The position numbers and the translations under genes are program-made. Of a DNA stretch of 64,000 nucleotides, positions 1 through 64,000 are shown one piece after another. Position 1 is the first letter of the stretch. Every line of letters starts with the position of its first letter. Source of the DNA: an uncultured Saccharospirillaceae bacterium (GTDB lineage: Bacteria; Bacteroidota; Bacteroidia; Flavobacteriales_D; CAJJDF01); the NCBI GenBank assembly GCA_950054195.1, contig CATLPG010000013.1:1-64000 (forward strand). Direction: 5' to 3'. The notes beneath the pieces are model-generated. The model worked only from the letters and a program-made list of their open reading frames with translations, did no database searches and was not told the DNA's origin.

Positions 1-668
1 TCAAGCCATTGACCATTAGAAATGAGTTTATTGGAAATTTCAAATTCGTGTAGATATACCTTGTGTTGTCCCAATTCGTTGTCATAACAAAAACCATCTC
101 CCTGATGCCCAATCGTATAGACACCCTCATCCATGTGGATCCAATGTTGTGTAGGGACAGGTCTAAGGTTGTTGTAGGAGGCCTCGTATTTAGGTAGTAG
201 TGGATTATTGCCAAAGATGTATTTAATATCGGTATGTAGAAGTTCTTGATGTTGCTTTTCGTGATGAATCCCAATTTCTAGAACTTCTTCCAGCTCTTGA
301 GAGATTTCATTTTCATTTAAAAATTCAACTAAAGCTTCCGTAACGTATTTTCGATATTCGTAAATTCTATTTACGGTAGGTCGCGATAAATTGCCACGAT
401 TTGTACGTACTACTTTTTCACCAACACTTTCGTAATAACTGTTAAATACATAAGCAAACTGCTCATCAAAAATCTGATAGTTCTCTTGATGTTTTTTTAA
501 AATGAATTCTTCAAAAAACCATGTAGTATGTCCTAAATGCCATTTAGGAGGAGAAACCTCTATGATGGGTTGTGCTACAAACTCTTCATCTGTTAAATGC
601 TGACAAAGTTCTGTTGTTTTTCTTCTTGTTTCTTTGTAAAGTGCTAATAACTTCTGCTTATCAATCAT
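1..668 (-). CDS. egtB: EgtB-like sulfoxide synthase, N-terminal part (cut by window edge)
   Basis: The minus-strand frame opens at ATG 668 and runs off the left edge, giving about 222 residues. The N-terminal DinB-like region carries PPKWHLGHTTWFFE near residue 40, and further on HHEKQHQELL, an HxxxHxE pattern. Together these are the iron-binding histidine set of EgtB-type ergothioneine synthases. The last visible part (YTIGHQGDGFCYDNELGQH) is the beginning of the formylglycine-generating-enzyme-like domain, whose remainder lies outside the window. EgtB joins a thiol to hercynine with oxygen to form the sulfoxide precursor of ergothioneine. The start overlaps the end of the upstream hydrolase-OsmC gene by 8 bp (ATGATTGA), so the two are probably translationally coupled. 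A relative acting on another histidine betaine or on selenium (SenA-like) cannot be excluded. An egtD methyltransferase would be expected just beyond the left edge. Confidence 0.85.
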   Translation of the reverse strand, partial: MIDKQKLLALYKETRRKTTELCQHLTDEEFVAQPIIEVSPPKWHLGHTTWFFEEFILKKHQENYQIFDEQFAYVFNSYYESVGEKVVRTNRGNLSRPTVNRIYEYRKYVTEALVEFLNENEISQELEEVLEIGIHHEKQHQELLHTDIKYIFGNNPLLPKYEASYNNLRPVPTQHWIHMDEGVYTIGHQGDGFCYDNELGQHKVYLHEFEISNKLISNGQWL

Positions 669-1869
669 GTACTTCTATAGAATCAATCGTTACCTCACCT
701 GCTATCGTTCGATGAACAGGACACCGAGAGGAAATGTCCAATAACTTGGCTTTTTGCTCTTCGGATAAATTTCCGACAAACTTAAGTTTTTTCTTGAAAT
801 AATCCTTTTTTACTCGCTTGCCATTGACTATTTCTTCTTTTTTTTCATTAGAAATACGAACAAAAACTTCTTTTAGATCCCACTCTTTTCTTTCAGCGTA
901 TAATTTTAATGTCATTACTGTGCATGCTCCTAATGAGGCATTCAATAAATCATAGGGAGCAAATCCCATATCTTTACCGCCAGCCGATTTAGGCTCGTCC
1001 GCTATCAAAGAATGTTCATTTGAAAAAATACTAGAAGTGAAACCATCATTTAAGTTTAGGTGTATTAGTATTTCTTTCTCTTCTAATGTCACTTCAGTTT
1101 GTAATTCTTCGAAGGGTACGTAACGTTGTGCCCAACTTGCTATTACATCTGCTGCGTAGATAGCATCTTCTTTATTAGACAATATATGATCTGCCCCATC
1201 AAGAGATATAAAGCTTTTTGGATGAAAAGCTGCCTGATAAATTTCTGCCGCATTCTCAATCTCTACAATCGTATCTTGAGGTGAATGTAAGATCAATAAA
1301 GGTTTTTTCAGATTGTGAATGATATTTGTTAAATCTCTATTTTCAATATCTTCTAAGAATTGTTTTTTAAGCTGAAATGGTCTCCCTCCTACATTCACTT
1401 CAGCAACTCCTTTTTCTTTAATTTGCTCAATCTGATGCTCAAACATATGCTTAACGTGTGATGGAGTTGATGGCGATCCAATGGTAACAATTGCTTTTAC
1501 ATCAGGAAGATCAGCAGTAGCCGCTAAAACAGCAGCTCCTCCTAGCGAATGACCAATCAATAACTCAGGTTTTTTATATTTCTGGGCTAAGTAATCATAA
1601 ACAAACTTTATGTCTTTTATGTTATGGGTGAAATTAGTATCAGAAAACTCTCCATCACTTTTACCCAGTCCTGCAAAATCAAAACGAAGCACAGCAATTC
1701 CTTTTTCTGTTAAGGTTTTACTTATATGCCGCGCAATACCCAAGTTTTTTGTGCAAGTAAAGCAATGTGCAAAGATGGCTAAATGACGTATTTTACCACT
1801 AACAGGAATATGTAACTTAGCGTGTAACTCGTTATCTCCTGCGGGTATATTTAGTTCTGTTGTATTCAT
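661..1869 (-). CDS. Alpha/beta hydrolase fused to OsmC-like peroxide reductase domain
   Basis: This 402-residue protein has two domains. Residues 1-250 are an alpha/beta hydrolase: nucleophile Ser108 in GHSLGG, a candidate Asp199 in SPQDT and His228 in GADHIL. Residues 260-402 are an OsmC/Ohr-like domain with two cysteines, Cys316 (SLGACTVMT) and Cys383 (SRCPVHRTI), the redox pair that reduces organic hydroperoxides in that family. There is no signal peptide, so it is probably cytosolic. Bifunctional proteins of this layout are known in several phyla but the natural substrate is not established. It lies between a DUF427 gene (30 bp upstream) and egtB (8-bp overlap downstream), which suggests one thiol/redox operon. 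Start: ATG 1869, the first in frame. Confidence 0.9.
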   Translation of the reverse strand: MNTTELNIPAGDNELHAKLHIPVSGKIRHLAIFAHCFTCTKNLGIARHISKTLTEKGIAVLRFDFAGLGKSDGEFSDTNFTHNIKDIKFVYDYLAQKYKKPELLIGHSLGGAAVLAATADLPDVKAIVTIGSPSTPSHVKHMFEHQIEQIKEKGVAEVNVGGRPFQLKKQFLEDIENRDLTNIIHNLKKPLLILHSPQDTIVEIENAAEIYQAAFHPKSFISLDGADHILSNKEDAIYAADVIASWAQRYVPFEELQTEVTLEEKEILIHLNLNDGFTSSIFSNEHSLIADEPKSAGGKDMGFAPYDLLNASLGACTVMTLKLYAERKEWDLKEVFVRISNEKKEEIVNGKRVKKDYFKKKLKFVGNLSEEQKAKLLDISSRCPVHRTIAGEVTIDSIEVHD

Positions 1870-1899
1870 TTTTTTCCTGTCTAAATCTGTGATCGCTAC

Positions 1900-2184
1900 C
1901 TATCCCTCTATTTGAACTCCTTTCCAAAAGGCCACACGGTTTTTAATCCCTTTAGCTAATTCAGATACTTCTGGGTAATACCATGCAGCATCAATATTTT
2001 CTTTACCATCTACTTCGAGCGTGTAGTAGGAAGCTTCTCCTTTCCAAGCACAAGTCGTATGCGTATTAGTTGGTTTAAAAAATTCTTTTTTTATTGATTC
2101 GTGCGGAAAATAATGATTATTCTCCACTACTACTGTGTTTTCACTTTCAGCTATTACTTGACCGTTCCAAATTGCTTTTTTCAT
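1900..2184 (-). CDS. DUF427 domain protein
   Basis: A 94-residue single-domain protein. The pattern KAIWNGQVIAES, then VVVENNHYFP, TCAWKGEASYY and AWYYPEVSELAKGIKNRVAFW is typical of DUF427, a small beta-rich family without an agreed function. There is no signal peptide or membrane segment. ATG 2184 is preceded on the minus strand by AGGA directly next to the start. It is the first gene of the apparent operon DUF427, hydrolase-OsmC, egtB. The following 225 bp (2185-2409) separate it from a divergent gene and must hold both promoters. Confidence 0.85.
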   Translation of the reverse strand: MKKAIWNGQVIAESENTVVVENNHYFPHESIKKEFFKPTNTHTTCAWKGEASYYTLEVDGKENIDAAWYYPEVSELAKGIKNRVAFWKGVQIEG

Positions 2185-2366
2185 TCCTATTTATGTTTAG
2201 ATTTTAATCGCCCTTTATCGTTATACCTTACAGTAACAAATATAACTTCATTTTAAGATACCATTTTCAAAAGAAAAAATTATCCTCTAACCTTTATTTT
2301 ACATGAACGTTCAAAAGTTCTTGATTGATTTATAACGCTTTTAACCAAAAGAGGACTGATAATCAT

Positions 2367-2374
2367 TACTTTTG
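2367..2374 (+). promoter_or_regulatory. Candidate -7 element TACTTTTG
   Basis: TACTTTTG matches the Bacteroidota -7 consensus TAnnTTTG and lies 36 bp before the start of the secreted repeat protein at 2410. I see no good TTTG -33 element at the expected 17-20 bp upstream, so this is a partial match only. Confidence 0.35.
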
Positions 2375-2409
2375 ATCTATTATGTATCTATTTTGAAATC
2401 AATAATCAT

Positions 2410-4917
2410 ATGAAAAACTTACTGACACTACTTTTCATCGGTTTAGCCATAAACACAGAAGCCCAAACTGGCTTTAAAGTTGATGAAGCAAACTCAAATA
2501 GAACGCCAGATGCCTCAGCAATCTTTGATGCAGAAGCGACTACAAAAGGTATTTTAATCCCTCAGCTTTCGCTAACAGCTACAAACTTAGCTACACCAGT
2601 AACAACACCTTCAAACAGTTTATTAATCTTTAATACTGCTACGACTGGTACTGGTGCAACAGCAGTTACTCCAGGCTATTACTACTGGGACACATTAACA
2701 GATGAATGGATTCGCCTATTCGATCCTACAAATAATGTAGTAACTATTGATAGTGCTGAATGGGTTGATGGAAGTATTGTTGGATTAACTCCTGGAGATA
2801 TTTATGCAAGAAAAGCACTACTAAATAATGACACCACTGTTATTAAAGGAAGTGGTGCTTATAGTGGCTCTATAGGTATCGGGGTCCCTAATCCAACAGC
2901 ACGCTTACATGTTCGAGGAAACTCTAAGTTTATTGGAAATGGAGGGGTTGTACTTTCCACAAGAAATGATGCAGGCGACAAAGGGTTAGACATCTCGAAT
3001 GGTTCTGCTTACATAGATTTCACTAGTAGTGCCAACAGATGGTTTATTAACAGGCTTGCTCCTACCCGCTTAGATATAAACAAAGGAGGAGGGTCAGTTA
3101 ATATTGGGAAATCGTTAGGAACCTACCCAGCCGTTTTAGTGGTTAGAGGTAGAACTGATGATGCATCTGATAATGCCTTTATGGTTACAGATAGTAATGA
3201 TTTTCCAACTCAAGCTTTACTCACTGTTCGTAATGATGGATTTGTTGGTATTGGAACTGCTACACCTTTAAATAAATTTTATGTTGAAAACGATGAAGAT
3301 GCAACAAAAGATTCATCCTTTATAATTACTGAACAAGGTAGAGTTGGAATTGGTTTTGATAATCCAACGCTTGGTACATTACAAGTTAGACAAAAATCTG
3401 ATAATTCAAATGATGGTATAACAGTTACTAATGCAGCTTCATCTACAGGGTTAAGATTATGGGTTGATGCCTCTAATAAAGGAAGAATTGATGCTGCTGC
3501 GACTGGAGCTGCAGATTTAATTTTAAACACGGGTGGTGGAGAAATTGGTATTGGAACTACTAATCCTCAAGGTAAATTTCATATTGAAAATGATCAGGAT
3601 GCCACAAAAGATTCTGTTTTTATCGTAAGAAACAATGGGCATGTTGGATTAGGTACGGTATCTCCTACCTCTAAATTAGATATTGAAGCTCCAAGCCAAG
3701 ATTTTGGTGCTTTGGAAATAACTACACCAAATACATCTACTTCTTTTTATGAAGATGCAGACTTAGCTAATTATTTAAATATTAGAAAAGTTACTGGAAA
3801 AGGAATGGTATTTACTGTTAGAGCAGATAGACCTAATCTAGTTGTTAAAGATACTCTGGATGGAGTAATTGGTATGGGAACTTTAATGCCTGAAAACAAC
3901 TTGTACCTTTATGTTGGTAGCATGGGTAGTAGTGCAGAAAAAGGACTTACAATCGAAGCTCATGGTAATTCTGGAACTGGAAGAGGTGTACAAATACAAT
4001 TTAAAACAGGGACATCAGGTTTAAATTCTCAAAAATCAGGGGCGATAAAAGTAACTAGGTATAATGCAGGCTCTGGGACTGACATGTCTTTTTACACTAG
4101 AAATGATGCTGGAGACTCTACACAAGCTATGCTTATAGATGATAATGGAAATATTGGTATTGGAAGTTCTACTCCGCTAGGCAAACTTCATGTTGGCAAT
4201 GATCAAGACGGTAACTATGATTCAGTTTTTGTTGTTGCTACAAATGGAAAAGTTGGTGTTGGAACTATTTCACCTACAGGTCAGCTTACTGCCAATGAAA
4301 GTATTCCTGGATTTGCTAACCAATTACGATTAGAGAACGATAGTTCGGATGTTAACACAGCATGGAGGATAAGAATTCCGGGTAACGGAACTGGTAGAGA
4401 TGGCTCTCTTGAGTTTGTTACTGGAGCAGCTAGTCCTAATTTGGTTATAGAAGCGGGTGGTAATGTTGGTATTGGATTAACTAATCCAACAGAAGCTTTA
4501 GAAGTTGTTGGTAATGTTAGGGCAAGTGGTAATTTTATTTCTGGTGGTGTTACTATGAATGTTCCTGATTATGTTTTTGAAACCTATTATAAGGAAAAAT
4601 CTTCTTTAAATGAAGACTATACATTCAAATCTTTAGAGGAAATTGAAGCTTACACGAAAGAGAACAACCATTTGCCAGGCATTCCATCTGCAAATGAGAT
4701 AAAAGAAAAAGATCAATTTGATCTTACACAATCCTCATTAAATAACTTAGAGAAAATAGAAGAAATCTTTCTACACCTTATTATACTCAACAAGGAAAAC
4801 ATCTCACTTAAAGAAGAAGTTAAATTATTAAAGAAAGAAAACGAGAAAGTTAAAACACTCAAACAAGAAATTAAAAACATAAAAAAGGTATTAGAAGAGC
4901 TTCAAAAGAATGACTAA
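2410..4917 (+). CDS. Secreted fibre-like repeat protein with C-terminal coiled coil
   Basis: This 835-residue protein has a signal peptide (MKNLLTLLFIGLAINTEAQ) and then a long low-complexity body. A degenerate unit of the type IGIGTTNPxGKxHxENDQD recurs at least six times, with variants VGIGTATP, VGLGTVSP, IGMGTLMP, IGIGSSTP and VGIGLTNP. Such GIGT-P units occur in Bacteroidota tail-fibre-like or cell-wall-anchor-like surface proteins. The end has a conserved tail (PDYVFETYY, NNHLPGIPSANEI) followed by a Lys/Glu-rich coiled coil of about 60 residues. That tail resembles the region before the intramolecular chaperone (endosialidase-like) of phage tail spikes, though I cannot identify the protease dyad. 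No type IX sorting domain is visible. Its role is unknown; surface adhesion or trimeric fibre formation is an inference. It stands alone, followed 34 bp later by a transporter gene. Confidence 0.75.
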   Translation: MKNLLTLLFIGLAINTEAQTGFKVDEANSNRTPDASAIFDAEATTKGILIPQLSLTATNLATPVTTPSNSLLIFNTATTGTGATAVTPGYYYWDTLTDEWIRLFDPTNNVVTIDSAEWVDGSIVGLTPGDIYARKALLNNDTTVIKGSGAYSGSIGIGVPNPTARLHVRGNSKFIGNGGVVLSTRNDAGDKGLDISNGSAYIDFTSSANRWFINRLAPTRLDINKGGGSVNIGKSLGTYPAVLVVRGRTDDASDNAFMVTDSNDFPTQALLTVRNDGFVGIGTATPLNKFYVENDEDATKDSSFIITEQGRVGIGFDNPTLGTLQVRQKSDNSNDGITVTNAASSTGLRLWVDASNKGRIDAAATGAADLILNTGGGEIGIGTTNPQGKFHIENDQDATKDSVFIVRNNGHVGLGTVSPTSKLDIEAPSQDFGALEITTPNTSTSFYEDADLANYLNIRKVTGKGMVFTVRADRPNLVVKDTLDGVIGMGTLMPENNLYLYVGSMGSSAEKGLTIEAHGNSGTGRGVQIQFKTGTSGLNSQKSGAIKVTRYNAGSGTDMSFYTRNDAGDSTQAMLIDDNGNIGIGSSTPLGKLHVGNDQDGNYDSVFVVATNGKVGVGTISPTGQLTANESIPGFANQLRLENDSSDVNTAWRIRIPGNGTGRDGSLEFVTGAASPNLVIEAGGNVGIGLTNPTEALEVVGNVRASGNFISGGVTMNVPDYVFETYYKEKSSLNEDYTFKSLEEIEAYTKENNHLPGIPSANEIKEKDQFDLTQSSLNNLEKIEEIFLHLIILNKENISLKEEVKLLKKENEKVKTLKQEIKNIKKVLEELQKND

Positions 4918-4951
4918 TTTTTGTTTCTTTAGACTCAATTAATTATTACCA

Positions 4952-6301
4952 ATGGCTTTAGAAAAAGGCAATAAAAAACTTATCCGAGCCTGGATGATGT
5001 ATGACTGGGCTAACTCTGTTTATCCACTTGTTATTTCTACAGCCATTTTCCCCTTGTTTTATGCCGGACTTACTCGCATGCCAGATATTGGTAAAGAAGT
5101 GATCATTGAGGGCAATCAACAGATTGTTGTAAACTTTTTAGGATGGGAAGTTATCAATACGTCACTTATTTTTTATGCTGGTGCGTTTGGATATCTATTA
5201 GTTTCACTTTTAAGTCCATTTTTATCTGGTATTGCTGATTATATGGGCAGAAAAAAGCCCTTTTTACGTTTTTTTGCATATCTAGGCTCTTTATCCTGCA
5301 TGGGCTTTTACTTTTTTAGCGGAGAAGCGCTTCACTGGGGAATATTGCTCTACCTACTTGCCTTAATTGGGTTTTGTGGTAGTTTGGTTTTTTATAATGC
5401 CTATCTACCCGAAATTGCAGAAAAAGAAGATCAAGACCGAGTAAGTTCAGGAGGCTTTTCACTCGGTTACATTGGTAGTGTTATTTTACTAATTCTTTGC
5501 TTAGTTTTAATTAAAGGTCATGGACTTTTTGGTATTGAAGGCGAAGAAGAAATTGCTGAATACGGGTGGTTTGCAACGAGACTATCCTTTGTATTAGTTG
5601 GACTTTGGTGGTTTGGCTTCAGCCATATTTTTCTCTCAAAAATAAAAGAGAACAAAAACAAAATAAACCTCTCTAAAGATGTTCTTTTTAGTGGATTTAA
5701 AGAATTAGAAAAGGTTTGGAAAAGTCTCAAACAAAATAAACAGTTAAAACGCTTTTTAATTGCTTTTTTCACCTTTAGCATGGGGGTTCAAACAGTAATT
5801 ATGGTTGCATCATATTTTGCTGAAAAAGAGATTCTTTGGGAAAGTGATGGTCAAAAAAGCACTGGAATGATTGTAAGTATATTGCTTATTCAGCTGGTTG
5901 CTGTTCTTGGAGCATTTTTAGCCTCTAAACTATCCAGCAAAATAGGAAATATAAGAACACTTCAAATTATTAATGTAGGCTGGGCTACACTTTCAATTAT
6001 TGCCTTTTTTATTGAAAGTCCGACAAGTTTCTATATTACAGCTTCTTTTGTAGGTTTAGTTTTAGGAGGCATACAATCAATAGCTCGTTCTGCCTACTCC
6101 AAATTTTTACCACAAACGGATGATACGTCTTCTTACTTTAGCTTTTATGATGTTTCTGAAAAAGTTGGAATTGTACTAGGAATGGTTATGTTTGCTTACC
6201 TTGAGCAAGAGTTTGGAAGTATGAGGTATTCTGTACTTTTATTGGCTTCATTCTTTATTTTAGGGTTTGTTTTACTGGCTTTTGTACCAAAGAGAAAGTA
6301 A
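4952..6301 (+). CDS. MFS transporter, UMF1/Atg22-like family
   Basis: A 449-residue polytopic inner-membrane protein with roughly 11-12 hydrophobic segments. The N-terminus MMYDWANSVYPLVISTAIFP is the signature of the UMF1 branch of the major facilitator superfamily, which is related to the vacuolar amino-acid effluxer Atg22. An MFS motif-A-like loop, GIADYMGRKKPFL, lies near residue 105. The substrate cannot be told from sequence. The start at ATG 4952 gives the family-standard N-terminus. It follows the fibre-like gene by 34 bp on the same strand, with no obvious functional link. Confidence 0.88.
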   Translation: MALEKGNKKLIRAWMMYDWANSVYPLVISTAIFPLFYAGLTRMPDIGKEVIIEGNQQIVVNFLGWEVINTSLIFYAGAFGYLLVSLLSPFLSGIADYMGRKKPFLRFFAYLGSLSCMGFYFFSGEALHWGILLYLLALIGFCGSLVFYNAYLPEIAEKEDQDRVSSGGFSLGYIGSVILLILCLVLIKGHGLFGIEGEEEIAEYGWFATRLSFVLVGLWWFGFSHIFLSKIKENKNKINLSKDVLFSGFKELEKVWKSLKQNKQLKRFLIAFFTFSMGVQTVIMVASYFAEKEILWESDGQKSTGMIVSILLIQLVAVLGAFLASKLSSKIGNIRTLQIINVGWATLSIIAFFIESPTSFYITASFVGLVLGGIQSIARSAYSKFLPQTDDTSSYFSFYDVSEKVGIVLGMVMFAYLEQEFGSMRYSVLLLASFFILGFVLLAFVPKRK

Positions 6302-6363
6302 TATCTAGAATAGAAGTCAGACTCAACTGCATATCAAAAATCTAACGATATTATAGGGTGTCT

Positions 6364-6391
6364 ATTGATTTATAAATATGTGATATTTTTG
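6364..6391 (+). promoter_or_regulatory. Candidate promoter, TTG-N16-TATTTTTG
   Basis: TATTTTTG at 6384-6391 matches the TAnnTTTG -7 consensus. A TTG at 6365-6367 sits 16 bp upstream, slightly closer than the usual 17-20. It would give a leader of about 100 nt for the GH3-family gene at 6501. Confidence 0.35.
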
Positions 6392-6500
6392 AACCTTTTA
6401 GGTTCTGATAAAAATCTACAATTTATTTTGATAAAAGTCATACCTACTAAAGGTATTACTGTAAGAACATTCTTATCTTAATTGGCAATTAAACATTCAT

Positions 6501-8024
6501 ATGGCAATTTTAGGAAATATCATTAAAGGAGTAATTAATTTAAAAGACTCACTCTCTTCTGAAACAGATCATGTAGAAGCACAGAAACAAGTATTAAAAA
6601 CTCTTTTAAGTACTGCTAAAGAAACAAAGTTTGGTAGATATTATGATTTTGAGTCCATTTTAAATTCAGATGATATTCAAAAATCATTTGTATCCAATAT
6701 TCCTTATTTTGATTACCATTCACTCAGTAAAGACTGGTGGCATAAAATACAAGATGGAGAAACAGATGTCACCTGGCCAGGTAAACCTTCCTATTTTGCT
6801 CTAAGTTCTGGTACAACTGGAAAAACAAGTAAAAGAATTCCTGTTACCGATGATATGCTTTCTGCTATAAAGGATGCTGGTGTTAAACAAGTTTTCTCTT
6901 TAAGCCACTTTGATCTAGAACCTGATTTTTTTGAAAAAGAAATTATGATGCTGGGAAGCTCAACAGATTTAAAACAGAATAATGATTTTTTAGAAGGTGA
7001 AATAAGTGGTATAACCGCTAGCAATATCCCGTTCTGGTTTAAGGGATATTATAAACCGGGAGAAGACATAGCAAAAATTGATAATTGGGATGAACGAATA
7101 CAACACATAGCTGAAAATGCTAAAAAATGGGATATTGGTGCTTTGAGTGGTATTCCTTCTTGGATAGAGTTAATGCTTGAAAAAGTTATTGCTTATCATA
7201 ACTTAGAAAACATTCATGACATTTGGCCTAATTTATCGGTTTATACTTCTGGAGGAGTAGCTTTTAGTCCCTATGCAAAAAGCTTTAAGGCTTTATTAGG
7301 TAAACCTGTTACGGTTATTGATACGTATTTAGCTTCTGAAGGTTATTTAGCGACACAAATAAGACCAGAAACTGACGCTATGCAACTAAACACAAACAAT
7401 GGAGTTTATTTTGAATTCATACCCTTTAAAGCAGAATATATAAAAGAAGATGGTTCCATAGTACAAACAACCCCATCCCTAACCTTAGAAGAAGTAGAGG
7501 CTGAAACTGATTATATACTTATTATTAGTACAGTTAGCGGAGCTTGGAGGTATTTAATTGGTGATACAATAAAGTTTACTGATATAGAAAAAGCTGAAAT
7601 AAAAATAACTGGAAGAACAAAGTTTTTCTTAAACACTGTTGGTTCTCAACTCTCTGTTAATAAGATGGACGATGCAATGAAATTTTTAGAAGATACGTTT
7701 GCTACACAAATTACAGAGTATACAGTTTGTGCAAAACGTTTAGATGATGGAGAATTTTACCACTGTTGGTACATTGGTTCAAACAAAGAGATTTCTGAAA
7801 AAGAAACGGCTAATACGCTCGATGAGTTCTTAAAAGAAGCAAATAAAAACTATAAAGTTGCCAGAAGCAAAGCACTGGAAGGTGTTAAAGTAGAAATAAT
7901 TCCCCCTCAAACCTTCTATGATTGGAACGAAAGAAACAAGAAAAAAGGAGGACAAGTTAAAATGGAACGCGTTATGAACGAAGAAAAATTTGCTGAGTGG
8001 GAAAAATTTGTTAAAAACAAATAA
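6501..8024 (+). CDS. GH3 family acyl-adenylating protein
   Basis: A 507-residue cytosolic protein of the GH3 superfamily (ANL adenylating enzymes). The phosphate-binding loop is YFALSSGTTGKTSKRIP near residue 95-110. YTSGGVAFSPY and the acidic YLASEGYLATQ segment (about 248-295) form the ATP and acyl pocket, and ISTVSGAWRYLIGDTIKFTD (about 337-356) is the hinge-side motif. Plant GH3 enzymes conjugate amino acids to jasmonate or auxin; the role of bacterial homologues is unknown. Length is normal for bacterial members. It lacks same-strand partners, with 199 bp upstream and a convergent glutathione peroxidase downstream, so it is probably transcribed alone. Confidence 0.88.
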   Translation: MAILGNIIKGVINLKDSLSSETDHVEAQKQVLKTLLSTAKETKFGRYYDFESILNSDDIQKSFVSNIPYFDYHSLSKDWWHKIQDGETDVTWPGKPSYFALSSGTTGKTSKRIPVTDDMLSAIKDAGVKQVFSLSHFDLEPDFFEKEIMMLGSSTDLKQNNDFLEGEISGITASNIPFWFKGYYKPGEDIAKIDNWDERIQHIAENAKKWDIGALSGIPSWIELMLEKVIAYHNLENIHDIWPNLSVYTSGGVAFSPYAKSFKALLGKPVTVIDTYLASEGYLATQIRPETDAMQLNTNNGVYFEFIPFKAEYIKEDGSIVQTTPSLTLEEVEAETDYILIISTVSGAWRYLIGDTIKFTDIEKAEIKITGRTKFFLNTVGSQLSVNKMDDAMKFLEDTFATQITEYTVCAKRLDDGEFYHCWYIGSNKEISEKETANTLDEFLKEANKNYKVARSKALEGVKVEIIPPQTFYDWNERNKKKGGQVKMERVMNEEKFAEWEKFVKNK

Positions 8025-8082
8025 TATATCTATTACTGATAAATGGTGAAAGTGATTTTTTTAAACTAATATGAGTTTTTAT

Positions 8083-8655
8083 TTAAATCAGGTTTAATAT
8101 ATACTTTTCAATTTCTTCGGGCTTTGTTGTTGGTTTAAATCGCTTAACAACCTCTCCTTTTCTGTTTATTAAAAACTTTTCAAAATTCCATCTTATTTTA
8201 TTCCCGTGTTCTTCAACATTATAAACCCTAAGAAATTTATAAAGATCAATGGCTTCTTCTCCATTTACGTTACTCTTTTCAAATAATTGGAAAGTAACTC
8301 CATGATTTTTTTTACACACTGCCTCCATTTCTTCATTTGAGTTTGGCTCTTGTCCCATAAATTGGTTACAAGGGACTCCTAACACTTTTAAACCTTTACT
8401 TTCGTATTTTTCATGAAGGGATTGAAGTCCTTCAAATTGAGGTGTTAACCCGCATTTTGTAGCAGTATTTACTAATAATACAACGTTTCCTTTATAAGCA
8501 TCCATTTTAACTGGGCTTCCATCTGGTTTGTTCATTGTAAAATCGTAAAAGCTTTTTTCTTGAAGATTAGCTTCTTCTTTTGATACTGAGGTTGATTTAC
8601 AGGAAGCAAATAAAAGTATGAGACTAGCACAAAGTAGTTTTTTGTTCATTTCCAA
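8083..8655 (-). CDS. Glutathione peroxidase-like lipoprotein
   Basis: A 190-residue thiol peroxidase of the GPx family. After a lipoprotein signal (LLCASLILLFASC, lipid-accepting Cys at about residue 19) comes the GPx fold. The peroxidatic residue is a cysteine in NTATKCGLTPQFEGL, not selenocysteine. Further on are the conserved LGVPCNQF with a second Cys and the C-terminal IRWNFEKFLINRKGEV with the Trp-Asn pair of the active site. Cys-type GPx enzymes usually use thioredoxin rather than glutathione. Lipidation would place it in the periplasm facing a membrane. ATG 8655 and ATG 8649 are both possible starts; both keep the lipobox. Upstream on the minus strand, TATCTTTA resembles a -7 element. 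Confidence 0.9.
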   Translation of the reverse strand: MEMNKKLLCASLILLFASCKSTSVSKEEANLQEKSFYDFTMNKPDGSPVKMDAYKGNVVLLVNTATKCGLTPQFEGLQSLHEKYESKGLKVLGVPCNQFMGQEPNSNEEMEAVCKKNHGVTFQLFEKSNVNGEEAIDLYKFLRVYNVEEHGNKIRWNFEKFLINRKGEVVKRFKPTTKPEEIEKYILNLI

Positions 8656-8721
8656 ATGATTTTGTTTTTTAAAGATAAATGATTAAACGCATTAAATAAC
8701 GTTTCAAAAAAAATTTACACC

Positions 8722-8758
8722 AGTTGTTTTTAAATTAAACAACTCAACTGAAAGTTGA
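8722..8758. other. Two adjacent small hairpins
   Basis: AGTTGTTT (8722-8729) pairs with AAACAACT (8737-8744) across 7 nt. Immediately beside it TCAACT (8744-8749) pairs with AGTTGA (8753-8758) across 3 nt. They sit between the DUF559 gene and gpx. Neither has a good U-tract, so a terminator role is only possible. Confidence 0.35.
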
Positions 8759-8770
8759 CAAACTCGATAA

Positions 8771-9178
8771 CTACTGCTCCCCTCTCGAGAGGGGCTGGGG
8801 GTGTGTTTCTTCAAAAGTATTAATGTAGTTTTCTATTTCTCTCAAAACATTATCTAAATCGTTAAGCACCTGTTGATCTGAAAACCTTAACACTCGTAAA
8901 CCTACTTTACTCAATGCTGATTCTTTTAACTTATCTTTTTTCTTTACTTCATCTAACTGATGAGAATAACCATCAACCTCGATAACTAATTGTAGCTCGT
9001 AACAATAAAAATCAACGATATAATCCAACAAAGGCTTTTGACGATGAAAGTCGTAACCCTTTATTTGTTTTCTCTTTAACTTTTGCCAAAGGGTTATTTC
9101 TGATTTTGTAGCATTATTTCTTAATTGCCGAGCAAGTTCTTTCAGTTTAGGGTTATATGGTATTATTTTTCTGTTCAT
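8771..9178 (-). CDS. DUF559 / Vsr-like endonuclease-domain protein
   Basis: A 135-residue protein with the DUF559 pattern: LRNNATKSEITLWQKLKRKQ, then FHRQKPLLDYIVDFYCYELQLVIEVDGYSH (broken here as DYIVDFYC and LVIEVDGYSH) and LRVLRFSDQQVL. The Asp and Glu of these two stretches are the expected metal site of a Vsr/restriction-like nuclease fold. I chose ATG 9178 because homologues begin at this point; a GTG at 9184 is in frame. Both ends lie in copies of a GC-rich repeat. The upstream copy supplies GAGGGGAG just before the start, and the downstream copy encodes the tail THPQPLSRGEQ and brings the stop. Catalytic activity is not proven for this family. The repeat-bounded arrangement suggests a small mobile unit. 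Confidence 0.8.
   Translation of the reverse strand: MNRKIIPYNPKLKELARQLRNNATKSEITLWQKLKRKQIKGYDFHRQKPLLDYIVDFYCYELQLVIEVDGYSHQLDEVKKKDKLKESALSKVGLRVLRFSDQQVLNDLDNVLREIENYINTFEETHPQPLSRGEQ
8777..8819. repeat. GC-rich repeat copy A
   Basis: This 43-bp copy contains the perfect palindrome CCCCTCTCGAGAGGGG at 8779-8794, then CTGGGGGTGTGTTTCTTCAA. It matches copy B at 9184-9226 with two differences. It encodes the last residues of the DUF559 protein on the minus strand. Confidence 0.85.
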
Positions 9179-9183
9179 CTTCA

Positions 9184-9226
9184 CTCCCCTCTTGAGAGGG
9201 GCTGGGGGTGTGTTTTTTCAAAAGTA
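9184..9226. repeat. GC-rich repeat copy B
   Basis: Same orientation as copy A and 41 of 43 bases identical. Its hairpin is CCCCTCTTGAGAGGGG at 9186-9201. It ends 5 bp before the DUF559 start codon and gives that gene a purine-rich, Shine-Dalgarno-like stretch. Confidence 0.85.
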
Positions 9227-9255
9227 ACAAAATAAGGATTATTTAAATAATATTA

Positions 9256-9286
9256 CACACCCCTATATCCCCTCTCAAGAGGGGAC
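9256..9286. repeat. GC-rich repeat copy C, inverted
   Basis: CACACCCCTATATCCCCTCT followed by CAAGAGGGGAC is an inverted, slightly diverged copy of A and B. Its hairpin is at 9269-9284. Copies B and C face each other and could pair into a larger stem. Similar CACCCC...CCCCTCTCAAGAGGGG elements are common in Bacteroidota genomes. Confidence 0.75.
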
Positions 9287-9329
9287 TTTTATCTAACAAC
9301 TTGCCCAAATGAATAAAAGTAGTCGATAA

Positions 9330-9764
9330 TTATTTTATTAAATAATAGATAAAAGCTATGAAAACTATCAACGTTGAAAATATGGTAAGCAATGAATATA
9401 AGTTAGTTCTATCTATTTGATTTTTGTGTATTTTGGTAAATTCTTCAAATTTCGATGAAATTTCACTTTCTATTCTACTCTTTTCCATCATCCTATATTC
9501 TATAAATAATAATAGACAGAGATTAACTAATGGAATAAAAACTGTAAATAAAGGAGTATTATCATTTAACTTAAAAAGAGCAAAAAAAGCGACAATAAAA
9601 ATATTATTCAATGAGAATAATTTATTATGAATCCTATCAAAATATTTCAAAATATTATTTTTCCCTTCTTGTTCTATGATTTTTATTTTATCGTTTATCT
9701 CTTTTAATTCATCATCATCCATCAAATCTAACTTCTTCCAATCTACTTTATTTTGATCTTCCAT
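9330..9764 (-). CDS. Hypothetical small membrane protein
   Basis: A 144-residue protein I do not recognise. The first 50 residues are charged and helical (DDDELKEINDKIKIIEQEGK). Three hydrophobic segments follow at roughly 53-66, 70-90 and 121-143, the last ending at the C-terminus with LIK. A charged cytoplasmic-looking stretch (RMMEKSRIESEISSKFEEF) joins the second and third. It sits between rimO and the DUF559 repeat unit on the same strand and has no domain that suggests a function. The ORF is clean and its base composition matches its neighbours, so it is probably real. Confidence 0.55.
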   Translation of the reverse strand: MEDQNKVDWKKLDLMDDDELKEINDKIKIIEQEGKNNILKYFDRIHNKLFSLNNIFIVAFFALFKLNDNTPLFTVFIPLVNLCLLLFIEYRMMEKSRIESEISSKFEEFTKIHKNQIDRTNLYSLLTIFSTLIVFIAFIYYLIK

Positions 9765-9809
9765 TTTAATGGTTAATATAAATTATTCAAGAACGTAACC
9801 ACTTTTAAC

Positions 9810-11123
9810 CTAAACCACCTCCCCAAACAAATCAAAATAATCAGCTGAGTTGATTTTTACATTGGCAAAATCTCCAATACGAACATGGTTAGCTTCGTTA
9901 ATTTTAACCAACACTTCATTATCGACTTCAGGAGAATCAAATTCCGTGCGTCCATAGAAATAATCACCCTCCGCTCGGTCAAAAAGAACTTTAAACGTCT
10001 TCCCTATTTTTTCTTGGTTTAGCTCATAGGAAATACCTGATTGAATATCCATAATAGTTTCTGCCCGTTCTTTTTTGACTTCATCTGGAACATCGTCTTC
10101 GAAATTATAGGCATGTGTATTTTCTTCGTGTGAGTAGGTAAAACATCCTAATCGATCAAAGCGAATATCTTGTACCCAATCGATCATTTCTTTAAAATCT
10201 TGTTCGGTTTCTCCTGGATAACCAGCAATTAACGTTGTTCTTAAGGCAACATCAGGAACTTTATCTCTTATTTTTTGAACCAATTCATAGGTTTTCTCCT
10301 TTGTAATCCCTCTACGCATGGCTTTTAACATTTTTGTTGAAGCATGCTGCAAAGGCATATCCAAATAATTACACACATTTGGATGATCTTTCATTACATC
10401 TAATACATCCATTGGGAAACCGCTCGGGTAAGCGTAATGCAAGCGAATCCAATCAATACCGTTTACATCAGCAAGCTTTTCTAACAATTCTGCTAAATTT
10501 CTTTTCTTGTATAGATCAAGTCCGTAGTAAGTTAAATCTTGTGCAATAAGCATTAATTCTTTAACTCCTTGACTAGCTAAACTCTTTGCATTATCTACTA
10601 GCTGTTCGATTGGCGTTGATTTATGTCCGCCTCTCATCAATGGAATAGCACAAAATGAACATGGACGGTCACATCCTTCAGCAATTTTAAAATAGGCGTA
10701 ATGACTTGGAGTTGTTAAGATCCGTTCTCCAAGAAGCTCTTTTTTATAATCAGCTCGTAATGTTTTCAGAATATTAGGTAACTCTCTAGTTCCAAAAAAT
10801 GCATCTACTTGAGGAATTTCTTGCTTTAAATCTTCCCGGTAACGTTCGCTTAAACAGCCTGTAACATACACTTTATCAACTCTCCCCTCATCCTTTGCAT
10901 CTGCGTAAGCCAAAATCGTATTTACTGATTCTTCTTTAGCATTATCAATAAACCCACAGGTATTTATAATAACAATTGCTGAATCTTCCTCATTCGATTC
11001 GTGTACAACATCGAACTTATTCGCTTTAAGTTGAGCCATAAGTAACTCAGAGTCAAACACATTTTTAGAGCAACCTAGTGTTACTACATTTATTTTATTT
11101 TTTTTAAGTGTTTTCGTCTTCAT
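9810..11123 (-). CDS. rimO: Ribosomal protein S12 methylthiotransferase RimO
   Basis: A 437-residue radical-SAM enzyme that methylthiolates the conserved aspartate of ribosomal protein S12. The N-terminal MTTase domain begins INVVTLGCSKNVFDSE, the RimO form of this motif, with Cys18, a second Cys in INTCGFID and a third in VTGCLSERY binding the auxiliary cluster. The radical-SAM motif CDRPCSFCAIP has the CxxxCxxC spacing, and a TRAM-like domain closes the protein. RimO is preferred over MiaB because of the CSKN start and the LMRGGHKS sequence after the cluster. It reads away from argS, from which it is separated by 149 bp. Confidence 0.95.
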   Translation of the reverse strand: MKTKTLKKNKINVVTLGCSKNVFDSELLMAQLKANKFDVVHESNEEDSAIVIINTCGFIDNAKEESVNTILAYADAKDEGRVDKVYVTGCLSERYREDLKQEIPQVDAFFGTRELPNILKTLRADYKKELLGERILTTPSHYAYFKIAEGCDRPCSFCAIPLMRGGHKSTPIEQLVDNAKSLASQGVKELMLIAQDLTYYGLDLYKKRNLAELLEKLADVNGIDWIRLHYAYPSGFPMDVLDVMKDHPNVCNYLDMPLQHASTKMLKAMRRGITKEKTYELVQKIRDKVPDVALRTTLIAGYPGETEQDFKEMIDWVQDIRFDRLGCFTYSHEENTHAYNFEDDVPDEVKKERAETIMDIQSGISYELNQEKIGKTFKVLFDRAEGDYFYGRTEFDSPEVDNEVLVKINEANHVRIGDFANVKINSADYFDLFGEVV

Positions 11124-11156
11124 TACTTTGTGTTATTTATACATACAAAAGTAATG
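11121..11156 (-). promoter_or_regulatory. rimO -7 element within an inverted repeat that includes the start codon
   Basis: On the minus strand TACTTTTG (11153-11146) matches TAnnTTTG. It lies inside the 9-bp inverted repeat CATTACTTT-N18-AAAGTAATG, whose right arm ends with the rimO ATG. The repeat could be an operator or could fold over the start codon, but chance cannot be excluded. Confidence 0.4.
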
Positions 11157-11245
11157 AAAATGATTGGTGTGATGCTAAACGTTGGTAATTATAGATGAAG
11201 AACTATCTTTTCTTATAAAAGCATGAATAAATATTTAAATCCCAT

Positions 11246-11253
11246 TATTTTTG
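11246..11253 (+). promoter_or_regulatory. Candidate argS -7 element TATTTTTG
   Basis: TATTTTTG matches TAnnTTTG and lies about 20 bp before the argS start codon. No clear -33 TTTG is visible. Confidence 0.4.
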
Positions 11254-11272
11254 TGTTTCCAAACCTAAATCA

Positions 11273-13027
11273 ATGACAGAATTAATTCATCAATCCTTAA
11301 GTAAACTATACAATCAAGATATCCCTTTAAACCTAATTCAAGTTCAAAAAACCAGAAAAGAATTTGAAGGAGATTTAACTTTAGTTGTTTTCCCTTTACT
11401 TAGAACTAGTAAAAAATCACCAGAGGAAACAGCCAATCAAATTGGGACTTATTTGAGTGAAACAATTGATGAAATCATTGATTTTAATGTTGTCAAGGGC
11501 TTCTTGAATCTGTCTATTAATGATACGTATTGGTTGAATGAGTTTAAGCAAGTAACTAATCAAACTACTTATGGTTATGGTAAGCGAACAGGAGAAACCT
11601 ATATCGTTGAATACTCCTCCCCTAATACCAATAAACCTTTACATCTAGGTCATTTAAGAAATATATTTTTAGGATATGCTGTTGCTAACATCTTAGATGC
11701 TAGTGGTCATGATGTAGTGAAAACTCAAATCATTAATGATAGAGGAATCCATATCTGTAAATCAATGATTGCTTGGCAAAAATTTGGAGAAGGAGAAACT
11801 CCTCAATCATCAGGTTTAAAAGGAGATAAATTAGCTGGGAAATACTATGTTGCTTTTGATAAAGCTTACAAAAAACAAATTGATGAATTAGTAAGCACAG
11901 GTCTTTCAGAAGAGGAAGCGAAAAAACAAGCTCCTATCCTACTCGAAGCTCAAGAAATGTTACGAAAATGGGAAGCTAAAGATCCCGAAGTATATGCTTT
12001 ATGGCAAAAAATGAACGGCTGGGTATACGAAGGCTTTGATGTTACTTATAATACCATGGGAGTTAACTTTGATAAACTTTACTATGAAAGTGACACCTAT
12101 TTACTAGGGAAGGATATTGTGGAAAAAGGGTTAGCAGAAGGTATTTTTTATCAAAAAGAAGATCAATCTATTTGGTGCGACCTTAGTGACCATAAAATGG
12201 ATGACAAATTACTTTTGAGAAGTGATGGTACTTCTGTTTACATGACGCAAGACATTGGTACTGCCGTTGAGCGTTTCAAAGACTATCCTTCAACCAAAGG
12301 AATGGTTTATACGGTAGGAAATGAGCAAGATCATCATTTTAAGGTATTATTTACAATCCTTAAAAAGTTAGGGTATGATTTTGCAAAAAACTGTTTCCAC
12401 TTATCCTATGGAATGGTTGATTTACCTACTGGTAAAATGAAATCAAGAGAAGGGACAGTAGTTGATGCTGATGATATCATGGCAGAGATCACTTCAGATG
12501 CTAAAGAAATGACGCAAGAGCGAGGTCATTTAGATGGATTATCGGACGAGGATAGAAACAACTTGTATCACACGATTGGAGTTGGGGGATTAAAATACTT
12601 TTTATTAAAAGTTGATCCTAAAAAACGTATTTTATTTGACCCAGCAGAGTCTATTGATCTGAATGGAAATACTGCCCCTTTTATACAATATGGTTATGCG
12701 CGTATTCAGTCGATACTCAGAAAAGAGCAGCCAACAAATGACATTACAAGCACTGGTTTAACGCCAGAAGAAAAAGAGTTAATCACCATTATGCTTGATT
12801 ACCCAGAGGTTATTCAAGAGGCTGCTAAAAGCTATAATCCTTCTATTGTTTGTAATTATGCGTTTGATTTGGTGAAAACGTTCAACTCGTTTTATCAATC
12901 TACCTCTATTTTGGGAGAAGAAGATCAAGCAGTTAAAAACACTAGGCTATTAATTACAAAAGAAGTTGCTAAAACAGTTAAATCTGCTATGGATTTACTG
13001 GGGATTGATGTTCCTAATCAGATGTAA
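11273..13027 (+). CDS. argS: Arginyl-tRNA synthetase
   Basis: A 584-residue class I aminoacyl-tRNA synthetase. The N-terminal additional domain (about 1-105) is followed by the arginine-specific stretch YIVEYSSPNTNKPLHLGHLRN, where HLGH is the HIGH signature. The KMSKS equivalent is the GKMKSREG loop near residue 385, and GLKYFLLK and the C-terminal anticodon-binding helical domain follow. Length is normal for the family. ATG 11273 is the only start giving the full N-terminal domain. The gene is followed 6 bp later by an unknown gene on the same strand, probably cotranscribed. Confidence 0.96.
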   Translation: MTELIHQSLSKLYNQDIPLNLIQVQKTRKEFEGDLTLVVFPLLRTSKKSPEETANQIGTYLSETIDEIIDFNVVKGFLNLSINDTYWLNEFKQVTNQTTYGYGKRTGETYIVEYSSPNTNKPLHLGHLRNIFLGYAVANILDASGHDVVKTQIINDRGIHICKSMIAWQKFGEGETPQSSGLKGDKLAGKYYVAFDKAYKKQIDELVSTGLSEEEAKKQAPILLEAQEMLRKWEAKDPEVYALWQKMNGWVYEGFDVTYNTMGVNFDKLYYESDTYLLGKDIVEKGLAEGIFYQKEDQSIWCDLSDHKMDDKLLLRSDGTSVYMTQDIGTAVERFKDYPSTKGMVYTVGNEQDHHFKVLFTILKKLGYDFAKNCFHLSYGMVDLPTGKMKSREGTVVDADDIMAEITSDAKEMTQERGHLDGLSDEDRNNLYHTIGVGGLKYFLLKVDPKKRILFDPAESIDLNGNTAPFIQYGYARIQSILRKEQPTNDITSTGLTPEEKELITIMLDYPEVIQEAAKSYNPSIVCNYAFDLVKTFNSFYQSTSILGEEDQAVKNTRLLITKEVAKTVKSAMDLLGIDVPNQM

Positions 13028-13033
13028 TATGTA

Positions 13034-13840
13034 ATGAAATTACCTACTGGTATTCCAAGCTTTGATCTTCCTCAAGAAGCTGACGTTATTGGACGAAATA
13101 TTCAAATAACAAAGCATTATGCTATTCTGTATCAGTTAAATCCTAAACTTCACAAATGGTGTGGAATGGCTGCATTTGCCTCTTTTCACGTGGGCAATCG
13201 TATGCAGCGTATTAATTGGGATGAAGCGGGAATTAGATCTTTTTCGGAGAGTTGTAACAAAATAAAGCGATCGCTTGAAGATAATTTTCAAATCATTCGA
13301 ATTATCAACAACCAAATTTTTCAAGAATTGGGTTGGATGCATTTAGCTTTTCATCATATGAATTACGATGACTTTAATAAGTTATTAGTCGAAAAAGAAA
13401 AACACCAACTCATAATTAGAGCGTTTGATAAATTAAATCAAGTAAGAGAGCTTTTAGTTGCTTCGCCCAATGATCCATCCATCGATGAATTAATATGGAA
13501 GGCGAATGAACAAATACTTTGGCACGAACAAGTCATGGTTGTACAACCTTATTTTGATCAATTAAGCACCTTTTTTTCTGGAGCAATGTCATTCTTTGCT
13601 AGTTTCGATTATAAGGTTAACCATAGCAAAACCAAGCGTGCCTATCAGTCGAGATTTATCTTTTTTATGTTAATGAAAGGGATTAGAAACTTTCAACTTA
13701 CTTACTTTTTACCAGATATTACAAACTTAGATCATCGTTGGGATTGGATCAGTAATGATATTCTAAAAAAATGGAAAAATACGGATGATCGACTGATCGC
13801 TAATGAGATTGAGTATCTGTTAAATTTCAATTCTATTTAA
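13034..13840 (+). CDS. Conserved hypothetical protein (possibly DUF2515-like)
   Basis: A 268-residue, probably cytosolic protein rich in aromatic residues and histidine. The stretch GRNIQITKHYAILYQLNP followed by KLHKWCGMAAFASFHVGNRM resembles the opening of DUF2515 proteins (Bacillus YppC type) in the order of aromatic and basic residues, but I recall that family only loosely and hold the match as tentative. No signal peptide, membrane helix or catalytic motif is evident. It starts 6 bp after argS. Its stop region overlaps, tail to tail, the frameshifted end of the YdcF-like gene at 13837-13840. Confidence 0.6.
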   Translation: MKLPTGIPSFDLPQEADVIGRNIQITKHYAILYQLNPKLHKWCGMAAFASFHVGNRMQRINWDEAGIRSFSESCNKIKRSLEDNFQIIRIINNQIFQELGWMHLAFHHMNYDDFNKLLVEKEKHQLIIRAFDKLNQVRELLVASPNDPSIDELIWKANEQILWHEQVMVVQPYFDQLSTFFSGAMSFFASFDYKVNHSKTKRAYQSRFIFFMLMKGIRNFQLTYFLPDITNLDHRWDWISNDILKKWKNTDDRLIANEIEYLLNFNSI

Positions 13841-13965
13841 GAACCTAATAAATACTTATAATAAGCAGGAATTTCTCTAAACGTGGCATAAACATCTCGC
13901 CATTCGTAATAGTTTGGACTAAAACCATAAACTTGGTCTATTCCTGCTTGTTTCAAAGCTAGTTT
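13837..13965 (-). other. Detached C-terminal coding tail of the YdcF-like gene
   Basis: In the shifted minus frame this segment encodes LALKQAGIDQVYGFSPNYY, then EWRDVYATFREIPAYYKYLL, ending GS and TAA at 13839-13837. Aromatic tails with an RDVY.FREIPAYYKY-like pattern are typical of complete DUF218 proteins. It therefore marks the ancestral gene end, overlapping the convergent gene by 4 bp. Confidence 0.7.
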
Positions 13966-14401
13966 TACTTCTAGTAACATGGAAAAATTGAGTAACAACC
14001 AAAACCGACTTACATTCGGGGAATTGTTTACTAAAATTTTGAGCAGTTAGCCTCGTATTATTGCCTTTGTTATCCACATAGATTTGATTTTCTGGAATAT
14101 TTTTAGATACGAGATATACTTTCATTTTTGATCCTTCAAAGTGCCCCTCCTTACCCAATCCTCCACTAACAAATATAGATAGCATAGGATTTTCATTGAA
14201 CAGCTCTATCGACTTATCTAAACGAGCTTTCAAACGATTAGATAATGTGCCATCTTCATTCACTTTTGAGCCTAAAACGATAATAAAAGAAGCATTTGTG
14301 CTTGGTTTATCATCATTAATACCATCAATTGTTATTACTAATGCATGAGCTAAACCAAATAGAAGAAATAGGGTTATGGAGTATTTTATTAATTTCTTCA
14401 T
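13919..14401 (-). CDS. YdcF/SanA-like DUF218 protein with frameshifted C-terminus
   Basis: A 160-residue ORF with an N-terminal membrane anchor (about 4-25), then the DUF218 core: FIIVLGSKVNEDGTLSNRLK, FVSGGLGKEG and LVVTQFFHVTRSK. These are the usual YdcF/SanA/ElyC motifs of a periplasmic-facing envelope protein. After TRSK the reading frame changes to an unrelated tail (TSFETSRNRPSLWF) and stops. Removing one A from the A4 run at 13962-13965 restores KLALKQAGIDQVYGF and a normal ending at 13839, giving about 187 residues, the usual family length. So either the gene is a recent pseudogene or the run is a sequencing error. ATG 14401 is 13 bp after the end of the upstream gene. Confidence 0.75.
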   Translation of the reverse strand: MKKLIKYSITLFLLFGLAHALVITIDGINDDKPSTNASFIIVLGSKVNEDGTLSNRLKARLDKSIELFNENPMLSIFVSGGLGKEGHFEGSKMKVYLVSKNIPENQIYVDNKGNNTRLTAQNFSKQFPECKSVLVVTQFFHVTRSKTSFETSRNRPSLWF

Positions 14402-14414
14402 CTAGCAATATTAA

Positions 14415-15101
14415 TTAAGGGAATTCAGCTACAATTTCAGCTAGTTCATTATAACCATAAGTATCTATAGAAAAAGACTCTAGTCCTTTTCGTAATTTTT
14501 CTTGCTCCTCTTTTGAAAAGTCACTTGCAGTGGAATATTCAAGACTTAATGTGCCCTCGTATGATAATTTTGGATTTATACATAAGTCTATTATCCAGTT
14601 TCGTTTATCTTTCTTTGACTTTAACGAAAGATAAGCATCTACCAAACGCTCATATTCATCTAAATGCATCGATTTAGATCCTGATCTAGGTTTAGTTGTA
14701 TAATAAGAATCAATCTCTTCAAATTTATCCAGAAAAAGAATATATTCTTCGTTTTCATGGAAATCCTTAAGTAAGAATATAGGATTTACACCATAGTTAA
14801 TTCTTATTGTATCAACTAGCATTTCTCCTTTTAATACTTTGCTGACAACAAATGAAGCTTGTTTAGAGCAATATCCACAACCTATTGAGTTAGGGAACAT
14901 ATCCATTGATTTTGTTCTCAATTGCTTTCTTCTTATGCTATCAACATCCTCTATATATATTATTTTTCCTTTGACAATATAGTTTGATGCCTCTATCATA
15001 TATTGAAGAGAATATCTTTTAATGCTAAATGAAAAGGATTCACTTACAAAAAGAAATGTGAATGAGAGTAAAATATATTTTAAAGAGTTGTTTTTTATCA
15101 T
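14415..15101 (-). CDS. Hypothetical secreted protein
   Basis: A 228-residue protein with a signal peptide (about 1-25, KYILLSFTFLFVSESFSFS). The mature part opens ASNYIVKGKIIYIEDVDS and has a CGYC motif at about residue 75, followed by FVVSKVLKGEMLVDTIRINYG. A secreted protein that begins with VKGKI, has a CxxC-like motif and then a beta-rich stretch recalls the netrin/TIMP-like domains found in some Bacteroidota proteins; this is only a resemblance. The C-terminal 80 residues are charged and helical. It lies 13 bp upstream of the YdcF-like gene on the same strand and 76 bp downstream of another secreted unknown. Confidence 0.55.
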   Translation of the reverse strand: MIKNNSLKYILLSFTFLFVSESFSFSIKRYSLQYMIEASNYIVKGKIIYIEDVDSIRRKQLRTKSMDMFPNSIGCGYCSKQASFVVSKVLKGEMLVDTIRINYGVNPIFLLKDFHENEEYILFLDKFEEIDSYYTTKPRSGSKSMHLDEYERLVDAYLSLKSKKDKRNWIIDLCINPKLSYEGTLSLEYSTASDFSKEEQEKLRKGLESFSIDTYGYNELAEIVAEFP

Positions 15102-15177
15102 TTACTATGTCAAAGATAAGTCTTTAAGCTTTAAATTGAAGAGTGTATATTTAGTTATAGTACTAATGATGGAATAC

Positions 15178-15873
15178 CTATCTTAATTCTAAGAAAAAAG
15201 AAGTTCCCCAGTGACATGAGGAAAAATCTACCAAATATTTTCCAATATCTTTTTTAGAAAAAGATAAAGTTCTATCGTCTCCGGTCATATATGATATAGA
15301 TTTATACGGATTCATTAATTTCAGACTATCATCCGCACTATAGAATGCTACTGAAGTTATAGTCCCTCCAATGGGAAATTTAACTGAAATAGAATCCAAA
15401 CAATTATTACTCATATCAATCATTATGTCCTCTTTATTCTTAATTTGAAAGACTGAAACTACATAAGATTTAGGTTTGAAAACTATTTTTTCATTTTTAG
15501 CTGAATAATGGTCTGATCTAATCTTAATATAATGTTGTTCAAATTGTGTTTTGGGGTTAATTTTAATTTGAACATCTAAGGTAATGGGTTGTTTAGAGTT
15601 TAAAATAAACTCATTATCAATTGATACTTTTGAAGAGTCATGAAAAACTTGCAAATCATCAGAGCTTTTTGAAATAGCATGAATTTTTACTGGTCTTTTA
15701 GAGTCTGTATAAATTTCAATTCTCTTAGAGTATACATCTCCATTACAATTATTAGGAATTCCAAATTCAACAGAAGAAAACCAAACTGAGGTATAGTCCC
15801 AACCTTTACCTCTTAGAGAACATCTCACTGATAGAATTATGAGAAATGATATAATAGATACATATTTAAGCAT
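15178..15873 (-). CDS. Hypothetical exported protein, possible lipoprotein
   Basis: A 231-residue protein. The hydrophobic N-terminus (YVSIISFLIILSVRC) ends at Cys18 in a weak lipobox (SVRC), so lipidation is possible but uncertain. The rest looks beta-rich (ITLDVQIKINPKTQFEQHY, IVFKPKSYVVSVFQIK) without a recognisable domain. It begins 10 bp after the diheme cytochrome gene on the same strand, so it may be the distal gene of that operon. No homologue comes to mind. Confidence 0.5.
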   Translation of the reverse strand: MLKYVSIISFLIILSVRCSLRGKGWDYTSVWFSSVEFGIPNNCNGDVYSKRIEIYTDSKRPVKIHAISKSSDDLQVFHDSSKVSIDNEFILNSKQPITLDVQIKINPKTQFEQHYIKIRSDHYSAKNEKIVFKPKSYVVSVFQIKNKEDIMIDMSNNCLDSISVKFPIGGTITSVAFYSADDSLKLMNPYKSISYMTGDDRTLSFSKKDIGKYLVDFSSCHWGTSFFLELR

Positions 15874-15883
15874 CTATTTTTAT

Positions 15884-17020
15884 TTACTTCTCCATCTCCT
15901 TAATCCACTTTTTAACTAGAGCAACTCCTTCTTCGTGGATGAGTGTTTTACCAACTTCTGGCATGGCAATGTTTGGTTCGCTGTTCTCCATACGATAAAC
16001 CATAATCGACTCTTCTGGTTTGCCTGGCACAACATCAAATTTCAAATTCCCAGATCCTTGTCCGGCTGCTACTGGATGTTTATTAACACCTATTGCCTGT
16101 AGGTTTTCTTCATGATAATTTAAGTTTAATCCACTTGTTTTAGCAGAACCCTGGCTTCTATGACAATGTGCACAATTGGCTTGTAAATATGCACGTGCTA
16201 ATTGATTCGTATTTCCGCTAGATGCTACTTTATAACTAGGGATCTTGTCTATCTCTGAAACTTCTCTTGTTTCGTTTAAAAAACCTTTTGCTTTCATATA
16301 AGCAATGTGATTTTCATTTCCTAGTGCAGCATTCGTTCCATTCAACTGCATTGGTGAAGGACCAATAGGCACTACCTTACCATTATTAATATGGCAGTTT
16401 TTGCACATGTTTACATTTGGTGTTGAATAGGTAAATGAAACAGGCTGAGCTTCTGGTGTCTTTTTAAACGTAACATCAATGTCTTTCCCAAGAATATATA
16501 AGTAAGCCTCTGTTTGTTCTTCGTTCCAGATATACGGAATTGTTTCCCATTTGTTAGTCTTCTCACTATGTACCAACAAACGAGTTTCTAAGAGTTTATC
16601 CTCATCTGAATCTGCTAATTGGTCGCCCTTGTAATAAAAGTTCTTAATAATAACCGTTCCAACTGGAAAATCTAGTATTTCATCATCTTCAACAACATTC
16701 ATTGAAGTTCCCTCTGGCAAGTAAATAAAACGCTTTTTAGAGGTGTAATCAGAAAATAAAGGTGAGTTTAACTCGTAAGGAATCACTTGTTCACTTATTG
16801 GAATTAACTGATTTAATGGCTGCTTAAAAAAGCCGTATTCAGATAATTTCAACAAGCCCATATCGTAAGTATCTGTAGGGTACGGAGCTGCTAATAAGCC
16901 ATTAATACTTTTACCACTAACTTGCTTCTCTTCTACTGTCTCTTCCTTGTTACTATCATTACAAGAAATGATGAGAACTAAAACTAAAAAAAGACTACTT
17001 ACACTTAAATTTCGATACAT
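15884..17020 (-). CDS. SO2930-family diheme c-type cytochrome lipoprotein
   Basis: A 378-residue lipoprotein (signal LVLVLIISC, Cys20). The two haem-binding sites are CKNCH near residue 204 and CAHCH near residue 285. The region between signal and haems (LSEYGFFKQPLNQLIPISEQ, PYELNSPLFSDYTSKKRFIY) is specific to the SO2930/TIGR03806 family. The C-terminal MENSEPNIAMPEVG supplies possible methionine ligands. Members occur regularly next to a TIGR03805 parallel beta-helix gene, as here, where the two overlap by 26 bp. The function of the pair is unknown; an extracytoplasmic redox role is an inference from the haems. Confidence 0.9.
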   Translation of the reverse strand: MYRNLSVSSLFLVLVLIISCNDSNKEETVEEKQVSGKSINGLLAAPYPTDTYDMGLLKLSEYGFFKQPLNQLIPISEQVIPYELNSPLFSDYTSKKRFIYLPEGTSMNVVEDDEILDFPVGTVIIKNFYYKGDQLADSDEDKLLETRLLVHSEKTNKWETIPYIWNEEQTEAYLYILGKDIDVTFKKTPEAQPVSFTYSTPNVNMCKNCHINNGKVVPIGPSPMQLNGTNAALGNENHIAYMKAKGFLNETREVSEIDKIPSYKVASSGNTNQLARAYLQANCAHCHRSQGSAKTSGLNLNYHEENLQAIGVNKHPVAAGQGSGNLKFDVVPGKPEESIMVYRMENSEPNIAMPEVGKTLIHEEGVALVKKWIKEMEK

Positions 17021-18290
17021 CTGACGTTATATTTTCAAAATCATTTATCACATCCAGCATTAAAAATGACATATCTTCTGATACATCTTCTTTAAAACAA
17101 ATAATGCTTGTATTTCCCACACCTTCTTCTTTGATTCCATCCCAAACCACATGACGATAAGTAAATGCACTTTTAAATAGCATGATTTCTCCAAACACAT
17201 TGTTTAACGTTGGGAACCAATAAGAATTTTCATAGTTGTTTGATCCAATAGTCACATTTCTTGGATCTGGATCGTAGTTTTTATCGTTTTTATAATTTTC
17301 ATTATGTCTACGGACACCAATAGCCTCACCATCTTCATTGTAAGAAGGATCGTTTTCTGCTTCATTTTTCCCTAGCTCATAGATCAATTTATAACTCAAT
17401 ACCGCAATACCTAATGTTTTATTATCAGTAAACGTATTATCATGAAAATTCACTTGATTAGTTGCTAAAACAATAGAACCTGTACCCGTTGGTACTTGTC
17501 CAACGATTGAACCTTTAGGAGCAAAACTCTTAATGTTATTATTATACACATTATTATTGTAAACCTCAATGTTTTTACCATATTGAGTAAGCATTGGTAA
17601 GTCGAAAATTAAAATTCCACTTACATTTTCGTATACCTCATTATTGAAAATCTTCACGTTTTTAGAGTTCTCACTTTCAATACCTGCTACATTATAAAAT
17701 ACTTCATTGTTACTAATAACCACACTATCCGATTGACCAACATAAATACCAGCATCCGAAGAACCTATAGATCGACAATGATCTATTACTATATTTTTAC
17801 TTAATACAGGGTAAAAAGCATAAGCTCCATTTTTACTACTTACTTTTCCTGTCCAACTACTTTGTACGTACTGCATAATAATACCATCAGTATCCATAAA
17901 TTTTATGTTATCTCCTTTGGCGTCTTCAACGGTTAAGTTTTCAATCGTTATATTTTTGCAGTTACTCACTCGTATCCCCTCTGCTCCTTTCTTTTGATCC
18001 TTAAAACTTAAAATGGTTTTGTCGATTCCTTTTCCTCGGATAATAATATTGCTTACGCCATCCAATGATAGGCTTTGCGATAGTTTGAAATGTCCCTCCT
18101 CTAATTCAATAACGCTGCTGTCTTTAGCTGTTAAAAATTTAGCTAGAATTTCATTTTCTTTGTTTTCGATGTAGTTTCTCTCAGGTGTGTAAGAGGGTGT
18201 TGGCTCTATCTTAATGATAAAATAGGATATAACAACAGTTGCAACTAACAGTAGTAGAACTACACCAATTCTCTTTAATGCTTTTTTCAT
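16995..18290 (-). CDS. Parallel beta-helix protein of the TIGR03805 type
   Basis: A 431-residue exported protein. I chose ATG 18290 because it starts a membrane-anchor or signal segment (MKKALKRIGVVLLLLVATVV); the longer frame from 18404 adds 38 residues unlike any signal. The mature protein has right-handed beta-helix repeats: IIIRGKGIDKTILSF, NITIENLTVEDAKGDNI, NIVIDHCRSIGSSDAGIYVG and VVISNNEVFYNVAGI. These are followed by NVKIFNNEVYENVSGILIF and IEVYNNNVYNNNI. Such folds bind or cleave polysaccharides, but no catalytic residues of a lyase are evident. The 3' end overlaps the cytochrome gene by 26 bp, so the two are almost certainly translated from one message. Confidence 0.88.
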   Translation of the reverse strand: MKKALKRIGVVLLLLVATVVISYFIIKIEPTPSYTPERNYIENKENEILAKFLTAKDSSVIELEEGHFKLSQSLSLDGVSNIIIRGKGIDKTILSFKDQKKGAEGIRVSNCKNITIENLTVEDAKGDNIKFMDTDGIIMQYVQSSWTGKVSSKNGAYAFYPVLSKNIVIDHCRSIGSSDAGIYVGQSDSVVISNNEVFYNVAGIESENSKNVKIFNNEVYENVSGILIFDLPMLTQYGKNIEVYNNNVYNNNIKSFAPKGSIVGQVPTGTGSIVLATNQVNFHDNTFTDNKTLGIAVLSYKLIYELGKNEAENDPSYNEDGEAIGVRRHNENYKNDKNYDPDPRNVTIGSNNYENSYWFPTLNNVFGEIMLFKSAFTYRHVVWDGIKEEGVGNTSIICFKEDVSEDMSFLMLDVINDFENITSDVSKFKCK

Positions 18291-18479
18291 AGGAAGGTTT
18301 TCACTTGTAATAAAGTTAATGTTGTAATTTTTTAGATGCAAATAAATAAACAGAATGCTTATCATTCTTTCACATTTGTTAATCAGACTGCTACACTCAA
18401 TCAAAATACCCGTTCACTCATTCTATGTTTCAAACTTTATCATTTCATATTTAATTAGTGTAAACAAAATTTAAACACC

Positions 18480-19646
18480 ATGAAAGCACTAAGAAAATTT
18501 AAGCGAGAAATAAGTACAAGTTTAGCCTTTAGTATGATCTTTTTTAGTTGTACATCTGCTACTACCCAACAAGAAAATCAACTCCTTGGACAACTCACTC
18601 CTCCACCTACAGAAAACACGATTAACATTGCTTTGTTATTAGATACGAGCAACAGTATGGATGGTTTAATTGAGCAAGCAAAATCACAACTTTGGAAAAT
18701 TGTAGATGAACTTTCAGAAGCAAAAAAGCAAGAGCAAAAAGCAAAGCTTCAAATAGCACTGTATGAATATGGAAATGACCGACTAAACAGTGAAGTTGGT
18801 TATATTAGAAAGGTATTGGCTTTAACTTCTGATCTTGATGATATTTCAGAGCAACTTTTTGCACTTACTACTAATGGTGGAAGCGAATATTGCGGTTATG
18901 TAATTGAAACTGCTACAAACGAATTAGACTGGGGTAATGAACAACTAGGGTTAAATGCCATTTTCATTGCAGGAAATGAACCTTTTACTCAAGGACCAAA
19001 GAACTACCAAACTTCATGTAAAAATGCATTAAACAAAGGAATTACGATAAATACGATTTTTTGTGGAGGTTTTGAAGAAGGCATCTCCGGAAAATGGATG
19101 GATGGAGCGAAACTTACAGAGGGAAGTTACATGAATATTGACATGAACAAGGAAACTGTTTACATTGAAACTCCTTATGACGATGAAATTAACACCCTCA
19201 ACAACAAACTCAATGATACTTATATTCCATTTGGATCGTTAGGGTACAGTAAAAAGAATAAACAATTATCTCAAGATGCTAATGCATTGAGTTATGGAGC
19301 TGCTAATAATGTAAAACGTACCATTTCCAAAAGCAAGCATGTATATATGAATTCTTCTTGGGATTTAGTAGATGCTAAAAAAGAAAACAACGTTCAAATT
19401 GAAAAAATCAAGGAAAAAGACTTACCTCAAGAAATGAAAGGGATGAGTTTGGAAGAAAAAAAGGTCTATGTTGATAACAAAGCAAAGGAAAGAAAAGCCA
19501 TCCAAAATAAGATTAAAGAATTAGCTGAAAAGCGAAAAGCTTATGTAGCTGAAAAGCAAAAAGAATCTGGTGAAAATTTAAGTCTGGATGCCACTATGAT
19601 TAAAGCCATAAAAAAACAAGCAACTGATAAAGGATTTACTTTCTAA
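18480..19646 (+). CDS. von Willebrand factor A domain lipoprotein
   Basis: A 388-residue exported protein. A lipobox-like FSMIFFSC places a possible lipid Cys at about 24. The vWA domain starts INIALLLDTSNSMDGLIEQA: DTSNS is the MIDAS metal-binding motif. IALYEYGND and TNGGSEYCGYVIETA fit the later MIDAS residues. After residue 290 the protein is Lys/Glu-rich and probably coiled coil (EKIKEKDLPQEMKGMSLEEK). vWA proteins bind ligands through the metal site; the ligand here is unknown. It is divergent from the beta-helix gene (about 190 bp apart) and convergent with the CotH gene, so it appears monocistronic. Confidence 0.85.
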   Translation: MKALRKFKREISTSLAFSMIFFSCTSATTQQENQLLGQLTPPPTENTINIALLLDTSNSMDGLIEQAKSQLWKIVDELSEAKKQEQKAKLQIALYEYGNDRLNSEVGYIRKVLALTSDLDDISEQLFALTTNGGSEYCGYVIETATNELDWGNEQLGLNAIFIAGNEPFTQGPKNYQTSCKNALNKGITINTIFCGGFEEGISGKWMDGAKLTEGSYMNIDMNKETVYIETPYDDEINTLNNKLNDTYIPFGSLGYSKKNKQLSQDANALSYGAANNVKRTISKSKHVYMNSSWDLVDAKKENNVQIEKIKEKDLPQEMKGMSLEEKKVYVDNKAKERKAIQNKIKELAEKRKAYVAEKQKESGENLSLDATMIKAIKKQATDKGFTF

Positions 19647-19661
19647 AAGCTAGGAAATAAA

Positions 19662-21134
19662 CTAGAGGTTTGAAAAATAATTATCTAGAAAGATTAACCG
19701 ATTGGAAATCCAGCTATTAATATATTGCTTTTCTGCTTGAATATTAAAGTTGGAGTTCCATTTGGTGTTTTCTAATTCCTCTGCATTATAATTAGCTAAT
19801 TGATTGAGGTTTGACTCAAACAATGCCTTTATTGTTGCTTCGCTAAATTGGTTGCTTCTTAACAGTTCCCAACGGTTCTTTACTTTATTCCTAAAATCAT
19901 TAGTATTTAACTCTAACAAGCGACTAAACAAATTATTTTCATTTGTTTTATTATAACTACGAGTATAACCTTGACTAGTTCTCCCCCAAGTCGCATCTAA
20001 ATCCCACAGTAATATTTTAAACTTTTGTGTTTGATCTTTCTTCAAGAAAAACCAATTTTTACCCAAATTATCATATCCATCACATAAGCTCATAAACAAA
20101 TAGTAATCAATAGTATTATTGATATCCAATTGATCAAAGATTTTTTGATTAAACTCAGCATTACTTGCTGTTGTTATTAGCCTTGATAATTCATAAAAAT
20201 CATCCCATGAATCTTTTTCAGATGGATCAGGATAAACTTGCTCCCAATCTGCCCAAAACTTACCACTTGGCATATTCGCTGGTAGTTCAAGGAACTTTGT
20301 GAAAGTACTATTATCAATTCCTTCGTGCATTGAGGAATTGTTAGACAAATTAAGATTTTCATCAGTATATATTTCTGACAACCGATAGAGTCCTAACGAT
20401 TTGTTATTAACAAAAAGTTCAAGAAACTCTGACTCAATAGAAACACTTGACAAGCTACTCCACAACTCGAAACATACTTTATTTCTAACTTTTGATTTAT
20501 CAGTAAAAAGAGCATCTAGAGCCCATTTATGGTTTGTTTCAAAATTAAAAAAACTAGAAGATGACACGTCTTTTAATGCTTTCGTTTGTAAAGGGGCAAA
20601 GCCATAAGATTTTTTATCGTTAAACACCGATGATTTACCTCGTATTTCAATTCCGATATACTTGTTGTAACTAGGAATGGGGTAATTAGCATAATTAACC
20701 GTTAATTTAGCTAATGATTTAGGATCATTTTTTATGTCATCATAGGTAACGACTCTAGCCAAAGTTAGGTTAGTAAAAATAAACTTCAAGTTAAGCGTTT
20801 TATCTAATAGTTTAACTTGTAGATCATAAGGTTTGTGATATTCAAGATCTCCAAATGAATTAACGTGATTATTTTGAAGACTAATTTGCTTATTAAACAA
20901 TACTTCTGCTTCGTTTTGGAATTTAACTAATGCTTGAAAATTCTGAAGCTCATTGTTGGATATGGGATACTTTAGTAGATTTAAATCGTCATCGTAGAAA
21001 CAATCTTTTCCATTTAAATTTAAAATTAAAGGAAGACTAAAACCAGGGGTTGGTTCACCATCTAGTATTACTGTTTTTTTCGTACAGCTTACTACTAAAA
21101 AGAGTGATAAAAATATGTATACAATCTTGCTCAT
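19662..21134 (-). CDS. CotH-like kinase family lipoprotein
   Basis: A 490-residue protein with a lipoprotein signal (IFLSLFLVVSC, Cys17). CotH-fold kinase hallmarks are YIGIEIRGKSSVFNDKKSYGF (residues 159-179, broken here for length as RGKSS then KKSYGF), LDALFTDKSKVRNKVCFELW at 206-224 and the metal-binding KILLWDLDATWGR at 373-385. CotH proteins are atypical kinases that phosphorylate spore-coat or secreted proteins. In non-spore-forming bacteria the substrate is unknown. The preceding DUF2490 gene ends 1 bp before this start, so the two form an operon of a lipoprotein and a predicted outer-membrane barrel. Confidence 0.85.
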   Translation of the reverse strand: MSKIVYIFLSLFLVVSCTKKTVILDGEPTPGFSLPLILNLNGKDCFYDDDLNLLKYPISNNELQNFQALVKFQNEAEVLFNKQISLQNNHVNSFGDLEYHKPYDLQVKLLDKTLNLKFIFTNLTLARVVTYDDIKNDPKSLAKLTVNYANYPIPSYNKYIGIEIRGKSSVFNDKKSYGFAPLQTKALKDVSSSSFFNFETNHKWALDALFTDKSKVRNKVCFELWSSLSSVSIESEFLELFVNNKSLGLYRLSEIYTDENLNLSNNSSMHEGIDNSTFTKFLELPANMPSGKFWADWEQVYPDPSEKDSWDDFYELSRLITTASNAEFNQKIFDQLDINNTIDYYLFMSLCDGYDNLGKNWFFLKKDQTQKFKILLWDLDATWGRTSQGYTRSYNKTNENNLFSRLLELNTNDFRNKVKNRWELLRSNQFSEATIKALFESNLNQLANYNAEELENTKWNSNFNIQAEKQYINSWISNRLIFLDNYFSNL

Positions 21135-21135
21135 C

Positions 21136-21813
21136 CTATAATTTGAATGTGTAATACACTCTAGTAAACATGAAATGTAATGGGTAAAGTGAGTTTAGTT
21201 CTCTTTCATAGCCAAAAGACAAATCAAATTGACCATACTTTGTTTCAATTTCGTCTCCTACTACAAACCTTAATTCACTGAAATAAGGTTTTCTGTAATA
21301 TAAAATAGTTCTAAATATTTCTGTTGTGAAATATAGTTCATGATGATTCTTAAGTTTGTAAAACAATCCAACTCTATTTCTAATAGCTGATTTAGACTCA
21401 CCTTTATTGGGTTGGGCAGTAAACAAGTTTTCATATGCCGTTTGATGCCTTAATCGATATCTAAATTTAAGGTGTTTGATCAGCTTCGTTCTATATTTGA
21501 AATCAAGGTTGTATCGCCAATTCTGTGATTGTGTTTCATCTCTTTTTTGATTGATATAATACCTTAATTCTCCTCCGATTCTAAACTCCTTATTGATTTT
21601 ATAGGATAGTCCTATTTCCGAAATATATTTATCAAGTTCTGATAAACTTTCTTGAAATCGAATATCCTGACTTAAACTAAGATCAAGGTCTTTCGTGAGG
21701 TCATATTTTAATGTAGCCCCCATCCATGCTCCAACATCTTGCGTTGTTTTAATTTGCTGAGCATGCAAACACAGTATAGGTATCATTAGAATAAGTTGTA
21801 CTACTATCTTCAT
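21136..21813 (-). CDS. DUF2490 outer-membrane beta-barrel protein
   Basis: A 225-residue protein with a signal peptide (MKIVVQLILMIPILCLHAQ). The rest alternates amphipathic strands and ends in an aromatic strand (HFMFTRVYYTFKL), typical of outer-membrane barrels. The patterns TQDVGAWMGATLKYDLTKDL, LSQDIRFQESLSELDKYISE and ELRYYINQKRDE match DUF2490 proteins. No function is assigned to the family; in this window it is cotranscribed with a CotH-like kinase gene 1 bp downstream. It is about 130 bp from the displaced spoIID fragment. Confidence 0.82.
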   Translation of the reverse strand: MKIVVQLILMIPILCLHAQQIKTTQDVGAWMGATLKYDLTKDLDLSLSQDIRFQESLSELDKYISEIGLSYKINKEFRIGGELRYYINQKRDETQSQNWRYNLDFKYRTKLIKHLKFRYRLRHQTAYENLFTAQPNKGESKSAIRNRVGLFYKLKNHHELYFTTEIFRTILYYRKPYFSELRFVVGDEIETKYGQFDLSFGYERELNSLYPLHFMFTRVYYTFKL

Positions 21814-21892
21814 CAGTCTTCCTCGTTGGGAATAACATTTATTTATCGGTTCAACACTTTATGTTTACAAGTAAAGTTAGGGATTAAAGTAG

Positions 21893-21917
21893 ATTTAATG
21901 TTGATTTAACATTAAAT
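21893..21917. promoter_or_regulatory. 10-bp inverted repeat upstream of the DUF2490-CotH operon
   Basis: ATTTAATGTT (21893-21902) and AACATTAAAT (21908-21917) are perfect inverted arms with a 5-nt spacer, 80 bp before the DUF2490 start. It may be an operator or an AT-rich hairpin; there is no further support. Confidence 0.35.
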
Positions 21918-21923
21918 TAATAT

Positions 21924-21955
21924 AAAAAGGTGTTGTTTTAGAATTTAAAACAACA
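21924..21955 (-). terminator. Terminator after the displaced spoIID end
   Basis: Minus strand: TGTTGTTTTA (21955-21946), 5-nt loop, TAAAACAACA (21940-21931), then CC and TTTTT. The 10-bp stem is perfect and the spoIID stop codon lies next to the loop. It looks like the original intrinsic terminator of spoIID, now attached to the gene fragment. Confidence 0.7.
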
Positions 21956-22043
21956 TATAAAAACTTATCGCACGTTCATCCAGTAGGAAAATATTGCTGT
22001 AATAAAACTTGAGGATATCTTTATACGAGTAGCCTGTTTTGCT
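21945..22043 (-). pseudogene. Displaced 3' end of spoIID/lytB gene (32 codons plus stop)
   Basis: This 99-bp segment is an in-frame copy of the last 32 codons and stop of the spoIID gene at 23614-24756, 89 of 99 bases identical. Eight of the ten differences are synonymous; the other two change one codon (CGT against CAA, Arg for Gln). Constraint of this kind means both copies evolved as functional coding sequence before they came to lie together. The fragment retains the terminator hairpin, whereas the copy on the intact gene is cut off right after the stop. It begins 3 bp after the toxin gene ends. It has no start codon and is not expected to be translated. Confidence 0.85.
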
Positions 22044-22046
22044 TTA

Positions 22047-22370
22047 CTAATTGTGGTTCTCAAAACTCAATCGAAAGAGATTATTCATCCAGTCTGTTTT
22101 CCATTCTATTATCAATAAATAACTTACATGAATTTCTTTTTGATTAAATGTATAATAAAAAGACGTTTGTTTAGTTACTTTGCATCTGTATAGTTTCAAT
22201 GATTTAGATCGCCTATTACTCTCTGGAAAAGTATCTATTTGCTCGAGTGATTTGGTTAATTTTTTCAAAAACTTTTTCTTAGAAGATTGAGACCATTCAA
22301 CTTCTAAATATTTTAATAGTGACTCTAGTTTTTGTTCTGCTATTTTTGAGAAGATTACTTTCCTTTTCAC
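22047..22370 (-). CDS. ParE/RelE-family toxin
   Basis: A 107-residue basic protein of the ParE/RelE superfamily: KVIFSKIAEQKLESLLKYLE at the N-terminus, then SKKKFLKKLTKSLEQIDTFP, LKLYRCKVTKQTSFYYTFN and a long C-terminal stretch. The small helical hairpin plus four-stranded sheet is the expected fold. ParE-like toxins inhibit gyrase and RelE-like ones cut mRNA; sequence alone does not decide here. It overlaps its antitoxin gene by 1 bp. Its stop lies 3 bp from the displaced spoIID end, so it is the last gene of the inserted segment. Confidence 0.82.
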   Translation of the reverse strand: MKRKVIFSKIAEQKLESLLKYLEVEWSQSSKKKFLKKLTKSLEQIDTFPESNRRSKSLKLYRCKVTKQTSFYYTFNQKEIHVSYLLIIEWKTDWMNNLFRLSFENHN

Positions 22371-22597
22371 TATTGATGTCTGCTAAGTATCTCTTCATAA
22401 GAAACAACTTCTCCATTTTGTATTTGACTCTTACCCAATTCTATACTTTTAATATCATCATCAGATAATTCATTAGCAAAATCATCTTCATTATTATTCA
22501 ACACTTCTTCAATCTTTCTTAAAAGATCAATGTCTGTTGTGTTAAGTAACCTCTTTAGTAAGGTATCTCTATATTTTAGGTATTCTAGTGTTCCCAT
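22370..22597 (-). CDS. Antitoxin of the ParE/RelE pair
   Basis: A 75-residue acidic protein directly upstream of the toxin, with a 1-bp overlap. The N-terminal half is helical (YLKYRDTLLKRLLNTTDIDL), the C-terminal half acidic and probably disordered until bound (SDDDIKSIELGKSQIQNGEV, SYEEILSRH). This pattern is usual for antitoxins of Bacteroidota ParE-type modules. It should neutralise the toxin and repress the promoter, although no operator is evident. The ATG at 22597 is the first in frame. Confidence 0.78.
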   Translation of the reverse strand: MGTLEYLKYRDTLLKRLLNTTDIDLLRKIEEVLNNNEDDFANELSDDDIKSIELGKSQIQNGEVVSYEEILSRHQ

Positions 22598-22756
22598 AGT
22601 ACTAATATAAACGTAAATTACACATGAAATGTTTCTTTGTGTTCTTTTTTTAAATTTTTTAGTATAGATAATTTATATTGCATACAATTAAACATACTTC
22701 TTCACTTTGTCACTTTAGCTCAACTAAAATCGAATTTTATAATTGCATTGATTACC

Positions 22757-22810
22757 GAAGTCACAGACTTCTACTATTTATGCCCACAAGTTACACTATG
22801 GTTAAACTTG
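22757..22810. repeat. REP-like hairpin pair
   Basis: GAAGTC-ACA-GACTTC (22757-22771) is a perfect 6-bp stem. It is followed by CAAGTT (22787-22792) paired with AACTTG (22805-22810). GAAGTCACAGACTTC and CACAAGTTACAC motifs recur in dispersed REP-type elements of Bacteroidota, so this looks like a decayed element. It lies between the antitoxin gene and the membrane-protein gene. Confidence 0.4.
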
Positions 22811-22831
22811 CGGGAACTAAGGATTCAAGAA

Positions 22832-23305
22832 TTAGTAATTCTCATTAGTGTCTGGGTACATTTCATAATAATCATAACTAGATAGTTGCTCCCAGTGAAA
22901 CTTAAATCCAGTATCTAATGTTTTTATTTCAAAATTTCTTTCCATATAAAATACATTATCTGGCAAACTAAAAAAGAGTATCATAATTCCTAAAAATATA
23001 CCTGAAACAATCATGATGATCACAGTTATTAATCTCTTCAAGATTATTCTTTTAATAAAACGATGAAAGACATAGGTAACAATAAAGCAGAAAAGAAAAT
23101 ATGTAATAACATCTAATAGCAACTCTCCTATAAAATACTTGGAGCACATGGATGTATGCCAGCAAGGAGCACTGTAGGGTAAAGGAAAACCAATAAGAAC
23201 CTCATGAAAATGTTCATTATTGACCTCAACAAACCACCATTTAGTAACTAACCCAAATGAAATTATCGTTAAAGGAAGAACCAGTTTCCAGGTTAATTGT
23301 TTCAT
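22832..23305 (-). CDS. Hypothetical inner-membrane protein
   Basis: A 157-residue protein with hydrophobic segments at about 8-24, 58-80 and 90-113. A conserved-looking periplasmic stretch lies between the first two: TKWWFVEVNNEHFHEVLIGF and PLPYSAPCWHTSMCSKYFIG. Proteins with a KWW/KWRF, a GFP(L/F)PY and a WHTSM element occur widely in Bacteroidota without known function. It lies inside the segment flanked by the two spoIID 3' ends. Confidence 0.6.
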   Translation of the reverse strand: MKQLTWKLVLPLTIISFGLVTKWWFVEVNNEHFHEVLIGFPLPYSAPCWHTSMCSKYFIGELLLDVITYFLFCFIVTYVFHRFIKRIILKRLITVIIMIVSGIFLGIMILFFSLPDNVFYMERNFEIKTLDTGFKFHWEQLSSYDYYEMYPDTNENY

Positions 23306-23424
23306 TTCTTTGATTTTATAAATTACGTACTTACAAAATATTAATAATATATTACAGCCCTTACTTATTTACAGGTTAACGGCTTAATACACTGATAAAC
23401 ATCAAAATAAACACATATCTTTAT

Positions 23425-23586
23425 TTATTTACGAGTTCTTCGAAGTAAAATAACCAATGTAAATAATATTAAGCATATAATTAGAATGTAAAACCATATG
23501 TTAGGATAAAAAGAAACGCCCAAATCTTCTGAATAAGGACGAAGATTATTATCTAACAAAGAGCCTCTTATAGTATCAGTATTCAT
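23425..23586 (-). CDS. Small single-pass membrane protein (53 residues)
   Basis: ATG 23586 to TAA 23427-23425 encodes 53 residues. A polar N-terminus (MNTDTIRGSLLDNNLRPYSE) is followed by a hydrophobic helix of about 19 residues (WFYILIICLILFTLVILL) and a basic end RRTRK. The positive tail suggests N-out, C-in topology. It begins 27 bp downstream of the intact spoIID stop and reads the same way. I do not recognise it; the clean frame and membrane topology support a real gene, but the short length leaves doubt. Confidence 0.45.
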   Translation of the reverse strand: MNTDTIRGSLLDNNLRPYSEDLGVSFYPNIWFYILIICLILFTLVILLRRTRK

Positions 23587-23613
23587 TAATCTTAAATTGG
23601 TTTATATTATGAC

Positions 23614-23712
23614 TTAAAACAACATATAAAAGCTTATCGCTTGCTCATCCAACAGAAAAATGTTGCTGTAATAAAATTTGAGGATATCTTTATACGAATA
23701 GCCTGTTTTGCT
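23614..23712 (-). repeat. spoIID 3'-end direct repeat, copy joined to the intact gene
   Basis: The 99 bp at the end of spoIID match 21945-22043 at 89 positions in the same orientation. The match ends exactly at the stop codon on one side and at codon AGC (Ser) on the other. The two copies bound 22044-23613 (1570 bp). Confidence 0.9.
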
Positions 23713-24756
23713 CATGGCAATGGCTCCTTCTTGGCAAAGTCCAACACCATGGCCAAAACCCTTTCCTGTTAATACCACTTTATCTCCAATATCTGTAACT
23801 GAGAAAAAAGTAGATTTTAACCTAAAAAAAGAACGAATTTCTGTGAGTTTGATATACTCTCCTCCTACTTGGTAATTCTTTTTTCGATTGACTCCTTGAG
23901 TAAAGTCTAAGGTTTGATTTTTAATTTCTTCTGGTGTTTTATTTAAACGATTAGATAAATAATCTACCCAATCATTTTTGTCAATGGTTTTCTTCCAATT
24001 TGCCTGACTCGATTTTCGGCAATGACTATCGTAAACAGGCTCTAAATTATCTAATCGTTTGCTCCACACATAATCAGTCGTAGATGTTCGTCCTCCACAA
24101 TTAGAATGAAACAGTGTGTTAATGGAACTCAAATCTTGATTAATTATCACTTGTCCAACAGTAAAGTTTACTGCTCGTTCTATTTTTTCATCGTAGTTAA
24201 TCCCCTTGTATACTTGACAGTGGGTATGATCACATAAATCAAATCCCTCTTCCTCATGCTTGTGCATAAATAAGGCGTACGTTCTACTTATTACCGCTTG
24301 CACTTTGTAATATTCTTCGTTGTAGCCATAACCAACCTCTCCTTTTACTGCTCCTTCCACATATTTTTCAAGATCAATTTCATTAACAACCTGTAAATGT
24401 CCAGCATAGGAATAAAAAATAATATCTCCCTTATACCTTCTTTCTTTTCCATAAGGAAATAGTTTCAAACTGTTTTCTGGGGAACGTCTGCTTAATCTAA
24501 ACCATCTAAAGTTGCCGAGTAACTCATCGTTTTTAATTACTTGTACTTTATCTCCATTTACCTTTACAGTTAGCTTTTCTGATGATTCCTGCATAGTAGG
24601 AAATTGCATACTTTCGGAGAAAAGATCGTACCTCCCTATATTGTATTTCACCACAATACTTTTTACAGGGCTGCTTTCAAATAAGCCAATACGAATATCT
24701 TTTGCTAGTGTAACCTCAGCAATCAAAACAAACCATATAAAAAGACAAATACGCAT
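23614..24756 (-). CDS. SpoIID/LytB domain protein
   Basis: A 380-residue exported protein (signal MRICLFIWFVLIAEVTLAK). The SpoIID/LytB domain spans roughly 115-360: EIDLEKYVEGAVKGEVGYGY, VISRTYALFMHKHEEEGF, CDHTHCQVYKG, FHSNCGGRTSTTDYVW and GKGFGHGVGLCQEGAIAMSK. In spore formers SpoIID is a lytic transglycosylase acting on denuded peptidoglycan; here a peptidoglycan role is likely but untested. The start codon overlaps the lpxB stop by one base (TAATG). The last 32 codons are duplicated at 21945-22043. The original terminator is with that copy, so this gene's own end looks recently acquired. Confidence 0.9.
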   Translation of the reverse strand: MRICLFIWFVLIAEVTLAKDIRIGLFESSPVKSIVVKYNIGRYDLFSESMQFPTMQESSEKLTVKVNGDKVQVIKNDELLGNFRWFRLSRRSPENSLKLFPYGKERRYKGDIIFYSYAGHLQVVNEIDLEKYVEGAVKGEVGYGYNEEYYKVQAVISRTYALFMHKHEEEGFDLCDHTHCQVYKGINYDEKIERAVNFTVGQVIINQDLSSINTLFHSNCGGRTSTTDYVWSKRLDNLEPVYDSHCRKSSQANWKKTIDKNDWVDYLSNRLNKTPEEIKNQTLDFTQGVNRKKNYQVGGEYIKLTEIRSFFRLKSTFFSVTDIGDKVVLTGKGFGHGVGLCQEGAIAMSKTGYSYKDILKFYYSNIFLLDEQAISFYMLF

Positions 24757-25877
24757 TAATTGGTGAGGTAGTTAATCATTAATTCAGCTATTTTTTTAGA
24801 AGCTCCTCCTTTTCCTAGCTTTTTAGCTAAGAGATCGTAATTATTCAGCATTGCTTCTCTTGAACTACCTTCAATTATCTTGCCAAGCTCCTGCTCTAGG
24901 TTGGTAGAATTGAACTCATGTTGGATGAGTTCTTTTACAACTTCTTCATCCATAATTAAATTAACGAGAGAGATATACTCAATGTTTACCAGCCGTTTAG
25001 CTATGTGGTAAGATATTGCACTTCCCTTGTAACAAACCACTTGTGGTACATGAAACAAAGCTGTTTCTAGTGTTGCTGTACCCGAAGTAACCAATGCCGC
25101 ATGTGAAAATGAGAGCAATTCATACGTTTTATTTAAAAGCAAGTGAACATCTTCGTTACCTTCAATAAAAGGAGCGTAAAAATCTTTGTCTTTTGAAGGT
25201 GCTCCTGCTATAACAAACTGGTATTGTGGAAATTTATTTTTCATTTCCAACATCACAGGAAGCTTTTTGTTGATTTCTTGTGTTCTACTACCTGGCAATA
25301 AGGCTATGATTGGTTTTTCAGATAAGTTATTTTCTGAATAAAATGATTCTTTCGCTGGAAGTTTATCTTTAATCGACTCTATCTCATCAAGCAAAGGGTG
25401 TCCCACAAAATCAACAGCATAATTATGTTTTTCGTAGAATGGCTTTTCAAATGGTAAAATAACAAACATTTTGTCTACCACTTCTTTAATAGTTTTAACT
25501 CTTCCTTCTTTCCAAGCCCAAACTTGTGGAGAAATATAGTAAAAGCAAGAGATATTGTGTTGTTTTAAAAATTTAGCAATCCGTAAATTAAACCCAGGAT
25601 AATCAATCAATATCACAACATCTGGCTTGTAAGCAAGAATGTCTTCTTTACAGAGCTTGATATTACCCAAAATAGTTCGAAGGTTGGCAATCACTTCAAT
25701 AAATCCCATAAAGGCCAAATCTCTGTAATGCTTTACGAGTTCTACTCCCTCTTGCTCCATACGATCGCCTCCCCAGCCTCTAGCCTTAAACTGAGGGTCA
25801 AGTTGCTTTAATTCTTTTATTAGATTAGATGCGTGTAAATCTCCTGAAGCTTCTCCAGAAATAATATAATACTTCAT
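24756..25877 (-). CDS. lpxB: Lipid-A-disaccharide synthase
   Basis: A 373-residue peripheral membrane glycosyltransferase (GT19) that joins UDP-2,3-diacylglucosamine and lipid X in lipid A synthesis. Typical motifs: YYIISGEASGDLHASNLIKE at the N-terminus, GWGGDRMEQEGVELVKHYRD, FYYISPQVWAWKEGRV, ALLPGSRTQEINKKLPVMLE and ALVTSGTATLETALFHVPQV. Length is normal. It follows the small membrane-protein gene without a gap (TAA directly before ATG) and overlaps spoIID by one base, so the three form an operon. Confidence 0.96.
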   Translation of the reverse strand: MKYYIISGEASGDLHASNLIKELKQLDPQFKARGWGGDRMEQEGVELVKHYRDLAFMGFIEVIANLRTILGNIKLCKEDILAYKPDVVILIDYPGFNLRIAKFLKQHNISCFYYISPQVWAWKEGRVKTIKEVVDKMFVILPFEKPFYEKHNYAVDFVGHPLLDEIESIKDKLPAKESFYSENNLSEKPIIALLPGSRTQEINKKLPVMLEMKNKFPQYQFVIAGAPSKDKDFYAPFIEGNEDVHLLLNKTYELLSFSHAALVTSGTATLETALFHVPQVVCYKGSAISYHIAKRLVNIEYISLVNLIMDEEVVKELIQHEFNSTNLEQELGKIIEGSSREAMLNNYDLLAKKLGKGGASKKIAELMINYLTN

Positions 25878-26159
25878 TTAAAAGTTATTTTCAAGAAAAA
25901 CAAAGCGTATTACCCAAAAGAAAACTACAATGAGAGAACCTACCAAAATGCCTCTTGATAAAAATTCTCGCTTAGCTTTAAAAAAGTAACGTACGCCAAA
26001 TAAGTTTACACCAGCACCAAGTAAAACAACAGATTGATAAATGCCTTCAGTTAAATACTTACCTGAGGCTAATAACACGATATTCACCAATAAAACAAGC
26101 AAAATAGGCATTGTAATACCTATGCCTATTCCTAACCATATGAATTTGTTGTTTTGCAT
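25878..26159 (-). CDS. Small hypothetical membrane protein
   Basis: A 93-residue protein with three hydrophobic helices (about 7-31, 42-58 and 71-87) and a basic loop (FFKAKREFLSRG) before the last. Its stop touches the lpxB start codon, so it is the first gene of the lpxB-spoIID operon. The position suggests envelope biogenesis, but no function is known to me. Confidence 0.65.
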   Translation of the reverse strand: MQNNKFIWLGIGIGITMPILLVLLVNIVLLASGKYLTEGIYQSVVLLGAGVNLFGVRYFFKAKREFLSRGILVGSLIVVFFWVIRFVFLENNF

Positions 26160-26235
26160 AATTCAAATATACAATGATACTGGGCTAGTAGGGATTTTTT
26201 AACGTTTATTTGCTAACGGGAGGGTGTTAGTAGTG

Positions 26236-27309
26236 TTACTTAAAAAACCGATTGATATTGGTTGATACAGAGAAGTTGTGAGTCGTACCTGATAAGTGGT
26301 AGCATGCTACACTGTAGTTACATCTAAATTTTTTGATCCCAAACATTACTCCTGTAGAGAAACCAACCAACCCCGAACGAGCGGCAACAGCTAGTTCTCT
26401 TCGTGTGCGGTAATCAAAACCTAACTGAACATTAAAGCTTTTTGACAAGATGATTTCTGCTCCTAGGTTAACATGTCTTAATCCTTTTTCAAAAAAGCTA
26501 GGCTCTTTTGGTGGAAGTTCTTCAAATGTTTCTGGATCGAATTGTTTTTCTGCATTCGGATCATCATAGGTTAAATCCCATTTTTGAAGGTTTGTTAACG
26601 TTAATGATAACCTAAAAGGCGCATGTTTTAGTTTTTTTGTTAACCCTAACTTTGCTTCTGTTGGAAAAGTTGAATTTGAACTTTCTGTATAGTCGCTAAA
26701 CTTGATACCAAAATTTGAAATAGATGCTCCAATAGCAAAGTCTGTTCGAGGGTTATAATAGGCTCCTGTTGCATCTAACGCTATCCCTGAAGCATTATAA
26801 GCATCATAAGTAGAATAAAAGATTTTTGCATTGGTACCAAAACTAAACAAGCTATCGAGTGATCGTCCATAACTTACTATCAAAGCATAGTCATTTACTG
26901 GTACATTTCCTAACTGATTTCCTATTTCATCTGCACGAATAATTCTACCGTAATTAGCAAACAACATACTCGCTGCAAACGTTCCTATTTTATCAAAATG
27001 ATGTGCATAGGTTGTTAATCCGTAATTAATATCTGCCACGTAGTTTTGGTAATTAATTGATAAATCACCAGACATCGTAGAATCTAAAAAAGCTGGATTA
27101 GCAATAACATTGGAAACATCTTTATCGTAAAGTGAAATATTATGTCTTCCTAAGCCCATCAAACGAGCTGAAGGATTAAGATTTAAAAACTGAAAACCTC
27201 CATTTCCTCCTAACTGAGCAGTGCTGCTAAGAGAAAATAAAATAAGTAGAAGTAAAAAAGAAAACTTTGTTATTGACAAGCTCCTTCTGTATAATCTATT
27301 TGAGCGCAT
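26236..27309 (-). CDS. porQ: Type IX secretion system protein PorQ
   Basis: A 357-residue outer-membrane protein of the PorV/FadL-like fold. PorQ features: signal peptide ending STAQLGG, then FQFLNLNPSARLMGLGRHNI, VSNVIANPAFLD, GDLSINYQNYVADINYG and the aromatic C-terminal strand. In the type IX system PorQ works with PorZ in attaching or processing cargo. ATG 27309 is the only in-frame ATG and lies inside the Kazal gene (40-bp overlap). A TTG at 27279 would give a more normal signal peptide (LSITKFSFLLLLILFSLSS). Cargo with sorting domains is encoded at 41717, 50501 and 58133. Confidence 0.88.
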   Translation of the reverse strand: MRSNRLYRRSLSITKFSFLLLLILFSLSSTAQLGGNGGFQFLNLNPSARLMGLGRHNISLYDKDVSNVIANPAFLDSTMSGDLSINYQNYVADINYGLTTYAHHFDKIGTFAASMLFANYGRIIRADEIGNQLGNVPVNDYALIVSYGRSLDSLFSFGTNAKIFYSTYDAYNASGIALDATGAYYNPRTDFAIGASISNFGIKFSDYTESSNSTFPTEAKLGLTKKLKHAPFRLSLTLTNLQKWDLTYDDPNAEKQFDPETFEELPPKEPSFFEKGLRHVNLGAEIILSKSFNVQLGFDYRTRRELAVAARSGLVGFSTGVMFGIKKFRCNYSVACYHLSGTTHNFSVSTNINRFFK

Positions 27310-27476
27310 TCGGCAATTGATTTATTTGCATAAGTTTTGCCATTACATCCACAAACTGGTTCATATTCTTGAGTTGTTACACAATCCTTTGTATAAAACT
27401 CTTCACATTCGTCTTTGCTACAGCTAACTGAAACAATCGCTGAAAAAATGAATAAGGATAAAATGTTTGCTTTCAT
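27270..27476 (-). CDS. Kazal-type protease-inhibitor lipoprotein
   Basis: A 68-residue lipoprotein (signal ILSLFIFSAIVSVSC, Cys19). The mature part is a compact Kazal-like domain: CEEFYTKDCVTTQEYEPVCG, CNGKTYANKSIAECAQIDY and EGAC, with the cysteines spaced as in Kazal inhibitors (PVCGCNGKTY is the hallmark). Such domains block serine proteases by a substrate-like loop. It overlaps the start of porQ, which suggests cotranscription. Protection of the envelope from self or foreign proteases is an inference. Confidence 0.85.
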   Translation of the reverse strand: MKANILSLFIFSAIVSVSCSKDECEEFYTKDCVTTQEYEPVCGCNGKTYANKSIAECAQIDYTEGACQ

Positions 27477-27576
27477 AGGCGCTAAATTAACGTTTATCTA
27501 ATAGATATATTGTTTTAGATATCCGAAAATAAGAAAAATATTGAAGCTTGTCCTCCAATTCTTTACCTTTTACTTA

Positions 27577-29991
27577 TTATTTCAAAGCTACTTTTAATAC
27601 CTCTTTCATTTCATCTACATAATGAAATTCTAAATCTTTTATGTATCTAGAGTTGATATCATCAACATCTTTCTTGTTGCTTTTGCAAAGAACAATTTCT
27701 TTAATATTTGCTCGCTTGGCTGCTAATATTTTTTCTTTAATCCCCCCTACTGGTAATACTTTTCCTCTAAGCGTAATCTCACCAGTCATTGCGATTTTAT
27801 CTTTTACTTTTTTATCAGTTAATAATGATGTTAATGCTGTTAACATGGTAATACCTGCTGATGGACCATCTTTTGGAGTTGCTCCTTCCGGTACGTGAAT
27901 GTGTATGTTATTATCATCAATCTTCTTAACGTCAACACCTAATTCAAGTGCATGTGCCTTAATGTACTCTAGGGCAATAACTGCACTTTCTTTCATCACA
28001 TCTCCTAAGTTACCTGTAAGCGTTAATTTTCCTTTTCCCGGTGACATGCTAGACTCGATAAATAGAATATCTCCACCAGTTTGTGTCCATGCTAAGCCTG
28101 TTACTACACCTGGAATATCAATTTTTTGATATTTATCTTTTGGATGTGATGGCCCAAGAATTTTTAACAACTGACTAGACTTAACAATCGTATCAAAATC
28201 TTCTTCAAAAGCAATTTGTTTTGCTCGGTAGCGAATAAGTTTTCCTATTCTCTTTTCTAATCCTCTAACCCCACTTTCGTTTGTGTAATTCTCGATAACC
28301 TCTTCAATAGTTTTGTCATTGATACTAAACTGAGACTCTTTTACACCTGTCTCTTTTAATTGCTTAGGAATAAGATACTTTTTAGCAATTTGAAGCTTTT
28401 CCTCAACGGTATATCCATTAATCGTTATGATTTCCATTCGATCCCTAAGTGGTGGTTGAATGGTGTTTAAATTGTTTGCCGTAGCAATGAATAAAACATT
28501 ACTCAAATCATAATCCAGTTCTACAAAATTATCATTGAATGTGGTGTTTTGTTCTGGGTCAAGCACCTCTAGCAATGCTGAAGATGGATCTCCATGTCCG
28601 TCACGAGCTAATTTATCAATCTCATCCAATACAAATACGGGGTTAGATGTACCTGCCTTTTTTAAATTTTGGATAATTCTACCCGGCATTGCACCTATAT
28701 ACGTTTTTCTATGTCCTCGAATTTCTGCTTCATCACGTAAGCCACCGAGAGACATACGTACGTACTTTCTTCCTAAGGCTTCGGCAACAGACTTCCCTAA
28801 AGATGTTTTTCCCACACCTGGAGGTCCGTAAAGACAAATAATTGGTGCTTTTAAATTGTTTTTAAGTTTTAATACAGCCAAGTGTTCCAAAATTCGATCT
28901 TTAACCTTTTCTAAACCAAAATGATCCCTATCTAATACTTCTTGTGCTTTTTTGAGGTTAAAATTGTCCTTAGACATTTTTTTCCAAGGCAAATCAAGCA
29001 ATAGCTCTAAATAATTTAATTGAACAGAATACTCAGCAACTTGGGGGTTCATTCGCTCAATCTTATGTAGCTCCTTATAAAATTGTTGTTTTACAGCCTT
29101 TCCCCATTTTTTCTTTTCAGCTTTTAGTTTAAGTTCTTCAATTTCTTGTTTTGTTGGATTATCACCCAACTCTTCTTGAATTTGACGCATCTGTTGATGC
29201 AAAAAGAAATCTCTTTGTTGGCGATCGATATCTGTTTTTACTTTCGATTGTATATCGTTTTTAATTTCTAACAATTGAAGCTCTTTAGATAAATGCTTCA
29301 AAACCATCTGAGCTCGTTCAGTAAGGTTTGTTTGTTCCAACATTTGTTGTTTTACCTCAACTTCTGCCTGCATGTTTGAAGAAATAAAGTTGATCATGAA
29401 TGTTGGACTCTCGATATTTTTTATTGCGAAAGCAGCTTCAGAAGGAATATTTGGCGACTCCTTGATTATTTTAAGTGCCATGTCCTTAATAGATGAAAAA
29501 AGCGCATGAAAACGCTCATCTTGTTCATCTGGCTTAACATCTATGGATGTATTTATTATTGCTTTTAAATAAGGATCTTCTTGTGTAAATTCTTGAATCT
29601 CTAACCTTCTTTTTCCTTGAATAATTGCAGTAGTACTTCCATCTGGCATTTTTAAATGCCTTAAAATTTGACCTACTGTTCCTACTCTGTTTAAATCACT
29701 TGAAGAAGGATCCTCTACGGAAGAATCTTTTTGAGACACAACGCCAATAGTTTTATTTCCAGCGTAAGCTTCTTTAATCAACTTGATCGATTTATCTCTA
29801 CCTACCGTGATAGGTATCACCACACCAGGAAATAAAACATTATTTCTTAAAGATAAGATGGGTAATTCATTAGGAATTTCTTCTTTGTTCATTTTATCTT
29901 CTTCTTCAATCGAAATTAAAGGAATAAACTCTGCATCCCCATCAACATCAGAAGCTAAAGAAGTAAAACTATCATTAAATATTTCTTTCAT
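27577..29991 (-). CDS. lon: ATP-dependent protease Lon
   Basis: An 804-residue cytosolic AAA+ serine protease that removes misfolded and regulatory proteins. The N-terminal LON substrate domain starts at [15 protein letters not shown] (about 42). Walker A is GPPGVGKTS at 389-397 and Walker B is [10 protein letters not shown]. The catalytic dyad is Ser711 in PKDGPSAG and Lys754 in GGIKEK. ATG 29991 gives an acidic N-terminal extension of about 40 residues common in Bacteroidota Lon. Upstream there is a 9-bp inverted repeat that shares bases with the hsp20 promoter region. Confidence 0.97.
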
Positions 29992-30008
29992 AATATAATT
30001 ACTTGGAC

Positions 30009-30044
30009 AATATGACAGTTACATAAATAAAACAATGTCATATT
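30009..30044. promoter_or_regulatory. Inverted repeat upstream of lon
   Basis: AATATGACA (30009-30017) and TGTCATATT (30036-30044) are perfect 9-bp arms with an 18-nt spacer, 17 bp before the lon start. The TGACAT/ATGTCA-type core also occurs twice ahead of hsp20 (53131 and 53191). It may be a stress-regulator site. Confidence 0.45.
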
Positions 30045-30271
30045 TTTCGTCAATTCATTTGATGGTAACCTAGCTAAAATGATTTGTTAAAGCGTTTTAT
30101 ACTTAAACGTTTTAATATATCGCTAACTTACATCTTTTATAAGTCAATTGATGTGCCAATTGGCTTATTCGGAAAAAATGACTGGTTTTAATTAAAGAAA
30201 TGATAATATCTTTACATGATAGATGTATAACTAGTATTTCAAAAAATACTGTGAGGGCACATTAGTAAACT

Positions 30272-30847
30272 ATGGATTCCTTAATATCAGAAATAAAAAA
30301 ATGTACGTTATGCTCTTCTCATTTACCTCACGGAGCAAATCCAGTTTTCTCAGCAAACGGTAAGAGTAAAATAATAATTATTGGTCAAGCACCGGGTAGT
30401 GTAGTACACAAAACAGGTATTCCATGGGACGATAAAAGTGGAGATAGATTAAGAAATTGGTTAGGGGTTACTAAAGAACAGTTTTACAATGAGCATCTTT
30501 TTGCTCTTATTCCTATGGGATTTTGTTATCCTGGAAAAGGAAAAACAGGAGACTTACCTCCTAGAAAAGAATGCGCTCCAACATGGCATCATCAGTTATT
30601 TAATGAAATAGAGGATGTAAAGCTTATTTTATTAGTGGGGAGTTATGCTCAAAACTATTATTTGGGAAAAAGTAAAAAAAACAACTTAACGGAAACTGTA
30701 AAAAGCTTTCATGAGTATCTTCCTAAATATATCCCAATACCTCACCCATCTCCAAGAAACAACATTTGGTTGAAAAGGAACCCTTGGTTTGAAAATGAAC
30801 TTGTCCCTACACTTAAAAGTATTGTTTCACCAATTTTAAGCTCATAA
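30272..30847 (+). CDS. Uracil-DNA glycosylase superfamily protein
   Basis: A 191-residue protein of the UDG superfamily. The N-terminal CTLC is followed by motif A IIIIGQAPGSVVHKTGIPWD (residues about 36-55) and motif B HPSPRNN near residue 157. Others are LIPMGFCYPGKGKTGDLPPR and LLVGSYAQNYYLG. Family members remove uracil or related damaged bases; which lesion is unclear because the fit to families 4 and 5 is loose and I see no full 4Fe-4S cysteine set. It stands alone between lon (divergent) and a convergent gene. A TATCTTTA upstream may be its -7 element. Confidence 0.8.
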   Translation: MDSLISEIKKCTLCSSHLPHGANPVFSANGKSKIIIIGQAPGSVVHKTGIPWDDKSGDRLRNWLGVTKEQFYNEHLFALIPMGFCYPGKGKTGDLPPRKECAPTWHHQLFNEIEDVKLILLVGSYAQNYYLGKSKKNNLTETVKSFHEYLPKYIPIPHPSPRNNIWLKRNPWFENELVPTLKSIVSPILSS

Positions 30848-30871
30848 AAAAGGCTGCCTTATTAGACAGCC
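30846..30871 (-). terminator. Terminator of the coiled-coil gene
   Basis: On the minus strand GGCTGTCTAATAAGGCAGCC forms a stem of 5 bp, one mismatch and 2 more bp, followed by TTTTTT. It ends the coiled-coil gene (stop 30898) and touches the UDG stop on the other strand, so it may work in both directions. Confidence 0.65.
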
Positions 30872-30897
30872 AGAACTATGAAATTAATGAGAGTTTT

Positions 30898-32265
30898 CTA
30901 TAATAAATTATCTACACTATCAGATGAACTTGTTTTAGTTGTTTTTGTAGTTTCTTCTTGCCCACTAGTTTCATACTTGTGAGAAAAAGTCTCTTCTACA
31001 TCTATACCAAATTTATCACTGTGCTCTTTCATCAACTCTTGATCTTGAGCTTTAAACTTAGCTGTAGCCTCAGCCATTGCAACTAATACTTTGTGAAGCT
31101 CAGACATACGTTTAGGATGTTTTTTGACACGCTCAATACGATCTTTTTCAGAACCTACTAATACTTTAGCCGCAATTTCTGTGATTTTTTGATCTGTTTT
31201 TGCTCCTGCATCTTCATAAATAGAAGCCGCTTCTTGAGCTGTTGCAGACTGTACTAATTGCAATCCAGATTCATAAGTAGTCACCCTTTCTTCTGTATCA
31301 CTTTTTAACTGACCTATTAACTGTTTTAGGTTATTCTTAGTAACAGTTTGTGCTTCTAAGTGAACAACAATTTGATCAACAAAACGCTCTTTTGATTGAA
31401 AAATACCTAGCGCGATGTTGTACTTACCTTTCAACTCGGCTCTTAACTCTCTCATATCAGCAATTTTCTTTTCTTGCTCAGTATACTCTGGAGAATTGTT
31501 TTGTAATTCTGTAAGTGATTGCTCTTCAATTTTTAGTTTCCCTTCTAACTCCTCAAGCTCAGCTTTACGTTGTTTCATCGCTTCTGCTGCTTTTTCTTTA
31601 GTAGCAAAGGCTAGTTCTTTTCTATTTTTAAGTGCTTGAATTTGAACATCAACATCCTCAACCATATCTTCAATGATAGCTGTCATTCCTTGAACTTGGC
31701 TTATGATTCGGTGTAAAGACTCCTTTAAATCGGCATTTCTTAAACGATCCCTGTATGATTTGTTCGCTTTTGCTTCCGCCTCTTTTAGTTCTACTTTTCC
31801 TTCTTCAATATCTTTTTTTGCTCCATTAACTCTTGAATTTTTCAATCCGAAAAGAATATTCCAAGCATTAGACATTGACTCTGCATTTTTTAGACTAGTT
31901 TCAGCCTTTGCTAATTCAGCTTTTGCTTCTTCAACCCATTTGTGTTCTTCTGGATTTAGCTCTTGTAATTTGGCAAACTCTCCTCCACAATTATCAAGCA
32001 TAGCTCTTAAGTGGAGCATCAACTCTTGTAAATCTTGCTCTGTCTCCTCTACATTACCATTAAGGCTTTTGAAGTTTGCATCTACGATGTCTTTAACGAT
32101 TTCCTCTCCCGACTTAGAATCAGCAGCATTATCAATTTTGCTTTCAATATCATTCAAAGCAGATACATAATCTACCGACTTTTTCTTTTCAATTTTAGCC
32201 TTAAGCTCATTTACTTTTTTCTCATCTCCTAATTGAGAAAGTAAATCAAAATCATCCTTTGCCAT
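30898..32265 (-). CDS. Large coiled-coil cytoplasmic protein of unknown function
   Basis: A 455-residue, highly charged protein without signal or membrane segment. Most is predicted coiled coil (KAELAKAETSLKNAESMSNA, EKAAEAMKQRKAELEELEGK). A short less charged patch WNILFGLKNSRV is at about 143-154, and a conserved-looking block ISQVQGMTAIIEDMVEDVDV precedes the central coil. QLVQSATAQEAASIYEDAG follows. The C-terminus is a Ser/Thr/Lys tail (KTTKTSSSDSVDNLL). The order of long helices weakly recalls TelA-type toxic-anion-resistance proteins, but I would not assign it. Its own terminator and the 193-bp gap to glnA suggest a single-gene unit. Confidence 0.65.
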   Translation of the reverse strand: MAKDDFDLLSQLGDEKKVNELKAKIEKKKSVDYVSALNDIESKIDNAADSKSGEEIVKDIVDANFKSLNGNVEETEQDLQELMLHLRAMLDNCGGEFAKLQELNPEEHKWVEEAKAELAKAETSLKNAESMSNAWNILFGLKNSRVNGAKKDIEEGKVELKEAEAKANKSYRDRLRNADLKESLHRIISQVQGMTAIIEDMVEDVDVQIQALKNRKELAFATKEKAAEAMKQRKAELEELEGKLKIEEQSLTELQNNSPEYTEQEKKIADMRELRAELKGKYNIALGIFQSKERFVDQIVVHLEAQTVTKNNLKQLIGQLKSDTEERVTTYESGLQLVQSATAQEAASIYEDAGAKTDQKITEIAAKVLVGSEKDRIERVKKHPKRMSELHKVLVAMAEATAKFKAQDQELMKEHSDKFGIDVEETFSHKYETSGQEETTKTTKTSSSDSVDNLL

Positions 32266-32405
32266 TTTCTTTTGTTATTAATTGTAACTAAACTACTAAA
32301 TATAAATAGAATTCTTATTCTTAATTGTTTATAGCCATATTTTAGATATGTAACCAGTTTAACTCTAAATTTAAATAATCAACTGATTTTAAATACTTTT
32401 AAGAC

Positions 32406-32437
32406 AAAAAAAAGAGCTTTAGATGATCTAAAGCTCT
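32406..32437 (-). terminator. Terminator of glnA
   Basis: AGAGCTTTAGA (32413-32423), loop TGA, TCTAAAGCTCT (32427-32437) is a perfect 11-bp stem. On the minus strand it is followed by a run of eight T (32413-32406). It lies 22 bp after the glnA stop. Confidence 0.85.
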
Positions 32438-32458
32438 CTCATTTGTTAATAAAATAGG

Positions 32459-34645
32459 TTATTTTGTAAATAACAACTCCCTAAATTTTGGTAACGCCCA
32501 AAGTTCGTCATCCACTGTAATTTCTAACTTGTTTATGTTATAACTAATTTCATCAAAAGCTCCTTTAACTTTATCGCAATAGGCAAAAGCTTTCTTCTCG
32601 ATGTCTTCCATCACATTTGCTTTCTTTCGCTCTTCTAGCATAACATCTAATGCTTTCTTTAAAGCTCCCATTCTGGATGACAATTCTTCAATTACTGCCA
32701 ACTGAGCAACTGCATGATCTTTAAACTTAGCTCCAAAGATTTCTTTTAACCCTGTAACATTTTTAATCAATCTATTTTGATATAAAACTGCTGAAGGTAA
32801 TACATGATTCTTAGCCAAATCTTCAAGCATTCTGGCTTCAATTTGTATTTTCATGACGTATTTTTCCAATTCAATTTCGTGACGAGCCTCTAATTCAATT
32901 GGAGAAAAGATGCCTTCGTTTACAAATAAATCGATTGTTTCTTTAGTAGTATAAGCTGAAAGAGCTCTAGGCGTATCTTTTAAATTTGAAAGACCTCTTT
33001 TCTTAGCTTCTTTTACCCATTCTTCACCATATCCATTACCTTCAAAACGAATTGTTTTAGATTCTTTTATAATTTTTTGAAGTTGTTTAAGAATAGCTAT
33101 ATCCTTCTTTTCTCCTTTTTTGATTAAAGCATCAACATCCTTTTTAAATGCTTTCAGTTGCTTTGTCATAATTGTATTCAAAGCAATCATAGGTGTTGCA
33201 CAGTTGGCTGCTGAACCTACTGCTCTAAACTCAAACTTATTACCAGTAAACGCAAAAGGAGAGGTACGGTTTCTATCGGTATTATCCATTAATAATTCCG
33301 GAATTTTACCAATATCTAGCTTTAAAGCTGTTTTTTCTTCTGGAGTCATGGATCCAGACTTTACATTTTTTTCGAGGTTATCTAACATTTCTGTTAGTTT
33401 TTCTCCTATAAAGACAGACATAATTGCTGGAGGAGCTTCATTTGCTCCTAAACGATGATCGTTACCTGCAGAAGCAATGCTAGCTCTTAATACATCTGCA
33501 TGATCATAAATAGCCTTGATTGTATTTACAAAAAACGTTAAAAAGCGAATATTTTCTTTTGGATTTTTACCTGGTTGTAAAAGATTAACACCTGTATTTG
33601 TTCCTAAGGACCAGTTGTTATGTTTTCCTGATCCATTTAAACCGGCAAATGGCTTTTCATGAAGAAGAACCCTAAAGTTATGCTTAACAGCTACTTTATC
33701 CATCAAATCCATTAACAAAAGGTTATGATCATTTGCAAGGTTTGTCTCTTCAAAAATTGGTGCACACTCAAATTGATTAGGTGCTACCTCGTTATGTCTT
33801 GTTTTTACAGGAATTCCAAGCTCTAGCGCTTGTTTTTCGAAATCACGCATAAAGTGGCTCACTCTTTCTGGAATAGTTCCAAAATAGTGATCATCTAATT
33901 GTTGTCCTTTAGCAGGTGCTTGACCAAACAACGCTCTACCTGTCATCATTAAATCCGGACGTGCATTGTACAATGCAGTATCAATTAAGAAATATTCTTG
34001 TTCCCAACCAAGCGTAGCGTTTACTTTAGTGATATTCTTATCGAAATATTGACATACAGCTGTTGCAGCCTTATCTACAGCATTTAAAGCTTTTAGCAAT
34101 GGCATTTTATTATCTAAAGCTTCTCCTGTGTAAGAAATAAAGATGGTTGGAATACATAATGTAGTTCCAATTACAAAAGCTGGCGAGGATGGATCCCAAG
34201 CAGTATATCCTCTCGCTTCAAAGGTGTTTCTAATACCTCCGTTTGGAAAACTAGAAGCATCTGGTTCTTGTTGAACTAGCATGTCTCCTCTAAATTTCTC
34301 GATTGCCCCTCCTCCATCAGTTGGTTCGAAAAACGCATCATGCTTTTCAGCAGTTGAACCTGTTAATGGCTGAAACCAATGCGTATAGTGGGTTACTCCC
34401 ATACCTATCGCCCATTCTTTCATTGCAGCAGCTACTTGATCAGCTACTTGACGTTCAATACGATTACCCGAATCGATTGACTTTTGGACGCTTTTAAAAG
34501 CATCTCCTGGTAAATGTTGACGCATTTGCTTTTCTCCGAATACTTTTCTTCCAAAATAATCTGAGATTTTTTCATTACCAATAGGAATTTCTACTGGTTT
34601 TCTGTGAAAAAGTGTTCCTAGGGCTTCAAACCTAACTTTAGACAT
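32459..34645 (-). CDS. glnA: Glutamine synthetase type III (GlnN-type)
   Basis: A 728-residue enzyme, the length typical of GSIII and about 250 residues longer than GSI. It forms glutamine from glutamate, ammonia and ATP and is the main ammonia-assimilating enzyme in many Bacteroidota. GSIII features: ARGYTAWDPSSPAFVIG, NATLGWEQEYFLIDTALYNA, KTRHNEVAPNQFECAPIFEE with the metal ligands, GLNGSGKHNNWSLGTNTGVN and NTDRNRTSPFAFTGNKFEFR. It is monocistronic with its own promoter, operator-like palindrome and terminator. Confidence 0.96.
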   Translation of the reverse strand: MSKVRFEALGTLFHRKPVEIPIGNEKISDYFGRKVFGEKQMRQHLPGDAFKSVQKSIDSGNRIERQVADQVAAAMKEWAIGMGVTHYTHWFQPLTGSTAEKHDAFFEPTDGGGAIEKFRGDMLVQQEPDASSFPNGGIRNTFEARGYTAWDPSSPAFVIGTTLCIPTIFISYTGEALDNKMPLLKALNAVDKAATAVCQYFDKNITKVNATLGWEQEYFLIDTALYNARPDLMMTGRALFGQAPAKGQQLDDHYFGTIPERVSHFMRDFEKQALELGIPVKTRHNEVAPNQFECAPIFEETNLANDHNLLLMDLMDKVAVKHNFRVLLHEKPFAGLNGSGKHNNWSLGTNTGVNLLQPGKNPKENIRFLTFFVNTIKAIYDHADVLRASIASAGNDHRLGANEAPPAIMSVFIGEKLTEMLDNLEKNVKSGSMTPEEKTALKLDIGKIPELLMDNTDRNRTSPFAFTGNKFEFRAVGSAANCATPMIALNTIMTKQLKAFKKDVDALIKKGEKKDIAILKQLQKIIKESKTIRFEGNGYGEEWVKEAKKRGLSNLKDTPRALSAYTTKETIDLFVNEGIFSPIELEARHEIELEKYVMKIQIEARMLEDLAKNHVLPSAVLYQNRLIKNVTGLKEIFGAKFKDHAVAQLAVIEELSSRMGALKKALDVMLEERKKANVMEDIEKKAFAYCDKVKGAFDEISYNINKLEITVDDELWALPKFRELLFTK

Positions 34646-34659
34646 GGTGTTTTATTTGT

Positions 34660-34683
34660 TTTGATAACTATCAAACAAATATA
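34660..34683 (-). promoter_or_regulatory. glnA promoter -7 element and adjoining palindrome
   Basis: On the minus strand TATATTTG (34683-34676) matches TAnnTTTG. Directly downstream TTTGATA-AC-TATCAAA (34660-34675 in plus orientation) is a 7-bp-arm palindrome, 14 bp before the glnA start. The position is right for a repressor site around the transcription start. Confidence 0.5.
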
Positions 34684-34809
34684 CCCTAAAAATCAGAGGG
34701 GTTAAACATTAAAAAACATATTTTTTTATCAACACCCCTTGTTAAATACATACATTTGACTAAAATTTTTAAAAATTCATCTTATTTTAATCCTATTATC
34801 TTTAAGTAT

Positions 34810-35487
34810 ATGAATATATTTTACGGAAATATTATCGATAAAAAGGGAACCTTAGCTTCTTCTGATATCATCCATGCAACTAAAGTGCTAAGAAAAAAGG
34901 AAGGAGATTCTATTTATATTACAAATGGTGAAGGAACCTTAGCTCAAGGAACTATTCAGCTAGTGAGCAAGAAAACAGTAGAGGTTTTAATTAATTCCAC
35001 TAAAACATTCCCTAAGCCCAAAAAGCTACATATTGCAATAGCTCCCACTAAAAGTAATGATCGTTTTGAGTTCTTTCTCGAAAAAGCTACTGAAATAGGT
35101 ATTTCTGAAATCACTCCTATTATTTGTTATCATTCGGAGAGAAAAAAAATTAATATTGAGCGTTATCAAAAGATTTTAATTGCTGCCATAAAGCAATCAC
35201 AAAACTTTCATCTTCCAAAATTAAATGATTCTTTAAATTTTAATCAGTTTATTACACAGGCCAAGGCTAAAACAAAATACATTGCTCATTGTGAGAATGA
35301 AACAAAAAAAGCACTAATTGAAAAAGATGATGTTCTTGTTTTAATTGGTCCAGAAGGCGACTTCTCTTTGGAAGAAATAAATTTAGCAATCCAAAATGGA
35401 TACGTACCTTTAACCCTTGGAAATAGCAGGTTAAGAACCGAAACTGCAGGTATTGTAACTGCTGTACTATTTAATAATGAACAATGA
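34810..35487 (+). CDS. rsmE: 16S rRNA m3U1498 methyltransferase RsmE
   Basis: A 225-residue SPOUT methyltransferase that methylates U1498 of 16S rRNA with S-adenosylmethionine. I chose ATG 34810, which gives the family start MNIFYGNIID; the frame open from 34756 adds 18 residues without similarity. Hallmarks are HATKVLRKKEGDSIYITNGE, EFFLEKATEIGISEITPIIC, LIGPEGDFSLEEINLA and LGNSRLRTETAGIVTAVL, the last two forming the trefoil knot. It overlaps the thioesterase gene by 4 bp (ATGA). Confidence 0.95.
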   Translation: MNIFYGNIIDKKGTLASSDIIHATKVLRKKEGDSIYITNGEGTLAQGTIQLVSKKTVEVLINSTKTFPKPKKLHIAIAPTKSNDRFEFFLEKATEIGISEITPIICYHSERKKINIERYQKILIAAIKQSQNFHLPKLNDSLNFNQFITQAKAKTKYIAHCENETKKALIEKDDVLVLIGPEGDFSLEEINLAIQNGYVPLTLGNSRLRTETAGIVTAVLFNNEQ

Positions 35488-35903
35488 ATAAATCAGATAT
35501 ATTAAATCGTTTAGAAGAGTTATCAAAAGGAACCTTAATGGAAGCCATTAAGATTACTTATACGGATGTTGGAGAAGATTTTATTTCAGGTAAGATGCAA
35601 GTAAACCACTTAACCAAGCAACCTATGGGGTTATTACATGGAGGTGCTACAGCTTCTTTAATGGAAACACTTGGTAGCATAGGAACGTTTCTTCATTTAG
35701 AATCAACTAATCTATTCGCTGCAGGTATCGAACTTAATGTGAACCATATTCGTGGAATTAGAGAAGGCTTTGTTTATGGTAAGGCTAAAGCGATTCATTT
35801 AGGAAAAAGTACACATATCTGGCAGATAGATGTTACAAACGAGGAAAAAAAGCTAATTGCTACTGGAAGATTAACGATGTTTATTAAGGAGAAATCATCC
35901 TAA
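35484..35903 (+). CDS. PaaI-family hotdog thioesterase
   Basis: A 139-residue hotdog-fold protein. The PaaI/YbdB pattern MGLLHGGATASLMETLGSIG (about 50-70) contains the HGG signature and the Glu that acts as catalytic base in this family. GIELNVNHIRGIREGFVYGK and THIWQIDVTNEEKKLIATGR follow. It hydrolyses acyl-CoA thioesters, the substrate being unknown. The start overlaps the rsmE stop by 4 bp, so the two are translationally coupled. Confidence 0.9.
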   Translation: MNKSDILNRLEELSKGTLMEAIKITYTDVGEDFISGKMQVNHLTKQPMGLLHGGATASLMETLGSIGTFLHLESTNLFAAGIELNVNHIRGIREGFVYGKAKAIHLGKSTHIWQIDVTNEEKKLIATGRLTMFIKEKSS

Positions 35904-36089
35904 ACTTCTTCTGAGTAATTCATTTTCTATTAATTGGATATTAAAAAGAATGTTCTCGTCTTCTTTTTTTGCCCATTTATTTCTGAAATCATTTAGATAT
36001 ACATACAACTCTGCATTTGTATACTGGTTCGTAAGTATACCATTAAATGGAGGTAGTGCATCGTTGGTATCAAGTCTGTTCTTTTTCAA
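35895..36089 (-). CDS. Small hypothetical protein
   Basis: A 64-residue soluble protein (NRLDTNDALPPFNGILTNQY, KKEDENILFNIQLIENELLR). It has no known domain. It lies 27 bp after the 36117 gene in the same direction and overlaps the thioesterase end by 9 bp, tail to tail. The amino-acid composition is natural, so it is likely real but unproved. Confidence 0.45.
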   Translation of the reverse strand: MKKNRLDTNDALPPFNGILTNQYTNAELYVYLNDFRNKWAKKEDENILFNIQLIENELLRRSLG

Positions 36090-36116
36090 CCTAAATCAAA
36101 AATTAATGAGGCAAAA

Positions 36117-36443
36117 TTAATTTTTTTTTATTTGTGTGAAAACAATACCTCTTGAAACGTTAATTTTCTTTGGAATCTCTAATATTCCACCGTTTAACCT
36201 AAATTCGTCATATCCTTCATTCTTTAGAAACTGAATGATAGATAACATTACGGTATCTTTCATTGCTTCACTATGCTTCATATACCCTTTAAAATGGCAT
36301 GACCTTGTATCTGTATACACAACAACTTTAACGACTTTTTTCTCTGGAAGATGAAACTTATATCTATAAAAAGGATAAAACTCTGTTTCGAAGTCTTCCT
36401 CAAAATACTTTTTCTCCCATCTGATAGTTGTTTGAGTTTTCAT
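36117..36443 (-). CDS. Hypothetical protein
   Basis: A 108-residue soluble protein, rich in aromatic and basic residues (EEDFETEFYPFYRYKFHLPE, KVVKVVVYTDTRSCHFKGYM), then a helix and a short strand pair (MLSIIQFLKNEGYDEFRLNG). I recognise no family. On the minus strand TATCTTTA upstream of ATG 36443 may be a -7 element. It is divergent from the malic enzyme gene. Confidence 0.5.
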   Translation of the reverse strand: MKTQTTIRWEKKYFEEDFETEFYPFYRYKFHLPEKKVVKVVVYTDTRSCHFKGYMKHSEAMKDTVMLSIIQFLKNEGYDEFRLNGGILEIPKKINVSRGIVFTQIKKN

Positions 36444-36511
36444 TTTTTTAAGTATTGTATTTTAAAGATAATATAAGTAGTCATCTCAAGAAACCATGTC
36501 TATATATTATA

Positions 36512-36519
36512 TACATTTG
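36512..36519 (+). promoter_or_regulatory. Candidate maeB -7 element TACATTTG
   Basis: TACATTTG matches TAnnTTTG and lies 26 bp before the malic enzyme start. No clear -33 element. Confidence 0.35.
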
Positions 36520-36545
36520 TATTAGTAATTTGATAGTTTCATTAC

Positions 36546-38849
36546 ATGAAAAGAGATAGAAAAAGACAAGCTGCATTAGTTTATCATGCCAAACCTCAGC
36601 CAGGCAAAATTGAAGTTGTTCCAACCAAAAAATATGCTTCACAAAGAGACTTATCATTAGCTTACTCGCCTGGAGTTGCAGAACCTTGCAAAGAAATAGC
36701 CCAAAACAAAGAAGATGTTTACAAATACACATCTAAAGGAAATTTGGTTGCTGTTATCTCTAATGGAACGGCTGTACTAGGTCTTGGAGATATTGGTGCA
36801 GAAGCATCTAAACCCGTAATGGAAGGAAAAAGTTTACTTTTTAAAATATTTGCTGGTATTGATTGTTTCGATATTGAAGTAGACACCAAAGATCCAGAGG
36901 CTTTTATCCAAACTGTTAAAAATATTTCTCCAACATTTGGAGGAATTAACCTCGAGGATATAAAAGCACCAGAAGCTTTTGAAATTGAAAGAAGGTTAAA
37001 AGAAGAACTCGATATACCAGTAATGCATGATGATCAGCACGGTACTGCAATCATATCTACAGCCGCGTTAATTAATGCATTAGAACTAGCAGAAAAGGAT
37101 ATTGACCAAGTAAAAATTGTAGTTTCCGGAGCTGGTTCAGCAGCTATGGCTTGCGTTCAGCTGTATGTTGCACTTGGTGCTAAAAAAGAAAATATTCATT
37201 TATTCGATATTGATGGTCTTGTATCCACTAACAGAAAAGATTTATCTGATGTACAAAAAGCATTTGCCTCTGACGCGCATTATACTTCACTGAGGGAAGG
37301 TATCACTGGAGCAGATGTATTTCTAGGATTATCTGTAGGAAATATAGTGGATAGCGAAATGCTTTTATCAATGAATGAAAATCCTATCGTTTTTGCCATG
37401 GCTAACCCTGTTCCTGAAATTGATTATCAATTAGCCGTTAATACCCGTAGCGACATCATTATGGCTACAGGAAGATCTGATCATCCTAACCAAGTGAATA
37501 ATGTTTTAGGCTTTCCTTACATTTTTCGTGGAGCGCTAGATGTTCGAGCAACAGCTATAAATGAAGCTATGAAGATAGCAGCAGTACACGCCATAGCCAA
37601 TCTAGCTAAGGAAATCGTTCCGGAGCAAGTAAACATTGCTTACAACGAAACTCATTTATCTTTTGGTAGAACCTACATTATTCCTAAGCCTTTCGATCAT
37701 CGTTTAATTTCTACTATTCCGCCAGCAGTTGCAAAAGCTGCCATGGAATCTGGTGTAGCAAGAAAACCTATCGAAGATTTAGAAGAATATAGTGTAGAAC
37801 TTGCCGATCGATTAGGTACGGGTAATAAACTTATACGCTTGCTTCACAATCGAGCTAAATCAACTCCTAAACGTGTCGTTTTTGCAGAAGCAGACCAGTT
37901 AGATGTTTTAAAAGCTGCTCAAGTTGTTTTTGAAGAAGGGATTGCCATTCCAATTTTACTTGGAGACAAAGAAGTAATTAATGATTTAAAAAGTGACTTA
38001 GGTTTTGAGGCAGACGTATTAATACTAGACCCAAAATCAGAAGAAATAAAGCAAAGAAGAAATAGCTATGCACAATCTTACTGGGAAATGCGTCAAAGAA
38101 GAGGAGTTACACTTTATACAGCTGAAAAGCAGTTGAAAGAACGTAACTATTTTGCTGCGATGATGCTTAGAAATGGGGATGCTGATGCTATGATTTCTGG
38201 GTATACTAGAAAATATGCTTCTGTTTTACAGCCAATTTTGGAGATTATGGATAAAGAAGAAGGAGTACATAAAATTTCTTCTACTAACGTTATGCTTACT
38301 GATCGAGGACCTTTGTTTTTATCTGACACAGCTATTACTCCTAATCCTGATGCTAGAGATTTAGCCCTGTCAGCTGAGATGACAGGTACAGTAATAAAAA
38401 TGTTTGGAATCACTCCTAATATTGCCATGCTATCCTATTCTAACTTTGGTTCAGCAAACAATCATAGTTCAAGAAAAATAAAAGAAGCTATCGAATTGTT
38501 ACATGATTGGTGCCCAGATTTAAATATTGACGGTGAATTACAAGCTGATTTTGCTTTAAATGAGCAAATGCTAAAAGATAAATTTTCATTCTCAAAGCTA
38601 GTTGATAAAAAAGTAAACGGACTGATATTTCCTAACTTGGACTCTGCCAATATTACATATAAATTGATGAAAGAGCTTTATAAGACAGAAAGTATAGGAC
38701 CAATTATTATGGGATTAAAACAACCAGCACATATCTTACAGCTTGGCGCTAGTGTGGACGAAATTGTAAATATGACTGCTGTAGCTGTAGTTGATGCACA
38801 GCAAAAAGAAACAAAGTATAGCGATAATGAGCCAAGTCTTATAGCATAA
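36546..38849 (+). CDS. maeB: NADP-dependent malic enzyme with phosphotransacetylase-like domain
   Basis: A 767-residue two-domain protein. Residues 1-420 are the malic enzyme, which converts malate to pyruvate with NADP reduction: RDLSLAYSPGVAEPCKEIAQ, metal-site residues in EAFEIERRLKEELDIPVMHD and DQHGTAI, and the nucleotide-binding VVSGAGSAAMACVQLYVALG. From about 430 the PTA-like domain starts (LIRLLHNRAKSTPKRVVFAE; MISGYTRKYASVLQPILEIM). In MaeB proteins this domain usually serves acetyl-CoA regulation rather than catalysis. The next gene starts 10 bp later. Confidence 0.95.
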   Translation: MKRDRKRQAALVYHAKPQPGKIEVVPTKKYASQRDLSLAYSPGVAEPCKEIAQNKEDVYKYTSKGNLVAVISNGTAVLGLGDIGAEASKPVMEGKSLLFKIFAGIDCFDIEVDTKDPEAFIQTVKNISPTFGGINLEDIKAPEAFEIERRLKEELDIPVMHDDQHGTAIISTAALINALELAEKDIDQVKIVVSGAGSAAMACVQLYVALGAKKENIHLFDIDGLVSTNRKDLSDVQKAFASDAHYTSLREGITGADVFLGLSVGNIVDSEMLLSMNENPIVFAMANPVPEIDYQLAVNTRSDIIMATGRSDHPNQVNNVLGFPYIFRGALDVRATAINEAMKIAAVHAIANLAKEIVPEQVNIAYNETHLSFGRTYIIPKPFDHRLISTIPPAVAKAAMESGVARKPIEDLEEYSVELADRLGTGNKLIRLLHNRAKSTPKRVVFAEADQLDVLKAAQVVFEEGIAIPILLGDKEVINDLKSDLGFEADVLILDPKSEEIKQRRNSYAQSYWEMRQRRGVTLYTAEKQLKERNYFAAMMLRNGDADAMISGYTRKYASVLQPILEIMDKEEGVHKISSTNVMLTDRGPLFLSDTAITPNPDARDLALSAEMTGTVIKMFGITPNIAMLSYSNFGSANNHSSRKIKEAIELLHDWCPDLNIDGELQADFALNEQMLKDKFSFSKLVDKKVNGLIFPNLDSANITYKLMKELYKTESIGPIIMGLKQPAHILQLGASVDEIVNMTAVAVVDAQQKETKYSDNEPSLIA

Positions 38850-38859
38850 ATAAAACCAC

Positions 38860-40104
38860 ATGTTGAAAGAGTTAATCACTGTAGCTGTCAACGATTACAA
38901 GCAATTACTAAAAAACAAACAATGGATGGCCATTGTAATCTTTTTGTTTTTTATTGTTTGTATTTCTCTATCTGTATACAGGGTTGTCATTTACATGTCG
39001 GATTTCAATATGTTCCTTGACCCTGCTGTGGATGCTAAATTCTTTGGAAAAGATCCAATTACCACTTGGACTAATAACTCATACAGTCCTTTTTTCTATT
39101 CTGTAATGAGTATTTTTTCACCATTTGCTAGGTGGTTTGCAGTAATCTTATGGAGTTTAATCTCTATTTTGTCATTAATGGTTGTGTACTCAATAACTAA
39201 GTTTTTCTTTCCTAGTCTAAAAACAAAACACTATGTATATGTTTTTTTAGTTATATGTACAGGATTAGTAGACAATTTTCAGCTTGGACAATGTAACATT
39301 TTGATACTAGCTCTAATGATGCTTAGTATATACTACGCATATCATAAAAAGCATATTTCTTCTGCCTTATGGATAGGCTTTGCTAGTGCTTTTAAATTAG
39401 TCCCGGCCATATTATTTGCTAATTTCTTCCTCAGAAAAAAATATTCGACAGTAGCACTTGGAACCTTATTTGCTATTTTATTTACCATGATTACCCCTAT
39501 ATTCTTTTACTCATTTAACTCAACTGGAGATTATCTTACCAGTTGGTTTAATGCTGTATTATTTCCTTTAGCTTCTGGAGACGAAATGGTAACCACAACT
39601 TACTCATTTTGTCATACCAATCAATCCCTTGATGGCTTTTTAGGACGTCATTTTGCTGATTATGGAATCAATAACTATCAAATAATTCCTGATTTAGGAA
39701 TTTACTACCTTGTTAGTCCCGAAACATTTAAACTAATCACCTTAAGTTTAAAGGCTCTATTTCTACTATTAATCTCCTTCCTATCGATAAAACTTAAAAA
39801 TAACAACAGAGAGAGCATTTATATTTCTAGTGCATTTTTTATTTATGGTATATTGATTATATCACCAGTAGCTTGGGTTAACTATTATGTTTTGATTATT
39901 CCTCTGTTATTTGTTTTTGTATCCTCTCTTAATTATGCTAACAAGCTTATTAAAGGTTTATTTATAGGAGGAGCCATACTAATGCTTTCTGATGTTGATC
40001 CAGTATTACAGTCACTATCTTTACATACCATTGGCGGTTTATTTATTTTTGTTGCTACTTATATCACAATATTAAAGAGAATAAAAAAACACCCACTAAA
40101 TTAG
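38860..40104 (+). CDS. GT87/DUF2029-like polytopic glycosyltransferase
   Basis: A 414-residue inner-membrane protein with about ten hydrophobic helices. The first periplasmic loop holds DFNMFLDPAVDAKFFGKDPI, with an Asp in the place of the catalytic acidic residue of GT-C enzymes. NNSYSPFFYSVMSIFSPF and QLGQCNILILALMMLSIYYA, FKLVPAILFANFFLRKKYS are typical of DUF2029 (GT87) polyprenyl-phosphate-dependent mannosyltransferases. Acceptor and donor are unknown. It starts 10 bp after the malic enzyme gene and ends inside a terminator hairpin. Confidence 0.82.
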   Translation: MLKELITVAVNDYKQLLKNKQWMAIVIFLFFIVCISLSVYRVVIYMSDFNMFLDPAVDAKFFGKDPITTWTNNSYSPFFYSVMSIFSPFARWFAVILWSLISILSLMVVYSITKFFFPSLKTKHYVYVFLVICTGLVDNFQLGQCNILILALMMLSIYYAYHKKHISSALWIGFASAFKLVPAILFANFFLRKKYSTVALGTLFAILFTMITPIFFYSFNSTGDYLTSWFNAVLFPLASGDEMVTTTYSFCHTNQSLDGFLGRHFADYGINNYQIIPDLGIYYLVSPETFKLITLSLKALFLLLISFLSIKLKNNNRESIYISSAFFIYGILIISPVAWVNYYVLIIPLLFVFVSSLNYANKLIKGLFIGGAILMLSDVDPVLQSLSLHTIGGLFIFVATYITILKRIKKHPLN

Positions 40105-40113
40105 TGGGTGTTT
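40087..40113. terminator. Terminator overlapping the GT87 stop codon
   Basis: AAACACCCACTA (40087-40098), loop AAT, TAGTGGGTGTTT (40102-40113) is a 12-bp perfect stem. The stop TAG lies at the loop edge. Only three T follow on the plus strand, while the minus strand has a longer T-run on the other side (from the A-run at 40083-40089), so it may serve both directions. Confidence 0.7.
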
Positions 40114-40249
40114 CCTCAATAAAACGTACAGCGTACGTATTCACTAAAAGCGGTAAATTATATTACCTCTAATGAATCTTGGTTCTCCTGGAGTAAAATG
40201 AATTTCTTTTAGCGAATGAGCAATTTAAGTTTAGTAATAGTTTAAAAAA

Positions 40250-41590
40250 TTAACTAGCTAACATTTTTTTAGCAGCATCTACAGCAGCATGATCTTGAAA
40301 ACTATTATGTTCAAACGATTCTTTAATCATTGGCACATCATTATTTAACACTCCTTTCAGACAAATTAAAGCCGCATCTTTTTTATTCGTAGCAAGAGCA
40401 ATATTAACGTGCTCTTTAGCTTTATCCATGTCACCCATTTCGTAATAAATGAATGCCAATTGTTTGTTAACATCAATATTTTTTTCTCTCGTCTCTAATT
40501 CCGTTTTTGCTAATTCAAGCGCCTTTTTATAGTCATTTTTAAAATCAGCTAAAAAGGCTGCATATTCTAAATTCATGTTATGGCCAGACTCAATATCTTC
40601 TGTAAACATGGTTTCAATTTCGCCTACCATCTTTTGCGCTTCTTCCTCTTTACCGTTTTCTTTTTTCAATTGAGCTAACTCAATGTTAAAACCTATCTCA
40701 GGAAGGATAGCTATTGCACTATCATACATATTGTATGCTTTCTCTATATTACCTTTTTTAGCTTCTATACGAGCTAAGCCAGCAATTCCGAATGGGTAAT
40801 TAGGTCTTCTAGTCATCGTTTCTTCATAACAAACTGCCGCACTATCTAATTTACCTTCTGATTCATAGATTTCTCCTAACGTTTTAAGAGCCCAACAAGT
40901 ATATTCAGAGTATGGATCACCATTTTTAATAGCTTGAACCATAGCGGACTTACTACCTGTGTTATCTCCATAGATTTCTCTTAAATAAGACTGACGAGAA
41001 TATGATCTTAGATCAGGACGAATTTGAATCATTTTATCGACCATTTCAACCGCTTTATCGTAATTACCAAGCTCCACGTTAGCATCAACTAAAACACCAT
41101 AAATACCGGAATTAACATTATTGATTGCTAAGGCATCTTGTCCTGTTTTTAAGGCATCTGTAAAGTTGTGTTGTGCTAATTGAACAGTAGCTTTGTAAAA
41201 CAAGGTTGTAAACATATCATCTTTTGATAATGTTACATTACCATCTAACATCCAGTTTAACGTTTTTAATGCTGCTGAATAATAATGAGGGTGTTCACCA
41301 GTTACTCTGGCTTCATATATATATATTTCAACAAGTTTAAGAATGTTTTTTGCATCTGATTTGTCTTTTGCATATCTATTCTTAATGTTGTCGTATTTAG
41401 TTTTGATTTTGATATACTCATCTTTTGATAGAGCTTCATCTCTCTCCAATAGTTCTGCAAACTGAAGTTCGTTTGATGAACCTGTTACTGTTTCTTCTTC
41501 CTTGCTTGAAGAGCCACAAGAAGAAAAGTTAATACTTAGTACTAAAAACATACTAAATAAGCTTATTTGTTTTAACAAATTTGTTTTCAT
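40250..41590 (-). CDS. TPR-repeat lipoprotein
   Basis: A 446-residue lipoprotein (signal SMFLVLSINFSSC, Cys25) composed largely of tetratricopeptide repeats, for example DALKTGQDALAINNVNSGIY, YDKAVEMVDKMIQIRPDL, LDSAAVCYEETMTRRPNYPF and IEKAYNMYDSAIAILPEIGF. TPRs form protein-binding superhelices. It lies directly downstream of the DUF4331 pair on the same strand, although a strong terminator stands between. A role with the DUF4331 proteins is only a contextual guess. Confidence 0.8.
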   Translation of the reverse strand: MKTNLLKQISLFSMFLVLSINFSSCGSSSKEEETVTGSSNELQFAELLERDEALSKDEYIKIKTKYDNIKNRYAKDKSDAKNILKLVEIYIYEARVTGEHPHYYSAALKTLNWMLDGNVTLSKDDMFTTLFYKATVQLAQHNFTDALKTGQDALAINNVNSGIYGVLVDANVELGNYDKAVEMVDKMIQIRPDLRSYSRQSYLREIYGDNTGSKSAMVQAIKNGDPYSEYTCWALKTLGEIYESEGKLDSAAVCYEETMTRRPNYPFGIAGLARIEAKKGNIEKAYNMYDSAIAILPEIGFNIELAQLKKENGKEEEAQKMVGEIETMFTEDIESGHNMNLEYAAFLADFKNDYKKALELAKTELETREKNIDVNKQLAFIYYEMGDMDKAKEHVNIALATNKKDAALICLKGVLNNDVPMIKESFEHNSFQDHAAVDAAKKMLAS

Positions 41591-41659
41591 AAGGGTAAGT
41601 AAATAATTAATTTATTGAGGATTTTTTGTTTAAAAGTCTTTCAGACTTTTTCTTTTAAG

Positions 41660-41699
41660 AAAAAAAATTGCCTTAGGAGTAAAAACTCCTAAGGCAATT
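41660..41699 (-). terminator. Terminator of the DUF4331 pair
   Basis: AATTGCCTTAGGAGT (41666-41680), loop AAAA, ACTCCTAAGGCAATT (41685-41699) is a perfect 15-bp stem. On the minus strand a T-rich run follows. It lies 18 bp after the stop of the second DUF4331 gene. Confidence 0.85.
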
Positions 41700-41716
41700 A
41701 ATATGTTTATTAAAAA

Positions 41717-43825
41717 TTATTTTTTAAGAACTTTTAATACTTTAACAGCTTTACCAGCTGTGGTTTCTATAGTTAATTTTGCATAGAATGCACCCTTAGC
41801 TATATTATCAGTTTTAATTACTAATTGGTGCTCACCAGCAGTAGTTAATCTGTTTGTGATTAAATCAGTAATTACTTTTCCTTGAACATCAAATAATCTT
41901 ACGCTTACTTTACCTTCTTCATTTAAAGAATAAGACAATGTAGTATTATTTAATGCTGGGTTAGGATATACAGAAGCGGTAATTTGCTCGTTAGTATATG
42001 TAACAATGTCAGTTGTAGTATCGCAATTTGCACTTGGAGCTAAAATAGCTGGCTGTGCATAAGCGATTGCTTTACCTAAGTTGTTAGCATTACCTTTCCA
42101 TGGAGTTTGTACGTATGGGAAAGATGATCTAAAAGCAACATCATTAGAATCTACTCCAGTAGAGTAACCTAAAACACCACCTAAAGCAGCAGTAACTGGA
42201 CTACTTGCAGTATCATAATCATCATACCATAAACCGATTGCTGCTAAAGCAACACCAGATACAGCTTGTAATTCGATTCTAGTTACATCATCCTCTAATC
42301 TTCTTCCATTAGGGAAACCATCCATGTTAGGAATAGTATCTAAAGCTGTTCCATTCGCTACAAATGTAGGATCAGTTAATCCTAAAACCGCTGCATTTAC
42401 GATACCTAATGAACTAAATGCTGGATCATTTCTATCGGTTGGAGGCACTGCCATGTTTAATCTTAACATATCTCCACCGTTTGGTAAGAAATTGTTAATA
42501 AATGGCTTACCTGTTGTCAATGGATTTCCTCCAGTTTTACCTGTAGCTAATTGGTAAGGCTCTAAGTTTGGTACTCCTGTGTGGAAAATTGGCCATAAAT
42601 CTACAGATCTAGGTGCACCTGCTTTTGGTAATAATAGTGTACCAAAAATAGCATCATCTAGTGCAGTACCTGCTACTGCTAAAGATCCTTTCAAACCATA
42701 TAATCCATCGTTACCGTTACCAAAATCAAAACCGTTAGGGCCAAAGATTTGCTGTAAAGAAGCTCTTTGAACTCTTAAGTCAGCAAATGCAGGAACAGCT
42801 CCACCAAATAATGAATCATCCATATATAATGCTAACTCTGGGTTGTAAAAGTAGTCATCTAACAATGTATCAGCTAACTCATCATACGGAGATAATGCAT
42901 TCCAGTAATCTTTCATTCCAATTGGAATTACTGCTTCATTCGTTAAAGGCATACCTAAACGAGATACTTGAACCCAAGTTCCTGAAGTAGTTGAAAAATC
43001 AGCTGGAGCATTAACTGTAGTTGGATTTAATGTTCTTGAAGCCTCACGACTTGCAGAAGCCCAAACACCAATTACATAATCTCCATCTAAGATGTTAGAA
43101 GCCATAGAAACTGGGTTCCCATCTTTTTGTAGATCTGCGATAGGAATTTGTAAAGCAATAGAATGAACGTTAAGTCCTTTCAATGCGTCTACAGGTGTTC
43201 CTGATTGTCTTGGAGCATCTCCTAAATCAAAGATACCTCCTAAGTCTACAAAGAATGGGTCATCAACTGGTCCACAGAATACGCTTTCACCAGTAGTTGC
43301 CGTAGTAATAGCATTAGTGAATAACGTTTCGTAATCAGTCGCTCCTAAACCAGCTCCACCCTCTATTGAACGATCTCCAATGTTGTTTGGAGGAACTGTA
43401 CCACCTGTAACAATAGTTGTCCAAGTAGAACCTCCATCAGTAGACTTTTCTAAATCATACGTAGTTTTAAGGTTTTCTTGACCTAAACGAATGTTAAAGA
43501 AAGTTGAACCATCTTCATTTGTTTTTGAGAATGAAAATCTATAAATAATATCATCCCCGGCTGTATTCACATCGTTATCAATATGAATTTCATACCTTAC
43601 ATCTTCACCAAAACTATAAAAATTTGGTCCTGCGTGAGGAATTTGTACTGGTATGTAGTTTGCAATAATTGTAACGGTATTGGGGTTATCTGGACTTCTA
43701 AAAGCATATAAATCCGTGTTATCCGCCAATGGATCGTTAGCAATTAATGGTGCTTCCCTGTGACTAGATGCTAAAGCAGTAGTCAATGGTAGCAACATTA
43801 AAATTGATTTAAATATTTTCTTCAT
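41717..43825 (-). CDS. DUF4331 family protein with type IX sorting domain
   Basis: A 702-residue secreted protein (signal MKKIFKSILMLLPLTTALA). The DUF4331 body begins SSHREAPLIANDPLADNTDL and holds GAPRSVDLWPIFHTGVPNLE and FPNGRRLEDDVTRIELQAVS. After residue 600 a type IX C-terminal domain follows: ASVYPNPALNNTTLSYSLN, VSVRLFDVQGKVI and the Lys-rich end VKVLKVLKK. The protein should cross the outer membrane by the type IX system and be anchored or released. DUF4331 has no established function. The paralogue upstream (22 bp away) lacks the sorting domain. Confidence 0.88.
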   Translation of the reverse strand: MKKIFKSILMLLPLTTALASSHREAPLIANDPLADNTDLYAFRSPDNPNTVTIIANYIPVQIPHAGPNFYSFGEDVRYEIHIDNDVNTAGDDIIYRFSFSKTNEDGSTFFNIRLGQENLKTTYDLEKSTDGGSTWTTIVTGGTVPPNNIGDRSIEGGAGLGATDYETLFTNAITTATTGESVFCGPVDDPFFVDLGGIFDLGDAPRQSGTPVDALKGLNVHSIALQIPIADLQKDGNPVSMASNILDGDYVIGVWASASREASRTLNPTTVNAPADFSTTSGTWVQVSRLGMPLTNEAVIPIGMKDYWNALSPYDELADTLLDDYFYNPELALYMDDSLFGGAVPAFADLRVQRASLQQIFGPNGFDFGNGNDGLYGLKGSLAVAGTALDDAIFGTLLLPKAGAPRSVDLWPIFHTGVPNLEPYQLATGKTGGNPLTTGKPFINNFLPNGGDMLRLNMAVPPTDRNDPAFSSLGIVNAAVLGLTDPTFVANGTALDTIPNMDGFPNGRRLEDDVTRIELQAVSGVALAAIGLWYDDYDTASSPVTAALGGVLGYSTGVDSNDVAFRSSFPYVQTPWKGNANNLGKAIAYAQPAILAPSANCDTTTDIVTYTNEQITASVYPNPALNNTTLSYSLNEEGKVSVRLFDVQGKVITDLITNRLTTAGEHQLVIKTDNIAKGAFYAKLTIETTAGKAVKVLKVLKK

Positions 43826-43847
43826 GTTTTAATTCTTTTTTTAATGA

Positions 43848-45602
43848 TTATTTACCAGACCAAGGTGTTTGTACATATGGGAATGAAGCTCTAAAAGTAG
43901 TATCATTCTCCTCAACACCAGTAGAGTACTGCAATACATTTACTAATTGATTAGATACAGGTGACTGCGTAGTATCATCCATACAGTAATCGTCATACCA
44001 TAATCCGATAGCAGCTAGTGCAACACCACCTACAGCTTGTAACTCAATTCTGGTTACATCATCTTCTAATCTTCTTCCATTAGGGAAACCATCCATGTTT
44101 GGAATAGTATCTATTGCAGTTCCATTACCTACGTAAGTTGGATCTGTTAAACCTAATACAGCAGCTTGGATAATTCCGTTAGAGCTAAATGCTGGGTCGT
44201 TTCTATCTGTAACAGGAACAGCCATGTTTAATCTTAACATATCTCCACCGTTAGGTAAAAAGTTGTTAATGAAAGGCTTTCCAGTAGCTAATGGGTTTCC
44301 ATTTTTACCAGTAGCTAGTTGATAAGGCTCTACATTAGGAACTCCTGTATGGAAAATTGGCCATAAATCTACAGATCTAGGAGCACCAGCTTTTGGTAAT
44401 AATAAATTTCCAAAAACTGCATCATCTAAAGCAGTACCAGCAACAGCTGCAGATCCTTTTAAACCGTATAAGCCATCAGCTCCTACTGTAAAGTCAAATC
44501 CAGCACCAAAAGTTGAACCCTTTAATGAAGCCTCTTGAATTCTTAAACCTGCAAATGCTGGAACAGCACCTCCAAATTGATCATCATCCATATATAAAGC
44601 TAATTCTGGATTGTAGAAATACTCATCTAATAATGTATCAGTGATTTCATCATAAGGAGTAATTGCATTCCAGTAATCTTTCATTCCAACAGGAATTACA
44701 GCTTCGTTTGTTAAAGGCATTCCTAAACGAGAAACTTGAATCCAAGATGCTGAATCAGAAATATAATTACCTGGCATATTAGCTACTCCTGCTCTGAAAG
44801 TTCTTACTGCTTGACGACTAGCAGAAGCCCATACTCCAATTACATAATCACCATCTAAGATGTTTGCAGCCATAGAAACTGGGTTTCCATCTTTTTGTAA
44901 ATCAGCAATAGGAACTTGAATAGCGATAGTGTGGGTATTAAAACCAGCTAAACCATCTCTAACAATTCCCCCATTGTTTTGTCTTGGTGCATCTCCTAAA
45001 TCAAAGATACCTCCTAAATCCACGAAGAATGGATCATCAGCAGGACCACAATATACGATTTCACCTGAAGATGCTGTATCAATTGCGTTTACGAAAAGTG
45101 TTTCGTAATCTGTTGCTCCTAAACCAACACCACTTTGAATAGAACGGTCTCCAATATTAGCTGGAGGAACTACTCCGTTAGATAATATTGTTGTCCATGT
45201 TGCTCCACCGTCAGTACTCTTCTCCATTGTATAGGAAGTCTTTAAGTTTTCGCTTCCTAAACGAATGTTGAAGAAAGTAGTTGGATCTTCATTTACTTTA
45301 GAGAAAGTAAAGCGATATGTAACATCATCACCTGGAGTTGACACATCATTATCCACGTGTATTTCATATCTGATATTTTCTCCAAAGCTATAATAGTTTG
45401 GACCTCCCCCTGGAAATTCAGCAGGGATGTAATTTGCGATGATCGTTACCGTATTGGGATCATCAGGACTTCTAAAAGCATATAAGTCCGTGTTATCTGC
45501 TAATGGATCATTAGCAATCAATGGCGCTTCTCTGTGACTCGATGCCATTACGCTCGTAGCCAAAAGAGTAAACGACAAAAAACTCATAAATGTTTTTTTC
45601 AT
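43848..45602 (-). CDS. DUF4331 family protein without sorting domain
   Basis: A 584-residue exported protein (signal MKKTFMSFLSFTLLATSVMA). It is a close paralogue of the next gene along almost its whole length, from SSHREAPLIANDPLADNTDL to FRASFPYVQTPWSGK, where it stops. The paralogue continues for about 115 residues with a type IX sorting domain. So this copy should stay in the periplasm or leave by another route. Small differences include an insertion CMDDTTQSP near the C-terminus. It is the first gene of the pair; a 316-bp gene-free region lies upstream. Confidence 0.87.
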   Translation of the reverse strand: MKKTFMSFLSFTLLATSVMASSHREAPLIANDPLADNTDLYAFRSPDDPNTVTIIANYIPAEFPGGGPNYYSFGENIRYEIHVDNDVSTPGDDVTYRFTFSKVNEDPTTFFNIRLGSENLKTSYTMEKSTDGGATWTTILSNGVVPPANIGDRSIQSGVGLGATDYETLFVNAIDTASSGEIVYCGPADDPFFVDLGGIFDLGDAPRQNNGGIVRDGLAGFNTHTIAIQVPIADLQKDGNPVSMAANILDGDYVIGVWASASRQAVRTFRAGVANMPGNYISDSASWIQVSRLGMPLTNEAVIPVGMKDYWNAITPYDEITDTLLDEYFYNPELALYMDDDQFGGAVPAFAGLRIQEASLKGSTFGAGFDFTVGADGLYGLKGSAAVAGTALDDAVFGNLLLPKAGAPRSVDLWPIFHTGVPNVEPYQLATGKNGNPLATGKPFINNFLPNGGDMLRLNMAVPVTDRNDPAFSSNGIIQAAVLGLTDPTYVGNGTAIDTIPNMDGFPNGRRLEDDVTRIELQAVGGVALAAIGLWYDDYCMDDTTQSPVSNQLVNVLQYSTGVEENDTTFRASFPYVQTPWSGK

Positions 45603-45918
45603 ACTTGATTTTGTTTTGTTATTAAATTTTTAACTAAAATGTTTTGTTTTGTTTTTTCTTGGTAAATAATTAATCTCTAATCTTATATCATTCTTTTTAG
45701 GTTTTACATGTAATATGTACGAATATAACGTAAACTTGGATTTCCTCCATAAAAAATGTTTAACTTTTTAAATGTTAAACATAAACAAAACTAATGATTA
45801 TTATTTATTTTTCTTCTATTGCCCCCCTTTAACTTAGGGACAGTCAGTAGTAAGCAACTACTTAACAGAAAAGAAAATTTTGTTAATAACTTATTGATTT
45901 TTATCAAAATAAAACTCC
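45603..45918. other. Intergenic region upstream of the DUF4331 operon
   Basis: No gene seen in these 316 bp. They hold a 9-bp inverted repeat, ATGTTTAAC (45756-45764) and GTTAAACAT (45774-45782), with a 9-nt spacer. On the minus strand there is a TATATTCG (one base from TAnnTTTG) closer to the DUF4331 start. A CCCCCC run and a long AT-rich stretch near 45800-45900 have no recognisable function. Confidence 0.5.
45756..45782. promoter_or_regulatory. Inverted repeat upstream of the DUF4331 pair
   Basis: ATGTTTAAC-N9-GTTAAACAT, perfect 9-bp arms, about 155 bp before the DUF4331 start. It is a candidate operator only. Confidence 0.35.
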
Positions 45919-46467
45919 CTAACCATAAAACATCCCCGTTGTATTGAGTCCAAATGTGTAACTCAACCCAAAATACATGGTAAAACTATTGTTTCTTATC
46001 ATTCGCAACCTCCCTACTAGTACTCGGGCTACCGCTAATTTATCCTTAATATTAATAGTTGCTGTAACAACTGCTCCAGCATCAATCTCAAAATATGTCT
46101 CTTCGTTTGTTTTAATTTTTAATAAACCAGTGGACAAACCAGTTCATAAAGTAGGGTTTGCTTTTTCATTTATAAGCACTCCATCAACAAGAAATTGTTT
46201 TGTTTCGGTTGGATAATTAAAAAAAACAGGTATTCTGAGCTTTTTCATCGTTCTAAATTCAGCAAACATTAAAACAGAACTAGTAGGTACAACGATAGCC
46301 GCTTCATTCTTTAAATCAATAGCCTTACTATTTGATATAAACAATAGTGATTGCCCAAAGCTAACCTCTGTGTAAGATTTTAAAACTGGTTTAATTGAAT
46401 CTTCTTGACAAATTAAATAATTGATAGAAGTCAAAAATAAGGTGATAATTAATATTTTTTTCGTTAT
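45919..46467 (-). pseudogene. Decayed outer-membrane-like protein gene (in-frame stop)
   Basis: Two ORFs (46434-46144 and 46137-45919) lie in the same minus-strand frame, separated by one TGA at 46146-46144. Read through it, they give one protein of about 170-180 residues. Its N-terminus KKILIITLFLTSINYLICQ looks like a signal peptide and its C-terminus FTMYFGLSYTFGLNTTG an outer-membrane strand. The codon where the signal would start is ATA (46467-46465), not ATG, so both start and frame look damaged. The only usable start (TTG 46434) would drop the signal. Sequencing error cannot be excluded. I do not recognise the family. Confidence 0.65.
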
Positions 46468-46509
46468 TGAGTATTAAAAACTATTACTCGAAGATAAAAA
46501 GACTTCTGA

Positions 46510-48204
<1,695 letters not shown>

Positions 48205-48207
48205 CTC

Positions 48208-49218
48208 ATGATAATAGAAGGGGAAAACTTTAGAGAAGAAATCGTACTGCTCATTAGTGCCCCGATATACATCATACTCATCGGTTTAGAGATTTTTCTA
48301 AGTCATAGTAAGAAAAAAAAACTTTATACCTTAAAAGATACTTTCACTAATACCTATCTCATGTTATTGAACATGGGGTTAGATATAGTTCTACGTGTTG
48401 GTGTTTTCTTTATTTTAAGTGTTTTCTATGATTTTAGATTTATTGAAATAGAATATATTTTTTTATACTGGATTATACTATTTTTTGCAGAGGACTTTAT
48501 GTTTTATTGGTTGCATCGTGTTGACCATAGTACTCGTTTGTTTTGGGCTGTTCATGTAACTCACCATTCCTCTTCCCTATTTAATTTAACAACTGGGTTC
48601 AGATCCTCTGTTTTTCAACCACTGTACAGATTTGCTTATTTTATTCCCATTGCATTACTAGGTTTTCACCCGTTAGATATCTTATTGATGTATTCCATTA
48701 CTCAAACATATGGAATTATTGTTCACACCCAAATGATAAACAAAATGGGAATTTTGGAACACGTGTTAGTAACTCCCTCTCATCATCGTGTTCATCATGC
48801 CAGCAACATTCCTTTTTTAGATAAAAACCTAGGTATGATTTTGATTATTTGGGATAAACTATTTGGAACATTTGAAAAAGAAGAAAACTGTGATGAACCA
48901 GTAGTATATGGTTTAACTAAGGAACAGTCATTAAACGCTCCTTTAGAAGTGGTTACTCATGAATGGAAAACACTGTTTCAAGATTTAAAAAAAGTCAAGG
49001 GAATTAAAAGTAAATTGACACTTTTATTGGCTCCTCCTGGATGGACGTTTACTGATAATAGTCAAACAAGTAAGCAATTGCAAAAAAAGTACTGGCGTGA
49101 AAAAGTTGAGTCATCAAACAGTAAAACAAATCAGAATACAATTGAATCTGTTTTAGTAACTGATAACCCCATACTACAGTCTGATTCAGATTTTCTAAAC
49201 AGAACCACTATCCAATAA
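48208..49218 (+). CDS. Sterol desaturase / fatty-acid hydroxylase family protein
   Basis: A 336-residue integral membrane protein with four to five N-terminal hydrophobic helices. It has the three histidine clusters of di-iron membrane hydroxylases: HRVDH, HVTHHSS and HHRVHH (about residues 110, 122 and 194). These enzymes oxidise lipids or sterol-like compounds at the membrane; the substrate is unknown. The last 50 residues are polar and lack similarity. It begins 3 bp after pyrG and ends 16 bp before an MFS gene. Confidence 0.85.
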   Translation: MIIEGENFREEIVLLISAPIYIILIGLEIFLSHSKKKKLYTLKDTFTNTYLMLLNMGLDIVLRVGVFFILSVFYDFRFIEIEYIFLYWIILFFAEDFMFYWLHRVDHSTRLFWAVHVTHHSSSLFNLTTGFRSSVFQPLYRFAYFIPIALLGFHPLDILLMYSITQTYGIIVHTQMINKMGILEHVLVTPSHHRVHHASNIPFLDKNLGMILIIWDKLFGTFEKEENCDEPVVYGLTKEQSLNAPLEVVTHEWKTLFQDLKKVKGIKSKLTLLLAPPGWTFTDNSQTSKQLQKKYWREKVESSNSKTNQNTIESVLVTDNPILQSDSDFLNRTTIQ

Positions 49219-49234
49219 AGAAATAATATTCATC

Positions 49235-50431
49235 ATGAATAAAGCATTGTTATTCGTTATTTTTACTGTGTTAGTAGATATTATAGGTGTAGCTATTATT
49301 ATTCCTATTGTTCCCGACTTAATTAAAAACCTATCAGGAACAAACACAAGTGACGCTGCAACAATTGGTGGTTTATTAACTGGTATTTATGCACTTATGC
49401 AGTTTCTTTTTGCCCCAGTTTTAGGTGAATTAAGTGATCGATTTGGTAGGAGACCATTACTTTTAATTTCACTTTTAGGCTTGGGTATTGATTATATCTT
49501 TCACGCACTAGCACCAACTATTGCTTGGTTGTTTGTAGGTAGAATAATAGCAGGTATTTTTGGTGCAAGTTATTCAGTTGCTACGGCATACATCGCAGAT
49601 ATAAGTTCGAAAGAAGAAAAAGCAAAAAACTTTGGAATGATTGGTGTAGCCTTTGGTGTAGGATTTATGATCGGACCTGTAATTGGTGGCATTTGTGGTA
49701 AATATGGAACTAATGTTCCATTTTATGTTTCTGCAGCATTAACACTTTTAAACTTCTTATTTGGCTTACTATTTATACCAGAATCATTAACTAAAGAAAA
49801 AAGAAGATCGATCAATTATTCTAAAATGATTCCTTTTGTTTCTCTAGCTTCAATGAGAAAATATAGACAAGTGCTGGGTTTGATTATCGCTATTACACTA
49901 GTTAATCTTGCAGGACAAGTGATGCCTGCTATTTGGTCATACTTTACTATCGAAAATTTCCAATGGGATGAGTTAGATATAGGTATTAGCTTAGGAGTTG
50001 TTGGCTTATTAGTTGGCGTGGTACAAGGAGGTTTGGTAGGCTATTTAGTTAAAACTTATGGAGAGAAAAAAGTAATTTTATGGGGATTTATCTTTTGGAC
50101 ATTAGGCATGATTTTATTGAGTTTAGCCTTTACCCCTAGTTTGCTCTATTTATTTTTAGTCCCTTATATCTTAGGAGGCATAGCAGGTCCCACTTTACAA
50201 GGTGTCATTTCGAACGAAGTTCCTGATAATGAACAGGGAAATCTTCAAGGTACAATAACGAGTATTGCTGGATTAACAGCATTTATCGGTCCAATTCTTT
50301 TTTCTTCTATTTTTACTTTTTTCACTAAAAAAGATACTGCTATTTACTATCCAGGAGCCTCTTTTGCTTTTGGAGGTATTATATTAATATTAGCAACCTT
50401 CATAGCATTTAAAAGTTTAAAGAAAAGATGA
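49235..50431 (+). CDS. MFS transporter, TCR/Tet-like family
   Basis: A 398-residue inner-membrane transporter with 12 predicted helices. Motif A is GELSDRFGRRPLLLISLLG at about residue 67, followed by FVGRIIAGIFGASYSVATAY. The TCR/Tet branch (DHA1) usually exports drugs or small metabolites by proton exchange. The substrate is not deducible, and the family name alone does not mean tetracycline resistance. It is likely cotranscribed with pyrG and the hydroxylase, spacing 16 bp. Confidence 0.85.
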   Translation: MNKALLFVIFTVLVDIIGVAIIIPIVPDLIKNLSGTNTSDAATIGGLLTGIYALMQFLFAPVLGELSDRFGRRPLLLISLLGLGIDYIFHALAPTIAWLFVGRIIAGIFGASYSVATAYIADISSKEEKAKNFGMIGVAFGVGFMIGPVIGGICGKYGTNVPFYVSAALTLLNFLFGLLFIPESLTKEKRRSINYSKMIPFVSLASMRKYRQVLGLIIAITLVNLAGQVMPAIWSYFTIENFQWDELDIGISLGVVGLLVGVVQGGLVGYLVKTYGEKKVILWGFIFWTLGMILLSLAFTPSLLYLFLVPYILGGIAGPTLQGVISNEVPDNEQGNLQGTITSIAGLTAFIGPILFSSIFTFFTKKDTAIYYPGASFAFGGIILILATFIAFKSLKKR

Positions 50432-50500
50432 ATCTTTTGTTATTAATTAATATATTTAGTTTAATTCATAATTCCCTCGAGCAACATAAATCACTTTTTT

Positions 50501-52105
50501 ATGAGAAAAATAATTACTGCTTTCAGTCTTTCTATATTTAGTGTACTATCATTTTCACAACAGCGAACTTGTGGTACTGATGATGTTATCAATCATTTCA
50601 AAAGCACCTATGAAAAGTATGAACAGAATAGAACCGCTATTAACGCTCACTATGAAAATTACAAGCAAAACTTCCAAGAAGCTTCAACTAGAGCTGTAGT
50701 TACAATTCCTGTTGTGGTTCATGTTGTATATAATAATACGTCTCAAAATGTATCAGATGCTCAAATACAATCTCAAATTGATGTTTTAAACGCTGATTTT
50801 AGAAGATTAAACGCAGATGCCAATAATAATTGGACGCAAGCAGCGGATGCAGAGTTTGAATTTTGTTTAGCCTCTTTGGATCCTCAAGGGCAAGCAACGT
50901 CAGGAATTACAAGAACTCAAACTAGTATAACCGCTTTTAATTCTGGTGACAATCGACTTAAATCAACTGCCCAAGGAGGGAAAACTGGATGGTCGCCCAA
51001 TGATTATTTAAATATATGGGTTTGTAACCTTGGTGGAGGATTATTGGGATATGCAACTCCTCCAGGAGGACCTTCTAGCCAAGACGGTGTTGTAATTGGA
51101 TATAATAATTTTGGTACAACTGGTGCAGCAGTTGCTCCCTTTAATTTAGGTAGAACTGGAACACATGAAGTTGGTCATTGGTTAAATTTAGAGCATGTTT
51201 GGGGAAATGGATGTGGTGTTGATGATGGTATAGCTGATACTCCAGATCAAGCTTCTCCTCACTATGGTTGTCCTTCTGCTCCTAACTCATGTGGAAGTGC
51301 AGACATGAGTGAAAACTATATGGATTATGTTAATGATGGTTGTATGAACTTGTTTACTGCAGGACAAAAAACTAGAATGCAATCTCTTTTCTCCAGTGGA
51401 GGTTGGAGAGCTAGCATTTTAAACTCTAACGGTTGTGGCGGAAACCCTGGTGGTGGGGGTGGCGGGGGGCAAGTAGCAGGATCTGGTACTTGTGCTGATC
51501 CATTCCAAATTGTTTGTGGAACTACATATTCTGGGAGTACGAATGGTTTTACAAACTCTGTTTCTTCTTATTCTTGTCAAACTTGGTTAGAAAATGGACC
51601 TGAGCTTTTCATGGAGGTTAATTTATCCCAAGCTGAAAACTTACAAGTTACTTTAACCAGTGTTAGTGGTGGTGATCTAGACGTAGGAATTTTAAGTTCT
51701 TGTAACCCGGTTAGCTGTATTGATTTAGGGGACAATTCTGCCTCTTCTACCGTAGGTGCTGGAAAGTATTACATTGTTATCGATGGCTATGAGGGAGCAA
51801 CTGGTAATTTTTCGGTGCAAGCAACTTGTAATTCTTCGATTGCTCCATCAGCTATAAATGAAAACGTATTAGCTAATCAAGTTAGCCTTTACCCTAACCC
51901 AGCTTTGAATGAATTAACTATTAACGCTGAAGATTTGACTATTCAATCAATAAAAATCATTGATCTTACAGGGAAAATGGTATTATCTAATTCTTTCAAT
52001 CAATCATCAAAAACAATAGATATATCATCACTTGATAAGGGTAGTTATATTTTAATGTTAGATTCTGAAAAAGGGTTAGTTTCAAAAAAGTTTGTAAAGA
52101 AATAA
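50501..52105 (+). CDS. Secreted M43-type zinc metalloprotease with type IX sorting domain
   Basis: A 534-residue secreted protease. After the signal (RKIITAFSLSIFSVLSFSQQ) and propeptide-like region comes the pappalysin/cytophagalysin-type domain: zinc motif HEVGHWLNLEH at about 228, and the Met-turn ENYMDYVNDGCMNLFT. The usual Gly of HExxHxxGxxH is Asn here. A Gly-rich linker (GGNPGGGGGGG) leads to a PPC-like beta domain (CADPFQIVCGTTYSGS to FSVQATC). The type IX C-terminal domain is VSLYPNPALNELTINAED to SKKFVKK. It is probably monocistronic. Confidence 0.9.
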   Translation: MRKIITAFSLSIFSVLSFSQQRTCGTDDVINHFKSTYEKYEQNRTAINAHYENYKQNFQEASTRAVVTIPVVVHVVYNNTSQNVSDAQIQSQIDVLNADFRRLNADANNNWTQAADAEFEFCLASLDPQGQATSGITRTQTSITAFNSGDNRLKSTAQGGKTGWSPNDYLNIWVCNLGGGLLGYATPPGGPSSQDGVVIGYNNFGTTGAAVAPFNLGRTGTHEVGHWLNLEHVWGNGCGVDDGIADTPDQASPHYGCPSAPNSCGSADMSENYMDYVNDGCMNLFTAGQKTRMQSLFSSGGWRASILNSNGCGGNPGGGGGGGQVAGSGTCADPFQIVCGTTYSGSTNGFTNSVSSYSCQTWLENGPELFMEVNLSQAENLQVTLTSVSGGDLDVGILSSCNPVSCIDLGDNSASSTVGAGKYYIVIDGYEGATGNFSVQATCNSSIAPSAINENVLANQVSLYPNPALNELTINAEDLTIQSIKIIDLTGKMVLSNSFNQSSKTIDISSLDKGSYILMLDSEKGLVSKKFVKK

Positions 52106-52173
52106 CCTTATACAATAATATTAATCTTTTGTTAACGAAAAACTAAATCATTATTTCTCCGTTTAAAGTGGTG

Positions 52174-53127
52174 ATGCGTATTCTTATATATATACTATTG
52201 ATTTTACCTTTTGGTGGATTTTCTCAATATAAGTTATTAGAGATGAGTCACAACTCTGCGGATACCTTAAAGATTTATTATGTAGAAGATTCTTCTTTAT
52301 ACACAGAAAAATGGGATTCCTTGCCACAACCCATGTTTTGGGAAAAAATAATGGGCTTAGGAGAAGATTCTTGTATAATCAACGAAGCTAAAACACGTAA
52401 TATTTTTTACTGGACAGCATCTAGTGAGTGGGACGAACAAGAAGACTCTACAAAAGATAACATAAGAGATAGTTTAAGAGAGCTAGCTGGTCTTGATTCT
52501 ACCGCTCGCATTTTTAAAACAACAGGAAAAAGTCAGTTTTACCAGTTTGATAAAGTTATTTCTTCTGTTTCGAGAGGTGTAGAATTGTTTGACAGCTATG
52601 GAGTTGATCCCTGGTATGCACAAACCATATTATTAATTGAAAGTCCTGGTAAATTAGATAAATACTCAAATGTTGGTGCTTTAGGGCCTTTTCAACTAAT
52701 GAAAGGAGTGGCAAGAAAATATGGACTTACCGTGAACCGAAGAGTTGATCAACGAAAAGATTTTGATAAATCTTCAAAAGCAGCTTCTCGTTTAATTAGT
52801 GAGACTTGTATACCTATGGCCAAAGCTATCTTAACAAATCAGGGGATAACTTATAAGGAAGATGAATTATGGTTTAAACTATTTGTTTTACATATTTATC
52901 ATGCCGGAGCAGGAAATGTTGGTGCCCTACTCCAACACCATAAACCAGAGGAAAGAAAACAAGAACTTCTTAAGTGGATGTGGCAAAATGAATATGCAAA
53001 ATTCAAAAATGCCTCCCAAAATTATTCGCAAGTTGCCCTAGCTTCTAACATCATTTATCACCGAATGATTAATGCTAAGTATAAACACAGGTACAACTGC
53101 ACTAGTTTCAAAGAAGAAATACAATAA
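52174..53127 (+). CDS. SLT-domain lytic transglycosylase
   Basis: A 317-residue exported protein. I chose ATG 52174; GTG codons at 52168 and 52171 are in frame but add only two residues. After the signal (MRILIYILLILPFGGFSQ) and about 120 residues of unknown spacer comes the SLT region: ILLIESPGKLDKYSNVGALG, with the catalytic Glu in the IES motif, then PFQLMKGVARKYGLTVNRRV and LHIYHAGAGNVGALLQHH. It should cut peptidoglycan glycan strands in the periplasm. The hsp20 regulatory repeats begin 4 bp after its stop. Confidence 0.85.
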   Translation: MRILIYILLILPFGGFSQYKLLEMSHNSADTLKIYYVEDSSLYTEKWDSLPQPMFWEKIMGLGEDSCIINEAKTRNIFYWTASSEWDEQEDSTKDNIRDSLRELAGLDSTARIFKTTGKSQFYQFDKVISSVSRGVELFDSYGVDPWYAQTILLIESPGKLDKYSNVGALGPFQLMKGVARKYGLTVNRRVDQRKDFDKSSKAASRLISETCIPMAKAILTNQGITYKEDELWFKLFVLHIYHAGAGNVGALLQHHKPEERKQELLKWMWQNEYAKFKNASQNYSQVALASNIIYHRMINAKYKHRYNCTSFKEEIQ

Positions 53128-53130
53128 CAA

Positions 53131-53207
53131 CTGTCATTTTTTCAATTCTTTGAAATTTCATCTCTTTTTTTAACATTATTTAAAACTCTTCTGACATTTT
53201 TTCATTT
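53131..53207 (+). promoter_or_regulatory. Direct repeat upstream of hsp20
   Basis: CTGTCATTTTTTCAATT (53131-53147) and CTGACATTTTTTCATTT (53191-53207) are 17-bp near-identical repeats exactly 60 bp apart. They lie 66-142 bp before hsp20. The lon upstream palindrome has the same TGACATT / CTGTCAT cores. Confidence 0.45.
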
Positions 53208-53272
53208 GCTTAATAATCTGGTATTTAATTTGATATACACATATTGAATGTTTAATCAAAAATTAACTAATT

Positions 53273-53719
53273 ATGAGCACTGTAAAAGAATTAAAAACAA
53301 ACGGAAAAGTAAGTGTTCCTATGTTATTTGATGATTTCTTTTCAAAAAATTTATTTGATTGGAACGATAGGAAGCTTAATCAATTTGAATTGCCTAAAAC
53401 AAACATTGTAGAAAATGAAAATGAATTCGAAATTCATTTAGCCGTCCCCGGTATAAGTAAAAAAGATTTTGATGTAACAGTTAATAATAATCATTTAATT
53501 ATTTCGGCTTCAAAAAATGATAGTGTTGAGGATTCGAACCAAAAATATAGACTCAAAGAGTTCAATTACTCTAAGTTTGAACGCTCGTTTACACTACCGA
53601 TGGAAGTTATAGATGTTAAAAACATAAAAGCTAAGTACTTGAACGGTATATTAAGTATTAAACTTCCGAAACTTAAAGAGTATAAAGAACGAAGTTTTAA
53701 GAAAATAGAAATCTCATAA
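53273..53719 (+). CDS. Small heat-shock protein Hsp20
   Basis: A 148-residue alpha-crystallin-type chaperone. The N-terminal arm (about 1-40) is followed by the alpha-crystallin domain: KTNIVENENEFEIHLAVPGI, SKKDFDVTVNNNHLIISASK, FERSFTLPMEVIDVKNIKAK and YLNGILSIKLPKLKEY, the last containing the GILSIKLPK signature. It holds unfolded proteins for refolding by ATP-dependent chaperones. Upstream repeats suggest stress control. The next gene begins 11 bp later. Confidence 0.93.
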   Translation: MSTVKELKTNGKVSVPMLFDDFFSKNLFDWNDRKLNQFELPKTNIVENENEFEIHLAVPGISKKDFDVTVNNNHLIISASKNDSVEDSNQKYRLKEFNYSKFERSFTLPMEVIDVKNIKAKYLNGILSIKLPKLKEYKERSFKKIEIS

Positions 53720-53730
53720 ATGATTCAACA

Positions 53731-53976
53731 ATGAATGTTCATCGATTTAAACCTGGCGATAAAGTTATTAAACGAAATGGCCAAGTGTTAATGACCGTTC
53801 AACGTTATGCTAAAGTTTACAATAACTTTATTGGCTGGCATCATGATAAAAGTTTTTTAGTGTGTTCTTGGTATGATACAGAAGATGGTTATCAAGAAGA
53901 AGTATTTAATCAGAAGAATCTTGTACGACCTTCAAAAAATCAACTCATAACAGCTAGAAAATTTAAAAGAAAATAG
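53731..53976 (+). CDS. Small DUF2158-like protein
   Basis: An 81-residue soluble protein. The pattern FKPGDKVIKRNGQVLMTVQ followed by SFLVCSWYDTEDGYQEEVF and the end KNLVRPSK resembles DUF2158 (YodC-like) proteins, whose hallmark is a GD.V..K.GG..MTV start and a V.C.WFD core. Here the Asp and Cys-Ser-Trp-Tyr positions fit, with a longer insert between. Function is unknown. It starts 11 bp after hsp20 and ends before a terminator, so it is likely the second gene of a heat-shock operon. Confidence 0.6.
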   Translation: MNVHRFKPGDKVIKRNGQVLMTVQRYAKVYNNFIGWHHDKSFLVCSWYDTEDGYQEEVFNQKNLVRPSKNQLITARKFKRK

Positions 53977-53992
53977 TTAATGAAGCATAATT

Positions 53993-54026
53993 AAGGCGTG
54001 AGAAAAAATAAATCTCGCGCCTTTTG
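53993..54026 (+). terminator. Terminator after the hsp20-DUF2158 unit
   Basis: AAGGCGTGAGA (53993-54003) pairs with TCTCGCGCCTT (54013-54023) over 11 bp with one G-T, loop 9 nt, then TTT. It lies 17 bp after the stop. Confidence 0.75.
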
Positions 54027-54039
54027 TGTATTTTCAATT

Positions 54040-54570
54040 ATGGAGTTTGTAATTGGAGATAAAGTATCACTTATTGATTCTAGTGAAGAATTTATAGTTA
54101 TCAAGGTTGATGACAACAAAATAAAAGTGGTAGATGATTTTGGTTTTGAAAATACCTTTTCTAAAAATGAATTGGTTATCATCAATCAAGCTCAGTTTAA
54201 AAATATTCCTATTGAAGTTAAGCCAGAAGTAAAATCCCATCTTTCAGTAACTAAATCAAAAAAGAAAAAACTTCAAATTCCTGTTATTGATTTACACATG
54301 GAAAATTTAATTTCCTCCCATAAAACTATGACCAATCATGAAATCGTTACTTTTCAAATAGACCATTTAAATAAAGAACTCATTGCTTTTATTGAAAAGG
54401 GGATTAAAGAACTTGTTATAGTACATGGAATCGGAAAAGGGAAGCTAAAAAAGGAAGTCCGTTACTTTTTACAAGGATTACCATACGAGATTGAATACAT
54501 GGATGACCATGTCGGTTATGGCGTGGGAGCTACTCGCGTTTTTGTGCATAAAAAAAGGGACACTTATTAG
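54040..54570 (+). CDS. Smr-domain protein (DUF2027-like)
   Basis: A 176-residue protein. I chose ATG 54040 (MEFVIGDKVSLIDSSEEFIV) because the longer frame from GTG 53998 begins inside the terminator hairpin. The N-terminal 50 residues form an SH3-like strand set. The Smr domain spans 90-176: VIDLHMENLISSHKTM, LVIVHGIGKGKLKKEVRYFL and HVGYGVGATRVFV, with the HGxGxGxL loop of Smr nucleases. Smr domains nick DNA or RNA; a role in translation or recombination quality control is only possible. It reads alone, towards a convergent DUF2853 gene. Confidence 0.85.
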   Translation: MEFVIGDKVSLIDSSEEFIVIKVDDNKIKVVDDFGFENTFSKNELVIINQAQFKNIPIEVKPEVKSHLSVTKSKKKKLQIPVIDLHMENLISSHKTMTNHEIVTFQIDHLNKELIAFIEKGIKELVIVHGIGKGKLKKEVRYFLQGLPYEIEYMDDHVGYGVGATRVFVHKKRDTY

Positions 54571-54600
54571 CATCCCTCTTCAACTATATCGCGTTACTTT

Positions 54601-54942
54601 TTAGTTGTAAACCGACTCTTTCTTAAATTCTTTTGTCAATAAATAATATACAACAGCTCTGTATTTATTTCTTTCAGACTTTCCATATGTATCAATTACT
54701 TTGTTGATAGCCTCATCTAATTTTGGTCCGTCTTTTAAACCTAATTTTTTAATCAAAAAATTGTTTTTAACTGTATCAATTTCTGATTGATCAGAACCTG
54801 CAACTGTAGCAGCATCTGCATTATAGATTGATGGTCCGCAACCGATGGTTACTTTAGTTAATAAATCTAAATCTGGCGTAACTCCACATTTTTCTTTTAA
54901 ATCACTTGCGTATTTCTCGATTAACTCGTCTCTTTTGCTCAT
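54601..54942 (-). CDS. DUF2853 family protein
   Basis: A 113-residue acidic soluble protein. KRDELIEKYASDLKEKCGVT, IGCGPSIYNADAATVAGSDQ and LIKKLGLKDGPKLDEAINKV are the standard blocks of DUF2853, a helical family with a known structure but no function. The whole protein is family-length. It is convergent with the Smr gene and transcribed alone. The minus-strand upstream region is AT-rich without a clear -7 match. Confidence 0.85.
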   Translation of the reverse strand: MSKRDELIEKYASDLKEKCGVTPDLDLLTKVTIGCGPSIYNADAATVAGSDQSEIDTVKNNFLIKKLGLKDGPKLDEAINKVIDTYGKSERNKYRAVVYYLLTKEFKKESVYN

Positions 54943-55135
54943 TGTTAATAGTTTAAATTGATTAATAGATGAATTTAAAATTAACTAAAAACTTTACTTT
55001 TACAAGACAAACCAGCGTTAAAATTTGGTTAAATGCTTTTACAATCAATTTGTTGAAAACATCTGATCAATTATCAAAATACAAACTTCAAAAAGCCTTA
55101 TATTTATTCTTCTTTAAAATTAAAGCGTCAATTTT

Positions 55136-55588
55136 ATGAAACACCTAAAAGTAGGAGATCAAGCTCCAGCTTTCAGCACCGAAGATCAAGATGGAAACAC
55201 CATTAAATTAAGTGATTACAAAGGTAAAAAAGTAGTACTCTATTTTTATCCAAAAGACAATACACCTGGATGTACGGCTCAGGCTTGTGATTTGAGAGAC
55301 AATTACAAAGCATTATTGAATGCCGGCTATGTTGTGCTAGGAGTTAGTCCAGACCATGCAAAAAGTCATAAAAAATTTATAGAAAAATTTGATTTGCCTT
55401 TCCCACTTCTTTTAGATGAAGACAAGGAAATCATGAATTTATATGGTGTGTGGGGATTGAAGAAATTTATGGGAAGAGAATACGATGGTGTTCACAGAAC
55501 GACCTTTATCATTGACGAGAATGGTATTATTGAAGAAATAATAGAAAAAGTAAAAACAAAAGAGCATGCTGCTCAAATATTGAAATAA
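55136..55588 (+). CDS. bcp: Thioredoxin-dependent peroxiredoxin (Bcp/PrxQ)
   Basis: A 150-residue PrxQ-type peroxiredoxin. The peroxidatic Cys46 and resolving Cys51 are in [37 protein letters not shown] is the N-terminal Bcp block. [20 protein letters not shown] and [11 protein letters not shown] are the later blocks. It reduces hydrogen peroxide and organic peroxides using thioredoxin. recA begins 1 bp after the stop, so the two are likely an operon, a pairing of oxidative-damage defence and DNA repair. Confidence 0.95.
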
Positions 55589-55589
55589 T

Positions 55590-56609
55590 ATGGCTACAGC
55601 AACGAAAGAAATAAATAAAGACAAATTAAAAGCATTACAAGCTACCATTGATCGTATTGATAAAACTTACGGTAAGGGTACTGTAATGAAACTTGGTGAT
55701 CGCCCAGTGCTAGATGTTGATGTTATTCCTACGGGATCATTAACGTTAGATTTAGCTTTAGGTGTTGGAGGGTATCCAAAAGGAAGAATTGTTGAAATAT
55801 ATGGTCCTGAATCTTCTGGTAAAACAACGTTAGCTATTCATGCTATTGCCGAAGTGCAAAAGCAAGGTGGAATTGCTGCAATTGTTGATGCTGAGCACGC
55901 TTTTGATCAATTTTATGCAAAAAACTTAGGAGTTGATACCGATAACCTATTGATTTCTCAACCTGATAACGGTGAGCAAGCATTAGAGATTGCTGATAAC
56001 TTAATTCGTTCAGGTGCAATTGATTTATTAATTGTGGATTCTGTTGCTGCATTAACTCCAAAAGCTGAAATCGAAGGCGAAATGGGAGATTCTCAAATGG
56101 GATTACAAGCACGTTTAATGTCTAAAGCATTAAGAAAGTTAACTGCTAGTATCAATAAAGCACAGTGTACGTGTATTTTCATTAACCAATTAAGAGAGAA
56201 AATTGGTGTAATGTTTGGTAACCCAGAAACGACTACTGGAGGTAACGCTCTTAAATTTTATGCTTCTATCCGATTAGACATTAGAAGATCTACTCAAATT
56301 AAAGGCTCTGAAGAAGTAATGGGGAACAGAACGAAAGTAAAAGTTGTTAAAAACAAAGTTGCTCCTCCATTTAGAAAGGCTGAATTTGATATTATGTACG
56401 GAACGGGAATTTCAAAAACGGGAGAAATTTTAGATATCGCTGTAGAGAAAAACGTGATCCAAAAAAGTGGTTCTTGGTTTAGCTATGGGGAAACCAAATT
56501 AGGACAAGGTAGAGATGCCGTAAAAGACTTAATTGGAGACAACCCAGAATTACAAGAAGAAATTGAAGGAAAAATTAAAGCGTTGATTAAAGAAGAGGAA
56601 GGGATATAA
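55590..56609 (+). CDS. recA: Recombinase RecA
   Basis: A 339-residue DNA-dependent ATPase that drives strand exchange and induces the SOS response. Walker A is GPESSGKTT (about 71), then [16 protein letters not shown], the Walker [11 protein letters not shown], loop L1 [17 protein letters not shown] and loop L2 [20 protein letters not shown]. No intein is present and the length is normal. It follows bcp by 1 bp; ATG 55590 gives the usual N-terminus. No LexA-like box is evident in front of bcp-recA. Confidence 0.97.
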
Positions 56610-56653
56610 CCGTTTTCTTAAAGTTTCACTCCAACAAATAATCAAATCAAATT

Positions 56654-56687
56654 AAAATGCTCCTTTTGGGAGCATTTTTTATTTTTG
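56654..56687 (+). terminator. recA terminator overlapping the next promoter
   Basis: AAAATGCTCC (56654-56663), loop TTTTG, GGAGCATTTT (56669-56678) and six T form a good intrinsic terminator. TATTTTTG (56680-56687), a TAnnTTTG -7 element 19 bp before the TPR gene start, begins in the same T-run. Confidence 0.8.
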
Positions 56688-56706
56688 TACTATAGAAAAC
56701 ATAATT

Positions 56707-57744
56707 ATGAAACAGTACTTTTTCATATTCCTCTCATTTTTGGCTTTCACATCATGTAATAGTGATGAAAAAGCTAATACTAGTAATGAAATAGAAAACA
56801 ACGAAAAATCTGAAATTGAAATATTAAACGAAGCAATAATTGCTCAGCCTAACAACTATCAAGTTTACATTAATCGAGCTGATTTTTATATTAAAAATGG
56901 TCAGTTTGCTGATGCAAAAGCTGATGCTGATAAAGCATTAAAGCTAAACCCAAATGTTGCTGAAGTTTCGTACACAAAAGGAGTTATTTTATTAGAAACT
57001 GGTCAAATTGAACCTTCCATTCCTTTTTTCGAACACGCTATTGAATTGGATACCAATCATGCCCGTTCCTATTTAAAATTGGCTTACATCAACTTAGCGA
57101 TTCCTAATTACGATAAATCCATTAAACTTATAAATAAGGCACTACGAATTAATAAATTCATTGCTGAAGGTTACTTTTTAAAAGGGATGTGGTATGAGAA
57201 GCAAGGAAATTTAGCTTTAGCTTCATCCTCATACCAAACAGCGATTCAAACACGAGGAAATTATTACGAAGCTTATATTGCCCAAGGAATTGTTCATGAT
57301 AAACAAGACAATCCCTTAGCTATCGATTTCTTTAAAAGTGCTATTGAACTTCGTCCTACAAGTGTAGAAGCTTGGCGATTAATGGGAATAAGTTATAAAG
57401 ATCATGGACAATATGAAGAAGCATTAATTTGTTTTGACTCCATTATTAGTATGCACCCTACCTTCGAAGTAGCTTATTTTGATAAAGGTGCTACCCTACT
57501 CCAACTATGTTATGACAACAATCCTAAAGAAAAAAATGATTCGTTAATGAATGAAGCTTTATCTTTATTTAATCAAGCGTTAACAGTGAATAAAAACTAT
57601 GTTGATGCTAAGTATAACAAAGGATTAATTTTAGAAGAACAGGGTAAATTGGCTGAAGCTCGACAGGAATATAAAGAGATTTTAGAGTTAGAAACCAATT
57701 ATTCACTTGCTATTGAAGGGTTGAACCGTTTAGATAAGAAGTAA
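56707..57744 (+). CDS. TPR-repeat lipoprotein
   Basis: A 345-residue lipoprotein (signal FFIFLSFLAFTSC, Cys17) with at least seven tetratricopeptide repeats, such as YQVYINRADFYIKNGQFADA, LLETGQIEPSIPFFEHAIEL and DAKYNKGLILEEQGKLAEAR. It is probably attached to the outer or inner membrane and serves protein contacts. It has its own promoter element overlapping the recA terminator. The DUF3817 gene begins 1 bp after its stop. Confidence 0.85.
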   Translation: MKQYFFIFLSFLAFTSCNSDEKANTSNEIENNEKSEIEILNEAIIAQPNNYQVYINRADFYIKNGQFADAKADADKALKLNPNVAEVSYTKGVILLETGQIEPSIPFFEHAIELDTNHARSYLKLAYINLAIPNYDKSIKLINKALRINKFIAEGYFLKGMWYEKQGNLALASSSYQTAIQTRGNYYEAYIAQGIVHDKQDNPLAIDFFKSAIELRPTSVEAWRLMGISYKDHGQYEEALICFDSIISMHPTFEVAYFDKGATLLQLCYDNNPKEKNDSLMNEALSLFNQALTVNKNYVDAKYNKGLILEEQGKLAEARQEYKEILELETNYSLAIEGLNRLDKK

Positions 57745-57745
57745 T

Positions 57746-58045
57746 ATGTTAAAAACAGGTATTGGGCAACTTCGCGTTTTAGGTTTTCTTGAGGGATTAT
57801 CTTATATAATTTTACTATTTATTGCAGTTCCTTTCAAATACTTACTTGACGAACCAATACTAGTTAAAATTGTTGGTCAAATTCACGGTTTGCTGTTTGT
57901 AGCTTTTGTTATTTTTACACTCATTTTAGCAAAAGAAAAAAAATGGGATTTTAAAGCTATCACAGGGCCTGTACTACTTTCCAGCATCATACCTTTTGGT
58001 ACTTTTTATGTGGATAGGAAAATCCTTACACCTCTAATAGACTAA
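57746..58045 (+). CDS. DUF3817 small membrane protein
   Basis: A 99-residue protein with three hydrophobic helices. GIGQLRVLGFLEGLSYIILL, PFKYLLDEPILVKIVGQIHG and LFVAFVIFTLILAKEKKWDF are the DUF3817 blocks: the first helix with FLEGLSY and the IHG motif before the second. The family is widespread and uncharacterised. It starts 1 bp after the TPR lipoprotein and ends its transcript; the next gene has a separate promoter. Confidence 0.85.
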   Translation: MLKTGIGQLRVLGFLEGLSYIILLFIAVPFKYLLDEPILVKIVGQIHGLLFVAFVIFTLILAKEKKWDFKAITGPVLLSSIIPFGTFYVDRKILTPLID

Positions 58046-58083
58046 TTCTAGTTTTCATTCACTATAAAATCGTGTTAAAGTGA

Positions 58084-58112
58084 TTGACTTATTTATATAA
58101 ATATTAGCTTTG
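58084..58112 (+). promoter_or_regulatory. Promoter TTG-N18-TAGCTTTG
   Basis: TTG at 58084-58086, 18-bp spacer and TAGCTTTG at 58105-58112 fit the Bacteroidota sigma-factor consensus TTTG-N17-20-TAnnTTTG. It lies 20 bp before the start of the repeat-containing sorting-domain gene. This is the best promoter match in the window. Confidence 0.6.
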
Positions 58113-58132
58113 GCTAAATATAAATTTATCTT

Positions 58133-59959
58133 ATGAAAAAAATAATTACGTTATTATTATTAACCTCTATATCAACAGTTTTTGGGCAACGATATTACTG
58201 GGGAGTTGGGGCTTTAGTTGGAGCAGCAGATGCTGAATTTCAAAATTCTTTTGTGCTAACTGGCAACCCTGGTGGGATTAGTGCTACTAATTGGACAGCA
58301 TTAAGTATTAACGATGCTAACGGTTCACCTGGTGCTGCTTATTGGACAAGAAATTTAATAGGTAGGTCTCAAGGGGCATATAGCAATACTAGTCCAGTAA
58401 TAACATCTCCTTCTCAAGCCAATGGAACAGCTATTTTTGATTCAGATTTTTTGGACAATGGAGGTGCGATAGGAGCTTTTGGTACAGGTAGTTCTCCATC
58501 TCCGCACAGAGGTGAATTAATCTCTCCTCGTATGGACTTTACTGGTTATACTGACACATTAATGGATTTTCGTTTTTTCTCTCGTTATAAAAATTTTAAT
58601 ATTAGTCTATTAGCTGTCTCATTTTCTACAGATGATGGTACTTCCTGGACAACTCCTATTGATTACCGATCGTATCAAGCAGAAGAAACAGATGGTTTCA
58701 TTAGATTACCTATTCCTGATCAATTTACTGCTGGTGTAGCTAATTTGACTCAATGCAGAGTTAAATTTATTTTTGATGGAGATTATTACTATGCTATCTT
58801 AGATGACATATCTTTTATGAATAGATGTGCTGAAACCACCTCATCTACAACAGATACAGCTTGCGTAAGTTATACTTCTCCTAGTGGTAAAACATTTGAT
58901 ACTACAGGAATATATTTGGATACAATAACGAACACTGTGGGATGCGATTCAATTATCACTATTAACCTAACTATTAGTGATACTACATCTAGCACTATGG
59001 ACGTAGCTGTTTGCTATAGCTATACTTCGCCAAGTGGTAAAGTTTGGAATATGTCAAATACCTATTTAGATACAATTGCTAACACGGCTGGTTGTGACTC
59101 AATTATCACAATAAACCTAACGGTAAATCAAACATTTGCATCATTTAGCGATACCGGATGTTTAGATTACACTTCACCTAGTGGGAAAGTTTGGGATACA
59201 ACTGGAATTTATACTGATACAATTACAAATAACTTAGGTTGTGATTCGGTACTTACTATTGATGTATTTATTTCAACATATCCTCCAAATGATACGGCAA
59301 GAGATACTATTTGCAATGATGGAAGTTATGATTTGATGGGAATGCCTGTTATACTGGTTGATACCATAAGTGATTCGTTATTTTTTTCTGGTAATTTACC
59401 ATGCCCTCAAAATACAACCTTTCTTATATATGTAAAAGCTAAGGCTGATTTTGAAATTGAGCAGCCACTTAGTCCAATTTATGTCGGAGATTCCATCAAC
59501 CATACTATCAGTATAGGTGATAATGATGACGTAATTTGGTATTCGGCTATTGGACCATTATCATCTGATTCTGTCTATAAATTAACTTACCTAGATACGG
59601 GAGATTTCTATATTTATGCAGAAGGAGTTATTGATGGTTGTACTGTATATGATACAATCACAATAACTGTATTACCAGACACTAACAGTTCTGGCATTTA
59701 CGAAATTAATAAATCATTTATCAAAGTATACCCAAACCCTACAACGGATATGCTAACCGTTGATATGAGCGAATTGACAAGTTCTAAAACAATCGAATTA
59801 TCGATATATAATGCTGCTGGAAGTCTAGTAGAAAAAATTCAACGAGGTGGAAATAATAAACTAACTATTTCAATGGATAACTATATTAGAGGTAACTACT
59901 ACCTATTAATTAGTAGTGAAAATTTTAAAAAATCTATTCCTTTTGTAGTAGCTGAATAG
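58133..59959 (+). CDS. Secreted repeat protein with type IX sorting domain
   Basis: A 608-residue secreted protein (signal KKIITLLLLTSISTVFGQ). The first half is a beta-rich domain with an aspartate-rich segment (FDSDFLDNGGAIGAFGTGS; YYYAILDDISFM) that resembles a jelly-roll or MAM-like carbohydrate-binding module. Three repeats of about 42 residues follow, each starting with C.SYTSPSGK.. and ending GCDSIITINLT (from about 58860 to 59275). The end has a PKD-like stretch and the type IX domain IKVYPNPTTDMLTVDMSEL to KKSIPFVVAE. It is probably an adhesin or surface protein. Confidence 0.82.
   Translation: MKKIITLLLLTSISTVFGQRYYWGVGALVGAADAEFQNSFVLTGNPGGISATNWTALSINDANGSPGAAYWTRNLIGRSQGAYSNTSPVITSPSQANGTAIFDSDFLDNGGAIGAFGTGSSPSPHRGELISPRMDFTGYTDTLMDFRFFSRYKNFNISLLAVSFSTDDGTSWTTPIDYRSYQAEETDGFIRLPIPDQFTAGVANLTQCRVKFIFDGDYYYAILDDISFMNRCAETTSSTTDTACVSYTSPSGKTFDTTGIYLDTITNTVGCDSIITINLTISDTTSSTMDVAVCYSYTSPSGKVWNMSNTYLDTIANTAGCDSIITINLTVNQTFASFSDTGCLDYTSPSGKVWDTTGIYTDTITNNLGCDSVLTIDVFISTYPPNDTARDTICNDGSYDLMGMPVILVDTISDSLFFSGNLPCPQNTTFLIYVKAKADFEIEQPLSPIYVGDSINHTISIGDNDDVIWYSAIGPLSSDSVYKLTYLDTGDFYIYAEGVIDGCTVYDTITITVLPDTNSSGIYEINKSFIKVYPNPTTDMLTVDMSELTSSKTIELSIYNAAGSLVEKIQRGGNNKLTISMDNYIRGNYYLLISSENFKKSIPFVVAE
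58860..59275 (+). repeat. Three tandem SYTSPSGK repeats within the adhesin-like gene
   Basis: Three coding repeats of about 126-141 bp. Each unit has Cys-x-x-Tyr-Thr-Ser-Pro-Ser-Gly-Lys at the front and Gly-Cys-Asp-Ser near the end, so two cysteines per repeat could pair. Protein conservation exceeds DNA conservation. Confidence 0.75.
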
Positions 59960-59989
59960 ACAAAGTAAAATAATTAGTTAATTAAACGT

Positions 59990-60019
59990 GAGACTGGTTT
60001 TATAATCAGTCTCTTTTTT
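59990..60019 (+). terminator. Terminator of the adhesin-like gene
   Basis: GAGACTGG (59990-59997) and TCAGTCTC (60006-60013) form a 7-8 bp stem, followed by six T. The TTG start of the next gene is only 10 bp further. Confidence 0.7.
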
Positions 60020-60029
60020 ATGGAATATA

Positions 60030-60725
60030 TTGAAAAGAGCTATCATTATTTCCTTGGCTACATTTATACTCGGTCCATTACCGTTTATTTTGTTTAGCAT
60101 ACAAACAAATACACTTTTGCCTGCTAATAATGTCGATTTCCCTTTTGTATTTATTTGGACCATGTCGATAGGAGACACGATACTTCTGCCAATCATTAAT
60201 GCAAAAATTGGGTTATTATTCTTTGACAAACTATCAACTGTTGAAAAAAACAAAAACGTACGATTTTTATGGATATTAGCCAGCATGATTTTTATTTTAT
60301 CCTTTTTTTTTAATAGCATTACTCACTATAGTTGGGCAATGGATAATTTTAGCGATTTCATGGGACTACTACCAGGTGACATGACTATTGGTGGCTGGTG
60401 GCATTATATTTTTAGCATTTTAGAAATGTTTTTAATAGGCTTTTTCTACATATTATGGCATGTTGCTATTAAAGAAAATAACACAACTGCTCTTACATTT
60501 ATTAAGAAAAGTTGGTGGTGGATTTTTGCCTTTTCTACATTAATGATTGCAAACTTTTTTCAACAGTATTTTACTGTATATAACGAGCCATTTTTAGAAG
60601 CTTTGAAAGCAGCTAAGTTTACTTTTTTTCCATTAATAGCTACCGTAGCATTAAGACTAATGTTTTTTTATTTAGAAAAGCATTCAAAGAAAACAAATTT
60701 ACTTTCTCCTCCTCTTGCTTATTGA
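60030..60725 (+). CDS. Hypothetical polytopic membrane protein
   Basis: A 231-residue inner-membrane protein with about six hydrophobic helices. Its start is TTG 60030, as no in-frame ATG lies nearby and the first segment (KRAIIISLATFILGPLPFIL) already begins there. Conserved-looking elements are WAMDNFSDFMGLLPGDMTIG, GWWHYIFSILEMF and WHVAIKENN. I recognise no family. The terminator just upstream means that its promoter must overlap the hairpin or be read-through. Its end overlaps the convergent small membrane-protein gene by 27 bp. Confidence 0.6.
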   Translation: MKRAIIISLATFILGPLPFILFSIQTNTLLPANNVDFPFVFIWTMSIGDTILLPIINAKIGLLFFDKLSTVEKNKNVRFLWILASMIFILSFFFNSITHYSWAMDNFSDFMGLLPGDMTIGGWWHYIFSILEMFLIGFFYILWHVAIKENNTTALTFIKKSWWWIFAFSTLMIANFFQQYFTVYNEPFLEALKAAKFTFFPLIATVALRLMFFYLEKHSKKTNLLSPPLAY

Positions 60726-61148
60726 GAAAGATAAAAAAACCAAACAAAGAGTTAATATGATTTGAAAAACAAAAACAACATTCAGTGATTGATTTATAAG
60801 ACCTCCTCCTCTATTAATTATCGTATTAAGAGATGATAAAAGAGCTATAAAATATGAACTCAAAAGAATGCCGATCAAAATATGTATAACCATACTATAG
60901 TTTACATACATATTTTTTAAATCAAAAGTCGTTAAACGGATTAGGGTGATTAAACTAGAAACTATAAAGACTAATACAATAAAAACATCTATTGACTTAA
61001 TAACAATATAAGTGTCATGTATGGGAACATCATATACGCTATTATCTATACTTTTAAAACCCAGAATATATTTATGCATAATAAGAGTTAACAAGACAGA
61101 TATTAAACCCAAAAATAACTCTCTTAAAATTCCCTTGACTATAGACAT
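60699..61148 (-). CDS. Hypothetical small membrane protein
   Basis: A 149-residue protein with four hydrophobic helices. I chose ATG 61148 (MSIVKGILRELFLGLISVLL), 16 bp after the cdsA stop; a longer frame from 61202 would overlap cdsA by 38 bp. The motif VPIHDTYIVI after the first helix recalls the HDTYFV segment of cytochrome-oxidase subunit I, but the protein is far too small and lacks haem ligands. Such HDTY proteins occur in other Bacteroidota. It is the last gene of the ftsH-cdsA unit. Confidence 0.55.
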   Translation of the reverse strand: MSIVKGILRELFLGLISVLLTLIMHKYILGFKSIDNSVYDVPIHDTYIVIKSIDVFIVLVFIVSSLITLIRLTTFDLKNMYVNYSMVIHILIGILLSSYFIALLSSLNTIINRGGGLINQSLNVVFVFQIILTLCLVFLSFSISKRRRK

Positions 61149-61164
61149 AAAAGCATATGCTCGT

Positions 61165-61992
61165 TTATATATACAACAGATAAACAATAATAAGTGGAGC
61201 ACTTAATAGAATACCATCAAATCGGTCGAGTACACCTCCATGACCTGGAAAAATAGTCCCAGAATCTTTTACATTACCACTACGCTTGAGCAATGATTCT
61301 GTTAAATCACCAAGTGTTCCGAAAACACCAATAATCACTGCCATAATCATCCAATGGAACGTTGAGCTATCGGTAAAGTAACCAAATAAATAACCTGCAA
61401 CTACAGCAAAAGCTACTCCTCCTACAAAACCTTCCCAAGTTTTCTTCGGAGATACTCTTTCAAATAGTTTTGTTCGACCAATTAAGCGACCAGTTAGATA
61501 AGCCATAGAATCATTCGTCCATAGGATAATAAAAAAACCAATGAGTAAATTCCAATTGGTACTAAGACCAATTTTATCATATAAATCCCCATTAAATGAT
61601 AAGTAATTTAAGCTAGCAAAAGGTACTGTTATGTAGAGTAATGCAAAGAGTGTACTACTAATATTTTGGTAAGGTATGTCATCTTTAGCAAATAACTCTT
61701 GTAAAATTAATATGACAGCCAGCGGTATAATTAGCGCTATGTAATATAAATCTATGGAATCAATAATTGATACAGCTGCTAGGATCAGATATACCCAAAT
61801 ATTAGCAACGATACCCGAACGCAAATTATGAGATAACTCTTTGCCCATAAGGATTCGATAAAACTCATAAGTTCCTATGCAGGAAAAAATAAAAAACAGC
61901 GCTGCAGTACTATACTGATTCCAAGAAATAGCACTTATTAAAATTCCAATAAAAGCAATGCCGGTGAGCGCTCTAACAACAATATCTTTCAA
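61165..61992 (-). CDS. cdsA: Phosphatidate cytidylyltransferase
   Basis: A 275-residue integral inner-membrane enzyme that makes CDP-diacylglycerol from phosphatidate and CTP. About eight helices are seen, with the CDP-alcohol signature toward the C-terminus: KKTWEGFVGGVAFAV and DLTESLLKRSGNVKDSGTIF, PGHGGVLDRFDGILLSAP. I chose TTG 61992 (LKDIVVRALTGIAFIGIL), which gives the usual short N-terminus and lies 1 bp after the ftsH stop. ATG 62037 adds 15 residues and overlaps ftsH by 44 bp. Confidence 0.93.
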   Translation of the reverse strand: MKDIVVRALTGIAFIGILISAISWNQYSTAALFFIFSCIGTYEFYRILMGKELSHNLRSGIVANIWVYLILAAVSIIDSIDLYYIALIIPLAVILILQELFAKDDIPYQNISSTLFALLYITVPFASLNYLSFNGDLYDKIGLSTNWNLLIGFFIILWTNDSMAYLTGRLIGRTKLFERVSPKKTWEGFVGGVAFAVVAGYLFGYFTDSSTFHWMIMAVIIGVFGTLGDLTESLLKRSGNVKDSGTIFPGHGGVLDRFDGILLSAPLIIVYLLYI

Positions 61993-61993
61993 A

Positions 61994-64000
61994 CTATAAT
62001 TGTTCGTTCGTACTATCAGCTGAAGAATTACTACCATTTGGAATGATTATATCTTCTTGCTTATGTGCTTCTTTTGAAAGATCACTTGGTTCAGCTTTTT
62101 CCAATTCACTTTGATCTTCTTGAAAAGGTCTCTTCCCTAATATTTTCTCTAAATCATCTTTGAAAATGATTTCTTTCTCGTACAATAGCTGAGCTAACGC
62201 ATCAAGCTTCTCTTTGTTATCCCTTAAAATTTGTTTTGCTCGCTCGTACTGTCCTTCAATTAGATTACTAACCTCTCTATCTATTAGCTCTGCTGTTTTA
62301 TCACTATATGGTTTTGTAAAGCCTCCTTCTTGTAGGTTGTAATAGCTAATATTCCCTAATTCGTCATTCAATCCATAAATTGAAACCATAGCATAAGCTT
62401 GCTTAGTAACTCTTTCTAAGTCACTCAATGCTCCTGTGGATATTTCACCAAACTGCACTTCTTCTGCTGCTCTACCTCCTAGTGTGGCACACATTTCATC
62501 TTTTAACTGATTTGATGTGTTTAATTGTCTTTCCTCAGGAAGGTACCATGCAGCTCCTAAACTTCTACCTCGAGGTACTATAGTAACCTTAACTAACGGT
62601 GAAGCATATTTAGTAAACCAACTCACCGCTGCATGACCAGCTTCATGGTATGCTATTGTTTTCTTTTCTGTATCGGTAATTACTTTAGATTTCTTTTCTA
62701 ATCCTCCGATAATTCGATCAACAGCATCTAGAAAATCTTGTTTTTCGATTACTTTTTTCTGCTTTCTAGCAGCCGTTAAAGCTGCCTCATTACAAAGGTT
62801 TGCAATATCTGCCCCAGAAAAACCTGGTGTTTGCTTCGCTAAGAAATCGATATCTAAATCTTTCTCAACTTTGATTGGCTTAAGGTGAACTTTAAAAATT
62901 TCTTTCCTTTCGCTCAAATTAGGCATTTCAACATGAATCTGACGATCAAAACGACCAGCACGCATTAAAGCGTTATCTAGAACATCTGCTCTGTTAGTAG
63001 CTGCCAAAATGATAACCCCACTATTCGTTCCAAACCCATCCATTTCAGTTAATAACTGGTTTAATGTATTCTCACGCTCATCATTAGAACCAAAATTAGG
63101 GTTTTTACCTCTCGCTCTACCGATAGCATCAATCTCATCAATAAAAATGATACTTGGTGCTTTTTCTTTAGCTTGCTTAAACAAATCTCTAACCCTTGAA
63201 GCTCCCACTCCAACGAACATTTCAACGAAATCAGAACCTGACATAGAAAAGAAAGGCACTTTTGCTTCACCTGCAACAGCTTTCGCTAGTAATGTTTTAC
63301 CTGTACCTGGAGGTCCTACGAGCAATGCTCCTTTAGGTATTTTCGCACCTAATTCTGTATACTTTTTCGGATTTTTAAGGAAATCAACAATTTCTTCAAT
63401 CTCTTCTTTTGCTCCTTCAAGTCCAGCAACATCTTTAAAAGACACATTAACATTTTTTCCGTTTTCAAATAGCTTTGCCTTAGACTTTCCAATATTGAAT
63501 ATTTGCCCAGGACCGCTAGAAGAACCACTACCTCCTGTTACTCTTCGCATGATAAACATCCAGATAGCTATAATAATGACAAATGGCAGAATAAGTCTTA
63601 AGAAACCTCCAAAATAGTCTTCTTCGGTGGTAAACTTGTAGGTCATTTCCCTATCCCCTAATTTTTCATTGATTTTTTCAATTTTCTCAGTGATTTTATC
63701 TAATGTAGATATTTCGAAAATGTATTGTGGACCGGGAGTTACACGCTTGCCTCCTAAATAACTTTTTTTATTAAACTTTTCATACTCTGCTAATTGAGTT
63801 AAAGTATCCTCATTAATAAACACACGTGCTTCACCTGTGTTTTTAATAATTGTGATTTTATCTACGTGCCCTTTATTAGCCTTTTCTTCAAACTCTTGAA
63901 GAGATAATTTTTCTCCACTCCCTTGATTTCCTACAATTGCAAACCCTAAAATTCCTAGGATAGCAATGGCATAAATCCAATAGAAATTGAATTTAGGTGG
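61994..64000 (-). CDS. ftsH: ATP-dependent zinc metalloprotease FtsH (N-terminus cut by window edge)
   Basis: The reading frame is open to the right edge, giving 668 residues. The first part has a membrane helix (FNFYWIYAIAILGILGFAIV), then a periplasmic domain, the second helix (LRLILPFVIIIAIWMFIMRR), Walker A GPPGTGKTLLAKAVAGEA, Walker B IIFIDEIDAIG, the second region of homology and the zinc motif HEAGHAAVSW. Only a short N-terminal piece is missing. FtsH degrades unassembled membrane proteins and, in many bacteria, LpxC. The acidic tail (QEDQSELEKAEPSDLSKEAH) is common. cdsA follows at 1 bp. Confidence 0.96.
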   Translation of the reverse strand, partial: PPKFNFYWIYAIAILGILGFAIVGNQGSGEKLSLQEFEEKANKGHVDKITIIKNTGEARVFINEDTLTQLAEYEKFNKKSYLGGKRVTPGPQYIFEISTLDKITEKIEKINEKLGDREMTYKFTTEEDYFGGFLRLILPFVIIIAIWMFIMRRVTGGSGSSSGPGQIFNIGKSKAKLFENGKNVNVSFKDVAGLEGAKEEIEEIVDFLKNPKKYTELGAKIPKGALLVGPPGTGKTLLAKAVAGEAKVPFFSMSGSDFVEMFVGVGASRVRDLFKQAKEKAPSIIFIDEIDAIGRARGKNPNFGSNDERENTLNQLLTEMDGFGTNSGVIILAATNRADVLDNALMRAGRFDRQIHVEMPNLSERKEIFKVHLKPIKVEKDLDIDFLAKQTPGFSGADIANLCNEAALTAARKQKKVIEKQDFLDAVDRIIGGLEKKSKVITDTEKKTIAYHEAGHAAVSWFTKYASPLVKVTIVPRGRSLGAAWYLPEERQLNTSNQLKDEMCATLGGRAAEEVQFGEISTGALSDLERVTKQAYAMVSIYGLNDELGNISYYNLQEGGFTKPYSDKTAELIDREVSNLIEGQYERAKQILRDNKEKLDALAQLLYEKEIIFKDDLEKILGKRPFQEDQSELEKAEPSDLSKEAHKQEDIIIPNGSNSSADSTNEQL

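Follow-up and report, generated by a model that had tools for sequence, protein, structure and literature searches.

Two overlapping genes on the minus strand of the analyzed stretch of DNA (64,000 nucleotides, called the window below) encode a parallel beta-helix protein (BH, upstream) and a diheme c-type cytochrome (CYT, downstream), and several comparisons indicate that the first heme domain of CYT is probably homologous to the cytochromes P460. This proposed relationship is new and had been overlooked by the first-pass annotation of the DNA. With a P460-like first heme domain, CYT probably does more than carry electrons, and catalysis by CYT is proposed with moderate confidence. The preferred reading, to which a nearly even chance is given, is an open-heme oxidative complex that would work on, or through, its beta-helix partner in a MauG/MbnH-like manner.

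The window pair was confirmed as a real TIGR03805/TIGR03806 pair. BH reached 302.4 bits against TIGR03805 (curated cut-off 141.5) and CYT 347.2 bits against TIGR03806 (curated cut-off 313.3), and thus both proteins were above the cut-offs. Gene order and strand are also those of the two families, i.e., the pair is a plain family member. The first-pass annotation had named both families, the 26-bp overlap and two CxxCH sites in the cytochrome, and all of this was borne out by the open reading frames, the family scores and the positions of the two sites (Table 1). It had also described a lipoprotein and an anchored beta-helix. A lipobox-like LIISC (CYT residues 16-20) and an N-terminal hydrophobic helix (BH residues 2-26) are indeed present; as readings of the sequence and of a predicted model, respectively, they make CYT a putative lipoprotein and the helix a putative anchor. 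The predicted models had a pLDDT of 88.5 (BH) and a pLDDT of 82.3 with a pTM of 0.79 (CYT). The NCBIfam names, 'SO2930 family diheme c-type cytochrome' and 'parallel beta-helix domain-containing protein', assign no function.

Table 1. Features of the BH/CYT pair; positions are those of the window.
Feature	Positions	Strand	Remarks
BH, TIGR03805 parallel beta-helix protein	16995..18290	-	431 aa, ATG at 18290; predicted N-terminal membrane helix/uncleaved signal
CYT, TIGR03806 'SO2930 family' diheme c-type cytochrome	15884..17020	-	378 aa; probable lipoprotein
BH/CYT overlap, 26 bp	16995..17020	-	ORF coordinates
P460/cytochrome c'-beta-like domain of CYT, heme 1	16334..16858	-	Residues ~55-229; VIA-align rows 1-17 and profile comparison
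CYT heme 1 site CKNCH	16391..16405	-	Residues 206-210; sequence and alignment
CYT Lys126	16643..16645	-	Alignment partner: the P460 lysine that is crosslinked to the heme, McP460 Lys78
CYT Arg97	16730..16732	-	Aligned with the McP460 distal capping Arg50
CYT Glu145-Thr146-Arg147	16580..16588	-	On or next to the P460 distal-carboxylate position
CYT heme 2 site CAHCH	16160..16174	-	Residues 283-287; class I cytochrome c domain, PF00034
CYT Met353	15962..15964	-	Probable sixth ligand of heme 2
BH Trp146	17853..17855	-	98/98 CYT-type beta-helices
BH conserved core Y157, Y160, D179, Y183	17742..17822	-	Each 98/98

To follow the pair through other genomes, the two families were located in 395 Bacteroidota genomes. 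TIGR03806 was above the cut-off in 22 and TIGR03805 in 25 of them, and matching of the two genome lists by eye revealed that all 22 were among the 25. BH and CYT were adjacent in 18 of the 22 TIGR03806-positive genomes, while in G311, G332, G427 and G486 they were 10 kb apart or on separate contigs. The three BHs beyond the 22 genomes, one of them from G430, were divergent (145-189 bits). A scan of species genomes with a BH alignment yielded at least 581 relatives, and the best 80 of these were used. The named records among the 80 belong to Bacteroidota, Marinimicrobia, Gammaproteobacteria, Acidobacteria (Bryobacterales) and Planctomycetes. The accessible parts of the literature searched, with subscription papers mostly outside, contain neither a role for the TIGR03805/TIGR03806 pair nor a link to P460. 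A same-strand, adjacent CYT was present at 67 of the best 80 loci, two loci were at a contig edge, and 11 were without adjacent CYT. At two of these 11 the CYT was found one gene or about 1.3 kb farther away. The genomes of the other nine were searched as a whole, and TIGR03806 was above the cut-off elsewhere in eight of them, the ninth (G929) being without it. Thus, BH and CYT go together even when they are unlinked.

The arrangement of the genes was more regular than expected by chance. All 72 cleanly called pairs were on the same strand with BH first, 37 overlapped, and in 63 the gap was at most 20 bp. The 72 pairs were taken from 112 clustered sources, of which 23 were excluded beforehand (near-duplicate, split or differently linked) and 17 were dropped because gene calling did not give their BH and CYT as two single, neighbouring ORFs. 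The BH and CYT distance matrices of 80 pairs correlated with r = 0.74, compared to a maximum of 0.18 in 2000 shuffles, a correlation that shared ancestry alone also gives. The distribution of CYT is patchy, since it was above the cut-off in just 3/299 genomes of the order of the window and in none of the other genomes of its genus, of which there is one. Fusions were found in Gammaproteobacteria, where TIGR03805 was above the cut-off in 9/229 genomes: three of these nine (G734, G721 and G808) encode BH and CYT as a single polypeptide of about 1020-1045 aa. The co-occurrence and these fusions support the earlier proposal as far as it describes a redox system in which both proteins are exported and closely linked.

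The same BH family is fused or adjacent to MauG/MbnH-like diheme proteins, a family that is unrelated to CYT, in three genomes. In G550 BH is fused to such a protein (L266:8686-10980), and the MauG/MbnH-like part had 224.7 bits against TIGR03791 and 219.6 bits against TIGR04039, each below the respective cut-off. In G430 a CCP_MauG gene is located 18 bp upstream of a BH with its own C-terminal c-type heme. The third case is G816, in which a CCP_MauG gene lies upstream and overlaps the BH-heme gene, provided that the listed GTG start is correct. MauG and MbnH oxidize partner proteins. Because the MauG/MbnH-like proteins stand where CYT stands elsewhere, a partner-directed oxidation is suggested.

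The likeness of the first CYT domain to P460 is below Pfam detection. PF16694 did not match the window CYT at E 0.1 (hmmscan), CCP_MauG (PF03150) was also absent among the families at E 0.1, and a PDB sequence search with CYT gave nothing useful. The CYT model had no Foldseek match to PDB chains at E 0.001 or better. After re-alignment of the model with VIA-align, the top 17 rows were all cytochromes P460/c'-beta (residues ~51-247) at Z 7.8-5.0, i.e., below the safe level of Z 8, under which a chance arrangement is possible. From the next row onward, unrelated folds were listed, starting at Z 4.6. The list contained no CCP/MauG chain, an absence that carries no weight. For a profile comparison, PF16694 was found in 45/185 genomes, and 30 loci led to 26 P460 sequences after four partial or odd ones had been dropped. 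In the alignment with the P460 profile, Prob was 91 and P 1.1e-6 for the 11 sequences of the unpaired CYT subfamily, compared to Prob 24 and P 8e-4 for the 85 sequences of the paired one, and where the two alignments cover a common segment their register is identical. As controls, 60 column shuffles, a reversed profile, BH, the C-terminal domain of CYT and eight families of neighbouring genes were compared, and all of them scored lower; the paired subfamily was ahead by a small margin, with a score of 29.4 versus 26.2 for BH, the best unrelated control. CYT domain 1 would share its beta-sheet fold with the cytochromes P460/c'-beta (McP460 6hiu, NeP460, TtCP-beta 7ead), and it likewise has a CxxCH near the C-terminal end. 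These cytochromes have a single heme, whereas CYT has a further cytochrome c domain of the His/Met type and also a lipobox-like motif.

The conservation of single residues was analyzed with 113 CYT sequences (93 paired, 11 unpaired, and 9 fused or other). Glu145 and Arg147 were present in all 113, Arg97 and Thr146 in 112, and Lys126 in 111. Both exceptions for Lys126 are proteins of one planctomycete locus. This locus, L208 (Planctomycetaceae), encodes two tandem CYT proteins, with Ile and Gln in place of the lysine. In the profile register, Lys126 (FPVGTVIIK) takes the place of the lysine in WPDGxILxK, a P460 motif, and Arg97 that of the Arg in LRxILGN. According to the available sections of a review, Methylococcus P460 has Lys78 as heme crosslink, Arg50 as capping residue and Asp102 as proton-accepting carboxylate (PMC11928373), and an excerpt of a further paper also gives Lys78 as the crosslink (PMC12352625). 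The residue numbers Lys78 and Arg50 were obtained by counting in 6hiu_B, and Asp102 likewise comes out at the place given for it in Table 2 of PMC11928373. Thus, like McP460, CYT has a Lys at the crosslink position and an Arg at the capping position. A covalent crosslink between Lys126 and the heme, suggested by this alignment, is tentatively considered, with the balance tilted somewhat against it. In the alignment, the P460 distal-carboxylate position falls on Arg147 of CYT, not on an acid, and the invariant Glu145 is two residues earlier; therefore, a P460-like hydroxylamine oxidation is not to be assumed. Outside the heme motif, no conserved His or Met was found in CYT domain 1 (the best was His151, 56/113), and Met353 beside heme 2 is a Met in 110/113. 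Heme 1 is therefore predicted to be open or lysine-bound, and heme 2 to be a His/Met carrier. MauG and bacterial cytochrome c peroxidases divide the work between their hemes in a similar way.

The beta-helix partner also has a strictly conserved set of residues. In addition to those in Table 1, Gln186, Glu205, Glu207 and Asn208 were present in 98/98 CYT-type BHs. The three MauG-linked BHs all have Tyr157, Asp179, Tyr183, Glu205, Glu207 and Asn208, and just one of the three has Trp146, which speaks against the preferred reading. A BH motif, YG-YPV, may resemble the active-site motif of alginate epimerases and was set aside. BH alone had no match in a PDB sequence search, and the search with a BH profile gave weak matches to phage appendages and glucanases.

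In the preferred reading, BH and CYT would form one exported, membrane-anchored heme complex, with BH as the dedicated partner of CYT. The P460/c'-beta-like domain would carry the reactive heme with its distal side open or lysine-bound, and the class I cytochrome c domain with the His/Met heme would pass electrons to or from periplasmic carriers. The reactive heme may take a small oxidant or substrate, such as peroxide, O2, NO or a hydroxylamine-like compound, and use it to oxidize a target presented by BH. This target could be a ligand held by BH, perhaps a sugar, or the invariant Trp/Tyr of BH itself. Known systems, i.e., MauG/MbnH with MADH/MbnP, CorB/CorA and SACCP/MopE, are similar in being encoded by two genes, one for a c-type protein with two hemes, of which one is reactive, and one for its exported partner. 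The accessible part of one paper describes for CorA/CorB and MopE/SACCP the conversion of a partner tryptophan to kynurenine and the co-transcription of the diheme protein (PMC3912023), and the MbnP/MbnH pair is a further precedent, likewise from a partial source (PMC3621798). CYT and CCP_MauG are different by sequence, and a modification of BH by CYT is hypothetical. A more specific version, in which the TIGR03806 proteins would be diheme P460-type enzymes that oxidatively modify the BH aromatics Trp146/Tyr157/Tyr160/Tyr183 to a protein-derived cofactor, as a non-homologous counterpart of MauG/MbnH and an orphan enzyme present in many phyla, is unlikely.

Because the first-pass annotation had proposed a polysaccharide as the target, the genomic context was also inspected. 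The comparison used random samples from the paired loci, 110 of the 127 near genes and 110 of the 163 more distant ones. 3-Keto-disaccharide hydrolases made up 6/110 of the adjacent genes and were outside the 25 most frequent families among the 110 distant genes; CarboxypepD-type domains, which are typical of TonB receptors, were encoded by five adjacent genes and were not listed among the distant genes. These were the sole families that stood out near the pairs, and the other adjacent genes were mostly unrelated to each other. In one group of Chitinophagaceae/Cytophagaceae-type loci the pair lies among GH88, GH95, GFO/IDH/MocA and 3-keto-disaccharide hydrolase genes, and the 3-keto-disaccharide hydrolase neighbours are confined to this one type of sugar-utilisation cluster, the contexts elsewhere being variable. 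A cluster of PQQ-dehydrogenase-type proteins was represented at five loci, four gammaproteobacterial ones (two near-identical) and one on a Novosphingobium plasmid, and was seen again in L253. On the plasmid the pair is located between TonB receptors, with aldehyde dehydrogenases near, and a TonB-receptor-like protein of ~795 aa was found in 17 of the 112 clustered sources. A side observation concerns a protein of 571 aa (L098:10833-12548) that begins with a twin-arginine-like sequence and matches no family in Pfam or NCBIfam; it belongs to a cluster of 8, and several of the sugar-utilisation loci encode it upstream of BH. The polysaccharide target itself is weakly indicated: the epimerase/lyase-like BH and the six sugar-gene neighbours speak for it; against it, polysaccharide genes lie beside a minority of the pairs, and the window pair is not one of these.

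These results bear on a glycan oxidation, in which BH would be a carbohydrate-binding, epimerase-like scaffold and CYT would draw electrons from a sugar or a sugar dehydrogenase into the respiratory chain. This is rather improbable, but it accounts for the sugar-utilisation and PQQ-dehydrogenase-type neighbours and for the whole-length matches of the BH model, which were best for the epimerases AlgE6/AlgE4 (Z 32) and the lyase RbmB (Z 29.7) and also included polygalacturonases and NosD (Z 27.4). The alginate C5-epimerases AlgE/AlgG, RbmB and NosD have the right-handed beta-helix in common with BH at Z 25-32 and a sequence identity of 11-17%, and the beta-helix fold is common to many functions, that of NosD included. 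The catalytic set of alginate epimerases/lyases is Tyr/Asp/His, according to the available part of PMC8824271. A further point in favor comes from G522 and G550, where a CYT domain is fused to a sugar dehydrogenase of the GSDH type that carries a type IX secretion tail (L264:8667-13652 and L265:2772-5402; in G550 the contig ends before the frame is closed). In these fusions the CYT domain may be an electron acceptor alone, which counts against the preferred reading. However, polysaccharide genes are absent beside most pairs.

The same two dehydrogenase fusions, and an NCBIfam name that says c-type cytochrome and no more, would also fit a plain electron-transfer unit, in which both hemes relay electrons, Lys126 is the sixth ligand of heme 1 or structural, and BH is a docking scaffold. 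This is unlikely, since the near-invariant K95, R97, K126, E145 and R147, which lie on or close to distal positions of P460, exceed the needs of a relay and MauG-like proteins occur beside the same BH family. A role in copper handling, with BH as a NosD/MbnP-like metal protein that is matured or kept in its redox state by CYT, is very unlikely. BH does match the Pfam NosD model (48.2 bits) in addition to the NosD chains, a cupredoxin-BH fusion exists in G816 (L257:9015-10694; its BH part, at 81.8 bits, is divergent and below the cut-off), and MbnP/MbnH and CorA/CorB are copper-linked or suspected to be so in the accessible parts of the literature. But against the NosD family TIGR04247 BH had 21.5 bits, far under the cut-off of 300, and BH has no invariant His and, apart from the start, no invariant Met, so that a CorA-like copper site is unlikely. 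Neither a polysaccharide gene nor a copper gene was found beside the window pair among the Pfam/NCBIfam families of its neighbours.

The TIGR03806 family is named after SO2930 of Shewanella oneidensis. In the available part of one paper, SO_2930 and SO_2931 are both listed among the c-type cytochromes of the outer membrane or the extracellular space (PMC4837345). The cathodic current was lost when SO2931 was deleted together with the other outer-membrane cytochromes, a result that does not set SO2931 apart from them (PMC5829830). As far as the sources were available, the literature searched contains just lists, expression tables and multi-gene deletions and no role for SO2930/SO2931. If the P460 reading is true, a widespread orphan pair would become a testable oxidative enzyme instead of a simple electron carrier, and it would be tied to MauG/MbnH-type partner chemistry. 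The retained crosslink lysine allows a direct spectroscopic test, i.e., a 460-nm ferrous band, a covalent Lys-heme mass and reactivity with NO or peroxide. The P460/c'-beta members are described from proteobacteria in the phylogeny section of the review, the part available here (PMC11928373), and the superfamily would be extended to Bacteroidota, other phyla and two-heme proteins.

The gene that follows the pair in the window (15178-15873) begins 10 bp past the CYT stop. The first-pass annotation had noted a secreted protein here, had given the spacing correctly, and had suggested a co-occurrence check. The gene had no tblastn homologue in 294 loci and was ruled out as a member of the system; it has no Pfam or NCBIfam family, and a sub-threshold IglC match was disregarded. 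The neighbours of the pair encode one protein each of the VWA, CotH-domain, DUF2490 and DUF218 types and two family-less proteins. The genes for the CotH-domain and the DUF2490 protein (19662-21813) are separated by 1 bp and lie upstream of the pair, past the opposite-strand VWA gene. The cytochrome patterns had no match in the viral_contigs set. Sub-cut-off TIGR03806 matches, which account for 55 of the 58 matching genomes of the order, were set apart from the system because their neighbours differ: BH was near none of 27 such loci among L002-L030 (flanks of at most 1.5 kb). At loci with wider flanks, the next gene was from one cluster in 9/10 cases (L120-L128). The two annotated members of this cluster are FG-GAP/UnbV_ASPIC proteins with T9SS tails, pointing to a second, unpaired system.
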